From Cognatishimia sp. 1_MG-2023 (GTDB taxonomy: Bacteria; Pseudomonadota; Alphaproteobacteria; Rhodobacterales; Rhodobacteraceae): DNA of 64,000 nt. How positions within the stretch are numbered: the first letter of the stretch is position 1; every line of letters begins with the position of its first letter. The stretch spans positions 62,001 to 126,000 of the forward strand of contig NZ_JAUORX010000005.1 of the NCBI RefSeq assembly GCF_030548175.1, written 5' to 3'. The notes below the pieces were generated by a model. That model was not told the origin of the DNA, did no database searches, and saw nothing but the letters and a program-made list of their open reading frames with translations. Positions 1-64,000 of this stretch are shown one piece after another. A program made the translations under genes and the position numbers.

Positions 1-2075
1 TCACGATCCCCGAGATCGAGCCGCGGCTGTTTTCGTTTAACGCGCCGTTTGGGGCGTGCCCGACTTGTGATGGTTTGGGCAAAGAGCTGTTCTTTGACGA
101 GCGGCTGGTTGTGCCGGATGAGACGTTGAAGGTTTATGACGGGGCGTTGGCGCCTTGGCGGAAGGGGAAGTCGCCGTATTTCCTGCAAACCATTGAAGCG
201 ATTGCGAAACATTACGAGTTTGACAAGAACATCGCGTGGAAAAAGTTGCCGAAACATGTGCAGCAGGTGTTTCTGTATGGCTCTGGCGAAGAAGAGATTG
301 AGTTCCGCTATGACGAAGGCGGGCGCGTTTACACGGTGACGCGGGTCTTTGAGGGTGTCATTCCAAATATGGAGCGGCGCTATCGTGAGACGGATTCAAA
401 TTGGATCCGCGAAGAGTTTGAACGCTATCAGAACAACCGGCCTTGCGGGGCCTGTGGTGGGTTCCGTTTGCGGGATGAGGCGCTGGCGGTGAAGATTGCG
501 GGCGATCATGTGGGGCAGGTGGTGCAGCTGTCGATCAGAGAGGCGTTGGCCTGGATCGAAGAGGTGCCAGCCACGCTGTCTGTGCAGAAAAACGAGATTG
601 CGCGGGCGATTGTGAAGGAAATTCGCGAGCGGCTTGGGTTCTTGAACAACGTGGGTTTGGAATATCTGTCGCTGTCGCGGAACTCTGGCACGTTGTCCGG
701 TGGCGAGAGCCAGCGTATTCGACTGGCGTCTCAAATTGGGTCAGGTTTGACCGGGGTTCTCTATGTGTTGGACGAGCCGTCGATTGGTCTGCATCAACGG
801 GATAATGACCGGCTGTTGCTGACGCTGAAGAACCTGCGCGATCAGGGCAATACGGTGATTGTTGTTGAGCACGACGAAGAGGCGATCCGCGAGGCGGATT
901 ATGTCTTTGACATCGGGCCGGGGGCCGGGGTGCATGGTGGTCAGGTTGTGGCCAAGGGCACGCCTGCGGAGATCATTGCGGATGCGGGCTCTGTGACGGG
1001 GCAATACTTGTCTGGGGTGCGTGAAATTCCTGTGCCCGCGCAGCGGCGTAAGGGCAATGGCAAGAAGGTGACGGTTGTGAAGGCGACCGGGAACAACTTG
1101 CAAAAGGTCACGGCGGATTTCCCATTGGGCAAATTTGTTTGTGTGACCGGCGTGTCGGGCGGCGGGAAATCCACGCTGACGATTGAGACGTTGTTTAAGA
1201 CAGCATCTATGCGCCTGAATGGTGCGCGGCAGACGCCGGCGCCTTGTGAGACCATCAAGGGGCTTGAGCATCTGGATAAGGTGATCGACATCGACCAACG
1301 GCCAATTGGGCGTACGCCGCGATCAAACCCTGCGACTTATACCGGGGCGTTCACGCCTATTCGGGATTGGTTTGCCGGTCTGCCAGAAGCCAAAACGCGC
1401 GGTTATAAGCCGGGGCGGTTTAGCTTTAACGTCAAAGGTGGACGGTGTGAGGCTTGCCAAGGTGATGGTGTTATCAAGATTGAGATGCACTTTTTGCCCG
1501 ATGTCTATGTTCAATGCGAAACCTGTGAAGGTGCGCGGTATAACCGCGAGACCCTAGAGATTAAGTTCAAAGGCAAGTCAATTGCCGACGTGCTGGATAT
1601 GACTGTCGAAGACGCACAAGAGTTCTTTAAGGCGGTGCCGTCTATTCGTGACAAGATGGACGCGCTGGCGCGGGTTGGGCTTGGCTATATCAAAGTGGGC
1701 CAACAGGCGACAACGCTGTCTGGTGGCGAGGCGCAGCGGGTGAAATTGTCTAAGGAATTGGCGAAGCGGTCCACGGGTCGGACGTTGTATATTCTAGATG
1801 AACCGACGACGGGTCTGCATTTTGAAGATGTTCGTAAGTTGTTGGAAGTGCTGCATGAACTGGTTGATCAAGGCAATACGGTTGTTGTGATTGAACACAA
1901 TTTGGATGTGATCAAGACGGCGGATCACCTGATTGATATTGGTCCAGAAGGCGGCGATGGCGGAGGTCAGGTTGTGGCCAAGGGCACGCCAGAGCAGGTG
2001 GCCAAGGTCGAGGCCAGCCATACCGGGTATTATTTGAAAGATATGCTGAACGTTAAGCGCGTTGCGGCCGAGTAA
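1..2075 (+). CDS. uvrA: Excinuclease ABC subunit A (3' part, 5' end outside window)
   Basis: UvrA is the DNA damage-sensing ATPase of nucleotide excision repair; it loads UvrB at lesions. The reading frame is open from the window edge, and about 690 residues are visible. They begin inside the first zinc module (ARLFSFN-type context, CPTC at fragment residues 19-22). The first ABC signature (LSGGESQRI) is followed by a Walker B segment (VLDEPSIGL). A second P-loop ([10 protein letters not shown]), a second zinc module (CEAC...CETC), a second signature (LSGGEAQRV) and a second Walker B (ILDEPTTGL) follow. All key C-terminal elements are present, so the gene looks intact apart from the window cut. 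It stands alone on this side and is followed by an intergenic repeat. Confidence 0.98.
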
Positions 2076-2098
2076 ACCTGCGTGATTGAGTGGAGGAA

Positions 2099-2156
2099 GA
2101 GGGGCTTTGCCCCTCGCCCTGCGGGCTCACCCCAGAGTATTTTTGGAAAGATGAAG
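2099..2156. repeat. Roseobacter-type intergenic repeat element
   Basis: Just after uvrA there is a tight hairpin (gaggggc-ttt-gcccctc, 2099-2115), then a second small GC hairpin (gccctgcgggc), then the segment ccccagagtatttttgg at 2130-2146. From memory this order of parts recurs between genes in many Rhodobacterales genomes. Only one copy is seen in this window, so its repeat nature is recalled and not shown here. It may also help end uvrA transcription. Confidence 0.5.
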
Positions 2157-2165
2157 TCAAAAGCA

Positions 2166-2603
2166 TCAGGCGTTTTGGGCTGTGCTGGCCGTTTTGTTGA
2201 GTTGTATTGGCACGAGGAAGAGCAGTAGGAAAGGTGTGTTGAGCAGCACGTTGATCCATGCACCTGCGGCGTAGGAGGCGGTGCTGTCGGTGAGGTACCA
2301 TGTGATTAGGCCGAGGCGCAGGATGTGGCCGCCGAGGGCGGGGTCATTGGTATAGATGTGATTGGTGATTTGCAGGGCCATAACGCCAAAACCGATCATA
2401 ATGCCGCCTGCGATTGCGGCGAGGACGAGCTCTGTATCTGAGCCGAGGGATTGCTGGCCGTCCAGAGGCAGGTACATCGCGTCAAAGAAGAAGGTGAAGG
2501 GCTGTGTGATGCCGGTGATGACGGCAAGTACGGCGGCGGCGCCCATGACGATGGTGAAGATGGACGCGCCTTTAAGGGCTTTGACGGCGGTGGTGTGTTG
2601 CAT
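2166..2603 (-). CDS. Small integral membrane protein, unknown function
   Basis: A 145-residue protein with about four hydrophobic segments: near residues 10-30, around 55-80, 95-115, and 115-135. The chosen start is the ATG at 2603 because a good ribosome site (AGGAGA) lies six bases before it; an upstream ATG at 2630 lacks one. The middle segment is Gly/Ile-rich (AAIAGGIMIGFGVMAL). I do not recognise a named family. It is likely an inner membrane protein. The next gene, an XRE regulator, is transcribed away from it across a gap of about 120 bases, so the two may share a control region, but no function can be assigned from context. Confidence 0.75.
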   Translation of the reverse strand: MQHTTAVKALKGASIFTIVMGAAAVLAVITGITQPFTFFFDAMYLPLDGQQSLGSDTELVLAAIAGGIMIGFGVMALQITNHIYTNDPALGGHILRLGLITWYLTDSTASYAAGAWINVLLNTPFLLLFLVPIQLNKTASTAQNA

Positions 2604-2723
2604 GGTGGTCTCCTGTTTGGTTTGGGGCATCCTGCAAAGGGCGCGTATTCAAAGCAATTACCTGAGAGGTAAGTGAAACCGTGATGTTTTGCGGTATGCT
2701 TGTGGGGGCACCGGGAGAGATAC

Positions 2724-3500
2724 ATGCAGGACGGATTTGGCGGGCAGCTTAAGGAATGGCGGCAATTGCGTCGTATGAGCCAGATGGAGTTGGCTCTGTC
2801 GGCGGGGGTGTCTTCGCGGCATATCTCGTTTCTAGAGACTGGACGGTCGCGGCCCAGTCGGGGCATGGTCTTGCGCTTGTGTGATGAGTTGGAGATGCCC
2901 CGTGGGGCGCGTAATCAACTTTTGACGGCGGCGGGGATGGCGGGGGCGTTTGAGAGTCGCGCCTTGTCTGAGGCGGAGATGGCGCCGTTGCAAGAGGCGA
3001 TGGGGTGGATGCTGGCCCAGCATACGCCGTATCCGGCGATTGCGTTGGATCGGCATTGGCATTTGGTTGAGATGAATGCGCCAGCGCAAATGATGTTTCA
3101 AGCGGCTGGGATTTCGGTGGGCGACAGCATGTTGGATGCGTTTTTTGACAACGCTGTGTTGCGCGGGTCGATTGAGAATTTGGCAGAGGTGGAGCGGTTG
3201 TCTTTGGCGCGATTGCGCACAGAGTTGGCGCATTTTGGGCGTGATTCGGTGCTGGAAGCGGCTATATCACGGCTGCACGACGCGGTGGCGTTGGATGGGG
3301 ATGGGGATGCGGATGGCGTGAGGCCCGCGGTGATCCCGGCGCGGTACCGAGTGGGGGACGCGGTGTTGTCGTTGTTTTCCACGATTTCGCAGTTTGGCGC
3401 GACGGATGACATTGCGATGGCTGAGTTGCGGATCGAGATGTTTTTCCCGGCGGATGAGGCAACGCGGCAAGTATTTTTTGCCATGGCTGGGCAGGGTTAG
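2724..3500 (+). CDS. XRE-family regulator with MmyB-like ligand domain
   Basis: A 258-residue DNA-binding regulator. Residues about 5-60 form a helix-turn-helix of the Cro/XRE type (LKEWRQLRRMSQMELALSAG, then SSRHISFLETGRSRPS). The rest resembles the MmyB-like ligand-binding domain found in many actinobacterial and proteobacterial XRE proteins (for example the region AIALDRHWHLVEMNAPA). The start is the ATG at 2724, with GGGAGA just upstream; a longer frame begins at 2700 but lacks a ribosome site. It is divergent from the small membrane protein gene and is a possible regulator of it. Effector and targets are unknown. Such proteins often control neighbouring dehydrogenase or fatty acid genes, but none adjoins here. 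Confidence 0.85.
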   Translation: MQDGFGGQLKEWRQLRRMSQMELALSAGVSSRHISFLETGRSRPSRGMVLRLCDELEMPRGARNQLLTAAGMAGAFESRALSEAEMAPLQEAMGWMLAQHTPYPAIALDRHWHLVEMNAPAQMMFQAAGISVGDSMLDAFFDNAVLRGSIENLAEVERLSLARLRTELAHFGRDSVLEAAISRLHDAVALDGDGDADGVRPAVIPARYRVGDAVLSLFSTISQFGATDDIAMAELRIEMFFPADEATRQVFFAMAGQG

Positions 3501-3589
3501 GGCGAATTGGGTGAAATATATGCGCGCTGAGTCTTGTATGTGAATGATATTAACATACCTGTTGTCTATCCAAGAATGAGGGGAAGACG

Positions 3590-4276
3590 ATGCGTGTTTT
3601 AGCGGCTGCAACAGTGGTTTCATTGGTAGCGATGCCGGGTTTTGCGGAGCCTGAGAGCTTTGACTTTTCGGGGTTTGATGAGATCTCGGCGAGCGAAGGT
3701 GTGACGGTGAATGTCACGACGGGCGCGGATTTTGCTGTTTCGGCAGAGGCGCATCGCGGGAATTTGCGCCGGTTGAAAATGAAAGTGCGCGGTGGTGCGT
3801 TAGAGATTGAACGCCGTCAAGGATTTAGCCTGTTGTCCCCGGGACGTCGGGATGAGTTTGAGGTTTGGGTGACTATGCCTGAGTTGTCAGATGTGCACGC
3901 GTCCTCGGGAAGTCGAGTTCTGGTAAAAGGTCAGGATATTAATGGGTTAACTGCGCATTCTTCAAGTGGATCAACGCTGAAGGTTGACGGGATTTCTGGC
4001 GGTGACGTGCGTTTGAAAAGCAGCAGTGGGTCAAGTTTGCGCGCCGATGGGGTTTGCGGCGATCTGACGGCCGATAGCTCGTCTGGTGCATCGTTGGTTG
4101 TCGATGGATTGAAATGTGAGACGGCTGATTTAGAGGCCTCAAGCGGCGCAAGTTTGCGGGCGCATGTGACCAAGACCGCGCAGGCGGCGGCGAGTTCTGG
4201 GGCGTCGATCCGCATCAAAGGGGGCGCTGCGTTTACAGAGGCAACCACATCGAGCGGCGGATCGGTATCCCGGTAA
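3590..4276 (+). CDS. Secreted DUF2807 (GIN domain) protein
   Basis: A 228-residue exported protein. Residues 1-19 are a signal peptide ending in AFA-like cleavage context (GFAEPE). The mature part fits the DUF2807 / head GIN domain family, which forms a right-handed beta solenoid. About seven imperfect repeats of roughly 20 residues are visible in the second half, each with a Ser-Ser-(Ser)-Gly-(Ser/Ala) turn followed by a short strand (e.g. SSSGSTLKVDG, SSSGSSLRADG, SSGASLRAHV). The family is common in Bacteroidetes and scattered in Proteobacteria; its function is not settled. Location is probably periplasm or cell surface. It has its own upstream gap of about 90 bases and no clear operon partner. 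Confidence 0.85.
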   Translation: MRVLAAATVVSLVAMPGFAEPESFDFSGFDEISASEGVTVNVTTGADFAVSAEAHRGNLRRLKMKVRGGALEIERRQGFSLLSPGRRDEFEVWVTMPELSDVHASSGSRVLVKGQDINGLTAHSSSGSTLKVDGISGGDVRLKSSSGSSLRADGVCGDLTADSSSGASLVVDGLKCETADLEASSGASLRAHVTKTAQAAASSGASIRIKGGAAFTEATTSSGGSVSR

Positions 4277-4282
4277 AGGTGG

Positions 4283-4474
4283 TTAGCCGGACCGTTTGCA
4301 GGTGGAGATGCCTAGAATGCTGTAAAGCGGGCAGTTGTTGATCAGGCCGGTGAAGAGTGGGATCACGCCGATCCACATCCATGCGCCATAGCCCATGAGG
4401 GCGCCGATGATCAGCAGAACGCCAATGATGAGGCGGGCTGCACGGTCGAATGTTCCAAGGTTTTTAGTAAACAT
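4283..4474 (-). CDS. DUF2892 small membrane protein (YgaP transmembrane-like)
   Basis: A 63-residue protein of the DUF2892 family, which is the membrane part of YgaP-type rhodanese proteins. Features seen: the N-terminal motif (NLGTFDRAARLIIGVLLI), two hydrophobic segments, and a C-terminal NNCPLYSILGISTC region with two cysteines. Family members are often linked to sulfur or persulfide handling. The upstream region holds an inverted repeat ATTC-N8-GAAT overlapping a TATAAT box, matching what is described for SqrR/BigR persulfide sensors. This supports sulfide-responsive control. It is a single-gene unit, transcribed away from nothing on its own strand; mmsB ends 70 bases upstream. Confidence 0.9.
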   Translation of the reverse strand: MFTKNLGTFDRAARLIIGVLLIIGALMGYGAWMWIGVIPLFTGLINNCPLYSILGISTCKRSG

Positions 4475-4511
4475 CTGATGTCCTATTCTAAAGAGCGTCA
4501 GATGTTTACTA
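4465..4511. repeat. 14-bp inverted repeat spanning the DUF2892 start codon
   Basis: tagtaaacatctga at 4465-4478 and its exact reverse complement at 4498-4511 are separated by 19 bases. The left arm covers the first codons of the DUF2892 gene, so the mRNA leader can fold so as to hide the start codon, or the arms may be a DNA operator. Confidence 0.7.
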
Positions 4512-4535
4512 TATTATATTCCAATGGGGGAATAT
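4512..4535 (-). promoter_or_regulatory. Promoter -10 with SqrR/BigR-type operator
   Basis: On the minus strand a perfect TATAAT box lies directly beside the palindrome atattcc-N6-ggaatat (4516-4535), which contains ATTC-N8-GAAT (4518-4533). That spacing is the motif described for the persulfide-responsive ArsR-type repressors SqrR/BigR. Overlap with the -10 box fits repression. The regulator gene itself is not in the window. Confidence 0.6.
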
Positions 4536-4543
4536 GATCTAGA

Positions 4544-5416
4544 TCAACCGCGGTCCCGTTTTTCGAAACGCGGCAGCATGGCAGAGAAATCGGTGCCTGC
4601 GCCATCTTCGGTTTCCACGAATTGCGCATAGAGGTCTTGGGCGAGTTGGCCCATGGGTGTGTCGGCATTGGCAGAATCTGCGGCCTGTTGCGAAAGACGT
4701 AGATCTTTGAGCATGAGGTCCGAGGCAAAGCCGGGTTGGTAGCCATTGTCTGCGGGGCTTTGAGGGCCAACGCCGGGGGCGGGGCAGTAGGCGTTCATGG
4801 TCCAGCTGTAGCCGGATGAGGTGCTGACAACATCGAACATTTTCTGACGGTCCAGGCCAAGTTTGTCGGCGAGGGCGAAGGCCTCGCATGTCGCGATCAT
4901 GGTGACGCCGAGGATCATGTTGTTGCAGATTTTGGCGGCTTGGCCTGCGCCGCTGTCGCCGCAATGCACCGCCTTTTGCCCCATGATGTCAAAGAGTGGG
5001 TCGGCTTTGGCGAAGGCTTCGGCGCTACCGCCGGCCATGAATGTCAGCGTGCCACCGGCTGCACCGCCAATGCCGCCAGAGACGGGTGCGTCGACTGGCA
5101 ATAAGCCAGCGGCAATGGCTTGATCAGCGACGGCGCGGGCGCTGTCGACGTCTACTGTTGAACAATCGATAAAGGCGGCGCTTGGTTTCATGGCGGGGAT
5201 GATGTCATTGGCCACGGCGCGTAGGATTTGACCGTTGGGTAGCATGGTGATGACGACATCTGCGTCGGCGGCGGCTTCGGCTCCAGAGTTCACGAGAGTT
5301 ACGCCGTCGATTGCGACTTTGGCCATGTCAAAGCCCGCGACCTCGTGGCCAGCTTTGGCGAGGTTTGCGGCCATTGGGCCACCCATATTGCCAAGGCCGA
5401 TAAATCCGATTTTCAT
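4544..5416 (-). CDS. mmsB: 3-hydroxyisobutyrate dehydrogenase
   Basis: A 290-residue NAD-dependent dehydrogenase that oxidises 3-hydroxyisobutyrate to methylmalonate semialdehyde in valine breakdown. The N-terminal Rossmann motif is GLGNMGGPM (residues 7-15). The substrate-binding segment is DAPVSGG (109-115), and the catalytic lysine lies in GAGQAAKICNN (Lys162). Length matches the family (about 290-300). It sits three bases after the stop of the 3-hydroxyisobutyryl-CoA hydrolase gene, which makes its substrate, so the two are almost certainly one operon. The next step, mmsA, is encoded about 4 kb away on the same strand. Confidence 0.96.
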   Translation of the reverse strand: MKIGFIGLGNMGGPMAANLAKAGHEVAGFDMAKVAIDGVTLVNSGAEAAADADVVITMLPNGQILRAVANDIIPAMKPSAAFIDCSTVDVDSARAVADQAIAAGLLPVDAPVSGGIGGAAGGTLTFMAGGSAEAFAKADPLFDIMGQKAVHCGDSGAGQAAKICNNMILGVTMIATCEAFALADKLGLDRQKMFDVVSTSSGYSWTMNAYCPAPGVGPQSPADNGYQPGFASDLMLKDLRLSQQAADSANADTPMGQLAQDLYAQFVETEDGAGTDFSAMLPRFEKRDRG

Positions 5417-5419
5417 GGC

Positions 5420-6460
5420 TTAGTCTCCCTTTTGAAACGATAGTTCTGCGTCACCCAATGGCAGCATCATCTTGGCGACGTGCTGTGCCAGCGGGTCGTC
5501 AAGGCGGTGGCGCCATTGCGGGTTGCGGTCTTTGTCGATGATAGCGGCGCGAATGCCTTCTAGGAAATCGCTGTGTTCGGTCGCGCGATATGTGTAGCGG
5601 TATTCGTTTTGTAGCGCTGTGCGGATGTCTTTTGCATCGCGGTTTCTGCGGATCAAATCAAGAGCGCAGCCCATGGCGAGTGGGGAATTGCGCGAGAGAG
5701 ATTTTAGCGTTTTGGCCGCGAAGTCGCTGGTGTCGTTACGCAGTGTCGTCAGGATGTTGGCAAGACGCGTTTCGTCAAAGATCGCGTTGATCTGGTCGAG
5801 GTTTGCGGCAAGCGTTCCCGTTGGCGGGGTTTGTGCGGTTGATGCGATCAGGCTTGGGTCGGCTGTTGTTTCAAGCTGTGCGATCAGAGCAGGCCATTCG
5901 CTTTCTGGAATGTAGCTGTCGGCGAAACCGGCAAGGATGGCGTCAGCCGCGCCCATGCGGCTGGCCGTGAGACCGAGGTATTCGCCAAGATGGCCGGGCG
6001 CATTGGCTAAGATGTAGCTGCCGCCCACGTCGGGGACGAGGCCGATGCCGACCTCTGGCATAGCAATTTGGCTGCTGTCGCCGACAATGCGATTTGAGGC
6101 ATGGCAACCAACGCCGACGCCGCCGCCCATGGTGAACCCCTGCATGAAGGACACGATGGGCTTCGGGAAATAACTCACCTTGGCGTTCATGCGGTATTCG
6201 TCTGCCCAGAACTTTTGCCCGTAAGCAAAGTCACCTTTGGTGCCTGTGTCATAGAGTTCGGCAATGTCGCCACCGGCGCAGAAGGCTTTTTCTCCCTCTG
6301 CGTCGATAACAACAACTTCGACCTCTGGGTCTATTGCCCAGTTGTCCAGTGCGTCTTCGACAGCGAGGGCCATCTTGTAGGACAGGGCGTTTAGCGCCTT
6401 GGGCCGGGTGAACGTGATCCGGCCAGCGCGACCGATCTTGCGAATGTTGATGTCGCTCAT
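5420..6460 (-). CDS. 3-hydroxyisobutyryl-CoA hydrolase
   Basis: A 346-residue crotonase-fold enzyme. It likely hydrolyses 3-hydroxyisobutyryl-CoA to free 3-hydroxyisobutyrate in valine catabolism. The start at 6460 (MSDINIRKIG) is chosen because the crotonase fold begins there; the open frame runs further upstream but that part is Arg-rich and lies within the neighbour gene. Motifs: KALNALSYKM, the oxyanion-hole segment KAFCAGGDI (about residue 60) and MQGFTMGGGVGVGCHASNRI. The long C-terminal extension with NSPLAMGCAL is typical of the hydrolase subgroup rather than enoyl-CoA hydratases. It lies 17 bases after the acyl-CoA dehydrogenase gene and three before mmsB. Confidence 0.9.
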   Translation of the reverse strand: MSDINIRKIGRAGRITFTRPKALNALSYKMALAVEDALDNWAIDPEVEVVVIDAEGEKAFCAGGDIAELYDTGTKGDFAYGQKFWADEYRMNAKVSYFPKPIVSFMQGFTMGGGVGVGCHASNRIVGDSSQIAMPEVGIGLVPDVGGSYILANAPGHLGEYLGLTASRMGAADAILAGFADSYIPESEWPALIAQLETTADPSLIASTAQTPPTGTLAANLDQINAIFDETRLANILTTLRNDTSDFAAKTLKSLSRNSPLAMGCALDLIRRNRDAKDIRTALQNEYRYTYRATEHSDFLEGIRAAIIDKDRNPQWRHRLDDPLAQHVAKMMLPLGDAELSFQKGD

Positions 6461-6477
6461 GTCCGCTATCCTATTGG

Positions 6478-7617
6478 TTAGGCGTTGATGACTTGACGAG
6501 AGACGATCAGGCGCATGACCTCGTTGGTGCCTTCGAGGATTTGGTGAACGCGTAGATCGCGTACGATTTTCTCGATGCCGTAATCGGCGAGGTAACCGTA
6601 GCCGCCGTGGAGCTGCAGGCAACCGTTGGCGACGTCAAATGCGGCGTCGGTGACAAAAAGTTTGGCCATGGCGCAGAATTTGGTGGCCTCGTGATCTTTG
6701 TTATCCAGTTTCCAAGCGGCTTGGCGCAGGAAAACGCGGGCGGCTTGGAGCTTGGTTTCATATTCCGCTAGGCGGAATTGAAGCGCTTGGAATTGGTCGA
6801 TGGTTTTGCCAAAGGCTTTGCGTTCGGACATGTATTGCACGGTTTGATCAAGCGCTTGTTGCGCGCCACCTAGGGCACCGGCAGAGATGTTGAGGCGACC
6901 GCCATCAAGGCCTGCCATGGCGTATGAAAAGCCGCGGCCTTCGTCGCCAACTAGGTTTTCAAGCGGGACATTGCAGTCGTCCATTTGAACGGTTGTGGTT
7001 GGTTGTGCTTTCCAGCCCATTTTGTGTTCTAGCGCGCCAAAGCTTAGGCCGGGAGTGCCGTCTTCGATGACAACAGTTGAGATGCCTTTGGGGCCATCTT
7101 CGCCAGTGCGACACATGACGATGTAGGCGTCAGAGTAGGAACCGCCAGAAATGAAGGCTTTGGAGCCGTTCAGCACGTAGCCGTCGTTGGTTTTTTCGGC
7201 GCGGGTTTTCAGGGCGGCGGCGTCTGAGCCGGAACCCGGTTCGGTCAGGCAATAGGAGAAGATTTTCTCCATGGAGCAGAGGGCTGGCAGGTATTTTTGT
7301 TTCAGTTCTTCGGACCCGAATTTGTCGAGCATGCCGCCGCACATGTTGTGGATCGATAGGAATGAGCCAACGGCCGGGCAGGACATTGCGAGTGCTTCGA
7401 AGACCAGCGCAGCGTCGGTGCGGGAAAGTCCGGAGCCACCGTATTCTTCGGAGACGTAGAGACCGCCGAAACCGAGCTCTGCGAGCTTAGGCCATAGGTC
7501 TTTTGGGATGGTGCCATCGCGTTCCCATTGCAGCGCATAGGGGGCGATATGTTCCTCGCCAAAGCTCTTGGCCATATCGAAAATCAGAGTTTGCTCTTCG
7601 GTTAGCGCGAAGTCCAT
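6478..7617 (-). CDS. Acyl-CoA dehydrogenase, probable isobutyryl-CoA dehydrogenase
   Basis: A 379-residue FAD enzyme of the acyl-CoA dehydrogenase family. Seen: N-terminal helical domain, the flavin-contact segment YCLTEPGSGSDAAALKT, the quaternary contact KAFGKTIDQFQALQFRLAEYE, and the C-terminal ILEGTNEVMRLIVSRQ, whose Glu is the likely catalytic base. Its place before 3-hydroxyisobutyryl-CoA hydrolase and mmsB points to isobutyryl-CoA as substrate, the first dehydrogenation of the valine branch. The reaction passes electrons to electron-transferring flavoprotein. An 18-base inverted repeat just upstream may be an operator. A general short-branched acyl-CoA dehydrogenase is the main alternative. 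Confidence 0.92.
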   Translation of the reverse strand: MDFALTEEQTLIFDMAKSFGEEHIAPYALQWERDGTIPKDLWPKLAELGFGGLYVSEEYGGSGLSRTDAALVFEALAMSCPAVGSFLSIHNMCGGMLDKFGSEELKQKYLPALCSMEKIFSYCLTEPGSGSDAAALKTRAEKTNDGYVLNGSKAFISGGSYSDAYIVMCRTGEDGPKGISTVVIEDGTPGLSFGALEHKMGWKAQPTTTVQMDDCNVPLENLVGDEGRGFSYAMAGLDGGRLNISAGALGGAQQALDQTVQYMSERKAFGKTIDQFQALQFRLAEYETKLQAARVFLRQAAWKLDNKDHEATKFCAMAKLFVTDAAFDVANGCLQLHGGYGYLADYGIEKIVRDLRVHQILEGTNEVMRLIVSRQVINA

Positions 7618-7634
7618 GAGGGCGTCTCCCAGTC

Positions 7635-7652
7635 AACAATTGAACAGTTGTT
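7635..7652. promoter_or_regulatory. Candidate operator before the acyl-CoA dehydrogenase gene
   Basis: AACAATTGAACAGTTGTT is an imperfect palindrome: its arms pair except at one position and the two central bases. It lies 18-35 bases before the start codon, a normal place for a TetR- or GntR-type repressor site. The binding protein is not identifiable here. Confidence 0.4.
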
Positions 7653-7720
7653 TAATAATAGGAGTCTTTCTGAATTGTGTCAGTGCTAAAAATACCTTGG
7701 AACGTCGCGTCGTTCGGTCG

Positions 7721-7748
7721 ACTGGGCGCTTGCACGCCCAGTTTGTTT
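7721..7748 (+). terminator. Hairpin with T-rich tail between ybdK-like gene and acyl-CoA dehydrogenase gene
   Basis: actgggcg-cttgca-cgcccagt (7721-7742) is an 8-bp stem followed by ttgtttta on the plus strand. The flanking genes are both on the minus strand, where no T tract follows, so its role in ending the 7748-8881 gene is uncertain. Confidence 0.35.
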
Positions 7749-8881
7749 TAAAGATCGGCGTGAAATTCTTCGGTTAAGAATCGGACGACATCGCGCATGG
7801 CTTCGGCTTTGTCTTTACCAGCGGCGAGCGAGTCGTTGAGAACCCGTCGTTGTTGCTCCGAGCTATTGCCTTTTTGTGCGATGGTTAGGCTGTTTTCGAT
7901 CTCTGCAGTGGATTGTAGAAATTCGGCGTCCTCTTGGGTGAGTTCAATAAGCTCGCGTGTCAGTTCCTCGAAGGGGACAATCTTACGTTTGCCAAAGTCG
8001 ATTAAGCCTTCAGAGGTGCCATAGCGTTGGGCGCGCCATCGGTTTTCTTGGATCAAGAAACGATCATACATCCGCCAACGTTGGTTTTGGGTTTGAAGAC
8101 GGTAGAGCATGCGCGCCAATGCTTGATTGAGCGCCGCTAAGGTGAGCGTTGTTTCAAGCCGTGGGGATACGTCGCAAATGCGGGTTTCGAGGGTTGGATA
8201 TTTGCTGGAGGGGCGCAAGTCCCACCAGATTTTTGAAGAATCCTCGATCACACCGATCATTTTGAGCGCTTCGACAGACCGTTCCCATTGGCTCCAGCTG
8301 TCCATGATCTGGGGAAGGCCGGTGCGCGGGAGGTTGTCAAAGACGGTCAGGCGGTAACAGCTTAGGCCGGTGTCATCGCCTTGCCAGAACGGAGATGATC
8401 CAGAGAGCGCCAGTAAATGCGGTAGGAAATAACTCAGCTGGTTCATGATATCGATGCGCGTTTCACGGCTTTGGATGCCAACATGAACATGCATGCCGCA
8501 GATCAGCATCCGGCGGGCCACGCCGCCAAGCGTGGATTGCAGGGTGTTGTACCGATCTTTGTTCGTATGTTTTTGGTCGCGCCAATCGCTGAAGGGGTGG
8601 CACGAGGCAGCGATAGGGGCCAAGTTGTGTTTGGCGGCAACGCGGGCGACAGTGCTGCGGAGGCGTTTTAGATCTTCGCGGGCGTCAGATACGGTGGCGC
8701 AGACGCGGGTTCCGATTTCAATCTGACAGTCTAGAAATTCAGGTGACACTTGCCCTTCGAGTTCTGACTGGCATTCTTCCATTAGGGCGGCGGGAGCGGG
8801 GGCGAGATCAAGGCTGTCTTTATCGACAAGCAGGTATTCTTCTTCGATACCGATTGTGAAATCAGGTGCTTTTAAGGGCAT
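7748..8881 (-). CDS. Carboxylate-amine ligase, YbdK / glutamate-cysteine ligase 2 family
   Basis: A 377-residue ATP-dependent ligase of the GCS2 family. Motifs: the N-terminal [10 protein letters not shown] (residues 11-20), the metal/ATP region [10 protein letters not shown], the HVHVGI strand ([13 protein letters not shown]) and [20 protein letters not shown]. Proteins of this group show weak gamma-glutamylcysteine ligase activity in vitro (E. coli YbdK), but the true substrate is generally not known. The start ATG at 8881 has AGGAAC-like purines upstream. The gene is followed by the valine genes and preceded, 89 bases away, by a SpoIIAA-like protein on the same strand. A link to valine breakdown is not suggested by the sequence. 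Confidence 0.9.
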
Positions 8882-8970
8882 TGTTCCTCCACCGCGAAAT
8901 TTCCGCTTACTTTTTATGCAAGTAAGGCCGCAATTTCAGGGGGATGCAAGCAAGTAGGCCCGGATCGGTT

Positions 8971-9414
8971 TTATGTGGTCGCTGCGGAAAGCTGTCTTTG
9001 TGCCTGTGCGCGAATGCAGGTGAACGCCCGTTTGGTATCGGGCAGGAAGCTTGGCAATTCGTTGGCATCGCGGAAGACATCAACTTTGACGTGGTCGGTC
9101 ATGGCCGCCAAAGACTGCATGATACGGGTCATGCCAAAGGCGAGATCTTCGGGAGCGTAGAGCACCAAGTGAAGAAGAAGGCCCCGTGTTTTATAGTGGC
9201 GCGCCAGTTTTCCGTGGGTGGCGTTGACGTGTTCAAATGTCATATCCGTGCCGGAGACTTCGGATAGGTCTACAAGGATGACCAATCTGTTGTCCGTATC
9301 CGGAGAAATGCGGTCATCTACATGCCATCCAATGATGTCATGAGGCTCAATTTGACCAAAACACCTTACAAATAAGATGTTTTCATCTGGGAGGGGAATG
9401 GTTTCGGTTGGCAT
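8971..9414 (-). CDS. SpoIIAA/STAS-like small protein, unknown function
   Basis: A 147-residue soluble protein. The pattern fits a SpoIIAA-like or STAS-like alpha/beta fold: strand (ILFVRCFGQI), a segment with LVILVDLSEVSGTDMTFEHVNA, strand (LLLHLVLYAPEDLAFGMTRIMQ) and a final helix. No catalytic motif is visible. Similar proteins are common in Rhodobacterales and have no assigned role that I know. It is followed by the YbdK-like ligase on the same strand with an 89-base gap. The upstream region is AT-rich and carries a 12-bp palindrome (9506-9517). Function is left open. Confidence 0.75.
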   Translation of the reverse strand: MPTETIPLPDENILFVRCFGQIEPHDIIGWHVDDRISPDTDNRLVILVDLSEVSGTDMTFEHVNATHGKLARHYKTRGLLLHLVLYAPEDLAFGMTRIMQSLAAMTDHVKVDVFRDANELPSFLPDTKRAFTCIRAQAQRQLSAATT

Positions 9415-9548
9415 TCTATGAAATACAATCTTGAGTGGTGTATATTTCGTTAATTTTTGATGTTGCTCAATATGTTAGCGAATCTACGTGTCTTTTTAGT
9501 ATTCGGTTCTTAAGAACGCATTTCAACCTATTGTTGTTATAAATAATG

Positions 9549-9575
9549 AAAAAACCCGCCGTGAATGGCGGGTTT
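9549..9575 (-). terminator. Rho-independent terminator of mmsA
   Basis: A 9-bp stem (aaacccgcc / ggcgggttt, loop gtgaat) lies 34 bases after the mmsA stop. Read on the minus strand it is followed by a run of six T. Confidence 0.9.
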
Positions 9576-9608
9576 CCTAATTTGTTAGCAGCTCAAGACC
9601 TGCGGATA

Positions 9609-11108
9609 TTAGTCCATAGGTTTGAAGTTGAACTCGCCACCTTCTTTGATGCCAGATGGCCAGCGCGATGTGATCGTTTTGGTGCGCGTATAGAACTTAA
9701 ACGCATCTGGGCCGTGCTGGTTCAGGTCACCAAAGGCGGATTTCTTCCAGCCACCAAATGTGTGGTAGGCCAAAGGCACAGGGATTGGAACGTTGATACC
9801 GATCATGCCGATGTTGATCCGGTTTGCGAAATCACGTGCGGTGTCGCCATCGCGTGTATAGATCGCAGTGCCGTTGCCGTATTCATGGTCCATCGCGTAG
9901 GCCAGAGCCTCATCATATGTTTCCGCACGGACTGTGGACAGAACTGGGCCAAAGATTTCTTGCTTGTAGATGTCCATGTCTGTTGTGACGTTGTCAAACA
10001 AGCTTGGGCCAACAAAGAACCCATCTTCGTAACCTTGTAGGCTAAAGTTACGACCGTCGACGACCAAAGAGGCGCCTTGATCTACGCCGGTTTGTACCAG
10101 ACGTTCGATGTTGGCTTTTGCCGCGCCGGTTACAACAGGACCGTAGTCCACGTCGTCGCCAGATGTGTATGGGCCAACTTTCAGCGTTTCAACGCGCGGG
10201 ATCAGCTTTTCGATCAAACGATCCGCTGTTTCTTTGCCCACTGGAACAGCGACAGAGATCGCCATGCAGCGTTCGCCTGCAGCGCCGTAACCTGCGCCAA
10301 TCAGCGCGTCTGCTGCCAGGTCAAGATCTGCGTCTGGCATGATGATCATGTGGTTTTTCGCGCCGCCAAAGCACTGAACGCGTTTACCTTGGGCACAGCC
10401 TGTGCCGTAGATGTATTCTGCGATTGGGGTTGAGCCGACGAAGCCAACGGATTGGATTGTGTCGTTATAGAGGATCGCATCAACGGCTTCTTTGTCGCCA
10501 TTCACAACCTGCAGAACGCCTTTTGGCAGGCCTGCTTCTTCCATTAGTTCCGCGAGCATCAGAGGGACGGATGGATCACGCTCTGATGGTTTGAGGATGA
10601 AAGCGTTGCCGCAGGCGATTGCGGGTGCAAACATCCACATTGGGATCATGGCTGGGAAGTTGAATGGTGTGATGCCCGCAGTTACGCCAAGCGCTTGGCG
10701 CATGGAGTACATGTCGATGCCTGGGCCCGCGCTGTCGGTGAAGTCACCTTTGAGCAGTTCAGGGGCGCCGATGCAGTATTCTGCCACTTCGAGGCCACGC
10801 TGTACGTCGCCTTTGGCGTCTGGGATGGTTTTGCCGTGCTCGCGAGACAGGGCTTCAGCCAGTTTGTCCATGTCGCGGTTTAGCAGGCCAACGAAAGCCA
10901 TAAGCACACGTGCGCGGCGCTGTGGGTTTACTTTGGCCCAGCCGACTTGTGCCTCTGCGGCGATTTCGACGGCTTTGTCCATTTCTTCTTTGCTGGCCAA
11001 AGGAACTTTGGCTTGGACTTCGCCCGTTGCTGGGTTGAAGACATCAGCGAAACGGCCAGATGTGCCTTTGACGTGTTCGCCGTTGATGTAGTGAGTCAGC
11101 TCTTGCAT
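9609..11108 (-). CDS. mmsA: CoA-acylating methylmalonate-semialdehyde dehydrogenase
   Basis: A 499-residue NAD-dependent aldehyde dehydrogenase that converts methylmalonate semialdehyde to propionyl-CoA, the last step of valine (and part of inositol/thymine) breakdown. The start at 11108 has GGAG upstream and fits family length (about 500); the open frame extends further but lacks a site. Motifs: GITPFNFPAMIPMWM, the NAD-binding GSTPIAEYIY, the catalytic cysteine in GAAGERCMAIS and the C-terminal GGWKKSAFGDLNQHG. The ERCMA context without the Glu of hydrolytic ALDHs is typical of the CoA-acylating group. It ends at a strong terminator. A LysR gene is divergent and is the likely regulator. Confidence 0.97.
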   Translation of the reverse strand: MQELTHYINGEHVKGTSGRFADVFNPATGEVQAKVPLASKEEMDKAVEIAAEAQVGWAKVNPQRRARVLMAFVGLLNRDMDKLAEALSREHGKTIPDAKGDVQRGLEVAEYCIGAPELLKGDFTDSAGPGIDMYSMRQALGVTAGITPFNFPAMIPMWMFAPAIACGNAFILKPSERDPSVPLMLAELMEEAGLPKGVLQVVNGDKEAVDAILYNDTIQSVGFVGSTPIAEYIYGTGCAQGKRVQCFGGAKNHMIIMPDADLDLAADALIGAGYGAAGERCMAISVAVPVGKETADRLIEKLIPRVETLKVGPYTSGDDVDYGPVVTGAAKANIERLVQTGVDQGASLVVDGRNFSLQGYEDGFFVGPSLFDNVTTDMDIYKQEIFGPVLSTVRAETYDEALAYAMDHEYGNGTAIYTRDGDTARDFANRINIGMIGINVPIPVPLAYHTFGGWKKSAFGDLNQHGPDAFKFYTRTKTITSRWPSGIKEGGEFNFKPMD

Positions 11109-11146
11109 GGGATTCTCCGGTGACAATGTTAAGGGCAGTCTAATCT

Positions 11147-11200
11147 TGCAAAAACGCCGGTAACAGCGGTAATATGCCAAAGTGGTTTTGCATTTTTGCA
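11147..11200. promoter_or_regulatory. mmsA / LysR divergent control region with inverted repeat
   Basis: tgcaaaaa at 11147-11154 and its complement tttttgca at 11193-11200 flank the gap between the two start codons, with a second ttttgca at 11186-11192. LysR proteins usually bind dyads between divergent genes, so this is a likely binding region. The exact site is not defined. Confidence 0.4.
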
Positions 11201-11214
11201 TGATGGAGATTGTC

Positions 11215-12111
11215 GTGACACCTCAATGGGATGACTTGCGCGTGTTTTTGGCTGTAGCGCGGGATGAGAGCCTATCGAAGGCAGCGGCACGGCTAAAGAT
11301 TGACCCGGCAACGGTCGGGCGACGCGTGGCGCGGCTTGAAGATGCTTATGCGACGCCTTTGTTTCAGAAGTCTCAGGCAGGTTATGCGCTGACGGATATG
11401 GGGCAGCGGTTGATGGTGCATGCGCTGCGTGCAGAGCAATCCATGGAAATGGCCGCTGAGGAAATGAGTGGGACAACTGGGGGGCTGACTGGGCAGATAC
11501 GGATTGGGGCACCAGACGGGGCTGCGAATTTTCTGTTACCGCAGGTTTGCGCCCAGATTGGCGAAGAGAACCCAGAGCTTGAAATACAGATTGTCGCCTT
11601 GCCGCGTTTGATTAGCCTGTCAAAGCGCGAGGCGGATTTTGTTGTGGCTGTTAGCCCGCCGACGGCTGGGCGGTTGATGGTGCAGAAAATTGCTGATTAT
11701 CACTTAAGTTTAGCTGGATCTGAGGAATATCTGGCGAAATATGAACCGATCCAATCAGTGCGAGACCTGCAAAATCATCGGATCGTCGGGTATATTCCCG
11801 ATATGATTTTTGACAAAGAATTGGATTATCTTAAGGAGATTGGTTTGGAGAAACCTAATCTTGGATCCAATTCGGTATCTGTTCAAATGAATTGGGTGCG
11901 GCAAGGGGGAGGTTTGGGAATTGTTCACGATTTCGCATTACCGTCCGTTCCCGGCGTAAAGCGCATCCTGCAGGAACAAGTCAGCCTGTCGCGCGCATTT
12001 TACTTGGTTCGTCATGAGGATGACAAGCGGTTAGAGCGATTAAATCGTTTTGCTGAAGCACTTTGTAACGGATTGCGCAAAGAGGTGATGCGGCTTGAGG
12101 CGCTGACTTGA
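11215..12111 (+). CDS. LysR-family regulator, probable regulator of mmsA
   Basis: A 298-residue LysR protein. The DNA-binding helix-turn-helix is at residues about 3-60 (WDDLRVFLAVARDESLSKAAARLKIDPATVGRRVARLE), followed by the periplasmic-binding-like effector domain. The start is taken as GTG at 11215: GGAGA lies six bases before it and the fold begins at once (TPQWDDL). ATG codons at 11200 and 11203 are alternatives without a ribosome site. It is transcribed divergently from mmsA across about 106 bases. Autoregulation and control of mmsA by a valine-derived effector are inferred from this arrangement only. A 60-base gap separates it from the CBS protein gene. Confidence 0.9.
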   Translation: MTPQWDDLRVFLAVARDESLSKAAARLKIDPATVGRRVARLEDAYATPLFQKSQAGYALTDMGQRLMVHALRAEQSMEMAAEEMSGTTGGLTGQIRIGAPDGAANFLLPQVCAQIGEENPELEIQIVALPRLISLSKREADFVVAVSPPTAGRLMVQKIADYHLSLAGSEEYLAKYEPIQSVRDLQNHRIVGYIPDMIFDKELDYLKEIGLEKPNLGSNSVSVQMNWVRQGGGLGIVHDFALPSVPGVKRILQEQVSLSRAFYLVRHEDDKRLERLNRFAEALCNGLRKEVMRLEALT

Positions 12112-12172
12112 CTTTTGCATTTGTTGCGACGACGCTGAGGTATATGAAATTTATTTACGGAGTTATCCATCT

Positions 12173-12607
12173 ATGCTCGTACAGCAAATTCTGAAGGAAA
12201 AAGGTGACGAAGGTGTCGTGACGGTCCAGCCAGGAACGCTGGTACAGGAAGCGGCCAAAATTCTTGCCGACCGCAGAATTGGTACAGTGGTCGTTTCTAA
12301 GACTGGGAAAACGGCGGATGGCATCGTTTCTGAACGTGATATTGTGCGTGAGCTAGGCTCTCGTGGGGCTGCCTGCATGAGCGATAAGGTCGATGATCTG
12401 ATGACCTCTAAGTTGGTGACCTGCACCCTAAGCGATGATGCGGTTATGGTTATGGAAAAGATGACCGAAGGGCGGTTCCGCCATATGCCGGTTGTGGAAA
12501 ATGGCGAATTGCTGGGTCTGATCACCCTTGGCGATGTTGTGAAGGCACGGCTAACGGAACTCGCCATGGAAAAAGATGCATTAGAAGGCATGATTATGGG
12601 GCATTAA
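12173..12607 (+). CDS. CBS-domain pair protein
   Basis: A 144-residue protein made of two CBS motifs and little else. CBS1 spans about residues 8-60 (VTVQPGTLVQEAAKILADRRIGTVVV...GIVSERDIVREL). CBS2 spans about 75-130 (MTSKLVTCTLSDDAVMVMEKMTEGRFRHMPVVENGELLGLITLGDVV). Such stand-alone pairs bind adenine nucleotides and are thought to act as energy-state sensors, but the partner is usually unknown. A short gap (91 bases) separates it from coaD on the same strand; they may be cotranscribed. The start ATG at 12173 is the first in frame and follows GGAGTT. Confidence 0.9.
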   Translation: MLVQQILKEKGDEGVVTVQPGTLVQEAAKILADRRIGTVVVSKTGKTADGIVSERDIVRELGSRGAACMSDKVDDLMTSKLVTCTLSDDAVMVMEKMTEGRFRHMPVVENGELLGLITLGDVVKARLTELAMEKDALEGMIMGH

Positions 12608-12698
12608 CGCCCCGTCGTTTTCCTATGCGACAGTTGTTCTCTTGCAATTTGGTACGCAATATTGTTGCGTGCGCGCAATAGAAATTCGGAGACTAGCG

Positions 12699-13193
12699 AT
12701 GCGCATTGGCCTTTACCCCGGTACATTCGACCCGATTACATTGGGTCACATCGATATTATTCGTCGCGCATCTGTTTTGGTCGACAGATTGGTCATTGGT
12801 GTTGCCATCAATCGTGACAAAGGACCGTTGTTCAATTTGGAAGAGCGGGTGGCCATGATTGAGGCGGAATGCGAGACGCTGTCTGCTGAGACGGGCACTG
12901 AGATTATTGCGCATCCCTTTGAAAACTTGCTGATCGACTGTGCGAAAGAAGTAGACGCGCAGGTGATTGTTCGCGGTCTACGAGCTGTGACTGATTTCGA
13001 ATATGAATATCAGATGGTTGGAATGAACAGGGCGTTGGATTCCAGCATCGAGACTGTGTTCTTGATGGCGGATGCACAGCATCAGGCGATTGCGTCAAAG
13101 CTGGTGAAAGAGATAGCGCGGTTGGATGGGAATGTCAGCAAGTTTGTGACGCCCATGGTAAACGACGCGTTGAAGGATCGTTTGGGAAAATAA
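12699..13193 (+). CDS. coaD: Phosphopantetheine adenylyltransferase
   Basis: A 164-residue enzyme for the fourth step of coenzyme A synthesis: it joins ATP and 4'-phosphopantetheine to give dephospho-CoA. The nucleotidyltransferase motif GTFDPITLGHIDII starts at residue 8. Later motifs are VIVRGLRAVTDFEYEYQM and the ISS-like SKLVKEIARL region. The length is typical (about 160). The start at 12699 is preceded by CGGAGA and matches the family N-terminus (MRIGLYPGTFDP); the open frame begins upstream at 12642 without support. A strong hairpin terminator follows at once. Confidence 0.98.
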   Translation: MRIGLYPGTFDPITLGHIDIIRRASVLVDRLVIGVAINRDKGPLFNLEERVAMIEAECETLSAETGTEIIAHPFENLLIDCAKEVDAQVIVRGLRAVTDFEYEYQMVGMNRALDSSIETVFLMADAQHQAIASKLVKEIARLDGNVSKFVTPMVNDALKDRLGK

Positions 13194-13216
13194 CCTGAAT
13201 TAGATCGCTAGAATTG

Positions 13217-13246
13217 AAAAGGGCGGCCCATGAGGCCGCCCTTTTT
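13217..13246. terminator. Bidirectional terminator between coaD and tkt
   Basis: gggcggcc / ggccgccc with a five-base loop (13221-13241), flanked by four A on the left and five T on the right. It can stop coaD (plus) and tkt (minus). Confidence 0.92.
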
Positions 13247-13265
13247 ATGCAGTGTTGCCTGAGGC

Positions 13266-15287
13266 TTAGAGCATATCTTTGACGTTTTGGGCCACGTTTT
13301 CCGCGGTGATGCCGAATTTCTCAAAGAGCTGACCTGCCGGCGCGGATGCGCCGAAGCTGTCCATGCCGACAAATGCGGCTTTGCCGTTTTTGCCGCGCTC
13401 GCCGAGCAACCATTGATCCCAACCTTGGCGTACGCCTGCTTCGATACCGACGCGCACTGGGCCCGCTGGTAGAACCTTGCGGCGGTAGCTTTCGTCCTGC
13501 TCTGCAAAGAGCTCCATGCATGGCATGGATACAACGCGTGTACCGATGCCTTCGGCTTGCAGGATGTCACGGGCTTTCATCGCCACTTCGACTTCGGAAC
13601 CGGTTGCGATCAGGATCGCTTGGCGTTTGCCTTCGGCGTCAGCCAAGACGTAGGCGCCTTGTTCGGTCAGGTTCTTCAGTTTGTGCTCTGTGCGCAGGGT
13701 CGGAAGACCTTGGCGGGTGAGGGCCATGACGGATGGGGTTGTTTTGGTTGTGACCGCAATTTCCCAAGCTTCGGCTGTTTCCACGGTATCCGCTGGGCGG
13801 AATACGTAGGTGTTTGGCGTGGAGCGAGAAATCGCAACATGCTCTACCGGCTGGTGGGTTGGGCCATCTTCGCCAACACCGATGGAATCGTGTGTCATGA
13901 CAAAGACCGTTGGGATTTTCATCAGGGCCGCAAGACGCATGGATGGGCGGGCATAGTCTGTGAAGGCCATGAATGTACCGCCGTATGCGCGCATACCGCC
14001 GTGTAGGTTCATACCGTTCATTGCAGCGGCCATGCCGTGCTCGCGGATGCCCCAATAGATGTAGCGGCCGCCACGGTTGCCCGTGTCGAACATGCCAAGG
14101 TCATCTGTTTTGGTGTTGTTGGAACCTGTTAGGTCAGCAGAGCCGCCAACGGTTTCATGCATCACGTTGTTGATGACCTGAAGCGCCATTTCAGAGGACT
14201 TACGTGTCGCAACTTTTGGCTGCTCTTCGGAAATCTGCTTTTTCAGGGCTTTGATCGCCGCTGACAGTTTCTTTGGTGCTTCAAGTGCGTAGGCACGGTT
14301 GAACTTGGCTTGTTTCTGGCTGGAAACTTCTGCGAAGCGACCTTCCCATGCTGCGCGATCTGCGGCACCGCGGGAACCGATGGCTTCCCATTGTGCTTTG
14401 ATGTCAGCAGGGATTTCAAAGGAACCGTAGGACCAGCCCCAGTTGTCTTTTGCGGCTTTCAGCTGCTCTGGATCTGTCAGAGCGCCGTGGCCTTTGGACG
14501 TATCTTGTGCTGCGTGGCCCAGAGCGATGTGGGTTTTGCAGGCGATCATGGATGGTTTTTTGGACTTTTTCGCAGCTTCGATCGCGGCGTCGATCTGTTC
14601 TGGATCGTGGCCGTCGATTTCTTGAACGTGCCAGCCGGACGCTTTGAAACGCTGAACTTGGTTGGTGCGATCAGACAGATCAACGGTGCCGTCGATGGTG
14701 ATGTTGTTGTTGTCCCAGAAGACAACAAGCTTGCCCAGCTGGTGACGACCGGCGATGCCGATGGCCTCTTGGCTGATGCCTTCCATCAAGCAACCGTCGC
14801 CTGCAATCACATAGGTGTGGTGATCGACGATCTTTTTGCCGAATTGCGCGCGCTGCATTTCTTCGGCAATCGCGAAACCGATGGAGTTGGCAATACCTTG
14901 CCCCAATGGGCCGGTTGTTGTTTCAACGGCGTCCAGAAGGAAGTTTTCTGGGTGACCGGCCGTCAACGCGCCAAGCTGGCGGAAGTTTTTGATCTGGTCC
15001 AGCGTGACTTGTTTGTCGCCTGCGAGGTGGAGCAGAGCATAGATCAGCATAGAGCCATGGCCCGCTGACAAAATGAAACGATCGCGGTCAGGCCACTGTG
15101 GGTTAGACGCGTCAAATTTCAGATGTTTTTCAAAGAGTACGGTCGCAACATCCGCCATGCCGATTGGCATACCAGTGTGGCCGGAGTTGGCGGCAGCAAC
15201 GGCATCAAGCGCGAGGGCGCGAATTGCGGTGGCTTTCATCCAGTGGTCAGGATTTTTAGCTTTCAGAGCGGCGAGATCCACGGGCAT
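13266..15287 (-). CDS. tkt: Transketolase
   Basis: A 673-residue thiamine diphosphate enzyme of the pentose phosphate pathway; it moves two-carbon units between sugar phosphates. Motifs: N-terminal [14 protein letters not shown], the metal/TPP-binding [13 protein letters not shown]...[13 protein letters not shown], and the transketolase signature in the middle domain ([14 protein letters not shown]). The C-terminal third is the usual transketolase C domain. Length fits the family (about 660-680). The start at 15287 follows AAGGAC. It is a monocistronic gene, divergent from the coiled-coil gene partner of zapA, and ends at the shared terminator with coaD. Confidence 0.98.
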
Positions 15288-15505
15288 CGTCCTTTGATTT
15301 ATCGTGTGGTTTAGCGCTCAATAACAGGGTTCTGCATAAGATCAAGGATTGCCTTGCCGGCAGGATTAAGCGCATCCCGCAAGTGATTGATGTTAAAGGG
15401 GGCGCAATTTCCCGGACCTTTGGTTAAACTCGCTAAAAGTCGAACGCGCGCGCGATTCGTTGTTGCGCAGTATTGATAGTTACGAGGGATGAAAGGACGA
15501 GGGGC

Positions 15506-16102
15506 ATGAGCGAGATTGCAGATCTTGAAAATAGGTTGTCCGCCGCCCTGGACAGGATCGCACAGGGTCTTGATCAGTTTGGCAATGATGCCGGCAGCAG
15601 CGAGACTGCCGCGCCGGTCGAAGATCGGTCTGGTGAAATTGCCACTCTGAAAGCTGCACTTGAAGAGGAACGCGGTGCGAAGGCTGCGTTGGAAACCAAG
15701 CTTGCGGCGGCCTCTGTTGTCCAAGATTTGGGCATTGCAAAAGATGACAATGTGGATGTGATGGCCGAGATTGCCGCGCTGAAACAGGCCCACGAAGCAG
15801 AGTTGGACCGGATGCGCATGGCCGCAGCGGCGGAACGCGAAGCTTGGGAAGGGTTGAACAGCCGTCTGGTGCGGATGCGTCGGTCTAACAAGTTGATGCG
15901 GACAAACACAATTGCTCTGCGGCAGGCCGCGGCGGATATGGTGGTGGATGCCACTTTGATCAATCAGTCGTTGCAGGTGGAATTGGATGCATTGTTGGCC
16001 GCGCAAGAGCTTGAGCGTGCCGAAGTTGATGTGGTCCTAAAGACATTGCAACCGATGTTGGGTGAACCAGAAAGCCTGAATGAGCTAGAGGAGACAGTCT
16101 GA
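15506..16102 (+). CDS. Coiled-coil protein upstream of ZapA (ZauP-like)
   Basis: A 198-residue protein, largely coiled coil: heptad-like stretches at about residues 4-35 (IADLENRLSAALDRIAQGLDQF), 48-75 (IATLKAALEEERGAKAALETKLAAA) and 95-190. No membrane segment is seen. It overlaps zapA by one base (TGATG). In Caulobacter a coiled-coil partner of ZapA (ZauP) is encoded immediately upstream of zapA and helps focus the FtsZ ring; the position and character here match. That identity is inferred from synteny and composition, not from an alignment. The start at 15506 is preceded by AGGACGAGGG. Confidence 0.8.
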   Translation: MSEIADLENRLSAALDRIAQGLDQFGNDAGSSETAAPVEDRSGEIATLKAALEEERGAKAALETKLAAASVVQDLGIAKDDNVDVMAEIAALKQAHEAELDRMRMAAAAEREAWEGLNSRLVRMRRSNKLMRTNTIALRQAAADMVVDATLINQSLQVELDALLAAQELERAEVDVVLKTLQPMLGEPESLNELEETV

Positions 16103-16497
16103 TGCCAGAAGTCGAAATCAGCATTGGTGGTCGTTCTTTTGAAGTTGCTTGCCAAGAGGGTGAACAGCATTTCCTACAGTCTGCAGCAAAGATGTTGGAC
16201 GACGAAGCGCGCGTCTTGGCAAGCCAGATTGGCCGTATCCCAGAAACACGTATGCTTTTGATGGCTGGTCTGATGTTGGCGGATAAATCCGCAGGCATGG
16301 AAGATCGTATGCGCGAGCTTGAAACCAAGGTTGCCGATCAGACGGCTGAATTGGAAAAGCTAAAGAATGCGCCAGCACCAGCCCCTGAGAAGGTTGAGGT
16401 TCCTGTGGTGCCGAGTTCTGTCAAAGACAGCCTTGCAGAGCTTGCAGCACGCGCAGAATCTTTGGCAAGCACAGTAGAAGAAAAGGCGGTCTCGTAA
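16102..16497 (+). CDS. zapA: Cell division protein ZapA
   Basis: A 131-residue FtsZ-associated protein. The N-terminal beta-hairpin domain (EVEISIGGRSFEVACQEGEQHFLQSAAKMLD) is typical of ZapA, and the second half is a coiled coil (EDRMRELETKVADQTAELEKLKN) followed by a Pro/Val-rich linker and a short helix. ZapA dimers crosslink FtsZ filaments at the division site. It overlaps the preceding coiled-coil gene by one base, which points to translational coupling. The stop codon lies inside the loop of a strong terminator hairpin. It is slightly longer than enterobacterial ZapA (about 109) because of the C-terminal tail. Confidence 0.93.
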   Translation: MPEVEISIGGRSFEVACQEGEQHFLQSAAKMLDDEARVLASQIGRIPETRMLLMAGLMLADKSAGMEDRMRELETKVADQTAELEKLKNAPAPAPEKVEVPVVPSSVKDSLAELAARAESLASTVEEKAVS

Positions 16498-16509
16498 GAG
16501 ACCGCCTTT
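16482..16509 (+). terminator. Terminator of the coiled-coil gene-zapA operon
   Basis: aaaggcggtctc / gagaccgccttt, a 12-bp stem with loop gtaa that contains part of the zapA stop codon. The T tract is short (three). Confidence 0.85.
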
Positions 16510-16534
16510 GGTAATTCACTGAATTTATAACAGT

Positions 16535-16897
16535 TTAGCCGTTCGCTTCGCGAATTTTGTCGGCCATTTCTTTGTTGTATGCGACGCCGTTGTCGTCGAA
16601 TGCTGTGTCCAGCTCGCCAGATAGCGTCATCTCTGTGATGATGTCGCAACCGCCAACAAATTCACCTTTGATGTAAAGCTGTGGGATTGTTGGCCAGTCA
16701 GAATAGTCTTTGATTCCTTGACGGATTTCTTCGTCAGCCAGAACGTTCACATCAGCATATTCAACGCCCATGTAGTTCAAAACGCCTGCAACGCGGCTGG
16801 AGAAGCCACACTGTGGCATCTCTTTTGTGCCTTTCATGAAAAGCACAACGTCGTTGGATTTTACGGTTTCTTCGATACGGGTATTAGCGTCGCTCAT
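16535..16897 (-). CDS. grxD: Monothiol glutaredoxin Grx4 family
   Basis: A 120-residue CGFS-type glutaredoxin. The active-site motif is CGFS ([12 protein letters not shown], Cys about residue 30), with the glutathione-binding [19 protein letters not shown] segment. CGFS glutaredoxins hold a [2Fe-2S] cluster with glutathione, often in a heterodimer with BolA, and help deliver clusters and signal iron status. The bolA gene lies 40 bases upstream on the same strand, which supports that pairing. Length is typical (about 110-120). Confidence 0.96.
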
Positions 16898-16937
16898 TGC
16901 GATATCCTTTGGATGAGGCGGGAGACCGCCGAATTTG

Positions 16938-17174
16938 TTATTCCGGTATTTTGGTGGTCAGGGCGAGTGCATGTAGCTCGCCGTTGGAGCCATCCATTTT
17001 ACCCTTGAGGGCCGCGTATACGGCGCGTTGTTGTTGCACACGGTTCTTACCGCGGAAGCTTTCATCAACGACCTCGGCCGCGAAATGCGCGCCGTCGTCA
17101 CCTTGGACGATGACCTTGGCGTCAGGAAAAGCGTCGCGAATGAGTTGCTCGATTTCGAAAGCGGTGATGGGCAT
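16938..17174 (-). CDS. BolA-family protein
   Basis: A 78-residue BolA-type protein with the class II KH-like fold. Visible: N-terminal helix ([18 protein letters not shown]), central [31 protein letters not shown] with the conserved FxGxxRVxxxRxVY-type motif, and the C-terminal HALALTT. The conserved His residues fit cluster binding with a CGFS glutaredoxin, and grxD follows after 40 bases. The start at 17174 is chosen from the family N-terminus; the longer frame is not supported. It belongs to the IbaG-like short group rather than the longer BolA. Confidence 0.92.
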
Positions 17175-17242
17175 TTGTGCGGTCCTTGATATTTTTTCTG
17201 AATTTATGTGCGGCACGGACCAAGCGCAAGGGCCAGCGCGTA

Positions 17243-18115
17243 TTAGACCGTAAGGGCGTGAACGCCGGGCATGCGCTGAATTATGGACCATTGTTCATTA
17301 TAAAGTGCAGTCAATTCAGCGGTTTGGTTGACCGTGAAGGGGCTGTAGGGCGGCGCGTCTGGTCCGCGCGGGAACATTTCCATAGCGTCCGCGCGGTTCT
17401 TTTTATTGACGAGCCCGACGGCTTTGAGGAAATCGAGTGCATTGGCCGAGAGACCTTGGTTGCTGGTCTCTTCGAGCCAGGTGATTTTTTCGGCGGCTTC
17501 TGGGGCTGCAAACAGCTCTACAATCTGATTGCGGACCTCTGCGTAGTCTTCATAGCGCCAAACAACGAAGGGGAGGTCGGTTTCTACCGCGTCGCGCATG
17601 CGTTCGATGTAGTTGACCCAGCTTAGGGCGTTTAGGTTGATGCCTTTTACGTAGTCATCAAAGCTGTGAAACTGCTGGCCCTTGAGGTGCTCTTGCCATG
17701 CGGACACCACAAAGGTTGCCGGGTTGCGAATGGCGAGGCCAATCACGTGGTGATGGCCGGGAAAGAGCGTGAGAAGCCGCTTGAGGCGCTTGGGGCCGAA
17801 TTTGTAGAGCTGATCACCGGCAAGCAGCATATTGGCCCCCAGCGTGCCGGGAATGTTTTCATTCATCAGCATGATGGATTTGGCGTCTTTGCCATGTGTT
17901 TCCAGAAACCGTTCGCCCGCGGCCTGTAGCAGCTTGGCGTCGACCTTATCGCGCAGCAGGTTTTTGATGGGAAAGAGGTTGGTGCCAATCGGCACGGGCG
18001 GCACAATTGAGACATCGTAGGGCGCTAATACATCAGCATTGGCAACCATTGAGCGTTGGAAGTGTGTGCTGGCGGTTTTGTGGGCGCCGATCATGAAAAA
18101 CAAATTACGAAGCAT
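17243..18115 (-). CDS. Sulfotransferase-like P-loop protein
   Basis: A 290-residue protein resembling the sulfotransferase family. The N-terminal segment LFFMIGAHKTASTHFQRSM is a variant P-loop of the 5'-phosphosulfate-binding type (GxxKTGTT in many). Later AIRNPATFVVSAWQEHL fits the 3'-phosphate-binding RNP/S segment. These are typical of PAPS-using enzymes, but roseobacter genomes hold many such proteins with unknown acceptors. The start at 18115 is chosen because the fold begins there; no strong ribosome site is visible. It lies between the Cys-rich protein and bolA on the same strand with gaps of 68-90 bases. Confidence 0.7.
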   Translation of the reverse strand: MLRNLFFMIGAHKTASTHFQRSMVANADVLAPYDVSIVPPVPIGTNLFPIKNLLRDKVDAKLLQAAGERFLETHGKDAKSIMLMNENIPGTLGANMLLAGDQLYKFGPKRLKRLLTLFPGHHHVIGLAIRNPATFVVSAWQEHLKGQQFHSFDDYVKGINLNALSWVNYIERMRDAVETDLPFVVWRYEDYAEVRNQIVELFAAPEAAEKITWLEETSNQGLSANALDFLKAVGLVNKKNRADAMEMFPRGPDAPPYSPFTVNQTAELTALYNEQWSIIQRMPGVHALTV

Positions 18116-18205
18116 CGGGTGACACCAAAATGAAACAACTGGAACTGAGAGACTGCGCGGCTTTTTCGTTAGGATAGGAGCGCATGCGAATTGCCGCAAG
18201 TGAGA

Positions 18206-18730
18206 TTACATATATGACGCAAGGGATTGCAGGTAATCGGGTACATCCATGAGTGCTTCTTGCAGGTCTGGCTCTTCAAAGTCGTAAATGGATTTCGGGT
18301 TTTCGGGGCAAAGTGCTGCCATCAGTGTCAAACCCGGCGCTTTGGCCGTTTCGGGAATTGGTAGGTTTTGTGCTTCTTCGAGTAGGAGCAGGGCTTCGTG
18401 AATGGGGCGCAGAACACGGAGCGCGTAGGTCATGTGTGTCAGCAGATCAGGATCATCGCGCCACGTTTCCCCATCAAATAGCTCTTGGGTGACACGTTGC
18501 CCGGCACCTGCGCAGGAATAGGCGACGCAGCCGCGAAACCCTTGTTTGGTCAGGTTGTTGTGAATGGTGCAGTCAAAGCAACTATTGGACAGGTTTGGGC
18601 AGGGGGTATCGACTTGTTTTTGCAGGCCGAAATCTTCATCGTCATCAAATGGATATGCCGCGCAACAAAGCGCGGCACATTTTGTGCAATCCGGTTTCAA
18701 GTCTGGGAAAGAAGAAACTTTCCCCGACAT
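18206..18730 (-). CDS. Cysteine-rich protein, probable metal binding
   Basis: A 174-residue protein with nine cysteines in the first 73 residues: Cys15, 18, 22, 23, 44, 51, 54, 68 and 73, the first four as CxxCxxxCC. The ordered conserved-looking segments are PCPNL, CTIHNNL and GFRGCVAYSCAGAG. This pattern resembles the N-terminal part of some proteins annotated as pentapeptide-repeat proteins in actinobacteria, but no pentapeptide repeats follow; the C-terminal half is acidic and helical. A bound metal or Fe-S cluster is likely, its function unknown. The start at 18730 lies one base after the purL stop codon, suggesting coupling to purL. A CxxCxxCC-type (YkgJ) relation is an alternative. Confidence 0.75.
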   Translation of the reverse strand: MSGKVSSFPDLKPDCTKCAALCCAAYPFDDDEDFGLQKQVDTPCPNLSNSCFDCTIHNNLTKQGFRGCVAYSCAGAGQRVTQELFDGETWRDDPDLLTHMTYALRVLRPIHEALLLLEEAQNLPIPETAKAPGLTLMAALCPENPKSIYDFEEPDLQEALMDVPDYLQSLASYM

Positions 18731-18731
18731 G

Positions 18732-20891
18732 TTAGGCCACCGCGTCGGCGAAGCTGCTGCGGAAAATCGCGGCAAGATCGCCAAGTGGTGCTTCGGATTT
18801 ACCAAAGCGAACGGTGTCGCCTGTGAATTTACCAACAGAGTGGATTGGAACGCCGGCAGAACCTGCGCGTGCCATCAGAGCCTCTGCTTGGTCAAAGTTG
18901 CAGGCCACAAGGTAACGCGCCTGATCTTCGCCAAAGAGGGTTGGTGTATCTGATGCGTCAAGCACAACACCAACGCCTGCGGCTTCGGCCAGTTCGAAGG
19001 CTGCCAATGCAAGGCCGCCATCTGCCAAGTCTGTGCAGACTTTGATCAGGTCGCGGTTGTCGCGGATGAAGTCACCGTTGCGCTTTTCAGCGGCCAGATC
19101 GACCTTTGGCGCATCACCTTCTTCGCGGTTGAAGACTTCGGCCAGTAGGGCGGATTGGCCTAGGTGGCCTTCGGTGTCGCCGATCAATAGGGCAACATGG
19201 CCTTCGCGTACGTCACCTTCGATGGCTTCTTCGCCAGCGGCCACAAGACCAACAGCGCCGATGGTTGGCGTTGGCAGAATGCCTTTACCGTCGGTTTCGT
19301 TATACAAAGATACGTTGCCGGAAACGATTGGCATGTCCAACGCTTTGACCGCTTCGCCGATACCTTTTATGGCGCCAACGAATTGGCCCATGATCTCTGG
19401 TTTCTCTGGGTTACCAAAGTTCATGTTGTCGGTTGTTGCCAATGGGCGCGCGCCAACAGCTGTTAGGTTGCGGTAAGCTTCGGCAACGGCTTGTTTGCCT
19501 CCTTCGACTGGGTTGGCTTTGACATAGCGTGGGGTCACGTCAGAGGTGAAGGCCAGCTTTTTGTCGGTACCGTGGACACGCAGAAGACCAGAGCCTTTGC
19601 CCGGGCCGCGTGCTGTATCCGCCATAACCATGGAGTCGTATTGATCATAGACCCACTGTTTGCCCGCGTAGTTTGGAGAGGAGATCAGGGCTTTTAGGCC
19701 GTCAATCGCGTCAATCTCTGGAACATCTGCCAGATCGTCAGCTTTTGGTGTTTCCACCCATGGGCGGTCGTACTCAGGTGCTGTGGAGGACAATTTAGAC
19801 AGTGGCAGGTCGGCTTTGACTTCGCCGTTGTGCATGATCAAGAAGCGGTCTTCGGCCATTGTTTCGCCAACGATTGCGAAGTCCAGATCCCATTTCACGA
19901 AAACGGCGCGCGCTTCTGCTTCGAGTTCTGGGTTGAGAACCATCAACATGCGCTCTTGGGATTCAGACAGCATCATTTCGTAAGCTGTCATGTTCTCTTC
20001 GCGCTGAGGCACGTCTTCGAGGTTTAGCTTAACGCCAAGGCCACCTTTGTCACCCATTTCAACGGCAGAGCAGGTCAGGCCCGCAGCGCCCATATCTTGG
20101 ATGGAAATCACGGCGCCGGTTTGCATCAGCTCTAGTGTGGCTTCCATCAGGCGTTTTTCGGTGAAGGGGTCGCCGACCTGAACGGTTGGGCGTTTCTCTT
20201 CGATTGTGTCGTCAAATTCCGCTGACGCCATAGTCGCGCCGCCAACGCCATCACGGCCGGTTTTCGCGCCAAGGTAGACAACAGGCATGCCCACACCGGA
20301 AGCGGCGGAGTAGAAGATTTTATCAGTGTCGGCCAAGCCTGCGGCAAAGGCGTTCACGAGGCAGTTTCCATTGTAAGCTGGGTGGAAGCGTACTTCGCCG
20401 CCAACGGTTGGAACACCAAAGCAGTTGCCGTATCCGCCGACACCTTCGACCACACCGTTGACCAATTGCTTGGTTTTCGGGTGGGAGGTTTCGCCGAAGG
20501 ACAAGGAATTCATCGCAGCGATTGGGCGTGCACCCATTGTAAAGACATCGCGCAGAATGCCGCCAACGCCGGTTGCCGCACCTTGGTAAGGTTCGATGTA
20601 GGACGGGTGGTTGTGGCTTTCCATTTTGAAGACCACGGCCTGACCATCGCCAATATCAACGATACCCGCGTTTTCGCCTGGGCCACAGATAACCTGTGGA
20701 CCTTCGGTTGGGAGAGTGCGGAGCCATTTTTTGGAGGACTTGTAGGAACAATGCTCGTTCCACATCGCCGAAAAGATACCCATTTCTGTGAAGTTTGGTT
20801 CACGTCCCAGAATGTTGATCACCTCAGCGTATTCGTCTGGCGTAAAGCCATGAGCTGCGATGACGTCTTGGGTGATTTCTGGATCTTGCAT
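18732..20891 (-). CDS. purL: Phosphoribosylformylglycinamidine synthase II
   Basis: A 719-residue enzyme of purine synthesis; it turns FGAR to FGAM with ATP and ammonia delivered by PurQ. Small (bacterial, three-component) form of PurL, about 720-740 residues. Motifs: [28 protein letters not shown] near residue 70, and the second half with [11 protein letters not shown] and [19 protein letters not shown]. The two tandem AIR synthase-like halves are visible. purS and purQ are not in the window. The next gene on the strand begins one base after its stop. A candidate small RNA ends about 105 bases before its start. Confidence 0.98.
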
Positions 20892-20996
20892 GTCTCTAGA
20901 TTCCCTTAGGGGTTCCGCGTTGGCCGTCTCTTAATAGATTGGGGCGGTTTGGGGAAGGGGGGCTACGCACCCTGCTTCTGTGAATTTTAAGCAGGC

Positions 20997-21025
20997 AAAA
21001 AAAAGGCCGAGCAATAAGCTCGGCC
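20997..21025 (-). terminator. Strong Rho-independent terminator
   Basis: Perfect 8-bp stem ggccgagc/gctcggcc with a five-base loop, followed on the minus strand by eight T. It ends the candidate small RNA and could also stop read-through from the upstream LysR gene before purL. Confidence 0.92.
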
Positions 21026-21078
21026 GAAGTCCAACAGGGAGGTTGAAGATGATGAGCGTATAAGCAATCACCGTCTTC
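20997..21078 (-). ncRNA. Candidate small RNA with three hairpins and own promoter
   Basis: Read on the minus strand, a promoter (TTGAAA-N17-TATTTG) leads to a start near 21078. The predicted RNA of about 82 nt folds into hairpin 1 (GAAGACGGUGA, 21078-21068, with UCAUCAUCUUC, 21055-21045; one mismatch, one wobble), hairpin 2 (UUCAAC-CUCCCU-GUUGGA, 21047-21030), whose loop CUCCCU is complementary to ribosome-binding sites, and a terminator (GGCCGAGC-UUAUU-like loop-GCUCGGCC then eight U, 21025-20997). Anti-Shine-Dalgarno loops of CCUCC type are known in trans-acting RNAs of Rhodobacterales; this RNA is not identified as any of them. No open frame of note lies inside. Confidence 0.6.
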
Positions 21079-21085
21079 GAGAGAT

Positions 21086-21114
21086 CAAATAGTAAGCAAA
21101 TTGAAAACTTTCAA
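21086..21114 (-). promoter_or_regulatory. Promoter of the candidate small RNA
   Basis: -35 TTGAAA (21114-21109), 17-base spacer, -10 TATTTG (21091-21086), then seven bases to the predicted start. It matches the sigma-70 consensus at 5 of 6 and 4 of 6 positions. Confidence 0.6.
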
Positions 21115-21165
21115 GAAAATCTAGGCCGCAAGTGCGGCAAAGCCGCTATGCAATTTGTGCATAGC

Positions 21166-22071
21166 TTATGATTTTCCTTGTTCTTTCAGGTGTTTGCGGT
21201 GGATTTTGATCTCTTCCTGTACAAAGTCACGGAAGGCTTGAATCCGCTTAGAGTGCCGCAATTCTTCTGGGTAGGCTAAATAAACGGGCACTTCAGCGCT
21301 TTCAATGTCTGGAAGAACGCGCACAAGATCTGGGGATTCCTCGACCACGTAGTCAGGAAGAATGCCGATTCCAAGGTCATGTAGTACGGCTTGCAACACG
21401 CCAAAATAGTTATTCACCATTAACCGCGACGGTATGTCATTGGTCAAAATGGATTGGGTCAGGGCCGAACTTGCCCCAACTTGGGTTGCGTCAGTCCGTT
21501 GGCAAATCAAGCGATGAGTCGATAAATCCGTCTGACTTTCAGGAACGCCGTTCCTATTTAGGTACTCTTGGGTCGCATATAACCTCATTCGTACGCTCAT
21601 AAGGCGTTTACGGATGAGGTCTGCTTGACTTGGCTCTTTCATGCGGATGGCGGCATCGGCTTCGCGCATCGGTAAATCAAGCACCTTTTCTTCGAGCATC
21701 AGGTCGATGTTCAAATCAGGGTACATTTCATAAAGTTTGTGCAGGCGAGGAGCGAGCCACAGTGTGCCAAACCCCAAAGTGGTCGTGACGCGTAGTTCGC
21801 CAAAGACTTCTTCTTCGCTGTCGCGGATTCGAGCAGAGGCAGCATCCAAACGTTTGGACATTGCGCGCGTTGCATCAAAGAGCAACTCGCCTTGTTCTGT
21901 GAGAATCAGTCCACGTGCATGCCGGTGAAAAAGAATGGTGTTCAGGCTCTCTTCGAGGGCGCGCACCTGCCGAGACACCGCGGATTGTGACAAATGAAGG
22001 GTGTCACCCGCGTGTGTGAGGCTACCAGCGTCGGCAACCGCGTGAAAGATTCTTAGCTTATCCCAGTCCAT
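21166..22071 (-). CDS. LysR-family regulator
   Basis: A 301-residue LysR protein. The helix-turn-helix is at about residues 1-60 (WDKLRIFHAVADAGSLTHAGDTLHLSQSAVSRQVRALEESL), followed by the effector domain with DLPMREADAAIRM. The start at 22071 fits the family; the open frame runs to 22290 without support. It is divergent from the indolepyruvate oxidoreductase gene (gap about 170 bases), which it may control. The N-terminal pattern (MDWDKLRIFHAVADAGSLTHAG) is widespread in alphaproteobacteria, and that subgroup has no ligand known to me. The candidate small RNA lies downstream. Confidence 0.9.
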   Translation of the reverse strand: MDWDKLRIFHAVADAGSLTHAGDTLHLSQSAVSRQVRALEESLNTILFHRHARGLILTEQGELLFDATRAMSKRLDAASARIRDSEEEVFGELRVTTTLGFGTLWLAPRLHKLYEMYPDLNIDLMLEEKVLDLPMREADAAIRMKEPSQADLIRKRLMSVRMRLYATQEYLNRNGVPESQTDLSTHRLICQRTDATQVGASSALTQSILTNDIPSRLMVNNYFGVLQAVLHDLGIGILPDYVVEESPDLVRVLPDIESAEVPVYLAYPEELRHSKRIQAFRDFVQEEIKIHRKHLKEQGKS

Positions 22072-22243
22072 ATCCGCAACTTTCGCTAACCTGTTAGCGC
22101 CATACAAGAATCTAAGAAAAAACGAAACATGTGACGCGACGTTTAATTTGGAGTGTCGCAAAATTCCCTTGTTTGGGTCAGTAATTGTGACCCAATATTC
22201 AGCTATACTAATTTTATCATCGAGCCGCGAGGGGAGACGCCAG

Positions 22244-25200
22244 ATGAGCATCCAAAAGGTATCGTTGAACGATAAGTTCGACCTTTCCAAAGATCAGGTT
22301 TTATTAAACGGGACACAGGCGTTGGTTCGCCTGATGTTGACCCAAAAAGCGCGTGATACCGCTGCGGGATTGAACACTGCGGGCTATGTGTCTGGGTATC
22401 GCGGGTCACCGCTTGGCGCGGTGGATAGCGTCATGACACGTGCGAAACCTCATCTGGAACCCGCGGATGTGTCGTTTCAGTCGGGTTTGAACGAAGACCT
22501 CGCCGCTACAGCATTGTGGGGCACGCAGCAGGCAGAGATGCGGGGCGAGGGCAAATACGATGGTGTGTTTGGTCTCTGGTACGGCAAAGGGCCAGGTGTG
22601 GACCGTACAGGCGACGTGATGCGCCATGCGAATATGGCGGGGACGTCAAAGCATGGTGGTGTGTTGATGGCGCTGGGGGATGACCACACTGGCGAAAGCT
22701 CAACCGTGTTGCACCAATCGGAATGGGCGCTTGTGGATGCCTATATGCCGGTTGTGTCACCAGCGGGTGTGCAAGAGATCATTGATTACGGGCTGTATGG
22801 CTTGGCGTTGTCGCGGTTTGCAGGTGTTTGGGTTGGTTTGAAGACCATGAAAGACACAATCGAAGCGACGGCTGTGATTGATGGCAGCATTGATCGGGTC
22901 AACTTGGTCACGCCAGAGTTTGAGATGCCCGTTGGCGGTTTGAATATCCGCACGCCGGATACGCCACATGACCAAGAAACGCGCATGATTGATCACAAGC
23001 GGTTCGCGGCCGAGGCCTTCTCGCGTGCCAACAAGATGGATAAACGCGTTTGGGGGAAATCCGGTGCAAAGATCGGTTTTGTGGCTGCGGGTAAGAATTG
23101 GCTCGATCTGTCGCATGCGATGTCACTGCTGGGTATTGATGAGGCCGAGGCTGAGCGTCTGGGTGTGACGACCTATAAGATTGGTCAAACCTTCCCATTG
23201 GATATGAAGAGCTTTCACGAATGGGCCGAGGGGCTTGATCTGATTGTTATCGTTGAAGAAAAGCGCAAGCTGATTGAGGTTCAGGTTAAAGAAGCCATCT
23301 TTGATGACCGCCGTGGTCGCCGTGTGTATGGGTGGTACAAAGGCGGCGCGGGGCGCATGCATGACGAAGAGCTGTTCCCAACGCGCGGGGCACTCGATCC
23401 GATTATGATTGCGCAGAAAATTGGCGGTATTCTGATTGAAGAGGGCCGTGGCACGGATGCTGTGAAGGCGGGGCTATCTACGCTGGATGCTGCGCAAAAG
23501 GCGGATAATGCCGAGGACTTGGCAAGTCGTGTGCCGCATTATTGTTCGGGCTGTCCGCATAATACGTCAACGCGCGTGCCGGATGGCAGTCGCGGTGGGG
23601 CGGGTATTGGTTGTCACTATATGGTGCAGTGGATGGATCGAAACTCTGTCGGGTTTACTCAAATGGGTGGAGAAGGCGTGAATTGGGTTGGCGAAGCGCC
23701 CTTTTCCAAGCGCGATCATATTTTCCAGAACTTGGGGGATGGGACCTATACGCATTCTGGGTCTTTGGCGATCCGGGCAGCTTTGGCGGCGGGGACAAAT
23801 ATTACCTACAAAATCCTCTACAATGACGCGGTGGCTATGACCGGTGGTCAGCCGATTGATGGCGGTATTGATGCGCCGCAAATCACTCGCGAATTGCAGG
23901 CGATGGGAGTAAAGAACATCGCGCTGGTCTATGACGAAAAAGAGGACATTGACCTAAAGCAATTCCCGTCAGGTTTGATGGTTCATGAACGTGCCGAGTT
24001 TATGGCCGTTCAGGATAAAATGAAGACTATCAAGGGTGTATCGGCGATTGTTTACGTGCAAACCTGCGCAAATGAAAAGCGCCGCCGTCGCAAGCGCGGT
24101 GCCTTTCCGGACCCAGATAAACGCGTTTTCATCAATACAGATGTTTGCGAGGGCTGTGGTGATTGCGGTGTGCAATCCAACTGTGTGTCGATCGTTCCGG
24201 TTGAAACAGAGCTTGGCCGAAAGCGTGGGATTGATCAGTCGAGCTGTAACAAAGACTTTAGCTGTGTGAATGGGTTCTGCCCGTCGTTCGTGACCTTGCA
24301 GGGGGCTACGATCAAGAAAGAGGCCTCTGCCAGTTTAGAGCTGCCGGATATGCCAGAACCAGAGATAAAGGTCATTCAAGGCACGCATAACGTTGTTATG
24401 ACAGGTGTTGGTGGCACAGGGATTGTGACCATCGGTGCGGTTCTAGCTCAGGCTGCGCAGATTGATGGCAAAGCAGCTGGCATGATGGAAATGGCCGGTT
24501 TGGCGCAAAAGGGCGGTGCGGTGCATATCCATTGTCGGCTTGCGGAAACGCCGGACGACATCAGCGCCATTCGTGTGGCGACCGGGGAATGTGACGCGTT
24601 GATCGGTGGTGATCTGGTGGTCAGTGCTGGGGCAAAGACCCTTGGGCTGACCTCTGCCGGGCGCACGGGGGCTGTGGTGAATAGCCACGAGATCATTACT
24701 GGTGAGTTCACTCGGAATACTGACTTTACCATTCCCGGCGACCGCTTGGCGTTGCAACTGCAAGCGCGTCTGCGGGATGGCGTGATGTTGTTTGATGCTT
24801 CTGATCTGGCGCGGATCACAATGGGAGATTCCATCTATTCCAACATGATGATCTTTGGGGCGTCTTGGCAGCTAGGTCAGATCCCAGTTAGCCGTGATGC
24901 TATTATGCATGCGATTACGTTGAATGGTGCCAAGGTGGATGAGAACCTACGGGCTTTTGAGTTGGGTCGGTGGGCGGCCTTGTATCCGGAAGAGGCGCAA
25001 AAGATGCTGGCGCCAAGTGTTGCGGAGCTGCCGAAGTCCTTAGAGGAAAAGATTGCCTTTCGGGCGGATCATTTGGTGAAATACCAAGGTCAGGGGCTGG
25101 CGAAAAAATACCGCAAGCTGGTGGATGGCATTCAAGATGCGCGTCTGAAAGAGGCAGTTGCGATTGGGTATCACAAGCTGTTGGCCTACAAAGATGAATA

Positions 25201-25660
25201 CGAGGTGGCACGTATGCATCTGGAAACGCGGGCAAAAGCGGCAGAACAGTTTGACGGTGATTTCAAGATGACCTTTAATTTGGCACCGCCGATCATTTCC
25301 AAAATGGGCCCCGGTGGTCGCCCCATGAAACGTGAATTTGGCGAGGGCATGCTGCGGTGGTTTGGCATTCTTGCCAGGATGAAGGGGCTGCGTGGAACGG
25401 CGTTTGACATCTTTGGCAAAACCGCAGAACGCAAAATGGAGCGTGCTTTGATTGCGCAATACGAAGCGGATATGGCGCAGATTTTGCCAACTCAGGGTGC
25501 TGAGGCGCATGACGCTGCTGTCGCCTTGGCGGAATTGCCAACGCAAATTCGTGGTTATGGGCCGGTGAAGGAAGCGAATGAAGCAAAGGCTGCGAAGCGT
25601 CGCGAAGAGCTGTTGGCAGCGCTTCGGACACCTACAGAGTTGCCTCACGCGGCAGAGTGA
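22244..25660 (+). CDS. Indolepyruvate ferredoxin oxidoreductase, fused form
   Basis: A 1138-residue fusion of the alpha and beta (IorA/IorB) parts of a 2-oxoacid oxidoreductase. It likely decarboxylates aryl or branched 2-oxoacids to acyl-CoA with a ferredoxin-type acceptor. Order: N-terminal pyrimidine/TPP domain (GYVSGYRGSPLGAVD), TPP-binding domain (CSGCPHNTST, then GIGCHYMVQW and GGEGVNWVGEAPF), an iron-sulfur stretch (VCEGCGDCGVQSNCVS...CSCVNGFCPSF type) and the C-terminal gamma-like domain (GVGGTGIVTIGAVLAQAA). The start at 22244 has GGGGAGA upstream. Such fused, oxygen-tolerant forms are common in aerobic alphaproteobacteria. A LysR gene is divergent. It ends at a terminator. Confidence 0.92.
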   Translation: MSIQKVSLNDKFDLSKDQVLLNGTQALVRLMLTQKARDTAAGLNTAGYVSGYRGSPLGAVDSVMTRAKPHLEPADVSFQSGLNEDLAATALWGTQQAEMRGEGKYDGVFGLWYGKGPGVDRTGDVMRHANMAGTSKHGGVLMALGDDHTGESSTVLHQSEWALVDAYMPVVSPAGVQEIIDYGLYGLALSRFAGVWVGLKTMKDTIEATAVIDGSIDRVNLVTPEFEMPVGGLNIRTPDTPHDQETRMIDHKRFAAEAFSRANKMDKRVWGKSGAKIGFVAAGKNWLDLSHAMSLLGIDEAEAERLGVTTYKIGQTFPLDMKSFHEWAEGLDLIVIVEEKRKLIEVQVKEAIFDDRRGRRVYGWYKGGAGRMHDEELFPTRGALDPIMIAQKIGGILIEEGRGTDAVKAGLSTLDAAQKADNAEDLASRVPHYCSGCPHNTSTRVPDGSRGGAGIGCHYMVQWMDRNSVGFTQMGGEGVNWVGEAPFSKRDHIFQNLGDGTYTHSGSLAIRAALAAGTNITYKILYNDAVAMTGGQPIDGGIDAPQITRELQAMGVKNIALVYDEKEDIDLKQFPSGLMVHERAEFMAVQDKMKTIKGVSAIVYVQTCANEKRRRRKRGAFPDPDKRVFINTDVCEGCGDCGVQSNCVSIVPVETELGRKRGIDQSSCNKDFSCVNGFCPSFVTLQGATIKKEASASLELPDMPEPEIKVIQGTHNVVMTGVGGTGIVTIGAVLAQAAQIDGKAAGMMEMAGLAQKGGAVHIHCRLAETPDDISAIRVATGECDALIGGDLVVSAGAKTLGLTSAGRTGAVVNSHEIITGEFTRNTDFTIPGDRLALQLQARLRDGVMLFDASDLARITMGDSIYSNMMIFGASWQLGQIPVSRDAIMHAITLNGAKVDENLRAFELGRWAALYPEEAQKMLAPSVAELPKSLEEKIAFRADHLVKYQGQGLAKKYRKLVDGIQDARLKEAVAIGYHKLLAYKDEYEVARMHLETRAKAAEQFDGDFKMTFNLAPPIISKMGPGGRPMKREFGEGMLRWFGILARMKGLRGTAFDIFGKTAERKMERALIAQYEADMAQILPTQGAEAHDAAVALAELPTQIRGYGPVKEANEAKAAKRREELLAALRTPTELPHAAE

Positions 25661-25689
25661 CCTTCTGACCACAACGTTATGACAAATAC

Positions 25690-25724
25690 GACGCAGCCCT
25701 GAACTCGGGGCTGTGTCTTTTTTT
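25690..25724 (+). terminator. Terminator after the indolepyruvate oxidoreductase gene
   Basis: gacgcagccc (25690-25699) pairs with ggggctgtgtc (25707-25717, one G-U), followed by a run of seven T. Confidence 0.88.
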
Positions 25725-25764
25725 GCAGCATGCCTATCTAGCTGTAGGAAACCGGAGCCGACCC

Positions 25765-26655
25765 ATGACGTCACAGCGCGCGATTGTCCGCGACATCAGC
25801 TATGCCCATTCGGCGACAACTGCGGCAGGCCGCACTATGATCCGTTTTCTTGAGAATACGACAGGTCGGGTCAATTTGATCAAACGGGCCAAAGGCTATG
25901 AGATCGAAGTCGGGCAGGGGCGCGATTTTTGGGACGTGATGGTGAATCGCTATGGCCTAAAGCTAGAGGTCATTGGTGGCGACTTGGCGGATATTCCGCG
26001 AGACGGGCCATTGTTACTGATCGCCAACCATCCTTATGGGATCATGGATGGGTTGATCATGGGGCATATCTTAAGCGAATTGCGTGGTGATTTCCGTATT
26101 TTGGCGCATCAGGTGTTTCGCAAAGCCGAGGATTTGAACCGCATCATCTTGCCGATCAGCTTTGAGGAAACCAAAGCCGCGATGAAGCTTAATTTGCAGA
26201 CGCGCAAAGTGGCAGTGGATTACCTGCGCGATGGCGGGGCTATTGGTATCTTTCCCGGTGGAACGGTTAGCACAGCGGCCACGCCCTTTGGCGCGCCACT
26301 TGATCCCGCCTGGCGTGGATTCACGGCACGCATGGTCGCCAAGACCGATGCACAGGTCGTGCCGATCTTTTTTGACGGAACGACCACGCGGTTGTTTCAG
26401 GTGGCCAGTCACCTACATTATACCTTGCGTATGGGGTTCTTGATCCGAGAGTTTCGGAAGCGTGTGAATACGCCGGTGAGGATTGTTGTGGGGAAACCGA
26501 TTGATCAATCAGAGCTGAAAGCACGCGCCAAAGATACAAAACGCCTCATGGACTTCCTAAGACGCGAAACTTATGCTTTATCACCGACACCACTTGACTC
26601 CACGTCATATGGTTTTGAATTTGAAGAGAAATACCGGGACAAAAAGTCTCATTAG
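25765..26655 (+). CDS. 1-acyl-glycerol-phosphate-type acyltransferase
   Basis: A 296-residue acyltransferase of the PlsC-like family. The acyltransferase motif I is NHPYGIMDGL (about residue 90), with motif II-like region RILAHQVF and motif III IFPGGTVSTAA (about residue 165). It therefore transfers an acyl chain to a lysolipid at the inner membrane; the acceptor (lysophosphatidic acid, lyso-ornithine lipid or other) cannot be told. The start at 25765 has GGAG upstream. No clear transmembrane helix is visible, so it may be peripheral. It is followed by murI after 15 bases, so the two are probably cotranscribed. Confidence 0.85.
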   Translation: MTSQRAIVRDISYAHSATTAAGRTMIRFLENTTGRVNLIKRAKGYEIEVGQGRDFWDVMVNRYGLKLEVIGGDLADIPRDGPLLLIANHPYGIMDGLIMGHILSELRGDFRILAHQVFRKAEDLNRIILPISFEETKAAMKLNLQTRKVAVDYLRDGGAIGIFPGGTVSTAATPFGAPLDPAWRGFTARMVAKTDAQVVPIFFDGTTTRLFQVASHLHYTLRMGFLIREFRKRVNTPVRIVVGKPIDQSELKARAKDTKRLMDFLRRETYALSPTPLDSTSYGFEFEEKYRDKKSH

Positions 26656-26670
26656 GCAAAGGTAAGCGCT

Positions 26671-27483
26671 ATGGCCGTCGGGATTTTTGATAGTGGTTTG
26701 GGTGGATTGACTGTGTATGACGCAGTCAGCAAACGTCTGCCGGATGTTCCAACCGTCTATTTCGGCGATAATGCGCATGCACCTTATGGGGTTCGAGATG
26801 CGGATGATATTTTCAACCTGACGACCAAGTCTGTTGAGCGCTTGTGGGAAGCGGGCTGTGATTTGGTGATCTTGGCGTGTAACACCGCAAGTGCGGCCGC
26901 GCTGCGCCGGATGCAAGAAAGCTGGTTGCCAGATGACAAGCGTGTGCTTGGTGTTTTTGTGCCTTTGATCGAGGCCATGACAGAACGTCAGTGGGGCGAT
27001 AATAGCCCGCCGCGCGAGGTGGCCGTGAAGCATGTGGCTTTGTTTGCGACGCCCGCCACCGTGTCCAGCCGCGCGTTTCAACGGGAGTTGGCGTTCCGTG
27101 CAATTGGTGTTGATGTCGAGGCGCAGGCCTGTGGTGGTGTTGTTGATGCCATCGAAGACGGTGATGCGATCCTTGCCGAAGCTTTGGTGCGCAGCCATGT
27201 CGATGCCTTGAAGCGCAAAATGCCAAACCCCGAAGCGGCAATTCTTGGTTGCACCCATTACCCATGGATGGAAGATACGTTTCAGGCTGCCTTGGGCGAA
27301 GATGTTAAAGTGTACAGCCAAGCGAATTTGGTGGCGGACAGCCTTGGTGACTATTTAGAGCGTCATCCAAAGATGCTTGGGACTGGGACGGAAAGCATGT
27401 TCCTTACGACCGGTGATCCGAAAACCGTATCTGATCGGGCAACGCAGTTCTTGCGACGACGGGTCGAATTCATCTCGGCTTGA
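26671..27483 (+). CDS. murI: Glutamate racemase
   Basis: A 270-residue racemase that makes D-glutamate for peptidoglycan. Motifs: [12 protein letters not shown] at residues 4-15, the first catalytic cysteine in ILACNTASA, and the second in [10 protein letters not shown]. Aspartate and the Ser of the FDSGLGG motif are present. It follows the acyltransferase gene by 15 bases. An insertion ([16 protein letters not shown]) in the middle is longer than in E. coli. It is followed by argC after 93 bases, a gap that holds a short Arg-rich open frame. Confidence 0.95.
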
Positions 27484-27508
27484 TGTAAGCCCGCGACATC
27501 CCTAAAAC
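27480..27508 (+). promoter_or_regulatory. Possible promoter before argC
   Basis: TTGATG (27480-27485), 17-base spacer, TAAAAC (27503-27508). The match is only moderate (4 of 6 in each box). If used, transcription would start near the ATG of the short Arg-rich frame. Confidence 0.35.
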
Positions 27509-27512
27509 CCCT

Positions 27513-27575
27513 ATGACTGTTTTCAGGCCGGTATGGCCTAGGCCCCTTGTGAGGGGCACTGCTAGAAAGGTCTGA
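27513..27575 (+). CDS. Possible Arg-rich leader peptide before argC
   Basis: A 20-codon open frame, [20 protein letters not shown], ends one base before the argC start codon. Four of its 20 residues are arginine, coded by AGG, AGG, AGG and AGA, codons that are rare in such genomes. Its last codons form the argC ribosome site (AGAAAGG). Two small hairpins (aggcc-ggtat-ggcct and gcccc-ttgtga-ggggc) lie within it. No ribosome site precedes it, so it would have to be read as a leaderless start or as a chance frame. A link to arginine sensing is inferred from composition and place. Confidence 0.3.
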
Positions 27576-27576
27576 C

Positions 27577-28605
27577 ATGACCCATAAGATCGCAATTCTT
27601 GGTGCCAGTGGCTACACAGGTGCGGAACTTGTTCGTTTAATCGCCACACATCCCTCCATGGAAATCGTCGCCTTAGGCGCGAATTCAAAGGCCGGCATGG
27701 CCATGGCTGATGTGTTTCCACATTTGCGTCATCTGAATTTGCCGGATCTGATCAAGATCGACCAAATTGATTTTGATAATGTTGATCTGGTTTTCTGTGG
27801 CCTCCCACATGCGACCAGCCAACGTGTCATTCGGGATTTGCCAAAGACCGTGAAGATCGTTGATTTATCCGCGGATTTCCGTCTGCGTGATCCAGAAGAA
27901 TACGTGAAATGGTACGGTGGCCAGCATGACGCGCTAGAGCAACAAGCCGAAGCGGTTTACGGCCTTACAGAATTCTATCGTGACGACATCAAATCCGCGC
28001 GTTTGGTGGCGGGCACGGGCTGTAACGCGGCGACGGGCCAATATGCATTGCGTCCGTTGATTGAGGCGGGTGTGATTGATCTGGATCAGATCATTCTTGA
28101 TCTGAAATGTGCAGTGTCTGGCGCAGGACGGTCGCTGAAGGAGAATCTATTACACGCGGAGCTGAGCGAGGGGTATCACCCTTATGCTTTGGGTGGCACG
28201 CATCGGCATCTTGGTGAGTTTGACCAAGAGTTCAGCTTGATCGCTGGTCGCCCAGTTAAGGTGCAGTTCACGCCGCATCTCATTCCCGCGAACCGGGGTA
28301 TTCTGGCGACGGTTTATGTGCAAGGTGATGCGCAGGTGATCCATGACACTCTGGCGGCCGCGTATAAAGATGAACCGTTCATCCAGATGTTGCCGTTTGG
28401 CCAAGCGCCAAGCACGCGGCATGTGCGTGGCAGCAACTTTTGCCACATCGGTGTGACAGCGGATCGGATCGAAGGGCGGGCGATTGTTGTCGCAGCCTTG
28501 GATAACCTGACCAAAGGGTCCAGTGGGCAGGCGTTGCAAAACGCGAACCTGATGCTGGGTATCGAGGAAACAACCGGCCTGATGCTGGCCCCTTGTTTCC
28601 CCTAA
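27577..28605 (+). CDS. argC: N-acetyl-gamma-glutamyl-phosphate reductase
   Basis: A 342-residue NADPH enzyme of arginine synthesis; it reduces N-acetylglutamyl phosphate to the semialdehyde. Motifs: [18 protein letters not shown] (residues 8-25), LPHATSQ, the catalytic cysteine in [18 protein letters not shown], and the conserved HLGEFDQE and [13 protein letters not shown]. It belongs to the type with length about 340. The start at 27577 follows GAAAGG. It is followed by ccmE after 15 bases, so transcription probably continues into it. Confidence 0.97.
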
Positions 28606-28620
28606 TTTAGGAGAGGGCGC

Positions 28621-29064
28621 ATGAAGGGCCTGAAGAAGAAAAGACGCATTCAAGTGATCATCGTGGCCGCGGTGGCGTTGGCGTTGTCGACGGCATTGAT
28701 CGGCTATGCGATGCGCGATGGCATCAACTTCTTCCGCTCTCCGTCACAAGTGATTGCTGAACCACCTGCGCCAAACGAAGTGTTTCGAATTGGCGGTTTG
28801 GTCGAAGAAGGTTCATTGGTGCGCAGTGAAGGTAAAACCGTGACCTTTCGTGTGACAGATGGAGGTGAAACCGTTGCTGTGGCCTTTACCGGGGTGTTGC
28901 CTGATTTGTTTGAGGAAAACCAAGGGATGGTCGGCACCGGCCGGTATGTGAACGGTGTCTTTGAAGCCTCTGAAATCCTTGCCAAACATGACGAAACTTA
29001 TATGCCAAAGGAAGTAATAGATGCCCTGAAAGAACAGGGTGTTTATGTTGAGCCTGGTAGCTAA
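28621..29064 (+). CDS. ccmE: Cytochrome c maturation protein CcmE
   Basis: A 147-residue periplasmic heme chaperone with one N-terminal membrane anchor (residues about 9-30). CcmE binds heme through a histidine and passes it to the CcmF/H lyase. The heme-binding segment AKHDETYMPKE contains the conserved His and Tyr (HxxxY). The OB-fold core is seen as FRIGGLVEEGSLVR...TVTFRVTDGG. It is followed by a terminator and then by the endolysin/holin pair; ccmF and ccmH lie beyond. The start at 28621 is preceded by GGAGAGGG. Confidence 0.97.
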   Translation: MKGLKKKRRIQVIIVAAVALALSTALIGYAMRDGINFFRSPSQVIAEPPAPNEVFRIGGLVEEGSLVRSEGKTVTFRVTDGGETVAVAFTGVLPDLFEENQGMVGTGRYVNGVFEASEILAKHDETYMPKEVIDALKEQGVYVEPGS

Positions 29065-29090
29065 GAGTTACTAACATTTGAATTTGTAAG

Positions 29091-29120
29091 AGACCCGGAA
29101 GCCTTGCTTTCGGGTCTTTT
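29091..29120 (+). terminator. Terminator after ccmE
   Basis: agacccggaagc (29091-29102) pairs with gctttcgggtct (29106-29117), one G-U pair, followed by a short T tract. It separates argC-ccmE from the endolysin gene. Confidence 0.88.
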
Positions 29121-29218
29121 CGTTTGGGGCCGTGTTGCATCCGCTCCGTTCGGAGTGGTTGCAGCGCCTTAACAGCTTGTCCGCCACGGTTTGCGCCAAC
29201 AGTAACGCGAGGTGGCAA

Positions 29219-29830
29219 ATGCTGAATGTTGAACAAATTGCTAAAGAGATTGTGGATCGAGAGGGCGGCTATGTGAATGATCCAGACGATCCGGGTGGGG
29301 CAACGAAATTTGGCGTCACGATTGGCACGCTGCGCCAATTGGGCTTGGATTTGGACGGTGATGGTGATGTGGACGCGGCTGATGTGCGTCGTGTTAGCCG
29401 CAAACAAGCGGTGTCGCTGTTTCTGGATCACTACTATCGCGCGCCCGGTATCGCGAATTTGCCAGCAGCCATTCAGCCATCTGTATTTGATATGTATGTG
29501 AATGCGGGGCGCAATGCGGTCAAAATCCTGCAACGGCTTTTGTGCCAGATGGGGCAAGAGGTGACGATTGACGGCGCGATTGGTCCGCAAACTGTACAAG
29601 CAGCCGAAGCTGCGGCAAGCCTTGCCCCCAATCATTTCGTGGACGCCTATGCGATTGCCCGCCGCAATTTCTATTTCAAATTAGCCGACCGTCGCCCAGC
29701 CTCGCGCAAATATGCGCGCAGCCGGGCGGGGGGCAAGGGCGGTTGGATCAAACGGGCAGAGGCGTTTATGTCCGCGCGGTATCATCTGAGTGATCGAGAA
29801 TTTAAAGCACGGGTGGCGACATGGGGATGA
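29219..29830 (+). CDS. Endolysin, GH108 N-acetylmuramidase (GTA-type)
   Basis: A 203-residue peptidoglycan hydrolase of glycoside hydrolase family 108. The catalytic motif is EGGYVNDPDDPGGATKFGV (Glu15). A dockerin- or EF-hand-like loop DLDGDGDVDAAD (residues about 44-55) likely binds calcium. The C-terminal peptidoglycan-binding domain (ITIDGAIGPQTVQAAEA-type) is present. It overlaps a holin gene, and this pair matches the endolysin/holin genes that release the Rhodobacter capsulatus gene transfer agent, where they lie apart from the structural cluster. No structural phage or GTA genes are in the window. Start at 29219 follows GAGGTGG. Confidence 0.9.
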   Translation: MLNVEQIAKEIVDREGGYVNDPDDPGGATKFGVTIGTLRQLGLDLDGDGDVDAADVRRVSRKQAVSLFLDHYYRAPGIANLPAAIQPSVFDMYVNAGRNAVKILQRLLCQMGQEVTIDGAIGPQTVQAAEAAASLAPNHFVDAYAIARRNFYFKLADRRPASRKYARSRAGGKGGWIKRAEAFMSARYHLSDREFKARVATWG

Positions 29831-30327
29831 TCGCGACGCTATTGGATTTTGTCTTTGGCAATGGGCGCAATGTGGTGCGGGAGACAGCAGAGGTGTTTCG
29901 CGAAAATGCTGAGTCGGGCGCGGCGCGGGATCATCTGCGTCACACGGCGGCCCTCGCGCAATTTGGCGATGAATTCTTGCCCGGGCAACGCGGGTTGTTT
30001 GATCGGGTGATGGATGCGGTCAACCGACTGCCGCGTCCGATGATGGCGTTGGGATGTTTGGGGTTGTTTATTTCTGCCATGGTTGACCCGATCTGGTTCG
30101 CTGCCCGTATGCAGGGGATTGCTTTGGTGCCGGAACCGCTTTGGTGGTTGCTTGGGGTTGTTGTTAGCTTTTACTTTGGGGCGCGGCACCAGAAGAAAGG
30201 GCAGGAATTTCAACGCTATATGGCGAATTCTTTGACTCAATCCTCAGCTTTACTTCGAGTTTCTGATCAGTCGCAACCAGAGGATACTAATCCCGCACTG
30301 ACCGATTGGCACCACTCTACCCGCTAA
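29821..30327 (+). CDS. Holin, three-TM type for gene transfer release
   Basis: A 168-residue membrane protein similar to the 'GTA holin 3TM' family. Membrane-like segments: about residues 74-90 (MMALGCLGLFISAMV), 92-110, and 105-125 (LWWLLGVVVSFYFGA). The N-terminal FGNGRNVVRETAEVFRENAE segment is typical of the family. It overlaps the end of the endolysin gene by ten bases, so translation is coupled. A later ATG at 29827 gives a four-base overlap and is an alternative start. The function is to open the inner membrane for the endolysin during GTA release, inferred from the Rhodobacter capsulatus homologs. Confidence 0.85.
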   Translation: MGMIATLLDFVFGNGRNVVRETAEVFRENAESGAARDHLRHTAALAQFGDEFLPGQRGLFDRVMDAVNRLPRPMMALGCLGLFISAMVDPIWFAARMQGIALVPEPLWWLLGVVVSFYFGARHQKKGQEFQRYMANSLTQSSALLRVSDQSQPEDTNPALTDWHHSTR

Positions 30328-30403
30328 CAGCCGCGACAAAACGAGCACATCAGGCACGCCGAATTGAATTGGCCTGCCTGACTCGCAGGCGTATACCAAA
30401 CGC

Positions 30404-32377
30404 ATGATTACAGAGCTTGGCCACTTCGCCCTAATTCTTGCTGCCCTCACCGCCGTGGTGCAGGCGATTGTTCCTCTTGTTGGTGCGCATAAGCGCTGGC
30501 CGGGCTGGATGGCCCTGGCCGAGCCTGCGGCCACCGCGCAATTCATGTTGACGCTGTTTGCCTTTGGCGCGCTGACCCATGCATTTGTGGTGTCAGATTT
30601 TTCGGTGCGCTTGGTTTATGCCAACTCGCACACGCTTAAACCGATGCTGTATAAGGTCAGCGGTGTTTGGGGAAACCACGAAGGGTCGATGTTGCTTTGG
30701 GTGCTGATCCTGACGCTGTTTGGCGCGTGCCTGGCTTGGTTTGGTGGCAACCTACCACCCGGTTTACGCGCCCGAGCTTTGGCGGTGCAATCCTCAATTG
30801 CTGTGGCCTTCTTTGCCTTTATTCTGCTGACTTCAAACCCATTCATTCGGATGGAAGAAGTTCCGTTTAATGGCCAAGGCTTGAACCCGTTGTTGCAAGA
30901 CCCGGGTCTCGCGTTTCATCCGCCGTTCCTATACCTCGGCTACGTGGGGCTTTCGCTGGCCTTTAGCTTTGCGGTTGCTGCACTGATCGAAGGCCGCGTT
31001 GACGCCGCTTGGGGGCGCTGGGTGCGTCCTTGGACGTTGGCCGCATGGATTTTCCTAACCATCGGCATCGCGCTTGGCTCTTGGTGGGCCTATTACGAAT
31101 TGGGCTGGGGCGGTTTCTGGTTCTGGGATCCCGTCGAAAACGCGTCCTTTATGCCTTGGCTTTTGGCAGCGGCTTTGCTGCATTCCGCTATCGTTGTTGA
31201 AAAGCGCGAAAGCCTGAAAAGCTGGACGATCCTCTTGGCGATCCTCGCCTTTGGCTTTTCGTTGATAGGGACGTTCATCGTACGCTCCGGCGTCATTACT
31301 TCTGTGCATGCTTTTGCCAACGATCCAGAGCGCGGTGTGTTTATCCTCGCCATCTTAGCGATCTTTATGGGCGGGGCCTTGATGCTGTTCGCCGCACGGG
31401 CAGGGGCGTTAGAGGCCAAAGGCGTCTTTAGCATGGTCAGCCGTGAAAGCGCGCTGCTGCTAAATAACATCCTACTGGCCGTCGCCTGCTTTGTCGTGTT
31501 CATCGGCACCATCTGGCCGTTGATCGCAGAGCTGTTCTTTGACCGAAAACTCAGCGTGGGTGCGCCATTTTTCAATATGGCCTTCACGCCCTTTATGGTC
31601 GCGCTGGGTGCGATCCTGCCGATTGGGGCGATGCTGCCATGGAAACGTGCCAAGTTGGGGCGTGCAACCAAAGTGGTTTGGCCTGCCTTCGGTTTGGCCG
31701 TGGCTTTGGCTGGTCTGGTCTGGACAATGCAATCGGGCAAAAGCCTGCTGGGCCCAATTGGTATGTTCCTTGGCGCATGGGTCGTTTTTGGTGCGGTTGT
31801 AGACATCTTCAGCCGAACAGGACGTGGCGCGCTTATGGGCCGCTTTAAGCGCATGTTAAGACTTCCCGGTGCTGACTGGGGCAAAGCGTTTGCTCATGCC
31901 GGGCTTGGCGTTACCATTTTGGGAGTGTCTGGCCTAACCGCGTGGGAACAAGAAGACATTCGCGTGGCCTATTTGAACCAGCCGTTTGATGTTGGCAGCT
32001 ATGAGCTGACCCTACAATCCGTGGATGACGTCGAGGGCCCGAACTACCTGTCCACTATGGGCCAAGTGCGCGTCACCAAAAATGGCGCATTCGTCGCGAC
32101 TTTGACACCAGAGAAACGCGTCTACCCTGTGGCCGCAATGCCAACGACAGAAGCGGCCATTGATTACCGCGTTATGCGCGATGTGTATGTGGTGATTGGC
32201 GAGGCACAGAATGACGGTGGATTCACGATGCGCACTTATATCAAACCGCTGACCAATTGGATTTGGCTGGGCTGTTTGATGATGGCCTTTGGCGGTGTCT
32301 TTAGCTTGACCGACCGACGCTATCGCGTGGCGGCTGGCGCACATAAAACGGGCAAAGCAGGAGTGGCCGCAGAATGA
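30404..32377 (+). CDS. ccmF: Heme lyase subunit CcmF
   Basis: A 657-residue multi-pass inner membrane protein, the core of the cytochrome c heme lyase. The WWD motif (WGGFWFWDPVENASFMPW) is at about residue 235, which binds heme. Conserved histidines flank it (ALTHAFV, FHPPFLY and VHAFANDPERG). About 14-15 hydrophobic segments are visible. It overlaps ccmH by four bases (ATGA). A gap of 76 bases separates it from the holin gene, and ccmE lies 1.3 kb upstream, so the endolysin/holin pair interrupts the ccm genes. Confidence 0.97.
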   Translation: MITELGHFALILAALTAVVQAIVPLVGAHKRWPGWMALAEPAATAQFMLTLFAFGALTHAFVVSDFSVRLVYANSHTLKPMLYKVSGVWGNHEGSMLLWVLILTLFGACLAWFGGNLPPGLRARALAVQSSIAVAFFAFILLTSNPFIRMEEVPFNGQGLNPLLQDPGLAFHPPFLYLGYVGLSLAFSFAVAALIEGRVDAAWGRWVRPWTLAAWIFLTIGIALGSWWAYYELGWGGFWFWDPVENASFMPWLLAAALLHSAIVVEKRESLKSWTILLAILAFGFSLIGTFIVRSGVITSVHAFANDPERGVFILAILAIFMGGALMLFAARAGALEAKGVFSMVSRESALLLNNILLAVACFVVFIGTIWPLIAELFFDRKLSVGAPFFNMAFTPFMVALGAILPIGAMLPWKRAKLGRATKVVWPAFGLAVALAGLVWTMQSGKSLLGPIGMFLGAWVVFGAVVDIFSRTGRGALMGRFKRMLRLPGADWGKAFAHAGLGVTILGVSGLTAWEQEDIRVAYLNQPFDVGSYELTLQSVDDVEGPNYLSTMGQVRVTKNGAFVATLTPEKRVYPVAAMPTTEAAIDYRVMRDVYVVIGEAQNDGGFTMRTYIKPLTNWIWLGCLMMAFGGVFSLTDRRYRVAAGAHKTGKAGVAAE

Positions 32378-32826
32378 AGCGTCTTGTTTTTATCATGTTG
32401 ATGCTTGCGGCACCTGCTTTGGCGGTTCAGCCAGACGAAGTTCTACCGAACCAAATTTTGGAAACCCGTGCGCGGCTGATCTCTAAGGATTTGCGTTGCC
32501 TTGTGTGCCGCAATGAAAACATCGACGAAAGCAACGCGGACATCGCAAGGGACCTTCGTCTTTTGGTCCGCGAACGCTTGGTTGCTGGGGATAGCGACCC
32601 TGAAGTGATCGAATTCATCGTCGCGCGCTATGGCGAGTATGTTCTGCTGAATCCACAGACTGGTGGCAGTAACCTTGTGCTTTGGGCGTCCGGACCTGCA
32701 ATGTTAATATTCGCCCTTGGCATGGGGGGGATTTACCTAAGGCGTCGATCAACTGCTCCTAAACAGGGTGAAGTTCCGCTAACCGATGAAGAAAAATCGC
32801 GTTTGGATGAAATTCTGCAAGATTGA
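32374..32826 (+). CDS. ccmH: Cytochrome c maturation protein CcmH
   Basis: A 150-residue thiol-disulfide protein that reduces apocytochrome c for heme attachment. An N-terminal signal peptide (residues 1-17) is followed by the motif LRCLVCRNENIDESNADIA with the redox pair CxxC, then a C-terminal membrane anchor (ASGPAMLIFALGMGGIYL). This matches the CcmH/Ccl2 short form; the separate CcmI-like TPR part is absent here. It overlaps ccmF by four bases. An enoyl-CoA hydratase gene follows after 66 bases. Confidence 0.96.
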   Translation: MKRLVFIMLMLAAPALAVQPDEVLPNQILETRARLISKDLRCLVCRNENIDESNADIARDLRLLVRERLVAGDSDPEVIEFIVARYGEYVLLNPQTGGSNLVLWASGPAMLIFALGMGGIYLRRRSTAPKQGEVPLTDEEKSRLDEILQD

Positions 32827-32892
32827 CGTCTGGTTGCTCTTCACAAGGGCTGCGCCACGCTTATCTTGAGCGCAAACAGAGGCGAGGCTCTT

Positions 32893-33684
32893 ATGGACTA
32901 TCAAGCAATAACATTGGATGTGACAGACGGTGTCGGAACCATCACCCTGAACCGTCCAGAAAAGATGAACGCGCTGAACGCACAGATGCGCGCAGAGATC
33001 ACTCATGCCGTGCGCGATATATCGTTGCATGGGCACACACAGGGTATTCGTGTTGTTGTGCTAACGGGCGCAGGCAGCGCATTCTGTTCGGGGCAAGATC
33101 TAGGAGACGGCGGCAACGCGGCCACTTTGGATTTAGAGCGAACCCTGCGTGACGAATACACACCTATGATCCGCGCGATCCTGGATTGCCCAATCCCAGT
33201 GATTGCCGCTGTGAACGGCGCTGCAGCTGGGGCAGGGGCGAACCTCGCCTTGGCGGCTGACGTTGTTATTGCAACAGAAAGTGCCTACTTCATTCAAGCC
33301 TTTGCACGCATTGGCCTTATGCCAGACGCGGGCGGCACTTACATGTTGCCGCGCCAGATGGGCATGGCCAAAGCTATGGGCGCTGCATTGTTCGCAGATA
33401 AGATTTCAGCAAAGCAAGCCGACGAATGGGGCATGATCTGGGAGCATGTCGCAGATGACGCGTTTGACGCCCATTGGAAATCCCGCGCTGCGCATTTGGC
33501 CAATGGGCCAACGGCTGCCTATTCCCGTATCAAAGACGCGATGCGCGCAAGCTGGGACAACAATCTAGATACGCAATTGGCCCACGAAGCCAAACTGCAA
33601 GGCGCCTGCGGCAAGACCCGCGATTTCCAAGAAGGCGTTGTAGCTTTCCTTGAAAAGCGTCCAGCCAAGTATGAGGGACGGTAA
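32893..33684 (+). CDS. Enoyl-CoA hydratase/isomerase, PaaG-like
   Basis: A 263-residue crotonase-fold enzyme. It resembles E. coli PaaG, the 1,2-epoxyphenylacetyl-CoA isomerase: GAGSAFCSGQDLGD, VNGAAAGAGANLALAADVV, LMPDAGGTYMLPRQMG, SAKQADEWGMIWEHV and the C-terminal FQEGVVAFLEKRPAKYEG segment follow PaaG closely. Key acidic residue Asp in MPDAGG matches. Without paaABCDE genes nearby the real substrate is open; it may act as an enoyl-CoA hydratase. The start at 32893 is the one with the family N-terminus. It follows ccmH, an arrangement I recall from related genomes. A hairpin follows. Confidence 0.88.
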   Translation: MDYQAITLDVTDGVGTITLNRPEKMNALNAQMRAEITHAVRDISLHGHTQGIRVVVLTGAGSAFCSGQDLGDGGNAATLDLERTLRDEYTPMIRAILDCPIPVIAAVNGAAAGAGANLALAADVVIATESAYFIQAFARIGLMPDAGGTYMLPRQMGMAKAMGAALFADKISAKQADEWGMIWEHVADDAFDAHWKSRAAHLANGPTAAYSRIKDAMRASWDNNLDTQLAHEAKLQGACGKTRDFQEGVVAFLEKRPAKYEGR

Positions 33685-33715
33685 TACTACTTTCAGTTGA
33701 TTTATTTCAGCGAAA

Positions 33716-33747
33716 AGCCGATGCCACTTAGGGGGCATCGGCTCTTC
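33716..33747 (+). terminator. Hairpin terminator after the PaaG-like gene
   Basis: agccgatgcc (33716-33725) pairs with ggcatcggct (33734-33743), followed by a weak T-rich tail (cttctgtt). Confidence 0.6.
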
Positions 33748-33791
33748 TGTTCCTAGATAACGCGTTGCCCGCGTAGCTATATTCTACGTTG

Positions 33792-34625
33792 TTATGCGCT
33801 GCGTTCGATGAGATTAATGTCAGTCATTGAAACCTCACCCGCCATGTCATTTAGAACAACTAGGGTCTCGCCGTTTAGAGTGATCAGGGCATTGCCTTGA
33901 GAATCGGCAGAAATTTCGATTTCGTCGCTTTCACCGACTGGGTGCGACACGACAACAACGTCTTCACCGGGCGTAAAATCGGTGATTGTGGCAATGCCTT
34001 CAAGATTGTGAGGGACAAAGAATGTATCGTCACCTTCGCCGCCGGTAGCAGTGTCATTTCCTCCTAAAAGGAAAAGGTCATCACCATAACCGCCATAGAA
34101 GGTATCAGCCCCAGATGTGTCCGGCTGATCGGCTCGAGCGAATTGGATAACTGTATCTTGAGTGGGCTCAGAGATAGCCTCACCCAGCTCAGAAAAGTTG
34201 TATCCAACAAAGGTGTCGTGGTGCAAACCACCAAGGGCAGTGTCGTTTCCTTCGCCGCCAACGAAAATATCGTTTTGGCTGCCACCGCGCATTAGGTCGT
34301 CGCCTTCATCGCCGAATATCAAGTCACGGTCTGCTCCACCGTGTAGTTCGTCGTCACCAGATTCTCCGAAAATCAGATCCCCACCGTCGCCGCCATGAAT
34401 GGTGTCGTCACCGCCGCCGCCCGCAATTGTATCGTGGCCGTCGAAACCAAAGATGAGTTCGTCGTCATTGCCAGAATAAATGCGGTCATCTTCAGAAGTA
34501 CCCTCGACTTCTTCTTGCTCTGATGGCCCAGATGAAGGGGCTTCACCACCGGAGGTCTCATCAGAACCACTGCCAGTGTCTAGAAGGAAAAGCGCAGGGA
34601 AAAACAGGAGTAATAAAAATTCCAT
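33792..34625 (-). CDS. RTX-type calcium-binding repeat protein with N-terminal hydrophobic segment
   Basis: A 277-residue protein rich in glycine-aspartate nonapeptide repeats. Residues 1-16 (MEFLLLLFFPALFLLD) are strongly hydrophobic, followed by a Ser/Glu-rich linker (about 17-45). Two blocks of GGxGxDxxx repeats follow: about residues 50-125 (GGGGDDTIHGGDGGDLIFGE...) and about 180-210 (GGYGDDLFLLGGNDTATGGEGDDTFF). The C-terminal 65 residues are a beta-rich domain (ITDFTPGEDVVVVSHPV...LNGETLVVLND). RTX proteins usually go out through type I secretion with a C-terminal signal and no N-terminal one; here a membrane or signal-like N-terminus is present. No ABC exporter is nearby. Function unknown; a surface or envelope role is likely. 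Confidence 0.85.
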   Translation of the reverse strand: MEFLLLLFFPALFLLDTGSGSDETSGGEAPSSGPSEQEEVEGTSEDDRIYSGNDDELIFGFDGHDTIAGGGGDDTIHGGDGGDLIFGESGDDELHGGADRDLIFGDEGDDLMRGGSQNDIFVGGEGNDTALGGLHHDTFVGYNFSELGEAISEPTQDTVIQFARADQPDTSGADTFYGGYGDDLFLLGGNDTATGGEGDDTFFVPHNLEGIATITDFTPGEDVVVVSHPVGESDEIEISADSQGNALITLNGETLVVLNDMAGEVSMTDINLIERSA

Positions 34626-34744
34626 TAAGGCACCAAAATTGAATAAAGCAATATTGGGAAAATCAACGAAATCTGTGTGTTAGGTCAATGAATTTTTCTG
34701 AATAGGGCAGAATTTTACTTTCCCTGATCTAAAATCGAAAACAA

Positions 34745-34778
34745 TAAAAAACGCCCCCGATCATTGGATCGGAGGCGT
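34745..34778 (-). terminator. Terminator of gltA
   Basis: acgcccccgatc (34751-34762) pairs with gatcggaggcgt (34767-34778), loop attg, one wobble on the minus strand, where the stem is followed by a T run. Confidence 0.9.
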
Positions 34779-34805
34779 CAACAAAACTAGCGCTTGGCGT
34801 AAAGC

Positions 34806-36101
34806 TTAGCGGTTTTCGATGTCTGTGTAATCACGCAGCGTTTCGCCCGTGTACAGCTGACGAGGGCGACCAATTTTCATTGTTGGATCGCTGATCATCT
34901 CTTTCCACTGCGAAATCCAGCCTACTGTACGGGACAGAGCAAAGATCGGTGTGAACATAGACGTTGGGAAACCCATCGCTTCTAGGATGATGCCAGAATA
35001 GAAGTCCACGTTCGGGAAAAGTTTCTTCTCGACGAAGTATGGATCGTTCAAGGCAGTTTGCTCTAGCTCTTTTGCAACTTGCAATAGCGGGTTGTTTTCA
35101 ACACCCAGAAGCTCAAGCACTTCGTCAGCAGATTGTTTTAGAACTGTCGCACGTGGGTCGGTGTTTTTGTAAACACGGTGACCAAAGCCCATCAGACGGA
35201 ACGGATCGTTCTTGTCTTTTGCGCGTGCAATGAATTCTGGAATACGATCAACGGTTCCAATTTCACGCAGCATTTCTAGGCATGCTTGGTTTGCACCACC
35301 GTGTGCCGGACCCCAAAGGCAAGCGACACCAGCAGCGATACACGCAAATGGGTTCGCACCAGAAGAGGAGGCCAAGCGTACAGTCGAAGTAGAGGCGTTC
35401 TGCTCGTGGTCCGCATGAAGTGTAAAGATACGGTCCATAGCGCGTGCTAGGATCGGGTTCACTTCGTAATCTTCGGCAGGCACAGCAAAGCACATGCGCA
35501 AGAAGTTGGACGCGTAGTCCAGATCATTGCGTGGGTGCACAAACGGCTGACCAATTGTGTACTTATACGCCATCGCGACAATCGTTGGCATCTTCGCGAT
35601 CAGGCGAATAGACGCAACTTCGCGCTGCCAAGGATCGGTGATGTCGGTGGAGTCATGGTAGAACGCAGACATCGCGCCAACAACGCCAGTGATAATCGCC
35701 ATTGGGTGCGCATCACGACGGAAACCACGGAAGAAGTTCACCATTTGCTCGTGAATCATCGTGTGGTTGGTTACGCGGCTTTCAAAATCTTCCAGCTCTG
35801 CGGCGCTTGGCAGTTCACCGTAAAGCAACAGATAGCAAACTTCGAGATAATGCGATTTGCCAGCCAGTTGATCAATTGGATAACCGCGGTGCAGGAGCTC
35901 ACCTTTACCGCCATCAATGAATGTGATGGTCGAGTCACAAGACGCAGTGGAGGTGAAGCCCGGGTCATATGTGAAAACACCAGCTTGTGCATAAAGCTTG
36001 CGGATATCAACGACATCAGGACCGGCGGTTGGTGAAAAGATCGGCAGATCGTAGGACACACCATCAATCGAGAGTGTCGCGGATTTCGTGCTGTCGGTCA
36101 T
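34806..36101 (-). CDS. gltA: Citrate synthase
   Basis: A 431-residue type II (hexameric) citrate synthase, joining acetyl-CoA and oxaloacetate at the start of the TCA cycle. The N-terminal beta-rich domain ([34 protein letters not shown]) is typical of gram-negative forms. Catalytic histidines are in [16 protein letters not shown] and [14 protein letters not shown]; the Asp is in the segment [15 protein letters not shown]. It ends at a terminator. gltX lies upstream on the same strand with a gap of 90 bases that holds a GC hairpin. Confidence 0.98.
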
Positions 36102-36191
36102 AGGTTTCCCTTCCTCTTATGGCCCCGGGCGCGAGCGCCCCGAGCGTTTTATCTGTCTTACAAGACTTAAGGTCGGGTTACCGCCTTAGCC

Positions 36192-37598
36192 TTATGTTGG
36201 CTCTGATGCGTCCTGAAGCCGAGCAATTGTTTCTTCGCGGCCCAGAACCAGCATCATGTCAAATACGCTTGGGGTCACTGCTCGGCCTGCAAGCGCCGCC
36301 CGAAGAGGGCCCGCCATTTTGCCGAATTTGATATCTTTCTCTTGCGCGAAAGAATTAGTGACTGCCTCAAGCCCGTCTCGCGACCAGCTAGCATTTTGCA
36401 GCTGCGGCGTCAATTCATTCAGTATACCACGGGATACATCATCAAGATTTTTTGAAGCCTTCGCATCTGGCGCAATGGGGCGATTGGCAAAGATAAACTG
36501 TGCCTTTTCAATAAGTTCCGGGAATGTCTTTGCGCGATCTTTCAAGCAGTACATTCCGTTACGTAGTAATACTGTAGTGGCCTCACCTAAGGTTTGCTCG
36601 CCATTAGATTGCAAATAGCCCTGAAGTTCTTGCAGCAGCGCGGCATCGTCCGATTGCGCAATGTGTTGACCACAAAGGTTTTCCAGCTTTTTGAAGTCAA
36701 ATCTGGCTGGGGCTTTGCCAATCCCATCAAAATCGAACCACTCTTTGGCTTGGGCATCGGTAAAGAATTCGTCATCTCCATGGCTCCAGCCCAAACGCGC
36801 CAAATAATTCCGCATCCCAGCAGCCGGGTACCCCATCGCTTGATACTCTTGTGCGCCTGTCGCGCCGTGGCGTTTTGACAGTTTCTTACCATCACCACCG
36901 AAAATCAGGGGAATATGCGCCCAAACTGGCACGTCCCAACCCATCGCGTTATAAATAGTCATCTGGCGCGCTGCATTGTTTAGGTGGTCATCACCGCGGA
37001 TCACATGGGTCACGCCCATATCATGGTCATCCACAACAACAGCCAGCATATAGACCGGCGACCCATCAGACCGCAGTAGGATCATGTCATCCAGCTGATC
37101 ATTCTTGATGGTTACATCACCCTGAACCTGATCGCGAATAACTGTTTCGCCGTCTTGTGGCGCTTTGATCCGCACAACAAATGGCGCATCCGGGTGTGTC
37201 GACGCATCCGCATCCCGCCAAGGGGATCGATACAGCGTTGATTTGCCTTCTGCACGGGCTGCTTCGCGAAATGCCGCAATTTCATCTTGTGTGGCAAAAC
37301 ACTTGTACGCTTTGCCTTCGGCCAGCAATTGATTGGCGACGGCTGCATGGCGATCCGCACTTTCGAATTGGCTATAAACCTCGCCATCATGGTCCAACCC
37401 CAGCCATTCCATACCTTGAAGGATTGCTGCAGTGGCTTCGGGCGTTGACCGTTCGCGATCTGTGTCTTCGATCCGCAGCAGGAATTTACCGCCATTTCCG
37501 CGTGCATACAGCCAGTTAAAAAGGGCTGTGCGCGCACCGCCAATGTGAAGAAAGCCCGTAGGCGAAGGAGCAAAACGAGTGACGACCGTGCCGGACAT
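36192..37598 (-). CDS. gltX: Glutamyl-tRNA synthetase
   Basis: A 468-residue class I aminoacyl-tRNA synthetase. The HIGH-type motif is in [22 protein letters not shown] (residues about 7-28) and the KMSKS-type motif is KKLSKRHG at about residue 245. Length fits (about 470). Many alphaproteobacteria carry two GltX forms, one of which charges tRNA-Gln with Glu for later amidation; which this is cannot be told by eye. It precedes gltA on the minus strand and is divergent from comEC. Confidence 0.97.
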
Positions 37599-37677
37599 GA
37601 CGGGCTTAACCTTTCAGTAACCAAGATTGGGATAGTTTTGTGACCTGTCTATCTGCCCCTCTGAATGAGGACAAGGG

Positions 37678-39717
37678 TTGCCCATTCTTGCCCAGCTCAA
37701 AACACAGGTTCAAGCACAACGCGGTTACCTGATCCCGTGGGTGCCGGTGTGTCTCGGGTTTGGGATTGCTTGCTACTTTTCCTTAAAATCTGAACCAACT
37801 TTATTTAGCCTCACCGTTCTCTCACTTATTGCCCTTGCGGCCCTTGGGCTCGCCTGCCTTCGGCGCAATACCTATGCATTCTTTCCAGTTGCGATATTCT
37901 TAATCAGTGGCGGTTTCTTGGCTGCATTACTGCAAGCGCATCTGAGCGCGGCACCTACCTTAGATCACCGGTATTACGGCCCAATCTATGGGCGTGTCAT
38001 TGTGATCGACCGCTCCTCAAGCGATGTCTTGCGGCTGACATTAGATAAAGTCCTTCTCAAAGGCATGACCCCGGCGCAAACCCCAAACCGTATTCGGGTT
38101 TCCCTGCATGGGCGCCAGGAATGGCTGATCCCGCGACCGCATCAATATGTTGGCCTCACGGGGCATCTCTTGCCGCCATCGGGACCAGCGGAACCAAATG
38201 GATTTGATTTTCAGCGCCACGCGTTTTTCCAACAACTGGGCGCGGTTGGTTACGTGCGGATACCAGCGCTCGAAATCGAACCGCCGAACGATAGCTCAAT
38301 AGCAGGGATGCGGCACAGGCTGTCGCAAACTATCGCCACCTATCTGGGCGGAGAAATTGGTGGCTTTGCCAGCGCAGTCACCACAGGGGATCGTAGCGGG
38401 CTTAGTCAAAGCACGTTGAACACGCTACGCATTTCAAATCTCGCGCATTTATTAGCCATTTCTGGTCTGCATTTGGGGCTACTCGCGGCCTTTGTTTTCG
38501 GAACGCTGCGCTTTGGCCTTAGCTGCGTGCCGTGGATCGCACATCGCTGGCCGATCAAGAAACTCGCGGCTATTGCCGCAATTCTATGCGCCGGTTTGTA
38601 TCTGGTTTTGTCAGGCGGGAACATTGCCACGCAACGCGCTTTTATCATGGCGGTTGTTGCACTTGGGGCTGTGGCGACGGATCGTCGAGCTTTGACACTA
38701 CGGGCAGTCGCTATTGCGGCAATGATCGTCCTACTGCTGAACCCGGCCAGTTTGTTATCGGCAGGCTTTCACATGTCATTTGCTGCGACTTCGGCATTGG
38801 TTGCCGTGTTCGAGGCTTTGCGCGATCGGTTACAAGGCATCGGTTCAAAGTGGCTGCGCAGGTTCCTTACGTTTGTTTTGTCTTCTGCAGTTGCTGGGGC
38901 GGCAACTGCACCCTTTGCTGCCGCTCATTTTAATCAATTTTCTGCATATGGTTTGCTGGCCAATCTACTGGCCGTGCCAGCGATGGGAATGGTTGTCATT
39001 CCGTCGGCCGTCTTGTCAGTCGTCCTTGCGCCCATTGGATTAGAATGGATCGGGCTAGAGGTCATGGGGCAGGGGCTACGCTGGATTCTATTTATTGCAG
39101 AACGTGTCACATCGTTGGAGGGCGCGCGTATCCCGGTTCAAACACCAATGGCAATCGTCTTGCCATTGGTGGCGGTTGGTGGGCTGGCGCTCTTTATTTG
39201 GAAAGGATCGCTGCGCTGGCTCGGCCTTTTACCAATATGTGCGGCGGGCTGGATGTGGGCCCATTCAGACCGGCCCACCATTTTGATTTCCGATGATGCT
39301 AAGTTGGTCGGTGTCCTAACTGAAAAGGGCCGCGCCCTTAGCAAGCCCAAAGGGCAAGGGTTCATTGCATCCATCTGGCTAGAAAACGACGGAGACGCTG
39401 CAGACCAAGCAGAGGCTTATCAGCGTTGGCCACAAACCGAAAACGCTGCCCTCAGCATACCGCTTCAATCCGGTGTCTTATGGCATTTGCCCACAAAAAA
39501 GGCTGCAAAGGATTTTACCTCATGCAGCCCAAACGACCTGTTGGTGACGACCCAGCCGTTAGAACAAACTGTTCCGTGCCAAGTTATTTCGCCCGAAACC
39601 CTAAAACACACTGGTGCCATTGCTATTTGGGAAACCGATGAGGGTTACAAAACCGTCACTGCCAATGAACGGCGCGGGCAACGCCTATGGAATGTACCCG
39701 CGCCCTCAGATCAATAG
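37678..39717 (+). CDS. comEC: ComEC/Rec2-type DNA uptake membrane protein
   Basis: A 679-residue integral membrane protein that forms the inner membrane channel for single-stranded DNA uptake. It has the N-terminal hydrophobic part and DUF4131-like region (about residues 15-210), then the competence core with [22 protein letters not shown] (about 255) and further membrane segments. The C-terminal part (about residues 540-679) lacks a HxHxDH metallo-beta-lactamase motif, so the nuclease-like domain of Bacillus ComEC is absent or degenerate. The start is TTG at 37678 with GAGG seven bases before. In Rhodobacter capsulatus, comEC is needed by cells receiving gene transfer agent DNA. It overlaps lexA tail to tail by seven bases. 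Confidence 0.93.
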
Positions 39718-40397
39718 TTGCGGATCAGCCCGACCAAGCGGCCCTGAACACGCACTTTATCTGCTGGCAATACACGCGTTTCATATGCCGGGTTCGCCGC
39801 GATCAGCTCAATCGAACCACCATTGCGATTGTATTTCTTCAACGTGGCTTCTTGTTCTTCTACCAAGGCCACAACGATGTCACCATTATCGGCGGTCTGA
39901 CTTTCGCGAATGATCACAACGTCACCGTTGTTGATCCCCGCATCAATCATCGAGTCGCCTTTAACCTCTAATGCATAATGCTGCCCACCCGATTTCAGCA
40001 TCTGACCTGGCACTGCAACGTGGTGATGCACATGGCTAATCGCTTCGATCGGCACACCAGCAGCAATCTGACCCATAACAGGCAAATCAAATGCATTCGG
40101 TTGGTCGTTCGCTGGCTGCTGTGGCGCGTCGGATTTATCACCCTCAATCACCCGTGGCTGAAAGCCGCTGGAGGCGGGGCCGCCATCTGGCAATTTCACA
40201 ATTTCAATGGCACGTGCGCGATGCGCCAAACGCCGGATAAATCCACGCTCTTCCAGAGCGGTGATAAGGCGGTGAATGCCCGACTTAGACCGTAGATCCA
40301 GCGCATCTTTCATTTCATCAAAGCTGGGTGGAACACCATCCCGCTGTAAACGTTTGTGAATAAACTCTAAAAGGTCGCGTTGTTTCTTGGTCAGCAT
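39711..40397 (-). CDS. lexA: SOS repressor LexA
   Basis: A 228-residue repressor. The N-terminal winged helix ([54 protein letters not shown]) binds the SOS box, and the C-terminal peptidase domain cuts itself. The cleavage site is Ala-Gly ([12 protein letters not shown]), the serine is in [11 protein letters not shown] and the lysine in [16 protein letters not shown]. An alphaproteobacterial SOS box lies in the promoter, so it represses itself. The 3' end overlaps comEC. In the minus strand order it lies after moeA and the trp genes, with a 89-base gap containing the promoter. Confidence 0.97.
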
Positions 40398-40426
40398 ATG
40401 CTCGCCTCCACCAATGGTTTGGCTTT

Positions 40427-40441
40427 GTTCTATGCTTGTTC
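40427..40441 (-). promoter_or_regulatory. SOS box of lexA
   Basis: GTTC-tatgctt-GTTC, the exact alphaproteobacterial LexA site GTTC-N7-GTTC, lies 30-44 bases before the lexA start codon. It supports autorepression. Confidence 0.88.
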
Positions 40442-40486
40442 TTGTTTTGTGTCAAGCGTTTGGGGTTTGTTCCCCATTTAAACTAC

Positions 40487-41662
40487 TTAAATTGCGATGC
40501 AACGCATCGCGTCACCCGCCACGCGTGGCCCATCTTTTGGGGGGCGAATAACCAAAACATTGGCCTCGGCCAGTAGCGACAACAATGAGCTATCTTGCCG
40601 TTCAAAGACCGTCACACGACCATTTTCCAACCGGCCACGCATGTAATGCTCTCTGGGGCCATTCGCTGGAATGTCGGCGGCCAATTCTGCGGTGAACTCC
40701 GGCGTAGCAGCATGACCAAGCCCCAACATCGCGCGAATAACGGGGGCCAAGAAAATCTGCCCACACACCATCGCAGACACCGGATTGCCGGGAAACCCAA
40801 CCATCATCGCACCTGTCGCCAAACGCCCAGCCATCAACGGCTTACCAGGGCGCATCGCAATTTTGTAAAAGCTACGCTGCATGCCCAATTCGCCAGCGAC
40901 ATGCCCGACCAAATCATGATCACCAACAGACGCACCGCCAATCGTCAAAACCAAATCGGCGTCAGAGGACAACTCAAAAGCGGTCTCTAGGCTGGCACGA
41001 TTGTCGCGCGCAATGGGCAGTAACCGTGGGTTCGCGCCCAAATCCTGCAACATAGCATGCAAGCCAAAGCTATTTGACGCGATGATCTGATCTTCCGAGG
41101 GCGTTTCGCCCGGCATCACCAATTCATCACCCGTGGATAAAATCGCTACATCGGGCCGCTTTGCAACAACAACCTCTGGCACATTCATCGCAGCCATTAG
41201 CGCAATATCAGCGGGTCGCAAAAGCCGTGGGGCAGAAACAACCTGCCCATCTTGAAAATCAATGCCTTTGTCACGGATATGGAACCCAGCGTCCAAATTC
41301 GCACCCAAGGTGATGCTGTCTCCGTCGCGGGTCACGTCCTCTTGGATCACCACGCGATCAGCACCTTGTGGCACTGGCGCACCCGTGAAAATCCGCACCG
41401 CTTGGCCCGCTGCGACATGGCCCTTAAACCGATGCCCCGCCGCGCTTTCGCCAATCACAGTCAGCACTTCACCCGATGCTACATCCGCATCACGCACGGC
41501 ATAGCCATCCATCGCAGAGCCAGCAAACGGCGGCTGATCCCGCCGCGCCTGTACATCCGCCGCCAACACGCGGCCATTCGCCCGCACCAAAGGCACGGTT
41601 TCCACACCCAAGGGCTGGGCGAGGGAAAAAAGATGATCAAGCGCTTCGGAAACTGGGATCAT
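40487..41662 (-). CDS. moeA: Molybdopterin molybdenumtransferase
   Basis: A 391-residue enzyme that inserts molybdate into molybdopterin to make molybdenum cofactor. Motifs: [31 protein letters not shown] (residues 24-54), [23 protein letters not shown] and [11 protein letters not shown], and [11 protein letters not shown]. All are typical of MoeA domains. It overlaps moaC by four bases and is the last of the trp/ung/moa run before lexA. Location is cytoplasmic. Confidence 0.96.
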
Positions 41663-42159
41663 TTTACTTCAAACCGTCCGGATTTACCGCCGTCTTTCAA
41701 GATCACACGAATACCGCCGATTTCCATTTCTTTATCGACGGCCTTTGTCATGTCATAGACGGTCAACGCAGCCACATTCACAGCCGTCAGCGCTTCCATT
41801 TCAACACCGGTCTGGCCGGTTGTCTTAACGGTGGCTTCAATGTGCACGCCCGGTAGGGCCGCATCCATGGTCAAATCGACAGAGACCTTAGTGATCGGCA
41901 ACGGATGGCACAGCGGAATTAAGGTTGAGCATTGCTTTGCCCCCATAATGCCCGCCAATTGCGCCACGGCCAGAACGTCACCCTTTTTGGCGCGACCTTC
42001 TGCAATAATATCAAAGGTTTCCTGCGCCATCCTAACGTGGCCCTCAGCCGTCGCGATACGGCTGGTCACGGCCTTGTCGCTGACATCCACCATATGGGCC
42101 TCGCCCTTGGCATCAAAATGCGTCAACCCGCTTTTATGCGTATCGCCAGCGCCCGCCAT
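41659..42159 (-). CDS. moaC: Cyclic pyranopterin monophosphate synthase
   Basis: A 166-residue enzyme of the first step of molybdenum cofactor synthesis, acting with MoaA. Motifs: [26 protein letters not shown] at residues about 13-38, [29 protein letters not shown] and [17 protein letters not shown]. Length is standard. It overlaps trpC by one base upstream and moeA by four bases downstream. Its partner moaA is not in the window. Confidence 0.97.
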
Positions 42160-42971
42160 TACATGCCACCCGGCATCAATGGGTTCGCGAGGATGGCCTT
42201 TGTCGCTGCCGTCACATCGTCCTGCCGCATCAGGCTTTCGCCAATCAGGAAGGTCCGCGCACCATAGCGCGCCATGTCAGACAGGTCTTCTGGTGTGAAC
42301 AATCCGCTTTCGCATACAATCATGCGATCCGCCGGCACCATCTTTGATAGGGTCCGAGTGGTGTCCAAAGTGGTTTCAAAAGTCTTGAGGTTCCGGTTGT
42401 TGATCCCCATCAGCGGAGATTTCAAGGCGGACGCGCGTTCCAATTCTTCGGCATCATGCACTTCCAACAGCACGTCCATGCCCCATTCAAATGCAGCCGC
42501 TTCCAGTTCCTGAGCCTGAGCATCCGAAACAGAGGCCATAATGATCAGAATACAATCCGCACCCAAGGCACGTGCCTCGGCGACTTGATAAGTGTCATAC
42601 ATGAAATCCTTGCGCAGGGCGGGCAGGGATGTTGCCTCGCGTGCTTGTACCAAGAATTCCTTCGCACCTTGAAACGATGGCGTGTCGGTCAATACAGACA
42701 AACAGGTCGCGCCACCATCTTCATAGGCTTTCGCCAATGCCGGAGGATTGAAATCCTCGCGGATCAACCCTTTGGATGGGCTGGCTTTTTTGACCTCGGC
42801 AATCAAACCATACCCTTCGCGCGTCGCCTTAAACAGCGCATCTGCAAACCCACGTGTTGGGCTTGCGGCTTTGGCTTCGGCCTCAACCTCTGCATAGGGT
42901 TTCGCGGCTTTGTCAGCAGCGACTTCCTCAAGCTTATAGGCTTTGATTTTATCCAGAACGGTTGCGGTCAT
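42159..42971 (-). CDS. trpC: Indole-3-glycerol phosphate synthase
   Basis: A 270-residue TIM-barrel enzyme of tryptophan synthesis. Motifs: [19 protein letters not shown] (residues about 53-71), [49 protein letters not shown] and [11 protein letters not shown]. Stand-alone form with no TrpF fusion. It overlaps ung upstream by four bases and moaC by one base downstream. The trp order on this strand is trpG, trpD, ung, trpC. Confidence 0.98.
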
Positions 42972-43621
42972 GATGCGGTCCAGTCGATTTGTGCACGGCC
43001 GGTTTGTTCCAGCCAGGTATTGATACGTGAAAACGGGCGCGAGCCGAAAAAGCCCCGCCGCGCCGAAAGCGGTGACGGATGGGCGGTTTCTATCATCAAA
43101 TGATCACCCGAGTGAATATGCTTGGCAAGCGATTGCGCCTGTTTTCCCCAAAGAACAAAAGCCGTTGGCTGACGCGAGACGTGATCCAGCACTTGGTTTG
43201 CCAATTCTTGCCAGCCCAATGCTTTGTGCCCGTTCGCGTCATTGGCAGGCACCGTTAGCACAGTGTTCAACAACAACACGCCTTGTTTCGCCCATCCACG
43301 CAAATCGCCAGTCAGCGGCGCCGTGCCAATATCGTCGATCATCTCTTTGTAGATATTCCCAAGGCTGCGGGGCAGTGGGCGCACCTCTGGTTCCACTGAA
43401 AACGATAACCCATGCGCATGGCCGGGTGTCGGGTAGGGGTCTTGTCCCATGATCACGACGCGCACGTCTTTTGGTGCCACATGCTCCAAGGCTGCAAACC
43501 GTACAGGAGCAGGTGGCAAAATGGAACGCGTGTCTATGGCCAATGCAGCCTGAATTCTTGGAAAGACCTCAGTGAAAAACGGCAAATGCGCCCAAGTAGA
43601 CGGGACAGGCGTAGCTGTCAT
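42968..43621 (-). CDS. ung: Uracil-DNA glycosylase
   Basis: A 217-residue family 1 uracil-DNA glycosylase that removes uracil from DNA. Catalytic motif [18 protein letters not shown] (Asp about residue 60), then LLLNTVLTV and the leucine-loop [18 protein letters not shown]. Length is typical. It lies between trpD and trpC and overlaps both by four bases, a tight insertion of a repair gene inside the tryptophan operon. Expression would follow the trp genes unless an internal promoter exists. Confidence 0.98.
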
Positions 43622-44643
43622 CCCGCCGCCTGTGATGTGATCTGCGCCAGCGCATCCAACTTGGATTTAGCTGCACCAGAATCGATGCTTTCACGGGCCA
43701 GTGCAACGCCTTGCTTCAGATCAGATGCCTTGTCTGCAATCACCAATGCCGCAGCCGAATTCAACAAGACCGCATCACGATAAGCGCCTTCTGCTCCGTC
43801 CAGCAAAGCCCGCAATGCATTCGCATTGTATTCCGGCGTGCCGCCAACTGTTTCTTCAAACGCATGAACAGGCAGACCTGCCTCTTCGGGATGCAATTCA
43901 AAATCGCGCACAGTGCCATCCGTCTCTAGCGCCGACACATAGCTGGTACCGGTGATCGTCAACTCATCTGTCCCGTCAGAGCCATGAACCAGCCAAGCCC
44001 GTTCAGACCCAAGTTGCCCCAAAGTTTCCGCCATCGGCCGGATCAGATCACGTGAAAACGCACCTGTTAACTGGCGCTTGGCACCTGCCGGGTTTGTCAG
44101 CGGGCCAAGAATGTTGAAAATTGTCCGTGTGCCCAACTCCAATCGCGTTGGCATCACATGTTTGATCGCAGGGTGGTGCATGGGGGCCATCATAAAAGCC
44201 ACGCCGCATTCGTTTAACGCCTGCTCAACAACATCTGCACCGACCATCACGTTGATACCAAGCTCGCTTTGCACGTCAGCCGTGCCGGATTTAGAGCTGG
44301 CTTTGCGATTGCCGTGTTTGGCAACCGGCACACCTGCACCCGCGACCGTGAAAATCGACGCGGTCGAGATATTCAGAGTGTGTTTTCCAGAACCACCGGT
44401 TCCAACAATATCTATCACACCGGCAGGGGCCTTAACTGGCACGCATTTTGCACGCATCACAGCGGCGGCCGCCGCATATTCATCAACGGTTTCACCACGC
44501 GTACGCAGCGCCATCAACAAACCGCCGATTTGGCTAGGTGTAGCCTCACCATTAAACAAAACTTCAAACGCAGCCTCGGCCTGGGCACGAGTCAACGGCC
44601 CTTCGGCTGCTGCATGGATCAGGGGTTTAAGCGCCTCACTCAT
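43618..44643 (-). CDS. trpD: Anthranilate phosphoribosyltransferase
   Basis: A 341-residue enzyme that joins anthranilate and PRPP in tryptophan synthesis. Motifs: [19 protein letters not shown] (residues about 78-96), [26 protein letters not shown], and [21 protein letters not shown]. All substrate-binding residues of the family are visible. It overlaps trpG by four bases and ung by four bases. Not fused to trpG as in enterobacteria. Confidence 0.98.
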
Positions 44644-45221
44644 GCTTTCACCTTCATCAAATCAAGAAAGTTCTGCAACATTGCGTGCCCATGCTCAGAG
44701 GCAATGGATTCCGGGTGGAACTGACACCCCTGAATCGGCAATTCTTTGTGTTGCAGCCCCATGATTGTGCCATCTTCCAGCTCTGCCGTGATCTCAAGGC
44801 AATCAGGCAGCGTTTCGCGTTCCACAATCAGTGAATGATAGCGTGTCGCTTCAAACGGCGTTGGTAGCCCTTTGAACAAACCTTTGTTGTGGTGATGCAT
44901 CGTGCCCATCTTGCCATGAACAATCTCGTTACAGCGTACAACATTACCGCCAAACGCCTGTCCAATGGATTGGTGCCCAAGGCAAACACCCATCAACGGT
45001 GTCTTGGTTTCTGCCGCAGCCTCAACCAGCGCCAAACAAATGCCCGCATCGTCAGGCGTACAAGGGCCGGGCGACAACAGAATCCCCTCGGGTTTCATGG
45101 CCATCGCCTCTTGCGTGTTCAGCGCATCGTTCCGCCAGACCTTCACGTCAGCGCCAAGTTCACCCAGATAATGCACCAGGTTGTAGGTAAAGCTGTCGTA
45201 ATTATCGATCAAAAGCAGCAT
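44640..45221 (-). CDS. trpG: Anthranilate synthase glutamine amidotransferase subunit
   Basis: A 193-residue class I glutamine amidotransferase that feeds ammonia to TrpE. The catalytic triad: Cys in [16 protein letters not shown], His and Glu in [13 protein letters not shown]. The start at 45221 gives the family N-terminus [23 protein letters not shown]; a start 12 bases earlier (45233) is also open. Its partner trpE is about 3.4 kb away (48582-50093). No strong ribosome site is seen. A 15-codon open frame with one Trp lies just upstream. Confidence 0.96.
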
Positions 45222-45387
45222 AGCATCACACATTTTTAAGTCAGAGTAAGAACAGGGTATTAACCCAGCCCATGGTCGCGGTATACATGGACAGGCTTGG
45301 CCCAAAGGGTCAAGGGGCGGGGGCAGCCGCCAACCGAAAAAAGAAGTCGAAAAACACAGGGATGTGTTGAATCTGAGGGTTAAAGCA

Positions 45388-46809
45388 ATGTTGCGCGGAA
45401 TTATTACAGGTTTGTTCTTTGGCGGAGTACTTGGATTGATGGTCGCGGCCATCGTTTCGTTGTTATCTCCATTACCTGCAACGGTATCTCCAACAACCAC
45501 GCCGCAATCTGCTGCTGTTCAACCGGCTACACCGGGCAACGAAGGCCTTGAAAACCCATCTATGACAGATGCACCGGTCCAAGCCGATTCAACGGCCCAA
45601 GCCCCTGCACCCGCGCAGGACGTGGATGCTGCACCAAGTGCAGACCGGTCGTCAGCCCCAAAACCACAACCCTCTGATGTCGCAGAATCACAAGCAACAC
45701 CCGCCGCCGAAGGGCAGGCGGCAGTGACAGTGCAAAGCGACTCACCCGTATTGCCATCCCCACAAGCCCGCGCCATCGAAGTGCCCGGTTCGGATTCAGA
45801 GCCATCGATCTCTGTTGATCCAACCCAACCGCAAAGCCCGGCGTCCCCTGACACAGGCGCCTTTACCGCGCCTCAGCCCACGCCTGCACCAGTAGCACCT
45901 GCAGCGCAGGACGCTGATACACCCCAAACCGATGCGCCAGCACAACAGCCCCAAACCGCGGTGGACACGCCTCCGGCACCCGCAGAACCACAGCCAGCTG
46001 GTTCACGGCTAAAGCCAGCCTCTGATCTAAACACCGCATTTGCACAGCGGAAATCCAGCCGTCTGCCAAGCATTGGTGGCGACACAGCGACAGAAGCGGG
46101 CGACACGACAGCGGATGCGACAGAAGACATGCAAAAGTCATCGCCACTGATCGCCTACGCACAAGCCGTCGATGTTGACGCGGATAAACCGCTGATGTCG
46201 ATTGTGCTGATTGATGATTCATCAACCACGATTGACGCTTCAACCATCGCCGACTTCCCGCTGCCCATCAGCGTGGCCGTCAATGCACAGGCACCAGATG
46301 CAGCGCGCCGCATGGCGGACTACCGCGAAAAAGGGATCGAAGTCTTTGCCGCCATCAACCTGCCCACAGGGTCCGCGCCAACTGATGTCGAGGTGAACGT
46401 TGCTGCCCAATTGTCCGCCGTTCCCGAAGCCGTCGGCATTTTCGAAGGCCTCAACGGTGGTCTGCAAGAAAACCGCGCCGTTGCTGAACAAGTCATCGCA
46501 TATACATTGGCCAGCGGCCATGGCCTTGTGATGCAGCCAAAAGGTTTGAACACAGCCCAAAAGCTTGCCGCCCGCGAAGGGGTGCCATCCATCACCGTCT
46601 TCCGCGACTTTGACGGCAGTGGCCAGACCGAAGTTGTTATTCGTCGCTTCCTTGACCAGGCTGCCTTTAAAGCCCGTCAGTCAAATGGTGTTGTCATGAT
46701 GGGCCGCCTGCGTCCTGAAACGATCTCTGCTCTGGCCAGCTGGGCACTACAAGATCGCGCAAGTACTGTCGCAATCGCTCCGGTCTCTGCCATCTTGCAG
46801 CAACAGTAA
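45388..46809 (+). CDS. Divergent polysaccharide deacetylase family protein (YibQ-like)
   Basis: A 473-residue protein with an N-terminal membrane anchor (residues 4-30), a Pro/Ala/Gln-rich linker of about 180 residues with many Thr/Asp (low complexity), and a C-terminal domain (about 260-473) of the divergent polysaccharide deacetylase family: [82 protein letters not shown]. The catalytic state of this family is not established. Location is likely the periplasm, tethered to the inner membrane; a role in the envelope is likely. The start at 45388 has GAGGG upstream. The following SGNH hydrolase gene begins 13 bases later. Confidence 0.85.
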
Positions 46810-46822
46810 GCGACGAAACGAA

Positions 46823-47467
46823 ATGAAACGCATCTGTTTTATCGGCGCCTCAACGACCGAGGGCATGGGCGATCCTACTGGCCTCGGTTGGCCCGGGCGA
46901 TTAAGCGCGGTAAAGCAGGGGCGCGTTGTATCCTACAACCTTGGCATCCGTGGACAGACGGTCGTTCAAATTGAACGCCGCGCTGTCCCCGAAATCACAG
47001 CCCGCATCACCAGCTACGACCAAGGCGTCATTGTACTGGGATGTCCGTTGAACGAGCTACCACGTAATGCTGTGGGCGACGCATTTATCGAAATAGCACC
47101 AGCTCTTCGTCGCTACGAAAAGCTGGTATTATCCCTCAAAGACATCGCGCCAGTGATCGTCGTTGGCCCTCCACCTGTCGCCGAAGCCAAACTACCTTTC
47201 TTCTCCGAAGTTGCAGGGCAGGATTACTATTTCAAAAACACAGACATCGCCGCCCATGATGCGACGATGAGAGACCTTTGTCTGTCTTGCGGGGTTACCT
47301 ACATTTCGGTGTTTCAACACCTGTCAAAGGATGTTGAATACCTCGCTGGCTTAAACGTAAATGACGGTCTTCATACCAATGGCAAAGGCTACGCAGCTCA
47401 GGCGGTGTATCTGGACAAACAGGTTGATTTTCAATCGTTTGAGCCAAAGAATTCTAGTCCCGCCTAA
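46823..47467 (+). CDS. SGNH/GDSL-family hydrolase
   Basis: A 214-residue hydrolase-like protein of the SGNH fold. Block I is FIGASTTEGMGD (nucleophile Ser), the glycine/asparagine region is NLGIRGQTV and LGCPLNEL, and block V is NVNDGLHTNGKGY with Asp and His of the triad. It probably cleaves an ester or acetyl group; the substrate is unknown. No signal peptide is visible, so it is probably cytoplasmic. It begins 13 bases after the deacetylase-like gene, suggesting cotranscription. Confidence 0.85.
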   Translation: MKRICFIGASTTEGMGDPTGLGWPGRLSAVKQGRVVSYNLGIRGQTVVQIERRAVPEITARITSYDQGVIVLGCPLNELPRNAVGDAFIEIAPALRRYEKLVLSLKDIAPVIVVGPPPVAEAKLPFFSEVAGQDYYFKNTDIAAHDATMRDLCLSCGVTYISVFQHLSKDVEYLAGLNVNDGLHTNGKGYAAQAVYLDKQVDFQSFEPKNSSPA

Positions 47468-47566
47468 GGCCCGACTTGTCGCAAAATGTGACTTCAGCGA
47501 CACAATATTCCCCAACTGAATACCACGTCATAAAAAAACTTGCGTAAAGTCTCACGTTGGGACCAG

Positions 47567-47590
47567 ATATCCACAATTACCTGTGGATAA
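47567..47590. promoter_or_regulatory. Paired inverted DnaA boxes
   Basis: A perfect DnaA box TGTGGATAA (47582-47590) faces an ATATCCACA with one mismatch (47567-47575); together they form an 8-bp inverted repeat (tatccaca-N6-tgtggata). Function here is not known; control of the next gene is possible. Confidence 0.5.
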
Positions 47591-47594
47591 TTTT

Positions 47595-47610
47595 TTAACC
47601 TCACGTTAAC
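47595..47610 (+). promoter_or_regulatory. CtrA-type site TTAA-N7-TTAAC
   Basis: TTAA-cctcacg-TTAAC matches the full CtrA consensus of alphaproteobacteria exactly. It lies 65 bases before the GTG of the next gene and five bases after a DnaA box. Confidence 0.6.
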
Positions 47611-47674
47611 CTTTTGATATCTGCTCGTCGCCAGCTGCCTTGGTTATTAGACGAAAAAGTTGGAATAATACGCT

Positions 47675-48529
47675 GTGAAGCAATCTGTAATTGAGCTGGA
47701 AGACACCCCGAAAGAAGTCCAAAAATTAAAACGCGAAGTACGCAAGTTGCGCGTAGGCGGCGACTATCTTGACCTTGTCGGCGATCCTATACCGCAGGCG
47801 CTAGAAGGCGAGTATAACGTTGATGAGTTTGACGAGCGTCTGACGCGCGGCATTCAACGTAAATACAAACGTCGCTCTTCGAACATCCAAAGATGCTGGA
47901 ACCGTACGCAGCTGTTCCTACCGGAACTAATGCATCACGACAGCCCCTCGCAGCGCGTTCTTGAAATGTCGACCGCACATGGCGGCATGCTTGAGGTGCT
48001 CCGCCACTTTGGGCACGAGGTGATGGGCAATGACTACGTCAACCTCTTGCGCAGCAAGGGTCACGGCAGCGCGTTGTTTCGCAATCTGAATGACTCGTCC
48101 TTTACCCCAAAGGTGGATGACTTTGGCATCGCACTGCCAGAAGAGGGCGAAGAGCTGGCTGATTGGCCCTACCGCAAGATCATCGAGTCCATCGACATCC
48201 CGATGGCGCTCTTTGATGGTGGCAAAACCCCGTACCCGTTCGAGGATAAATCCTTTGACGTTCTAATGTGCATGCAAGCCATCGAACACTACTGCCACCC
48301 CAAAGATTGGATGAAAGTGGTCGATGAATTTTGCCGCATCACAAACAAAACAATCATCATTTTGCTGAATCCCAAGATGGAAACAATCGCTGGCGAACCC
48401 GGTGACTACGCAGTCGCCTTTGACGAGGCCAGACAAGCCCTGCGGCAATACCGCAAGAACGGATTTGTCTGTAGCTCAAGCCATATGATGTGGGGCGAAA
48501 CGTTGGGCTTTAAGCTGACTGCGCGTTGA
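47675..48529 (+). CDS. SAM-dependent methyltransferase-like protein
   Basis: A 284-residue protein with a class I methyltransferase-like core. The N-terminal 90 residues are basic and helical (KLKREVRKLRVG, RKYKRRSSNIQRCW). Motif I-like VLEMSTAHGGMLEVLRHFGHEVMGND starts near residue 93, and PFEDKSFDVLMCMQAIEHYCHPKDW near 195 resembles the DxFD-hub of SAM methyltransferases. Motif I is not a clean GxGxG. The substrate is unknown; sugar or small molecule methyltransferases look like this. Start is GTG at 47675. Upstream is a gap of 207 bases with DnaA boxes and a CtrA site. Confidence 0.7.
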   Translation: MKQSVIELEDTPKEVQKLKREVRKLRVGGDYLDLVGDPIPQALEGEYNVDEFDERLTRGIQRKYKRRSSNIQRCWNRTQLFLPELMHHDSPSQRVLEMSTAHGGMLEVLRHFGHEVMGNDYVNLLRSKGHGSALFRNLNDSSFTPKVDDFGIALPEEGEELADWPYRKIIESIDIPMALFDGGKTPYPFEDKSFDVLMCMQAIEHYCHPKDWMKVVDEFCRITNKTIIILLNPKMETIAGEPGDYAVAFDEARQALRQYRKNGFVCSSSHMMWGETLGFKLTAR

Positions 48530-48548
48530 ACCAACCGATTAGAAACAA

Positions 48549-48578
48549 AAAAGGCCCGAACCAATGTTCGGGCCTTTT
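48549..48578. terminator. Bidirectional terminator between methyltransferase and trpE
   Basis: aaaaggcccgaac / gttcgggcctttt, a 13-bp perfect stem with a four-base loop, A and T runs on either side; ends both convergent genes. Confidence 0.93.
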
Positions 48579-48581
48579 GCT

Positions 48582-50093
48582 TTAGTCGTTACCGGTTTCA
48601 TCAAACCGCGCGGCGTCTTCTGCGGCGCGCCTGATTGCGTTCGATTTATGAACGGTTTCCATATACTCCGCCTCTGGGTCGCTGTCATAAACAACGCCAC
48701 CACCGGCTTGGATGTATAGCTTTTGATCTTTCACAATCGCCGTGCGCAGGGCGATACACATGTCCATGTCGCCACCGGCACTAAAATAACCAACACCACC
48801 GCCATAGACACCACGTTTTTCCGGCTCCAGCTCGTCGATGATTTCCATCGCGCGCACCTTAGGCGCACCAGAAACCGTGCCCGCTGGCATGCCAGAGAAG
48901 AAGGCGCTTAACGCATCTTGGTCATCGGCCAGTTCACCCACCACGTTGGATACGATATGCATCACATGGCTGTAGCGTTCGATGATGAATTCCTCTGTTG
49001 GCTTCACAGTGCCAATCTTAGAGACCTTGCCTGTGTCATTGCGACCAAGGTCTAGCAACATCAAATGCTCTGCCAGCTCTTTCTTATCCGCCAACAAATC
49101 CGCTTCATTCGCACGATCTTCTTCTGGCGTCGCACCCCTTGGGCGCGTGCCAGCGATTGGACGAATAGTCACCTCATTGCCAAACACCCGCACCAGAATT
49201 TCTGGCGACGCACCAACAACTTGGTATCCGCCAAAGTTGAAATAGAACATGAACGGCGATGGGTTCGTCCGGCGCAAAGAACGATACAATGCAAACGGAG
49301 GCTGCGGGAAATCATGCGTCCAGCGTTGCGATGGCACCACCTGAAAAATATCACCCGCACGGATGTAATCCTTGGCCTTTTCAACAGCCTCTTTGTAGCC
49401 CGACTTGGTAAAGTTGCTAACCGGATCACCCACATCTACTGCATCACCCATCTCGCGCGCCGCTTGTGGCATCGCACGTTCCAGGTCACGCACCGCATCC
49501 ATCACGCGTTCTGCCGCTTGTGCATAGGCCGCGCGCGCAGACAGACCCTCAGTGACCCAAGCAGGGGACACCACAGTTACTTCGCCTTTGACACCGTCCA
49601 ACACAGCCACAACCGAAGGCCGCAACAGGCAGGCATCCGGCAAGCCCAACGGGTCCGGGTTCACATTCGGCAGATGCTCGACCAAACGGATCATGTCATA
49701 ACCCAAGAAACCAAACAGACCAGCCGACGCCTGAGGCAGATCAGCAGGCAAGTCGATCTTGCTTTCTTCGATCAACGCACGCAGGTTCGCCAATGGCTCT
49801 CCTGATTGCGTTTCAAAGGTGTCGGTATCAAACCGTGCTTGGCGATTGATCCGACTCTTTTCACCATGGCATTGCCAGACAAGATCAGGCTTCATCCCAA
49901 TGATGGAATAGCGACCGCGGGTTTCCCCACCAGTCACAGATTCCAACATAAATGCATCGCGTTTCGCACCTGTCAGCTTCAGCATCAAAGACACAGGTGT
50001 GTCCAAGTCAGCCGCCAAACGGGTGTAAACAACTTGGTTCTCGCCAGCCTCATAGGCCGCGCTGAACGTGTCAAAAGACGGGATCAAAGCCAC
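48582..50093 (-). CDS. trpE: Anthranilate synthase component I
   Basis: A 503-residue chorismate-using enzyme that makes anthranilate with TrpG. N-terminal domain LMLKLTGAKRDAFMLESVTGGETRGRYSIIGMKP contains the tryptophan-feedback LLES-like motif (MLESV). The catalytic core holds FQVVPSQRW, FMFYFNFGGYQVVGASPEILV, RPIAGTRPRG and DLGRNDTGKVS. The stop is near the shared terminator. It follows the PpiD-like gene with a 15-base gap, so the two are probably cotranscribed, and there is no room for a trp leader between them. Confidence 0.98.
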   Translation of the reverse strand: MALIPSFDTFSAAYEAGENQVVYTRLAADLDTPVSLMLKLTGAKRDAFMLESVTGGETRGRYSIIGMKPDLVWQCHGEKSRINRQARFDTDTFETQSGEPLANLRALIEESKIDLPADLPQASAGLFGFLGYDMIRLVEHLPNVNPDPLGLPDACLLRPSVVAVLDGVKGEVTVVSPAWVTEGLSARAAYAQAAERVMDAVRDLERAMPQAAREMGDAVDVGDPVSNFTKSGYKEAVEKAKDYIRAGDIFQVVPSQRWTHDFPQPPFALYRSLRRTNPSPFMFYFNFGGYQVVGASPEILVRVFGNEVTIRPIAGTRPRGATPEEDRANEADLLADKKELAEHLMLLDLGRNDTGKVSKIGTVKPTEEFIIERYSHVMHIVSNVVGELADDQDALSAFFSGMPAGTVSGAPKVRAMEIIDELEPEKRGVYGGGVGYFSAGGDMDMCIALRTAIVKDQKLYIQAGGGVVYDSDPEAEYMETVHKSNAIRRAAEDAARFDETGND

Positions 50094-50108
50094 AAGTGAG
50101 CCCTTTGT

Positions 50109-51953
50109 TTACTGTAGTTGCGCGTTGACAGCTGCCAGCGCGTGTTGGTCAATTTCAATATCCGACGTGCTGCGGATATGGTTGGAATAGGCGTTGAAAA
50201 TATCTTGTGCCAATGCCTGAGAAACTTGCTGAGACACCACATTGCGGATGGATGCATTTTCAGTCGACTCAAGGTCAGCCGCATCAATGCTATCAAGCTC
50301 AACAATCAAATACTGCGCATCACCTGGTAGGCTGCGCACTTCGCCCGCGGTCATATCAAACACGATGTCCATCATGCCAGCAGGCGTATTCGGAACAAAG
50401 TCGCCACGGGTCAATTCGCTTTCCTGCACAACATTCAAACCAAGCGTCACAATGTCTGCACCCGCCGCCATTTTCTCAGTCAGCGCCTCTGCCTGTGCTT
50501 TCAACGCGGTTTGCACTTCTGCTGCACGCCATGCCGCTTCGACCTCTGCTTTTGCATCGTCAAATGGGGTAGGGGCCGCTTCAGTGGTGCCATCCAAACG
50601 CAGGGCAAAGATACCGCCGTCGTCCAGTTGCTCGACCTCGGGGAAATCTTCTGCAGTCACGATCTGCGCAACACGACGGAAGTCGTCATAGCCCGCAATC
50701 TCACCTTCAGAGTTGGCGTGGAAATTCACAGACCCCAGTACCAGATCAGATTCCTCTGCTACTTCTTCCAGTGACGCACCGCCTGCCAGTAGGTCATCAA
50801 CTTCATTGATCTGAGCATCAATCACACGACGCGCACGATCCATCGCCAGCGCATCACGCAACATCGGCTCGGCTTCGTCAAAGGAAACAGACTGTGCCGC
50901 CAAAACAGCATTTACACGGAACAACGCCGGACCAAGATCCGTTTGCGCCGGACCAACCACATCGCCGCTTTCCGCACCAAAGATCAACGCGCCGTTGTCG
51001 ACCAAAGACTCTTGGGTAACGTCACCCATATCCACATCTTGCAGCGTCAGGCCACGTGCCTCGACCAATGCTTCAAAGGATGTCTCACCACCAGTAACCT
51101 GCGCCAGAGCCGCAGTAGCGTCTTCAGAGGTGCCAAACACCAAACGCTCAACCAAACGGCGCTCTGGCTGATTAAATTCAGCGTCCCGCGCCTCATACTC
51201 TTTGCGTAGGGCTTCTTCGTCTACGTCGACAGTATCCAGCAACATGGCCGGAGTGATCCAGACATAGGTGATGTCCCGTGTCGCTGGCTGCATGAACGCA
51301 TCAATATTGGCATCGTAATAGGCACGCAAAGCCGCTTCATCAGGTGCTGCGATCTCTGCGTCCAGATTGGCCTCTGTCAATGTCGCAATGGAAAAGCTAC
51401 GACGCTCACCCAAATAGGCCACCAATGCATCTGCATAGCTCTCTGGCATCTCAATGCCGCCAATAACCGCGCTTTGCAGCAAGGTCCGCGCCGCATCTTC
51501 GCGCAGAGAGTTTTCAAATTCTGTTTCCGTCAGGCCAGAGTTTTGCAAAGCAAACCGATAAGATTCACGATCAAACGCGCCACTTAGGTTCTGAAACGCA
51601 GGAATGGTTAGGATTTGATCACGCAGGTTTTCATCCCCCATCGACAATCCAAGACGCTCTGCTTCGCCATCCAAGGCACGTTCTGTGACCAAGCGGCCCA
51701 AAACTTGCTGATCTAGGCCAAATTGCTGCGCTTGAGCAAAGGTAATCCGCTGGCCAGCCTGCTGCTGAATGGCAGACAATTCTTGCTGCACAGCGCGATA
51801 ATATTCATTCACATCAATGGGTTTGCCACTGACGGACCCAACCGTTTGCACAGCGCCACCAAGGTTGGTGATCCCAAAACCACCAAGGCCAAAGATCAAC
51901 AGGCCCATTAGGATCCACATCAAGGTTTTTGAAATCGATTTCTTCTCGGACAT
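50109..51953 (-). CDS. PpiD-like periplasmic peptidyl-prolyl isomerase
   Basis: A 614-residue protein: cytoplasmic tail (MSEKKSISKTL), one membrane anchor (about residues 12-32), then the SurA N-like chaperone domain and a parvulin-like middle region (DMGDVTQESLVDNGALIFGAESGDVVGPAQTDLGPALFRV). It corresponds to PpiD, the inner membrane-anchored chaperone that meets proteins leaving SecYEG. The isomerase motifs are weak, as is usual for PpiD. The start at 51953 is preceded by GGGG; the open frame runs on upstream. trpE follows at 15 bases. Confidence 0.92.
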   Translation of the reverse strand: MSEKKSISKTLMWILMGLLIFGLGGFGITNLGGAVQTVGSVSGKPIDVNEYYRAVQQELSAIQQQAGQRITFAQAQQFGLDQQVLGRLVTERALDGEAERLGLSMGDENLRDQILTIPAFQNLSGAFDRESYRFALQNSGLTETEFENSLREDAARTLLQSAVIGGIEMPESYADALVAYLGERRSFSIATLTEANLDAEIAAPDEAALRAYYDANIDAFMQPATRDITYVWITPAMLLDTVDVDEEALRKEYEARDAEFNQPERRLVERLVFGTSEDATAALAQVTGGETSFEALVEARGLTLQDVDMGDVTQESLVDNGALIFGAESGDVVGPAQTDLGPALFRVNAVLAAQSVSFDEAEPMLRDALAMDRARRVIDAQINEVDDLLAGGASLEEVAEESDLVLGSVNFHANSEGEIAGYDDFRRVAQIVTAEDFPEVEQLDDGGIFALRLDGTTEAAPTPFDDAKAEVEAAWRAAEVQTALKAQAEALTEKMAAGADIVTLGLNVVQESELTRGDFVPNTPAGMMDIVFDMTAGEVRSLPGDAQYLIVELDSIDAADLESTENASIRNVVSQQVSQALAQDIFNAYSNHIRSTSDIEIDQHALAAVNAQLQ

Positions 51954-52125
51954 GGGGCCCCCTAGCTGGCGCAAAATTCTTAGTTGCGGATGTCTACGAC
52001 GCCTCAAGAAGGGGAGCAAGGGGGAAGGGCACCCTTCGCACAGCCGTGACCAAGCGGTCTGCGCAATCCGCAGCCATTTTCTTGGGGTTTCACTCTCGGA
52101 ATTCGTGGATGCGTGGCTGTGTTGG

Positions 52126-53307
52126 TCAGTTCGGCTGGTAGGCTGCCAAACGGTCAAACAGCGCGCCAATCTCTGGGCGGGTCACATTCGCAAAGGCGAT
52201 GCGCAGCTGTTTTTTCCCGTCTTGATCCGCGTCAGGCATAAACATTGTGCCCGGCAGCACCAACACACGCGCTTGCTTCACCAGATCACAGGCCAACTCA
52301 TCCGAGGCCATCTCAAACGGATGCTCAAAATAAGCAAAATAAGCCCCAAGCCCAAGCAGACGCCAACCTTTGTCAGTCAACTTGTGCAGGTTATCCGTAA
52401 TCGCTGCGCGTCGGTCTAGGATGTCCAGCCGCTCTTTGGCCAGCCAATCCCCAAGGTTTTGCATGCCCCACAGCGCGGCCCGCTGACCCAATCGATTTGG
52501 GCAAATCGCAACCGTATCCAGAAACTTTTCTACCTCGGCCATAAAACCGACCCCGCCAACAATCGCACCAACGCGATGTCCGGTCAGTCGGTAGGCTTTG
52601 GAAAAGGAATACAGATGCACCAGCGCATCTGACCAATCGTCATCACCAAACAAATCATGCGGCGCGCCGACCCTAGAATCAAAGTCGCGATAGGTTTCAT
52701 CCACGATCAACCGGATGCCATGTGCTTGGGCCAATTCATAAAACCCTCGCAGCAGCTCTGGCGGATATTCTACACCGGTTGGGTTATTTGGGCTAACCAA
52801 CACAATCGCGCGCGTGCGCTCGGTGATCAGCGCGGCAGCCCCTTCTACAGAGGGCAGCATGCCATCACCAACAGACAAAGCAACCGCCGTTACCCCCTGC
52901 ATATCCAACCACATTTTGTGATTGAAATACCATGGAGTTGGCAGAATAACCTCATCGCCTTCGCCAGCTAGGCTAGCTATGGTCGCAGCAAATGCCTGAT
53001 TGCAACCCGCCGTAATCCCAACCTGCTCGGGTACAATTACACCGCCATAAGCGGCTGACCACTGGCTGGCGATCTCTTGTCGTAAAGCATCGTCACCCAA
53101 CACAGCACCGTACAAATGCGCTGTGTCATCATGCAAAGCAACCTCAGCAATATGGGCCCGCAACGCCTGTGGCGGAGGGTCCAACGGCGCAGCTTGGCTG
53201 ACATTCAACAGTGGAGTTTCCGGGGTAAACTGTACCCCATCTAACCACCGCCGCGCTTCCATGACCGGAGGCGAAAAAGTAGCAGCCGTGCGCGACGTCA
53301 ATGTCAT
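52126..53307 (-). CDS. Class I/II aminotransferase
   Basis: A 393-residue PLP enzyme of the aspartate aminotransferase fold. The PLP lysine is in LYSFSKAYRLTGHRVG (about residue 236), with SPNNPTGVEYP and VDETYRDF segments and RIAFANVTRPEI near the end. The N-terminal MEARRWLDGVQ differs from typical aspartate aminotransferase. Substrate unknown; such proteins transaminate aromatic or other amino acids. It stands between the PpiD-like gene and gpt, with a 33-base gap to gpt. Confidence 0.9.
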   Translation of the reverse strand: MTLTSRTAATFSPPVMEARRWLDGVQFTPETPLLNVSQAAPLDPPPQALRAHIAEVALHDDTAHLYGAVLGDDALRQEIASQWSAAYGGVIVPEQVGITAGCNQAFAATIASLAGEGDEVILPTPWYFNHKMWLDMQGVTAVALSVGDGMLPSVEGAAALITERTRAIVLVSPNNPTGVEYPPELLRGFYELAQAHGIRLIVDETYRDFDSRVGAPHDLFGDDDWSDALVHLYSFSKAYRLTGHRVGAIVGGVGFMAEVEKFLDTVAICPNRLGQRAALWGMQNLGDWLAKERLDILDRRAAITDNLHKLTDKGWRLLGLGAYFAYFEHPFEMASDELACDLVKQARVLVLPGTMFMPDADQDGKKQLRIAFANVTRPEIGALFDRLAAYQPN

Positions 53308-53340
53308 ATCAAACCAATCGAAAGTGAACGAGGAGCGGAA

Positions 53341-53847
53341 TCAATCAGACCCGCGATAGGGCTGCACATACTGCAAGGCCATATCCCAAGGGAAGAAGAT
53401 CCAGGTGTCCTGCGACACTTCGGTAATAAAACTATCTACCTGCGCGCGGCCCTTAGGTTTTGCATAGACAGTCGCAAAATGCGCTTTTGGATACATCTGG
53501 CGCACCAGTTCCAGCGTTTTGCCGCTATCAACCAGATCGTCGATGATCAGTACGCCTTCGCCATCTGCGCCCATGATTTCAGCGTCAGGGGATTTCAAAA
53601 CCTTCGCTTCGCCGCGGTCTTGGTTGGAATAGGATTTCACGCTGATGGTATCGACCACCCGCACATCTAATTCACGTGCGATAATCATCGCCGGGGCCAT
53701 GCCGCCACGTGTGATGGCAACAATGGCCTTCCAAGCTCCGTCATCGGGGCCTTGCCCGTCCAAACGCCAAGCCAAAGCACGGGAATCACGGTGGATTTGA
53801 TCCCAACTGATGTGAAAGCCCTTTTCGTGGGGCAGACGATCATTCAT
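53341..53847 (-). CDS. gpt: Xanthine phosphoribosyltransferase
   Basis: A 168-residue purine salvage enzyme that joins xanthine or guanine with PRPP. The PRPP-binding motif is [18 protein letters not shown] (about residue 103-120), with the [17 protein letters not shown] loop and [12 protein letters not shown] near the end. The length is typical of bacterial Gpt (about 150-170). It lies between a LysE exporter and an aminotransferase on the minus strand, close spacing (14 bases to the LysE gene). Confidence 0.95.
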
Positions 53848-53861
53848 CGGATGTCCTTTCG

Positions 53862-54473
53862 TTAAGAACGGTCAAGCAGCAAACGTAACCCCAGTGCGCC
53901 CAACACGGCTGCGGCGATCCGGTCCAGAACCGGCTTCAGTCGCAGATACCCATCGCGTGCAGGCGCAGTCGAGAGCAAGAGGGCAAAACCTGTATAGCAA
54001 ATCAGCTCGACCGCAAGATGGTTTGCAACAACAAAGGCTTTTTCAGCCAACGTAATATCACGCGGGAAAATCACCAAAAGCACTGCAGAAGCAAAAAGAA
54101 CCGACTTAGGATTGGCCAAATTAACCGCCATCCCATTCAAAAAGGCCTGCCGCCGCGGCATGGCATCACCATTGGTATCCAGCGGCGTCCGCGCATTGCG
54201 CCACATGCCAACAGCGATCCAAATCAAATAGATAGCACCCGCAATTTTCATCGCCAAATAGGCCCAAGGAAACACCGCAAAGATGCCGTCCAATCCCAAA
54301 AGTGCCAAAGTTGTCCAACATGCCGCCATCACACCCAGCCCGACACCGGTCGTGATCCCTTGGCGCAATCCGCCAGTGAGTGTGGCGCGCACGGAAAACA
54401 ACATCGCAGGGCCGGGGCTGGCGATGGCCGCCAGTAAGGTCAGGTTAAACGCAATAATATGGGTCAATTCCAT
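53862..54473 (-). CDS. LysE-family amino acid exporter
   Basis: A 203-residue membrane protein of the LysE/RhtB family with about six membrane segments. The conserved N-terminal motif [40 protein letters not shown] (residues about 8-48) is clear. LysE members export amino acids or related solutes; the substrate cannot be read from the sequence. A second LysE gene lies upstream with an 18-base gap; these are most likely one operon with fabI and gpt. Confidence 0.9.
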
Positions 54474-54491
54474 GGGGTACTCTTCCGCAAA

Positions 54492-55106
54492 TTAAGTCGC
54501 GGCGATCTTTAATCCCAAAACGGCCAATGCGCCGCCAAAGACTCTGTCAAAGACGCCTTTTAAATTGGTATAGCCCTTGCGGGTTTTCTCAAACGAGAAA
54601 ATACGGACAACGGCGATATTCCAAAGCATTTCGCCGATGAATATCAAGACCAAGAGGGCACAGAGCATCCACAACGGTGCAGTATCCGGCACGGTTCCCG
54701 CAAATACAGCACCAAAAAAGATCGGGCCCTTGGGATTTGAAAGCTGCGTAAATACACCCAGCTTAAAGGCCCCAAATTTACTGCGTGGCGCAACAGAAGT
54801 ATCCGCCGCTTCCATCGGTTCATCCGCATGGCGCCACATCTTATAAGCCAAATAGCAAAGATACAGCGCACCCAGCCATTTCATGGCAATCAATAGGGCA
54901 GGCGCGTAGTCAAACAGGATCGACAGACCAAACAAAGCGGTCGTCGCCCAAAACACCGCACCCGCACCAATACCCGCCGCCAAAGCAGCGCCTGTCGCAA
55001 GACCTTCGCGTAAACCAATACGAGCCGACATTAAAACTGCCGGCCCGGGTGTCATTGCGGCGGCCAGGCATAAAAGCCAGGACGCCAAAAATGTAGTTAG
55101 TGTCAC
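54492..55106 (-). CDS. LysE-family amino acid exporter
   Basis: A 204-residue LysE/RhtB membrane protein. Conserved N-terminal segment LLCLAAAMTPGPAVLMSARIGLREGLATGAALAAGIGAG. It is distinct from its neighbour by about half the residues yet has the same plan, so the pair likely arose by old duplication. Substrate not known. It overlaps the end of fabI by four bases, which indicates cotranscription with fabI. Confidence 0.9.
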   Translation of the reverse strand: MTLTTFLASWLLCLAAAMTPGPAVLMSARIGLREGLATGAALAAGIGAGAVFWATTALFGLSILFDYAPALLIAMKWLGALYLCYLAYKMWRHADEPMEAADTSVAPRSKFGAFKLGVFTQLSNPKGPIFFGAVFAGTVPDTAPLWMLCALLVLIFIGEMLWNIAVVRIFSFEKTRKGYTNLKGVFDRVFGGALAVLGLKIAAT

Positions 55107-55921
55107 TTCTTACCTGTCACAACATCGATATCAGGCGCATCAACCGCCTTCATGCCAACAACATGGTAACCTGCGTCTACGTGCAGGTTTTCACCTGTCA
55201 CACCAGAACCCAAGTCAGACAGTAGATACAAAGCAGAGTTGCCCACATCTTCGATGGTCACGTTACGACGCAGCGGAGAGTTCAACTCGTTCCATTTCAT
55301 GATGTAACGGAAATCGCCAATACCAGATGCCGCCAAAGTCTTGATTGGGCCCGCAGAAATCGCGTTCACGCGAATACCGTCTTTGCCCAGATCTTCGGCC
55401 AGATACTTAACAGAGGCTTCCAACGCCGCCTTCGCAACACCCATCACGTTGTAATGCGGCATAACTTGCTCCGCACCGTAATAGGTCAGCGTCAGCGCAG
55501 AACCGCCATCTTTCATCAGCTTTTCAGCATGCTGCATGACAGTGGTGAAGCTGTAGCAGGACACATCCATCGTCATCAGGAAGTTATCGCGGCTTGTGTC
55601 CACGTAACGGCCACGCAGCTCGTTCTTGTCCGAGAAACCAATGGCGTGAACGATAAAGTCCAACTTGCCCCATTTCTCTTCGATCACGGCGAACGCCGCA
55701 GCAACAGAATCCGGATCAGACACATCGCAATCAATCAGCGTGTCGACATTCAACTGTTCTGCCAGTGGCACAACACGTTTCTTGAACGCATCTCCCATAT
55801 AAGAGAACGCAAGCTCTGCGCCCGCATCGGCACAAGCCTTTGCAATACCCCAAGCAATGGATTTGTCATTGGCCAAGCCCATGATCAAACCACGTTTTCC
55901 AGCCATTAGATTATTTGACAT
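55103..55921 (-). CDS. fabI: Enoyl-[acyl-carrier-protein] reductase
   Basis: A 272-residue NADH enzyme for the last step of fatty acid elongation. Features: KRGLIMGLANDKSIAWGIAKACADAGAELAFSY at residues about 8-40 (FabI-specific NAD site), and the catalytic YYGAEQVMPHYNVMGVAKAAL with the Tyr-x6-Lys pair. It belongs to the FabI type that is sensitive to triclosan-like inhibitors. The start at 55921 is preceded by no very strong site; family N-terminus supports it. pdxH is divergent across about 110 bases. Confidence 0.97.
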   Translation of the reverse strand: MSNNLMAGKRGLIMGLANDKSIAWGIAKACADAGAELAFSYMGDAFKKRVVPLAEQLNVDTLIDCDVSDPDSVAAAFAVIEEKWGKLDFIVHAIGFSDKNELRGRYVDTSRDNFLMTMDVSCYSFTTVMQHAEKLMKDGGSALTLTYYGAEQVMPHYNVMGVAKAALEASVKYLAEDLGKDGIRVNAISAGPIKTLAASGIGDFRYIMKWNELNSPLRRNVTIEDVGNSALYLLSDLGSGVTGENLHVDAGYHVVGMKAVDAPDIDVVTGKK

Positions 55922-56032
55922 TTGGACAACTCCGTCCCTTATTCCCTTTAAAGGCACCTTTAGGCGATCGGCCCACCTGCATCAAGTGCAGTGAGCGCCA
56001 CCATAAGCCCGCAATGGCATCGGAGAGACACC

Positions 56033-56638
56033 ATGTACGAAAGAACCGGAATTTTCGCAGGCGATGATCCCTTCCAGATAACCCGCTCCTGGTTGGCCGA
56101 GGCTGAGAAAACCGAACCAAACGATCCCAATGCCATCGCTTTGTCGACGGTAGACGCAGATGGCATGCCAAATGCCCGCATGGTTCTTCTGAAAGACATC
56201 GAAGATGCAGCTTTCGTCTTTTATACCAACTATGGCTCCGCCAAAGCGCAGGAAATCACCCAAGGGGGCAAAGCTGCCTTTGTCATGCATTGGAAATCTT
56301 TGCGCCGCCAAGTGCGTGTACGCGGAACAGTCACACGCGAAGAGGGGCCTCAAGCGGACGAATACTATGCCTCTCGCTCTCTCAAAAGCCGTTTAGGCGC
56401 TTGGGCCAGTGATCAGTCGCAACCACTCGAATCTCGTGCTAAACTCATGGCAAAGGTGGCAAAGATCACTGCTACTCACGGTGTAGCGCCCTCCAGACCT
56501 CCGTTTTGGGGTGGTTTTCGCATCGTGCCCACCGAAATCGAGTTTTGGGCCGATGGCGACTATCGCCTGCATGATCGCTTCGTCTGGCGACGCACAAACC
56601 CTTCTGAAGCTTGGGAAACTATACGTTTGAACCCTTGA
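56033..56638 (+). CDS. pdxH: Pyridoxamine 5'-phosphate oxidase
   Basis: A 201-residue FMN enzyme that makes pyridoxal 5'-phosphate. Motifs: [75 protein letters not shown] and [10 protein letters not shown], all family hallmarks. The start at 56033 follows CGGAGAGA. It is divergent from fabI. Length is typical (about 200-220). Next gene is the double cold-shock protein after 123 bases. Confidence 0.97.
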
Positions 56639-56761
56639 CGTTCGCGTCACGTAAAATGCAAGTCTATGAAACGCTTACGATTTTTTTCTTGCTGTGCGCG
56701 GGAAATTGTCGCAAAACAAAAAAAGCTCCGGGGATGGGGTTACCAAAGTAAGGCATGAAGA

Positions 56762-57286
56762 ATGGATAAGTTAGCTGCCCAAAAGATACATGGGCAGGTG
56801 AAGTGGTTTGATCCTGTTAAGGGGTTTGGATTCGTCGTCTCTAATGACGGCGGGGCAGACATCTTGTTGCATGCCAACGTGTTACGTAACTATGGACAAA
56901 GTTCAGTCGCGGATGGGGCCGCTATCGAACTCGTCGTCCAAGAGACAGAACGCGGTGTGCAAGCAGTCGAGATTGTTAGGATCGAGCCACCAGAATCACA
57001 AATGAACGTCGCTCTCGCAGATTTCCAGGATTTGGATGAAGCAGAGATTGCCAATCTGCAATTACAGCCCGCTCGGGTGAAATGGTTCGACAAAGGCAAG
57101 GGGTTTGGATTCGCCAACATATTTGGCCGCGATGATGACGTCTTTATTCACGTCGAAGTGTTGCGCCGTCATGGTTTGGCAGAGTTGCAGCCAGGGGAGG
57201 CGCTTGCTATCCGTGTGATAGACGGACGCCGCGGCCTCATGGCCACTCAGGTTTGCTCCTGGGAAAGTGCCGAACCAGAGGAATAA
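56762..57286 (+). CDS. Protein with two cold-shock domains
   Basis: A 174-residue RNA-binding protein with two cold-shock domains. Domain 1 at residues about 8-70 (HGQVKWFDPVKGFGFVVSNDGGADILLHANVL), domain 2 at about 100-165 (ARVKWFDKGKGFGFANIFGRDDDVFIHVEVL). Both keep the RNP1-like KGFGF motif. Double-CSD proteins of this plan are common in alphaproteobacteria. The 123-base upstream region holds a T-rich stretch. It is followed by a DUF192 gene four bases later, so the two are cotranscribed. Confidence 0.93.
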   Translation: MDKLAAQKIHGQVKWFDPVKGFGFVVSNDGGADILLHANVLRNYGQSSVADGAAIELVVQETERGVQAVEIVRIEPPESQMNVALADFQDLDEAEIANLQLQPARVKWFDKGKGFGFANIFGRDDDVFIHVEVLRRHGLAELQPGEALAIRVIDGRRGLMATQVCSWESAEPEE

Positions 57287-57290
57287 TAGC

Positions 57291-57785
57291 ATGACCTTCA
57301 AACGCCGCATTCTCGCAAATCTAGCAGGTGCGGCGTTGAGCGTTTTATGCGCCTCAATTGCAAGTGCAGACTGCAGAAGAGACACCGTTCACCTACGGGG
57401 GGACTGGGGTCAGGCGCGCTTTACTGTCGAAGTCGCGGATAACGCGGTCTCGCGCAGCAAGGGCCTGATGGGCCGCAGCCATATGCCAAGTAGCAGTGGC
57501 ATGCTCTTTGTGTACCACCGAACCGACGATCTCGCGTTCTGGATGAAGAACACATTGATTCCATTGGATATCATTTTTCTCGATGAAATGGGTGTTGTGG
57601 TTAATATTCACCACTCCGCACGTCCCCAAGACCTGACTCCGCTGCCCAGTACAGCGCCATCTCGCTATGTTTTGGAAATTAATGGTGGCCTCGCCAAGGC
57701 ACTTGGCATCGAAAAAGGCACGCAATTAAAGCATCCAGCAGTGCTCCAACCCAATGCAGCATGGGCTTGTCGCGAAGCGGGTTAA
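57291..57785 (+). CDS. DUF192 exported protein
   Basis: A 164-residue protein of the DUF192 family. Signal peptide at residues 1-26 (ALSVLCASIASADC), then the DUF192 core: VADNAVSRSKGLMGRSHMPSSSGMLFVYHRTDDLAFWMKNTLIPLDIIFLDEMG. The family is widespread but its function is not known. It follows the cold-shock gene by four bases. Its role with cold-shock proteins is not established. Start at 57291 is the signal-peptide start; there is AGAGGAA just before it. Confidence 0.88.
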   Translation: MTFKRRILANLAGAALSVLCASIASADCRRDTVHLRGDWGQARFTVEVADNAVSRSKGLMGRSHMPSSSGMLFVYHRTDDLAFWMKNTLIPLDIIFLDEMGVVVNIHHSARPQDLTPLPSTAPSRYVLEINGGLAKALGIEKGTQLKHPAVLQPNAAWACREAG

Positions 57786-57854
57786 AAAAGTTTCACAAAC
57801 CCGCATTTTCCTCTTTTCATTCCGCGACGCTAAGACTAAACACCCTCTCACGGT

Positions 57855-57931
57855 CGGGGCGTAGCGCAGCCTGGTAGCGCACCTGTTTTGGGTACAGGGG
57901 GTCGTGAGTTCGAATCTCGCCGCCCCGACCA
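57855..57931 (+). tRNA. tRNA-Pro (anticodon UGG)
   Basis: A 77-base cloverleaf with acceptor stem cggggcg/cgccccg, anticodon loop TTTGGGT giving UGG, T arm gtgagttcgaatctcgc, and encoded CCA end at 57929-57931. It decodes CCN-type proline codons. Confidence 0.97.
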
Positions 57932-57953
57932 ACTTCCAAATAAAATTTGGTAC

Positions 57954-57989
57954 ATCGCATCGGTCTCTTAATTGAGACCGATACGCGAT
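57954..57989 (+). other. Hairpin after tRNA-Pro
   Basis: atcggtctc-ttaatt-gagaccgat (57959-57982) with outer atcgc/gcgat pairs. It lacks a T tract, so its role as terminator or processing signal is open. Confidence 0.4.
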
Positions 57990-58074
57990 TCTGGCATGTC
58001 CTTTGATGAATTCTTGGAAATGCCTAAAAAAATGTCACATATGCTGTGTTAACTGCCCTTTAATATCTACATCT

Positions 58075-58168
58075 TGTGGAAAACCTGTGGATGATCTTCG
58101 ACGTTTTCAAAAAAACGTTGGTATTAGAACGGTTTCCACCAGACCCTTGATGCAATGCCTGTGGATGA
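58075..58168. promoter_or_regulatory. DnaA-box-like cluster before nrdJ
   Basis: TGTGGAAAA (58075-58083), TGTGGATGA (58086-58094) and TGTGGATGA (58160-58168). The first fits the relaxed TTWTNCACA form; the other two differ by one base. The first two are 11 bases apart. Confidence 0.45.
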
Positions 58169-58319
58169 ACTTTGCCCCGACCTTTGTAGGAATCGGAGCA
58201 ACTCAACCTACGGGATTTTTCAAAGCCAAGGGTCAACGGGAAATTCCATAAGTTTCTAAAATAAAGAAGTTGACCGAACGCGTGTTGATACGCCAGATTG
58301 TGGGGGCGGATCGGCGAGC

Positions 58320-58333
58320 CACCATATATAGTG
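58320..58333. promoter_or_regulatory. Candidate NrdR box before nrdJ
   Basis: CACCATATATAGTG is a near-perfect palindrome and fits 13 of 16 positions of the published NrdR box pattern with its flanks. A second, related palindrome CACATATATATCTG is at 58440-58453. Confidence 0.5.
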
Positions 58334-58500
58334 CGCAACCTGCCGCGGGGGACTAAACGAAACAATAACATCCGGGCCTGTACCTGGTGCCAGCGTTTGC
58401 CGTTAATGCAACCGCACGGTGAAGTTTTGTCTACCGCAGCACATATATATCTGGCCCCATCCGCACGAAATTTAAGACACGCTGGACTTCAGGGGCAAAC

Positions 58501-61500
58501 ATGAAGATCGAGAGAAAATTTACCAAAGCCGAGCAGGGCGCTTATGCTTCCTTGGATTTTATTAAAACCACATCCGAGATTCGAAACCCAGACGGTTCCA
58601 TCGTCTTTAAGTTAGACGAGGTAGAGATTCCCTCAAGTTGGAGCCAAGTCGCCTCTGACGTCATCGCCCAAAAGTATTTCCGCAAAGCTGGCGTTCCTTC
58701 GCGGCTTAAGAAGGTCAAAGAAAAAGACGTCCCAGAATTCCTCTGGCGCTCTGTACCCGCCGAAGGCGCAGAGATGGGCGGTGAGACCAGCGCAAAACAG
58801 GTCTTTGACCGTCTCGCCGGTGCATGGACCTATTGGGGCTGGAAAGGTGGCTATTTCACCACCGAAGCAGACGCCAAAGCCTACTACGACGAAATGCGCC
58901 ACATGCTGGCCACCCAACGCGCCGCACCGAACTCTCCACAATGGTTCAATACAGGCCTTCACTGGGCCTATGGAATCGACGGCCCAGCCCAGGGCCACCA
59001 CTATGTGGACTACAAAACCGGCAAGCTGACCAAATCAAAATCCTCCTACGAGCACCCACAGCCCCACGCCTGCTTTATCCAATCCGTTTCTGACGACTTG
59101 GTAAACGAAGGCGGCATCATGGACCTCTGGGTCCGCGAGGCGCGGCTGTTCAAATATGGCTCGGGCACCGGAACAAACTTTTCATCCCTCAGAGCAGAGG
59201 GCGAATCCTTATCAGGCGGCGGCAACTCCTCCGGCCTCATGGGATTCCTAAAGATCGGGGATCGTGCCGCTGGCGCGATCAAATCAGGCGGGACAACCCG
59301 TCGAGCAGCCAAAATGGTGATCTGTGATGCCGACCACCCGGACATCGAAGAATTCATCAATTGGAAAGTGAAGGAAGAGCAGAAAGTAGCCTCCATCGTG
59401 GCAGGCTCTAAGATGCACGAAGAGAAGCTGAATGACATCTTCAGCGCCATTCGTGCATGGGACGGCAGCACCGAAGACGCGGTCGACCCAAAAAAGAACG
59501 AGCAGCTTAAGTCGGCTATTCGTGGTGCCAAAAAGTCCGCAATCCCAGAGACTTATGTGAAGCGCGTGCTGGACTACGCCAAGCAAGGTTATGCCAGCAT
59601 CGAATTTCCCACCTACGACACTGATTGGGACAGTGAAGCCTACGCCTCGGTGTCGGGTCAGAACTCCAACAACTCTATCCGCGTCACAGATGCTTTCCTA
59701 AAAGCGGTACGCGAAGACAAAGATTGGGAACTGATCCGCCGCACCGACGGCAAAGTCGCCAAAACCATCAAAGCCCGCGACCTTTGGGAACAAGTCGGCC
59801 ACGCCGCATGGGCCTGCGCCGATCCAGGCATCCAATTTCATGACACCGTCAACGCATGGCACACATGCCCCGAAGACGGCGCTATTCGTGGATCAAACCC
59901 TTGTTCCGAATACATGTTCCTCGATGACACAGCCTGTAACTTGGCCTCGATGAACCTGCTGACCTTCCTCAAAGACGGTCAATTCCAAGCCGAAGATTAC
60001 GTACACGCATCCCGACTCTGGACAGTCACGCTCGAAATCTCCGTGATGATGGCGCAATTCCCATCCAAGGAAATCGCCCAACGTTCCTATGACTTCCGCA
60101 CGCTCGGCCTTGGCTACGCAAACATCGGCGGTCTGCTGATGAACATGGGTTACAGCTACGATTCAGACGAGGGCAGGGCACTCTGCGCCGCACTCACCGC
60201 GGTTCTAACGGGCGTTTCCTACGCAACATCCGCTGAAATGGCTGGCGAACTCGGCGCATTTCCGGGGCACGCGAAAAACGCAGAGCACATGCTGCGCGTC
60301 ATCCGCAATCACCGCAATGCAGCCTATAGTGCCAGCAACGGCTACGAAGATCTCGCCGTCAAACCGGTTCCGCTTGATCTAGCCAACATTCCAGACGCCA
60401 CATTGGGCAAGCTCGCCATGGCCTGCTGGGACGAGGCGCTCGAACTCGGCGAAAAACACGGCTACCGCAACGCGCAGGTCTCTGTGATTGCCCCAACCGG
60501 CACCATCGGCCTTGTGATGGATTGCGACACAACAGGCATCGAACCTGATTTCGCCCTCGTGAAGTTTAAAAAGCTCGCAGGCGGCGGATATTTCAAGATC
60601 ATCAACCAATCCGTACCCGCAGCACTCGAAAAACTGGGCTACAAATCCTCAGAAATCGAAGAAATCATCGCCTACGCGGTGGGCCACGGTTCATTGGGCA
60701 ACGCCCCAGCGATCAACCCAACAACGTTGATCCAACACGGATTCACCGAGGCAGAGCTAAACAAAGTCGAAGCCGCCCTTGGCACCGCCTTTGATATCCG
60801 CTTTGTCTTTAACCACTTCACGTTGGGCGAAGAATTCTGCACCGGCCCCCTTGGCATTCCAGCCGAGAAACTCGCCGACCCAGAATTCAACCTGCTGTCG
60901 CATCTTGGTTTCACCAAAGCTGACATCGACGCCGTCAATGACCACGTTTGTGGCACCATGACCCTAGAAGGCGCGCCACATCTCAAAGACGAACATCTCT
61001 CGATCTTTGACTGCGCGAACCCATGCGGCAAAAAAGGCAAACGCTATCTGTCCGTGAACAGCCACATCACCATGATGGCTGCGGCCCAGTCGTTCATTTC
61101 CGGCGCGATTTCCAAAACCATCAACATGGCAAACGACGCAACCATCGAAGATTGCCAAAAAGCCTACGAACTTTCTTGGTCCTTGGGCGTTAAAGCCAAC
61201 GCGCTCTATCGCGATGGTTCCAAACTCTCTCAACCTCTGGCTGCAGCCTTGGTCGAAGATGATGAAGAGGCCGAAGAAATCCTAGAAACTGGCAATCCAC
61301 AGCAAAAAGCGCAGGTCATTGCCGAAAAGATCATCGAAAAGGTCATCGTTAAAGAGCTGGTCAAATCCCACCGCGAGAAAATGCCGGAGCGCCGCAAAGG
61401 CTATACGCAAAAAGCCGTGGTTGGTGGTCACAAAGTCTATTTGCGCACCGGCGAATACGAAGACGGCAACCTCGGCGAAATCTTTATCGACATGCATAAA

Positions 61501-62139
61501 GAGGGCGCAGGCTTCCGCGCGATGATGAACAACTTCGCCATCGCAGTATCGGTCGGCCTACAATATGGCGTGCCCCTCGAAGAGTTCGTAGATGCCTTTA
61601 CCTTCACCAAATTTGAGCCTGCGGGCATGGTGCAAGGAAATGACTCTATCAAAAATGCGACAAGTATCCTGGATTATATCTTCCGAGAACTCGCAGTTTC
61701 TTATCTAGATCGAACAGATTTGGCACATGTTAAGCCAGAGGGCGCAGCCTTCGACGATTTGGGTCGCGGAGAAGAAGAGGGCGTCTCTAACGTCCAAGAA
61801 CTCAGCGAAAATGCTGCGAATAAATCTCTGGAAGTTTTGAAACAGATTTCGTCAACCGGCTACCTACGCAAACGGATGCCACAAGAACTCTTGGTTCTAA
61901 ACGGTGGTGCTGATCCAGAGCTCGCGTTGCAAACGTTGGTCCCAGAAATTTCTGACGCAACTGTCGCCGTCGCGGCAACAACTGTGACAACCGGCGCAAC
62001 ATCCTTGGATCAACGCACCAAAGCCAAGATGCAAGGTTACGAAGGTGATCCATGCGGAGATTGCGGAAATTACACGCTTGTGCGTAACGGAACATGCATG
62101 AAGTGCAATACTTGCGGTGGAACCTCAGGTTGTAGTTAA
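58501..62139 (+). CDS. nrdJ: Class II B12-dependent ribonucleotide reductase
   Basis: A 1212-residue adenosylcobalamin-dependent enzyme that reduces ribonucleoside diphosphates; works with or without oxygen. Visible: N-terminal [23 protein letters not shown] and NTGLHWAYG, the active-site region with Cys in [22 protein letters not shown] (about residue 465), and [35 protein letters not shown], plus a C-terminal domain and a cysteine-rich tail ([28 protein letters not shown]). That tail likely binds zinc and takes part in electron transfer. It stands alone with about 510 bases of leader. Confidence 0.97.
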
Positions 62140-62300
62140 CGAAATTTGGGAAGGGCCCGAAACGGTCCTTTCGGCACCCCCGGCGGGGGGTATATCCCGC
62201 CACGACATTCCAGAGCGAGTGCGCTTGCTCTGAAACGACACTCAGACCGCAGGCAAAAAATTGACGAGCGGTAAACTAAAGTGAGTTTGAGTGGCGAAAC
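62140..62300 (+). other. Structured region after nrdJ
   Basis: Three hairpins can form in order: ccgaaa-cggtcc-tttcgg (62157-62174), ccccc-ggc-ggggg (62177-62190 area) and cagagcgag-tgcg-cttgctctg (62211-62232). It may be an nrdJ 3' leader-like tail or an RNA of its own. No coding frame was recognised. Confidence 0.4.
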
Positions 62301-62301
62301 T

Positions 62302-62325
62302 GGGGGGCAATTGCCCCCCGTTTTT
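62302..62325 (+). terminator. Terminator downstream of nrdJ
   Basis: ggggggc-aatt-gcccccc (62302-62319) followed by gtttttcgttt. It is about 160 bases after the nrdJ stop. Confidence 0.85.
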
Positions 62326-62419
62326 CGTTTAGGGAATTATACGAAAAGGAATCGTACGTTTCAGACATCGAAACGCACGAATTTCACATTAAGCGATGGT
62401 GAAGATGCCGCGCGCCACG

Positions 62420-62890
62420 TTAATCTTCGTCCAAAGTATCCCCCATCAAAAACCGCGGACCGGCACCTTTTTTGTGGATGCGATCCTTAGGATTATAAAG
62501 CTTACACGCACTTAGCGACAGGCAGCCGCAGCCAATACAGCCATCCAACTTATCGCGTAACGCCTGCATTTGCGTGATCTTCGCGTCCAAATCCTTGCGA
62601 AACCCCTTAGACAATCGCGCCCAATCCGCTTTAGTCGGTGTTCGATTTTCTGGAAGTTTTTCAAGGCTTTGCTGGATTTCCTTAATGGGGTATCCAAGCT
62701 GTTGCGCAATCATAACAAACGACAACCGCCGAATATCAGCGCGTTCATATTGCCGCTGGCCGCCATCCGTTCGGAACGGCGAAACCAGCCCTTCCTCTTC
62801 ATAGAATCGAATAGCCGACGGCGCGAGCCCGGTTCGTTCCGATATTTGACCAATACTTAAGCCGCGATGTCTTATCTGTCTGACAGGCAA
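62420..62890 (-). CDS. soxR: Redox-sensitive regulator SoxR
   Basis: A 156-residue MerR-family regulator with a [2Fe-2S] cluster. The DNA-binding helix-turn-helix is at residues about 10-40 (LSIGQISERTGLAPSAIRFYEEEGLVSP), and the four cluster cysteines are in CIGCGCLSLSAC (spacing x2, x, x5). Oxidation by redox-cycling compounds or nitric oxide activates it. It is divergent from a VOC protein gene, with a SoxR-box-like palindrome in the gap. SoxS is absent, as usual outside enterobacteria. The start at 62890 has no strong ribosome site visible. Confidence 0.95.
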   Translation of the reverse strand: MPVRQIRHRGLSIGQISERTGLAPSAIRFYEEEGLVSPFRTDGGQRQYERADIRRLSFVMIAQQLGYPIKEIQQSLEKLPENRTPTKADWARLSKGFRKDLDAKITQMQALRDKLDGCIGCGCLSLSACKLYNPKDRIHKKGAGPRFLMGDTLDED

Positions 62891-62903
62891 TGAAATTTTC
62901 CTA

Positions 62904-62934
62904 TTGAGTTAAAGTATACTTGAGAGATTAGAAA
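62904..62934 (+). promoter_or_regulatory. SoxR box and VOC-gene promoter
   Basis: The palindrome aagtatactt (62912-62921) with flanks ttaaagtatacttgag resembles the SoxR box (CTCAAGT core, right half ACTT). It sits between TTGAGT and TAGAAA with a 19-base gap, the long spacing typical of MerR-type promoters. Confidence 0.6.
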
Positions 62935-62971
62935 TAAGTCATCACGTTTTCAATAACAAAGGAGAGCAGTC

Positions 62972-63346
62972 ATGCGCCTCGAACATTTAAATGTCACCGT
63001 ATCTGACCCCAAAGGAACGGCATCTATCTTGCAAGATTTGTTTGATTGGAAAATCCGTTGGGAAGGGGTCGCAAAGGATAATGGATACACCGTTCACATC
63101 GGTGAAGATGATACATATCTTGCATTATATTCGCCTGATAAGGCGCTGAATAAATGTGATAATTCATACACCACCGTATCTGGATTGAACCACATTGGCG
63201 TGGTTGTCGATGATTTAAAAGCCATAGAAAATCGCGTGATTAATTCCGGGTTTAAGCCACACAATCATGCCGATTATGAACCCGGAGAACGCTTTTATTT
63301 TGATGGCCCAGACGGCATTGAATTCGAGGTCGTCAGCTACCGTTAA
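62972..63346 (+). CDS. VOC-family protein (glyoxalase-like)
   Basis: A 124-residue vicinal oxygen chelate protein with two beta-alpha-beta-beta-beta modules. Metal ligand-like residues are His4 (MRLEHLNVTV) and Glu near the end (FDGPDGIEFEVVSYR). It resembles bleomycin/fosfomycin resistance-type and glyoxalase proteins; no substrate can be named. It is divergent from soxR and likely under its control, so it probably answers oxidative or redox-cycling stress. The start at 62972 has AGGAGAG upstream. Confidence 0.9.
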   Translation: MRLEHLNVTVSDPKGTASILQDLFDWKIRWEGVAKDNGYTVHIGEDDTYLALYSPDKALNKCDNSYTTVSGLNHIGVVVDDLKAIENRVINSGFKPHNHADYEPGERFYFDGPDGIEFEVVSYR

Positions 63347-63353
63347 CCTTTTG

Positions 63354-63386
63354 ATCGCGGCCTTTCTGGTCTCTCGCCGCGATTTT
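63354..63386 (+). terminator. Weak terminator after the VOC gene
   Basis: atcgcggc (63354-63361) pairs with gccgcgat (63376-63383) with a 14-base loop, followed by ttt. Confidence 0.5.
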
Positions 63387-63400
63387 GGCCAAGGATTTCC

Positions 63401-63436
63401 TTGACCCAAAGTGAGCGACTTTCTAAGGTCGCTCAC
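63401..63436 (+). promoter_or_regulatory. Promoter with inverted repeat before the cysS leader
   Basis: TTGACC (63401-63406), 17-base spacer, TAAGGT (63424-63429). A perfect 9-bp inverted repeat gtgagcgac/gtcgctcac (63411-63419, 63428-63436) overlaps the spacer and -10 box, which could be an operator or an RNA hairpin. The predicted start is at or next to the ATG at 63437. Confidence 0.55.
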
Positions 63437-63481
63437 ATGAACAACGCACAAAACATCATTATTTGCTGCATTACCTGCTGA
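63437..63481 (+). CDS. Candidate cysteine-sensing leader peptide of cysS
   Basis: A 14-codon open frame, MNNAQNIIICCITC, ends in three cysteine codons (all TGC) among the last five, then TGA. It lies 84 bases before the cysS start codon. Cysteine codons next to the stop, before the gene for cysteinyl-tRNA synthetase, are the classic layout of a ribosome-stalling attenuator. The CUGCUG of the last codons (63475-63480) is complementary to CAGCAG (63538-63543) near the cysS ribosome site, and GCGGGC (63491-63496) pairs with GUCCGC (63533-63538), so alternative folds are possible. The start may be leaderless, with AAGG as a weak site eight bases upstream. Confidence 0.6.
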   Translation: MNNAQNIIICCITC

Positions 63482-63565
63482 AAATTTCAAGCGGGCTGTT
63501 CTTCTATTTCAAAAATGTCGTGAAGTTGATAAGTCCGCAGCAGTACTGCCGTGTAAGGACGAGCC

Positions 63566-64000
63566 ATGACGACGATCAAGCTACATAACTCAAAAAACCG
63601 TCAAAAACAGGTGTTTACGCCGATTGATGCGCAAAACGTGCGGATGTATGTTTGTGGCCCAACGGTTTATGATCGCGCCCATCTTGGAAATGCACGGCCT
63701 GTTGTTGTGTTTGATATCCTCAATCGTCTGTTGCGCCATGTCTACGGCGACGCGCATGTAACCTATGCGCGCAACTTCACGGATGTGGATGACAAAATCA
63801 ACGCGCGCGCAGCCGAAAGTGGTCGTGAAATCGCAGAAATCACAGCAGAAACAACAGCTTGGTTCCTTGACGACATGGCAGAACTTGGCGCGATAGAGCC
63901 CGACCACATGCCGCGCGCCACGCAATATATTCCGCAAATGGTCGAAATGATCGAGGGTTTGATCGCCAAAGGCCACGCCTATGCCGCCGAAGGGCATGTG
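63566..64000 (+). CDS. cysS: Cysteinyl-tRNA synthetase (5' part, cut by window edge)
   Basis: The first 145 codons of a class I aminoacyl-tRNA synthetase. It begins [20 protein letters not shown] and has the zinc/HIGH region [26 protein letters not shown] at about residues 30-55, with [12 protein letters not shown] following; this is diagnostic of CysRS. AAGGAC lies six bases upstream of the ATG. The window ends inside the gene. It is preceded by a candidate cysteine leader peptide. Confidence 0.96.

Follow-up and report, generated by a model that had tools for sequence, protein, structure and literature searches.

What is the role of the small cysteine-rich frame that precedes the cysteinyl-tRNA synthetase gene cysS in Cognatishimia sp. 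1_MG-2023? In the 64,000-nucleotide stretch of this genome analyzed here (the window), a 14-codon frame, MNNAQNIIICCITC, runs from an ATG at 63437 to a TGA stop at 63479-63481 upstream of cysS (Table 1). Its TGC Cys codons occupy 63464-63466, 63467-63469 and 63476-63478. A first-pass annotation of this DNA had drawn attention to the frame, which is present where it was claimed, and the identity of cysS is backed by the TIGR00435 model, on which the full protein (taken from locus L001, with its start at 63566) scores 433 bits against a cut-off of 340. As in trp-type attenuators, the candidate regulatory codons match the amino acid of the downstream gene, with Cys codons standing before cysS. 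We propose that the leader is, with high probability, a cysteine-specific, ribosome-dependent attenuator of cysS.

Table 1. Positions of the leader elements and of cysS in the window
Feature	Position	Strand	Basis
Putative leader promoter, TTGACC (63401-63406), 17 bases, TAAGGT (63424-63429)	63401-63429	+	Sequence; signals in 113 leaders
Leader frame MNNAQNIIICCITC with TGA stop	63437-63481	+	Window sequence; conservation; C at -1; weak Shine-Dalgarno signal
Predicted helix P1, 5' strand GAACA, inside codons 1-3	63439-63443	+	Fold; covariation
Predicted in-frame hairpin, 63446-63452 with 63462-63469, one bulge	63446-63469	+	Single-sequence fold only
Predicted stop hairpin, CCUGCU 63474-63479 with AGCGGG 63490-63495	63474-63495	+	Fold; moderate covariation
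Predicted helix P2, GCGGGCU 63491-63497 with AGUCCGC 63532-63538	63491-63538	+	Fold; flank complementarity
Predicted helix P1, 3' strand UGUUC	63497-63501	+	Fold; covariation
Pyrimidine tract UUCUAUUUC after P1 (candidate weak U-tract or anti-Shine-Dalgarno)	63502-63510	+	Sequence inspection; leader comparisons
Shine-Dalgarno-like AAGGA of cysS	63555-63559	+	Inspection
cysS, first 145 codons	63566-64000	+	Open reading frame; TIGR00435 match

Frames of this kind recur before cysS. Under a strict rule, the frame starts with ATG, has 9-20 codons with at least two Cys and at least five Cys plus Ile residues in the last nine, and ends 45-175 nt before cysS. This rule is satisfied by 125 of 237 loci from all groups with at least 250 nt before cysS, compared with 0.08% of 2370 dinucleotide shuffles, in agreement with the earlier view that the clustering of Cys codons is hard to explain by chance. 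In the window's family, 98 of 132 loci satisfy the strict rule and 112 satisfy a relaxed rule that was applied without a shuffle control; the other 20 fail even the relaxed one. A Cys-type frame is found in all nine genus members examined. The first-pass annotation had called for an alignment across relatives, and there the Cys-rich frame is kept while other codons vary. In 132 leaders, Ile and Cys account for 32% and 24% of the residues after the first Met, Cys is encoded by TGC 363 times and by TGT 31 times, and the stop codon is TGA in 117. These leaders derive from 240 loci, 146 of which pass the relaxed frame rule; removal of 12 named non-Rhodobacterales loci and of loci with a cysS identity of 61% or less left 133, and removal of L234 together with a minimum of 10 residues left 132. 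Collapsing leaders at least 80% alike gave 113, of which 112 were usable where the cysS start could be set. The family comprised 158 genomes with a cysS match, and 35 were left out (27 listed rows and eight further).

A model built from 41 leaders was run against 24 family genomes; in 21 of them, including 14 that had supplied sequences to the model, the top match falls immediately before cysS. In 16 genomes of other families, the same model found matches only at E values of at least 0.1. One match elsewhere in the window's own genome (G000:C19:39947, E = 0.09) showed nothing leader-like on reading and was rejected. One family member (L029) keeps GAAGUUGCUAAGCCCGCC, the 3' part of the element, and has no leader frame upstream of cysS; judged from its sequence, this locus looks like a natural loss of the leader frame.

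The leader is not new in itself. The first-pass annotation had stated that no cysteine attenuator was described for cysS in this group, and this statement was mistaken, since the uORFC-8-2 motif was published in 2021 (Brewer et al., RNA Biol 2021, PMC8632094). The accessible part of that paper gives 145 examples, exclusively before Rhodobacterales cysS, with tandem Cys codons, and proposes ribosome-mediated attenuation with an intrinsic terminator. The window's leader likewise stands upstream of a Rhodobacterales cysS, as its cysS is nearest to those of named Rhodobacterales such as Roseovarius, and it has a short AUG frame with tandem Cys codons dominated by TGC. Stems like the two of uORFC-8-2, the first with the Cys codons, appear in our single-sequence folds, a likeness judged by the description in that part of the paper. 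The Cys codons usually lie at positions 14 and 15 in the published motif, whereas they lie at positions 10 and 11 from the leaderless ATG in the window; positions 14 and 15 are obtained in L012, L014 and L017 if an in-frame ATG four codons upstream is used. Moreover, a U run is described for all published examples, whereas it is weak on average here. Relative to the accessible part of that paper, the present analysis adds Hyphomicrobiales, a probably leaderless geometry, a predicted helix at the start codon (P1) and a competing helix (P2). A later survey with a similar pipeline contains, in its accessible part, no occurrence of cysS (PMC11109978). Among the titles listed by a search of the open literature, with closed journals and supplements outside its scope, none besides this paper dealt with cysS leaders in these bacteria. 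Rfam 15, including T-box and all other families, gave no match at gathering score in the window region and ten loci, and two weak unrelated matches at a relaxed threshold. Mycobacteria carry polycysteine short ORFs that are leaderless (Canestrari et al. 2020, via PMC9094748 and PMC9031893); these share with the present, probably leaderless frame this organization and contiguous Cys codons and are described in the parts of those sources available to us as cysteine-responsive attenuators, but they belong to another phylum and other genes. For mycobacterial cys leaders, the available text of Seliverstov et al. 2005 (PMC1262725) reports no conserved hairpin able to serve as a terminator.

Are such leaders confined to Rhodobacterales? 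Similar frames were found before cysS in Rhizobium (L071, L079), Ensifer (L083), Devosia (L085), Phyllobacterium (L097), Mesorhizobium (L100, L104), Bradyrhizobium (L080), Stappia (L062) and Cohaesibacter (L058). The order assignment was looked up for Ensifer, Devosia and Stappia and is our assumption for the Rhizobium, Phyllobacterium, Mesorhizobium, Bradyrhizobium and Cohaesibacter loci. A larger set of loci was taken as Hyphomicrobiales because of the likeness to the Ensifer cysS and consisted of the best 30 of 46 and the best 30 of 58 genomes with a cysS match, with one shared. In 45 of these 59 loci (26 of 30 in one family and 19 of 29 from the rest of the order), a leader score combining Cys, Ile, ATTA and a GCTRR end stood at a level seen in none of 1180 shuffles. 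Some of the loci that fell short hold a shorter or longer Cys frame by eye (L312, L324, L331, L338). Other families of the class supplied 40 loci, next in cysS likeness; of these, L247 alone has a clearly similar leader, and L249 may have one. The Hyphomicrobiales peptide differs, often reading MKTxxxICICxIIx and ending in NGC TAG, while its promoter, ATTATT-NGCT end and helices correspond to those of the Rhodobacterales type. For the comparisons below, a second-type set of 57 leaders was assembled after removal of L281, L289, L321 and near-duplicates; it includes leaders of families of unassigned order (at most L234, L247, L282 and L283). By sequence comparison, cysS devices of this kind appear also in Hyphomicrobiales, which is new here and stands against the published "exclusively" Rhodobacterales distribution, as given in the accessible text.

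Where does the leader transcript begin? The promoter hexamers lie where the first-pass annotation had placed them, with the claimed spacing, and because they are 17 bases apart there, transcription is expected to start at or beside the ATG. A simple sigma-70 scan of the window did not list this pair. Counted from the ATG, the -35 signal in 113 leaders is strongest at -36 to -33 and the -10 signal is strongest at -13 to -11, and C occupies position -1 in 81%. A TTG[AG]C, TTGAT or TTGTC motif begins 28-45 nt upstream of the ATG in 68 of 113 leaders, compared with 16 of 113 control windows. The mean anti-Shine-Dalgarno energy in the same leaders is weaker before the leader ATG (-3.3) than before cysS (-5.7). 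This geometry would place the transcription start at the A of the ATG, and the leader is probably leaderless. The earlier leaderless idea therefore stands, given promoter signals at a fixed distance from the ATG and the frequent C at -1, and the same two features speak against a start after 63481, the outcome that had been named as contrary to it. A comparable case in an alphaproteobacterium is the rnTrpL/peTrpL leader of Sinorhizobium meliloti, which, in the text available to us, likewise encodes a leaderless 14-residue leader peptide but is a trp attenuator associated with trpE (PMC10117765). The conserved GTTGCTAAG was weighed by eye as a possible internal promoter and set aside. The -10 element is spanned by a 9-base inverted repeat at 63411-63436 (GTGAGCGAC / GTCGCTCAC), which reaches to the leader ATG. 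In eight of nine genus species this place holds an exact repeat of 6-9 bases; the repeats are of several different sequences, as though selection acted on the ability to pair. The repeat lies upstream of the expected start.

A structural finding that is new here is a predicted helix, P1, that covaries among relatives and joins the first codons of the leader to the RNA just past its stop. In a swap test, the pairing of a segment with its own partner was compared with its pairing with the corresponding segments of other species. For the frame's first 13 nt and the segment from stop+14 to stop+32, z was -11.9, with none of 1000 permutations as strong, and P1 was the best of 630 finer window pairs, among which some overlapping windows are not independent. 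Runs of six or more contiguous Watson-Crick pairs are formed in 48 of 112 leaders; 500 swaps gave 8.9 on average and 18 at most. In all, 64 different helices of at least five pairs cover 78 of the 112. Of 56 sister-genome pairs, 44 favoured the native partner and 11 the swapped one. The second-type leaders (n = 57) agree: P1 ranks first of 409 window pairs (t = -6.9), at least six pairs are formed in 35 of 57 compared with 17.3 when swapped (maximum 25), and the native sister partner was better in 17 and worse in 6 of 25 pairs. In the window itself, P1 has only five pairs, and the fold of the leader's first 70 nt is only moderately more stable than that of shuffled sequences (z = -2.2; 17 of 500 shuffles were as low). 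When 113 leaders were placed in one anchored alignment, RNAalifold returned no consensus structure; a likely reason is that the position of P1 shifts by one or two bases from species to species. The sister-pair controls were non-neutral, three of four (two of the Rhodobacterales type and one of the second type) significantly favouring swapped partners, and weak sister-pair signals, namely those of the stop hairpin and of the tract with the Shine-Dalgarno site, are therefore to be read cautiously.

P1 also bears on whether the frame is a cysteine gauge at all. Small Cys-rich metal-sensing proteins exist, and the leader could encode a peptide with a job of its own, such as metal or redox sensing, whose link to cysS is incidental. 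However, codons 2-4 of the leader follow the P1 pairing, the Cys codons are kept near the stop, and the top match of the leader model falls just upstream of cysS in the 21 family genomes noted above. We regard such an independent peptide as very improbable and retain the attenuator reading.

The predicted in-frame hairpin touches the first two Cys codons. The stop hairpin, extended by pairing of 63480-63482 with 63486-63488, would cover the last Cys codon and the stop; its support is moderate (t about -4 in the Rhodobacterales type and -3.6 in the second type), with sister pairs at 25 versus 15 (p = 0.15) and 15 versus 4 (p = 0.019), respectively. The pairing of GCGGGC with GUCCGC that the first-pass annotation had suggested is conserved and corresponds to helix P2, which has an inner pairing of AUUUCA (63506-63511) with UGAAGU (63521-63526). 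Among 113 leaders, 92 hold both GCGGG and CCCGC, and the two motifs start 41-47 nt apart in 82 of them. In these 92 leaders, the pair just outside P2 is complementary in 65, compared with 39.3 expected (0 of 5000 shuffles), with C-G and G-C at about equal frequency; the second pair outward shows no excess (36 versus 34.0) and the inner flanking pair a small one (69 versus 64.7). In 41 aligned sequences, the share of paired P2 cells is 89.4%, a value that none of 500 shuffles equalled, and the covariation score was reached by 1 of 500, while further pair types did not rise above shuffles (431 of 500). Because GCGGG is used by both, the stop hairpin and P2 are predicted to be mutually exclusive. 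As in trp-type attenuators, the leader thus has two predicted structures that exclude each other, the stop hairpin (with P1) and P2. The free full-length fold of the window's leader contains P2 and lacks P1, and the folds of 16 relatives contain P1 in some cases and P2 in others. With the first 55 nt masked, which includes the first G of P2, the window's leader forms no P2 and its pyrimidine tract pairs with the Shine-Dalgarno site; masked to stop+3, it forms P2. The other pairing suggested earlier, CUGCUG with CAGCAG, forms in the window's own fold but does not generalize to relatives: CAGCAG is absent, by eye, from the other genus members inspected, and the nearest test (last codons against -30 to -12 of cysS) gave an unconvincing z of -1.8 in 113 leaders.

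How might these elements work together? The conserved frame, the promoter geometry, P1 and P2 are each backed by sequence comparison, and from them we propose the following scheme, in which we infer ribosome stalling, structural switching, the direction of control and the response to cysteine. Transcription would start at the ATG, and translation of the leader would proceed with no Shine-Dalgarno site. With ample Cys-tRNA, the ribosome would run through the leader and depart, whereupon P1 would form and the hairpin would close over the stop codon. This closed form, which ends in the pyrimidine tract, would keep cysS expression down. A shortage of charged Cys-tRNA would make the ribosome stall on the Cys codons and hold the strands of P1 and the stop hairpin apart, and the freed GCGGGC strand would pair downstream as P2, allowing cysS to be made. 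This arrangement raises the question of whether a ribosome initiating at the very first nucleotide of a transcript can control a fold made by that same end. The cysteine-gauge function is very likely, and three readings are offered for the output step.

One reading of the output, which we rate at somewhat below an even chance, is intrinsic termination, in which the closed form (P1 with the stop hairpin) and the pyrimidine or U tract would end transcription about 70-80 nt from the start unless a stalled ribosome prevents it. Brewer et al. proposed termination, according to the accessible text (PMC8632094), and the earlier remark that no U-rich terminator was seen needs nuance, since the nine bases after P1 (TTCTATTTC, 63502-63510) hold six T. 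Against this reading, U after P1 averages only 3.9 of 8 across 113 leaders. A tyrosine leader in the same genome, described below, has a hairpin followed by UUUUGUUGU, but in the Tyr leaders of relatives the U run decays and the hairpin stays, by eye. Furthermore, the conserved 3' strand of P2 lies past the supposed stop point. For the window's genus, termination is slightly ahead.

Alternatively, the tract after P1 may pair with the Shine-Dalgarno site of cysS in the closed form, with P2 removing the tract in the open form. We consider this masking possible but doubtful. In the 57 second-type leaders, the tract and the Shine-Dalgarno site came out top of 112 window pairs in a swap test (z = -5.1, 0 of 200), whereas the best Rhodobacterales-type pair reached only z = -3.3, in the 3' part of P2, and tract windows there reached -3.0 while other window pairs reached +4.0. 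Sister pairs stood at 33 versus 23 (p = 0.23) and 19 versus 9 (p = 0.087). The modelled accessibility of the Shine-Dalgarno site rose in the stalled state from 0.40 to 0.65 in the window and went up in 49 and down in 23 of 112 Rhodobacterales-type leaders (p = 0.0006), but the mean shift was only +0.05, and L003, L005 and L009 are among the examples that shifted the opposite way. The second type shifted by +0.044 (25 up and 15 down of 57, p = 0.12), and with most of the tract excluded from the model no difference was seen (29 up and 33 down of 113). Masking thus has partial support, mainly in Hyphomicrobiales. A broader proposal that we offer tentatively, and would not expect to hold in full, is an old cysS attenuator, probably predating the split of Rhodobacterales and Hyphomicrobiales, in which the first codons of a leaderless frame serve as the 5' arm of the switch, the RNA closes on its own 5' end and hides the start codon, the tract left exposed next to the closing helix acts as an anti-Shine-Dalgarno, and translation rather than transcription is switched.

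The third reading, which we consider unlikely, is that the closed form exposes to Rho a G-poor, pyrimidine-rich stretch after the leader stop that P2 would hide. The first 18 nt of this stretch contain 9% G, 30% C and 47% T in 92 leaders. An S. meliloti duf1127 uORF attenuator is thought to be Rho-dependent, with a 45-nt element (38% C, 18% G) right after the uORF stop, and requires elements both in the first uORF codons and after the stop; however, it is relieved by tetracycline and its uORF has a Shine-Dalgarno site, and the present stretch is short for a rut site of 70-90 nt, all according to the accessible text of that study (PMC12218461).

Under the preferred attenuator reading, a published motif that is untested, as presented in the accessible part of its paper, becomes a defined system spanning two orders, in which the strands to mutate are named. 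The analysis also points to leaderless attenuators as a possibly common device in Alphaproteobacteria, with trp, cys and a tyrosine leader as instances. The last of these, located through a match of the 41-leader cysS model (E = 0.004), lies outside the window in the same genome (L346, 378-465), reads MTQMTTIFMNYYHLPK and looks leaderless. Its hairpin, CACCUGCC / GGCGGGUG, precedes UUUUGUUGU, and the gene that follows (L346, 521-1264) is prephenate-dehydrogenase-like (PF02153, 1.3e-18). Similar frames occur in four more genus species (L349-L352), in some of which the U run decays while the hairpin stays. We count the presence of this leader in the same genome as support for the cysS attenuator reading.

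Several other elements were observed in the window. A small glyoxalase-superfamily gene (62972-63346, forward strand) lies just upstream of the leader and is divergent from a gene for a SoxR-type regulator (62423-62890, reverse strand; TIGR01950, above cut-off). Between the glyoxalase-like gene and the leader, a hairpin (ATCGCGGC / GCCGCGAT) with a GGTCTCT loop occupies 63354-63383, and GGTCTCT is also found within hairpins at 16503 (reverse strand) and at 57962 (forward strand, after the tRNA). The SorX small RNA (RF02784) was detected at 20999-21085 on the reverse strand, with 48.9 bits against a gathering score of 46.6.
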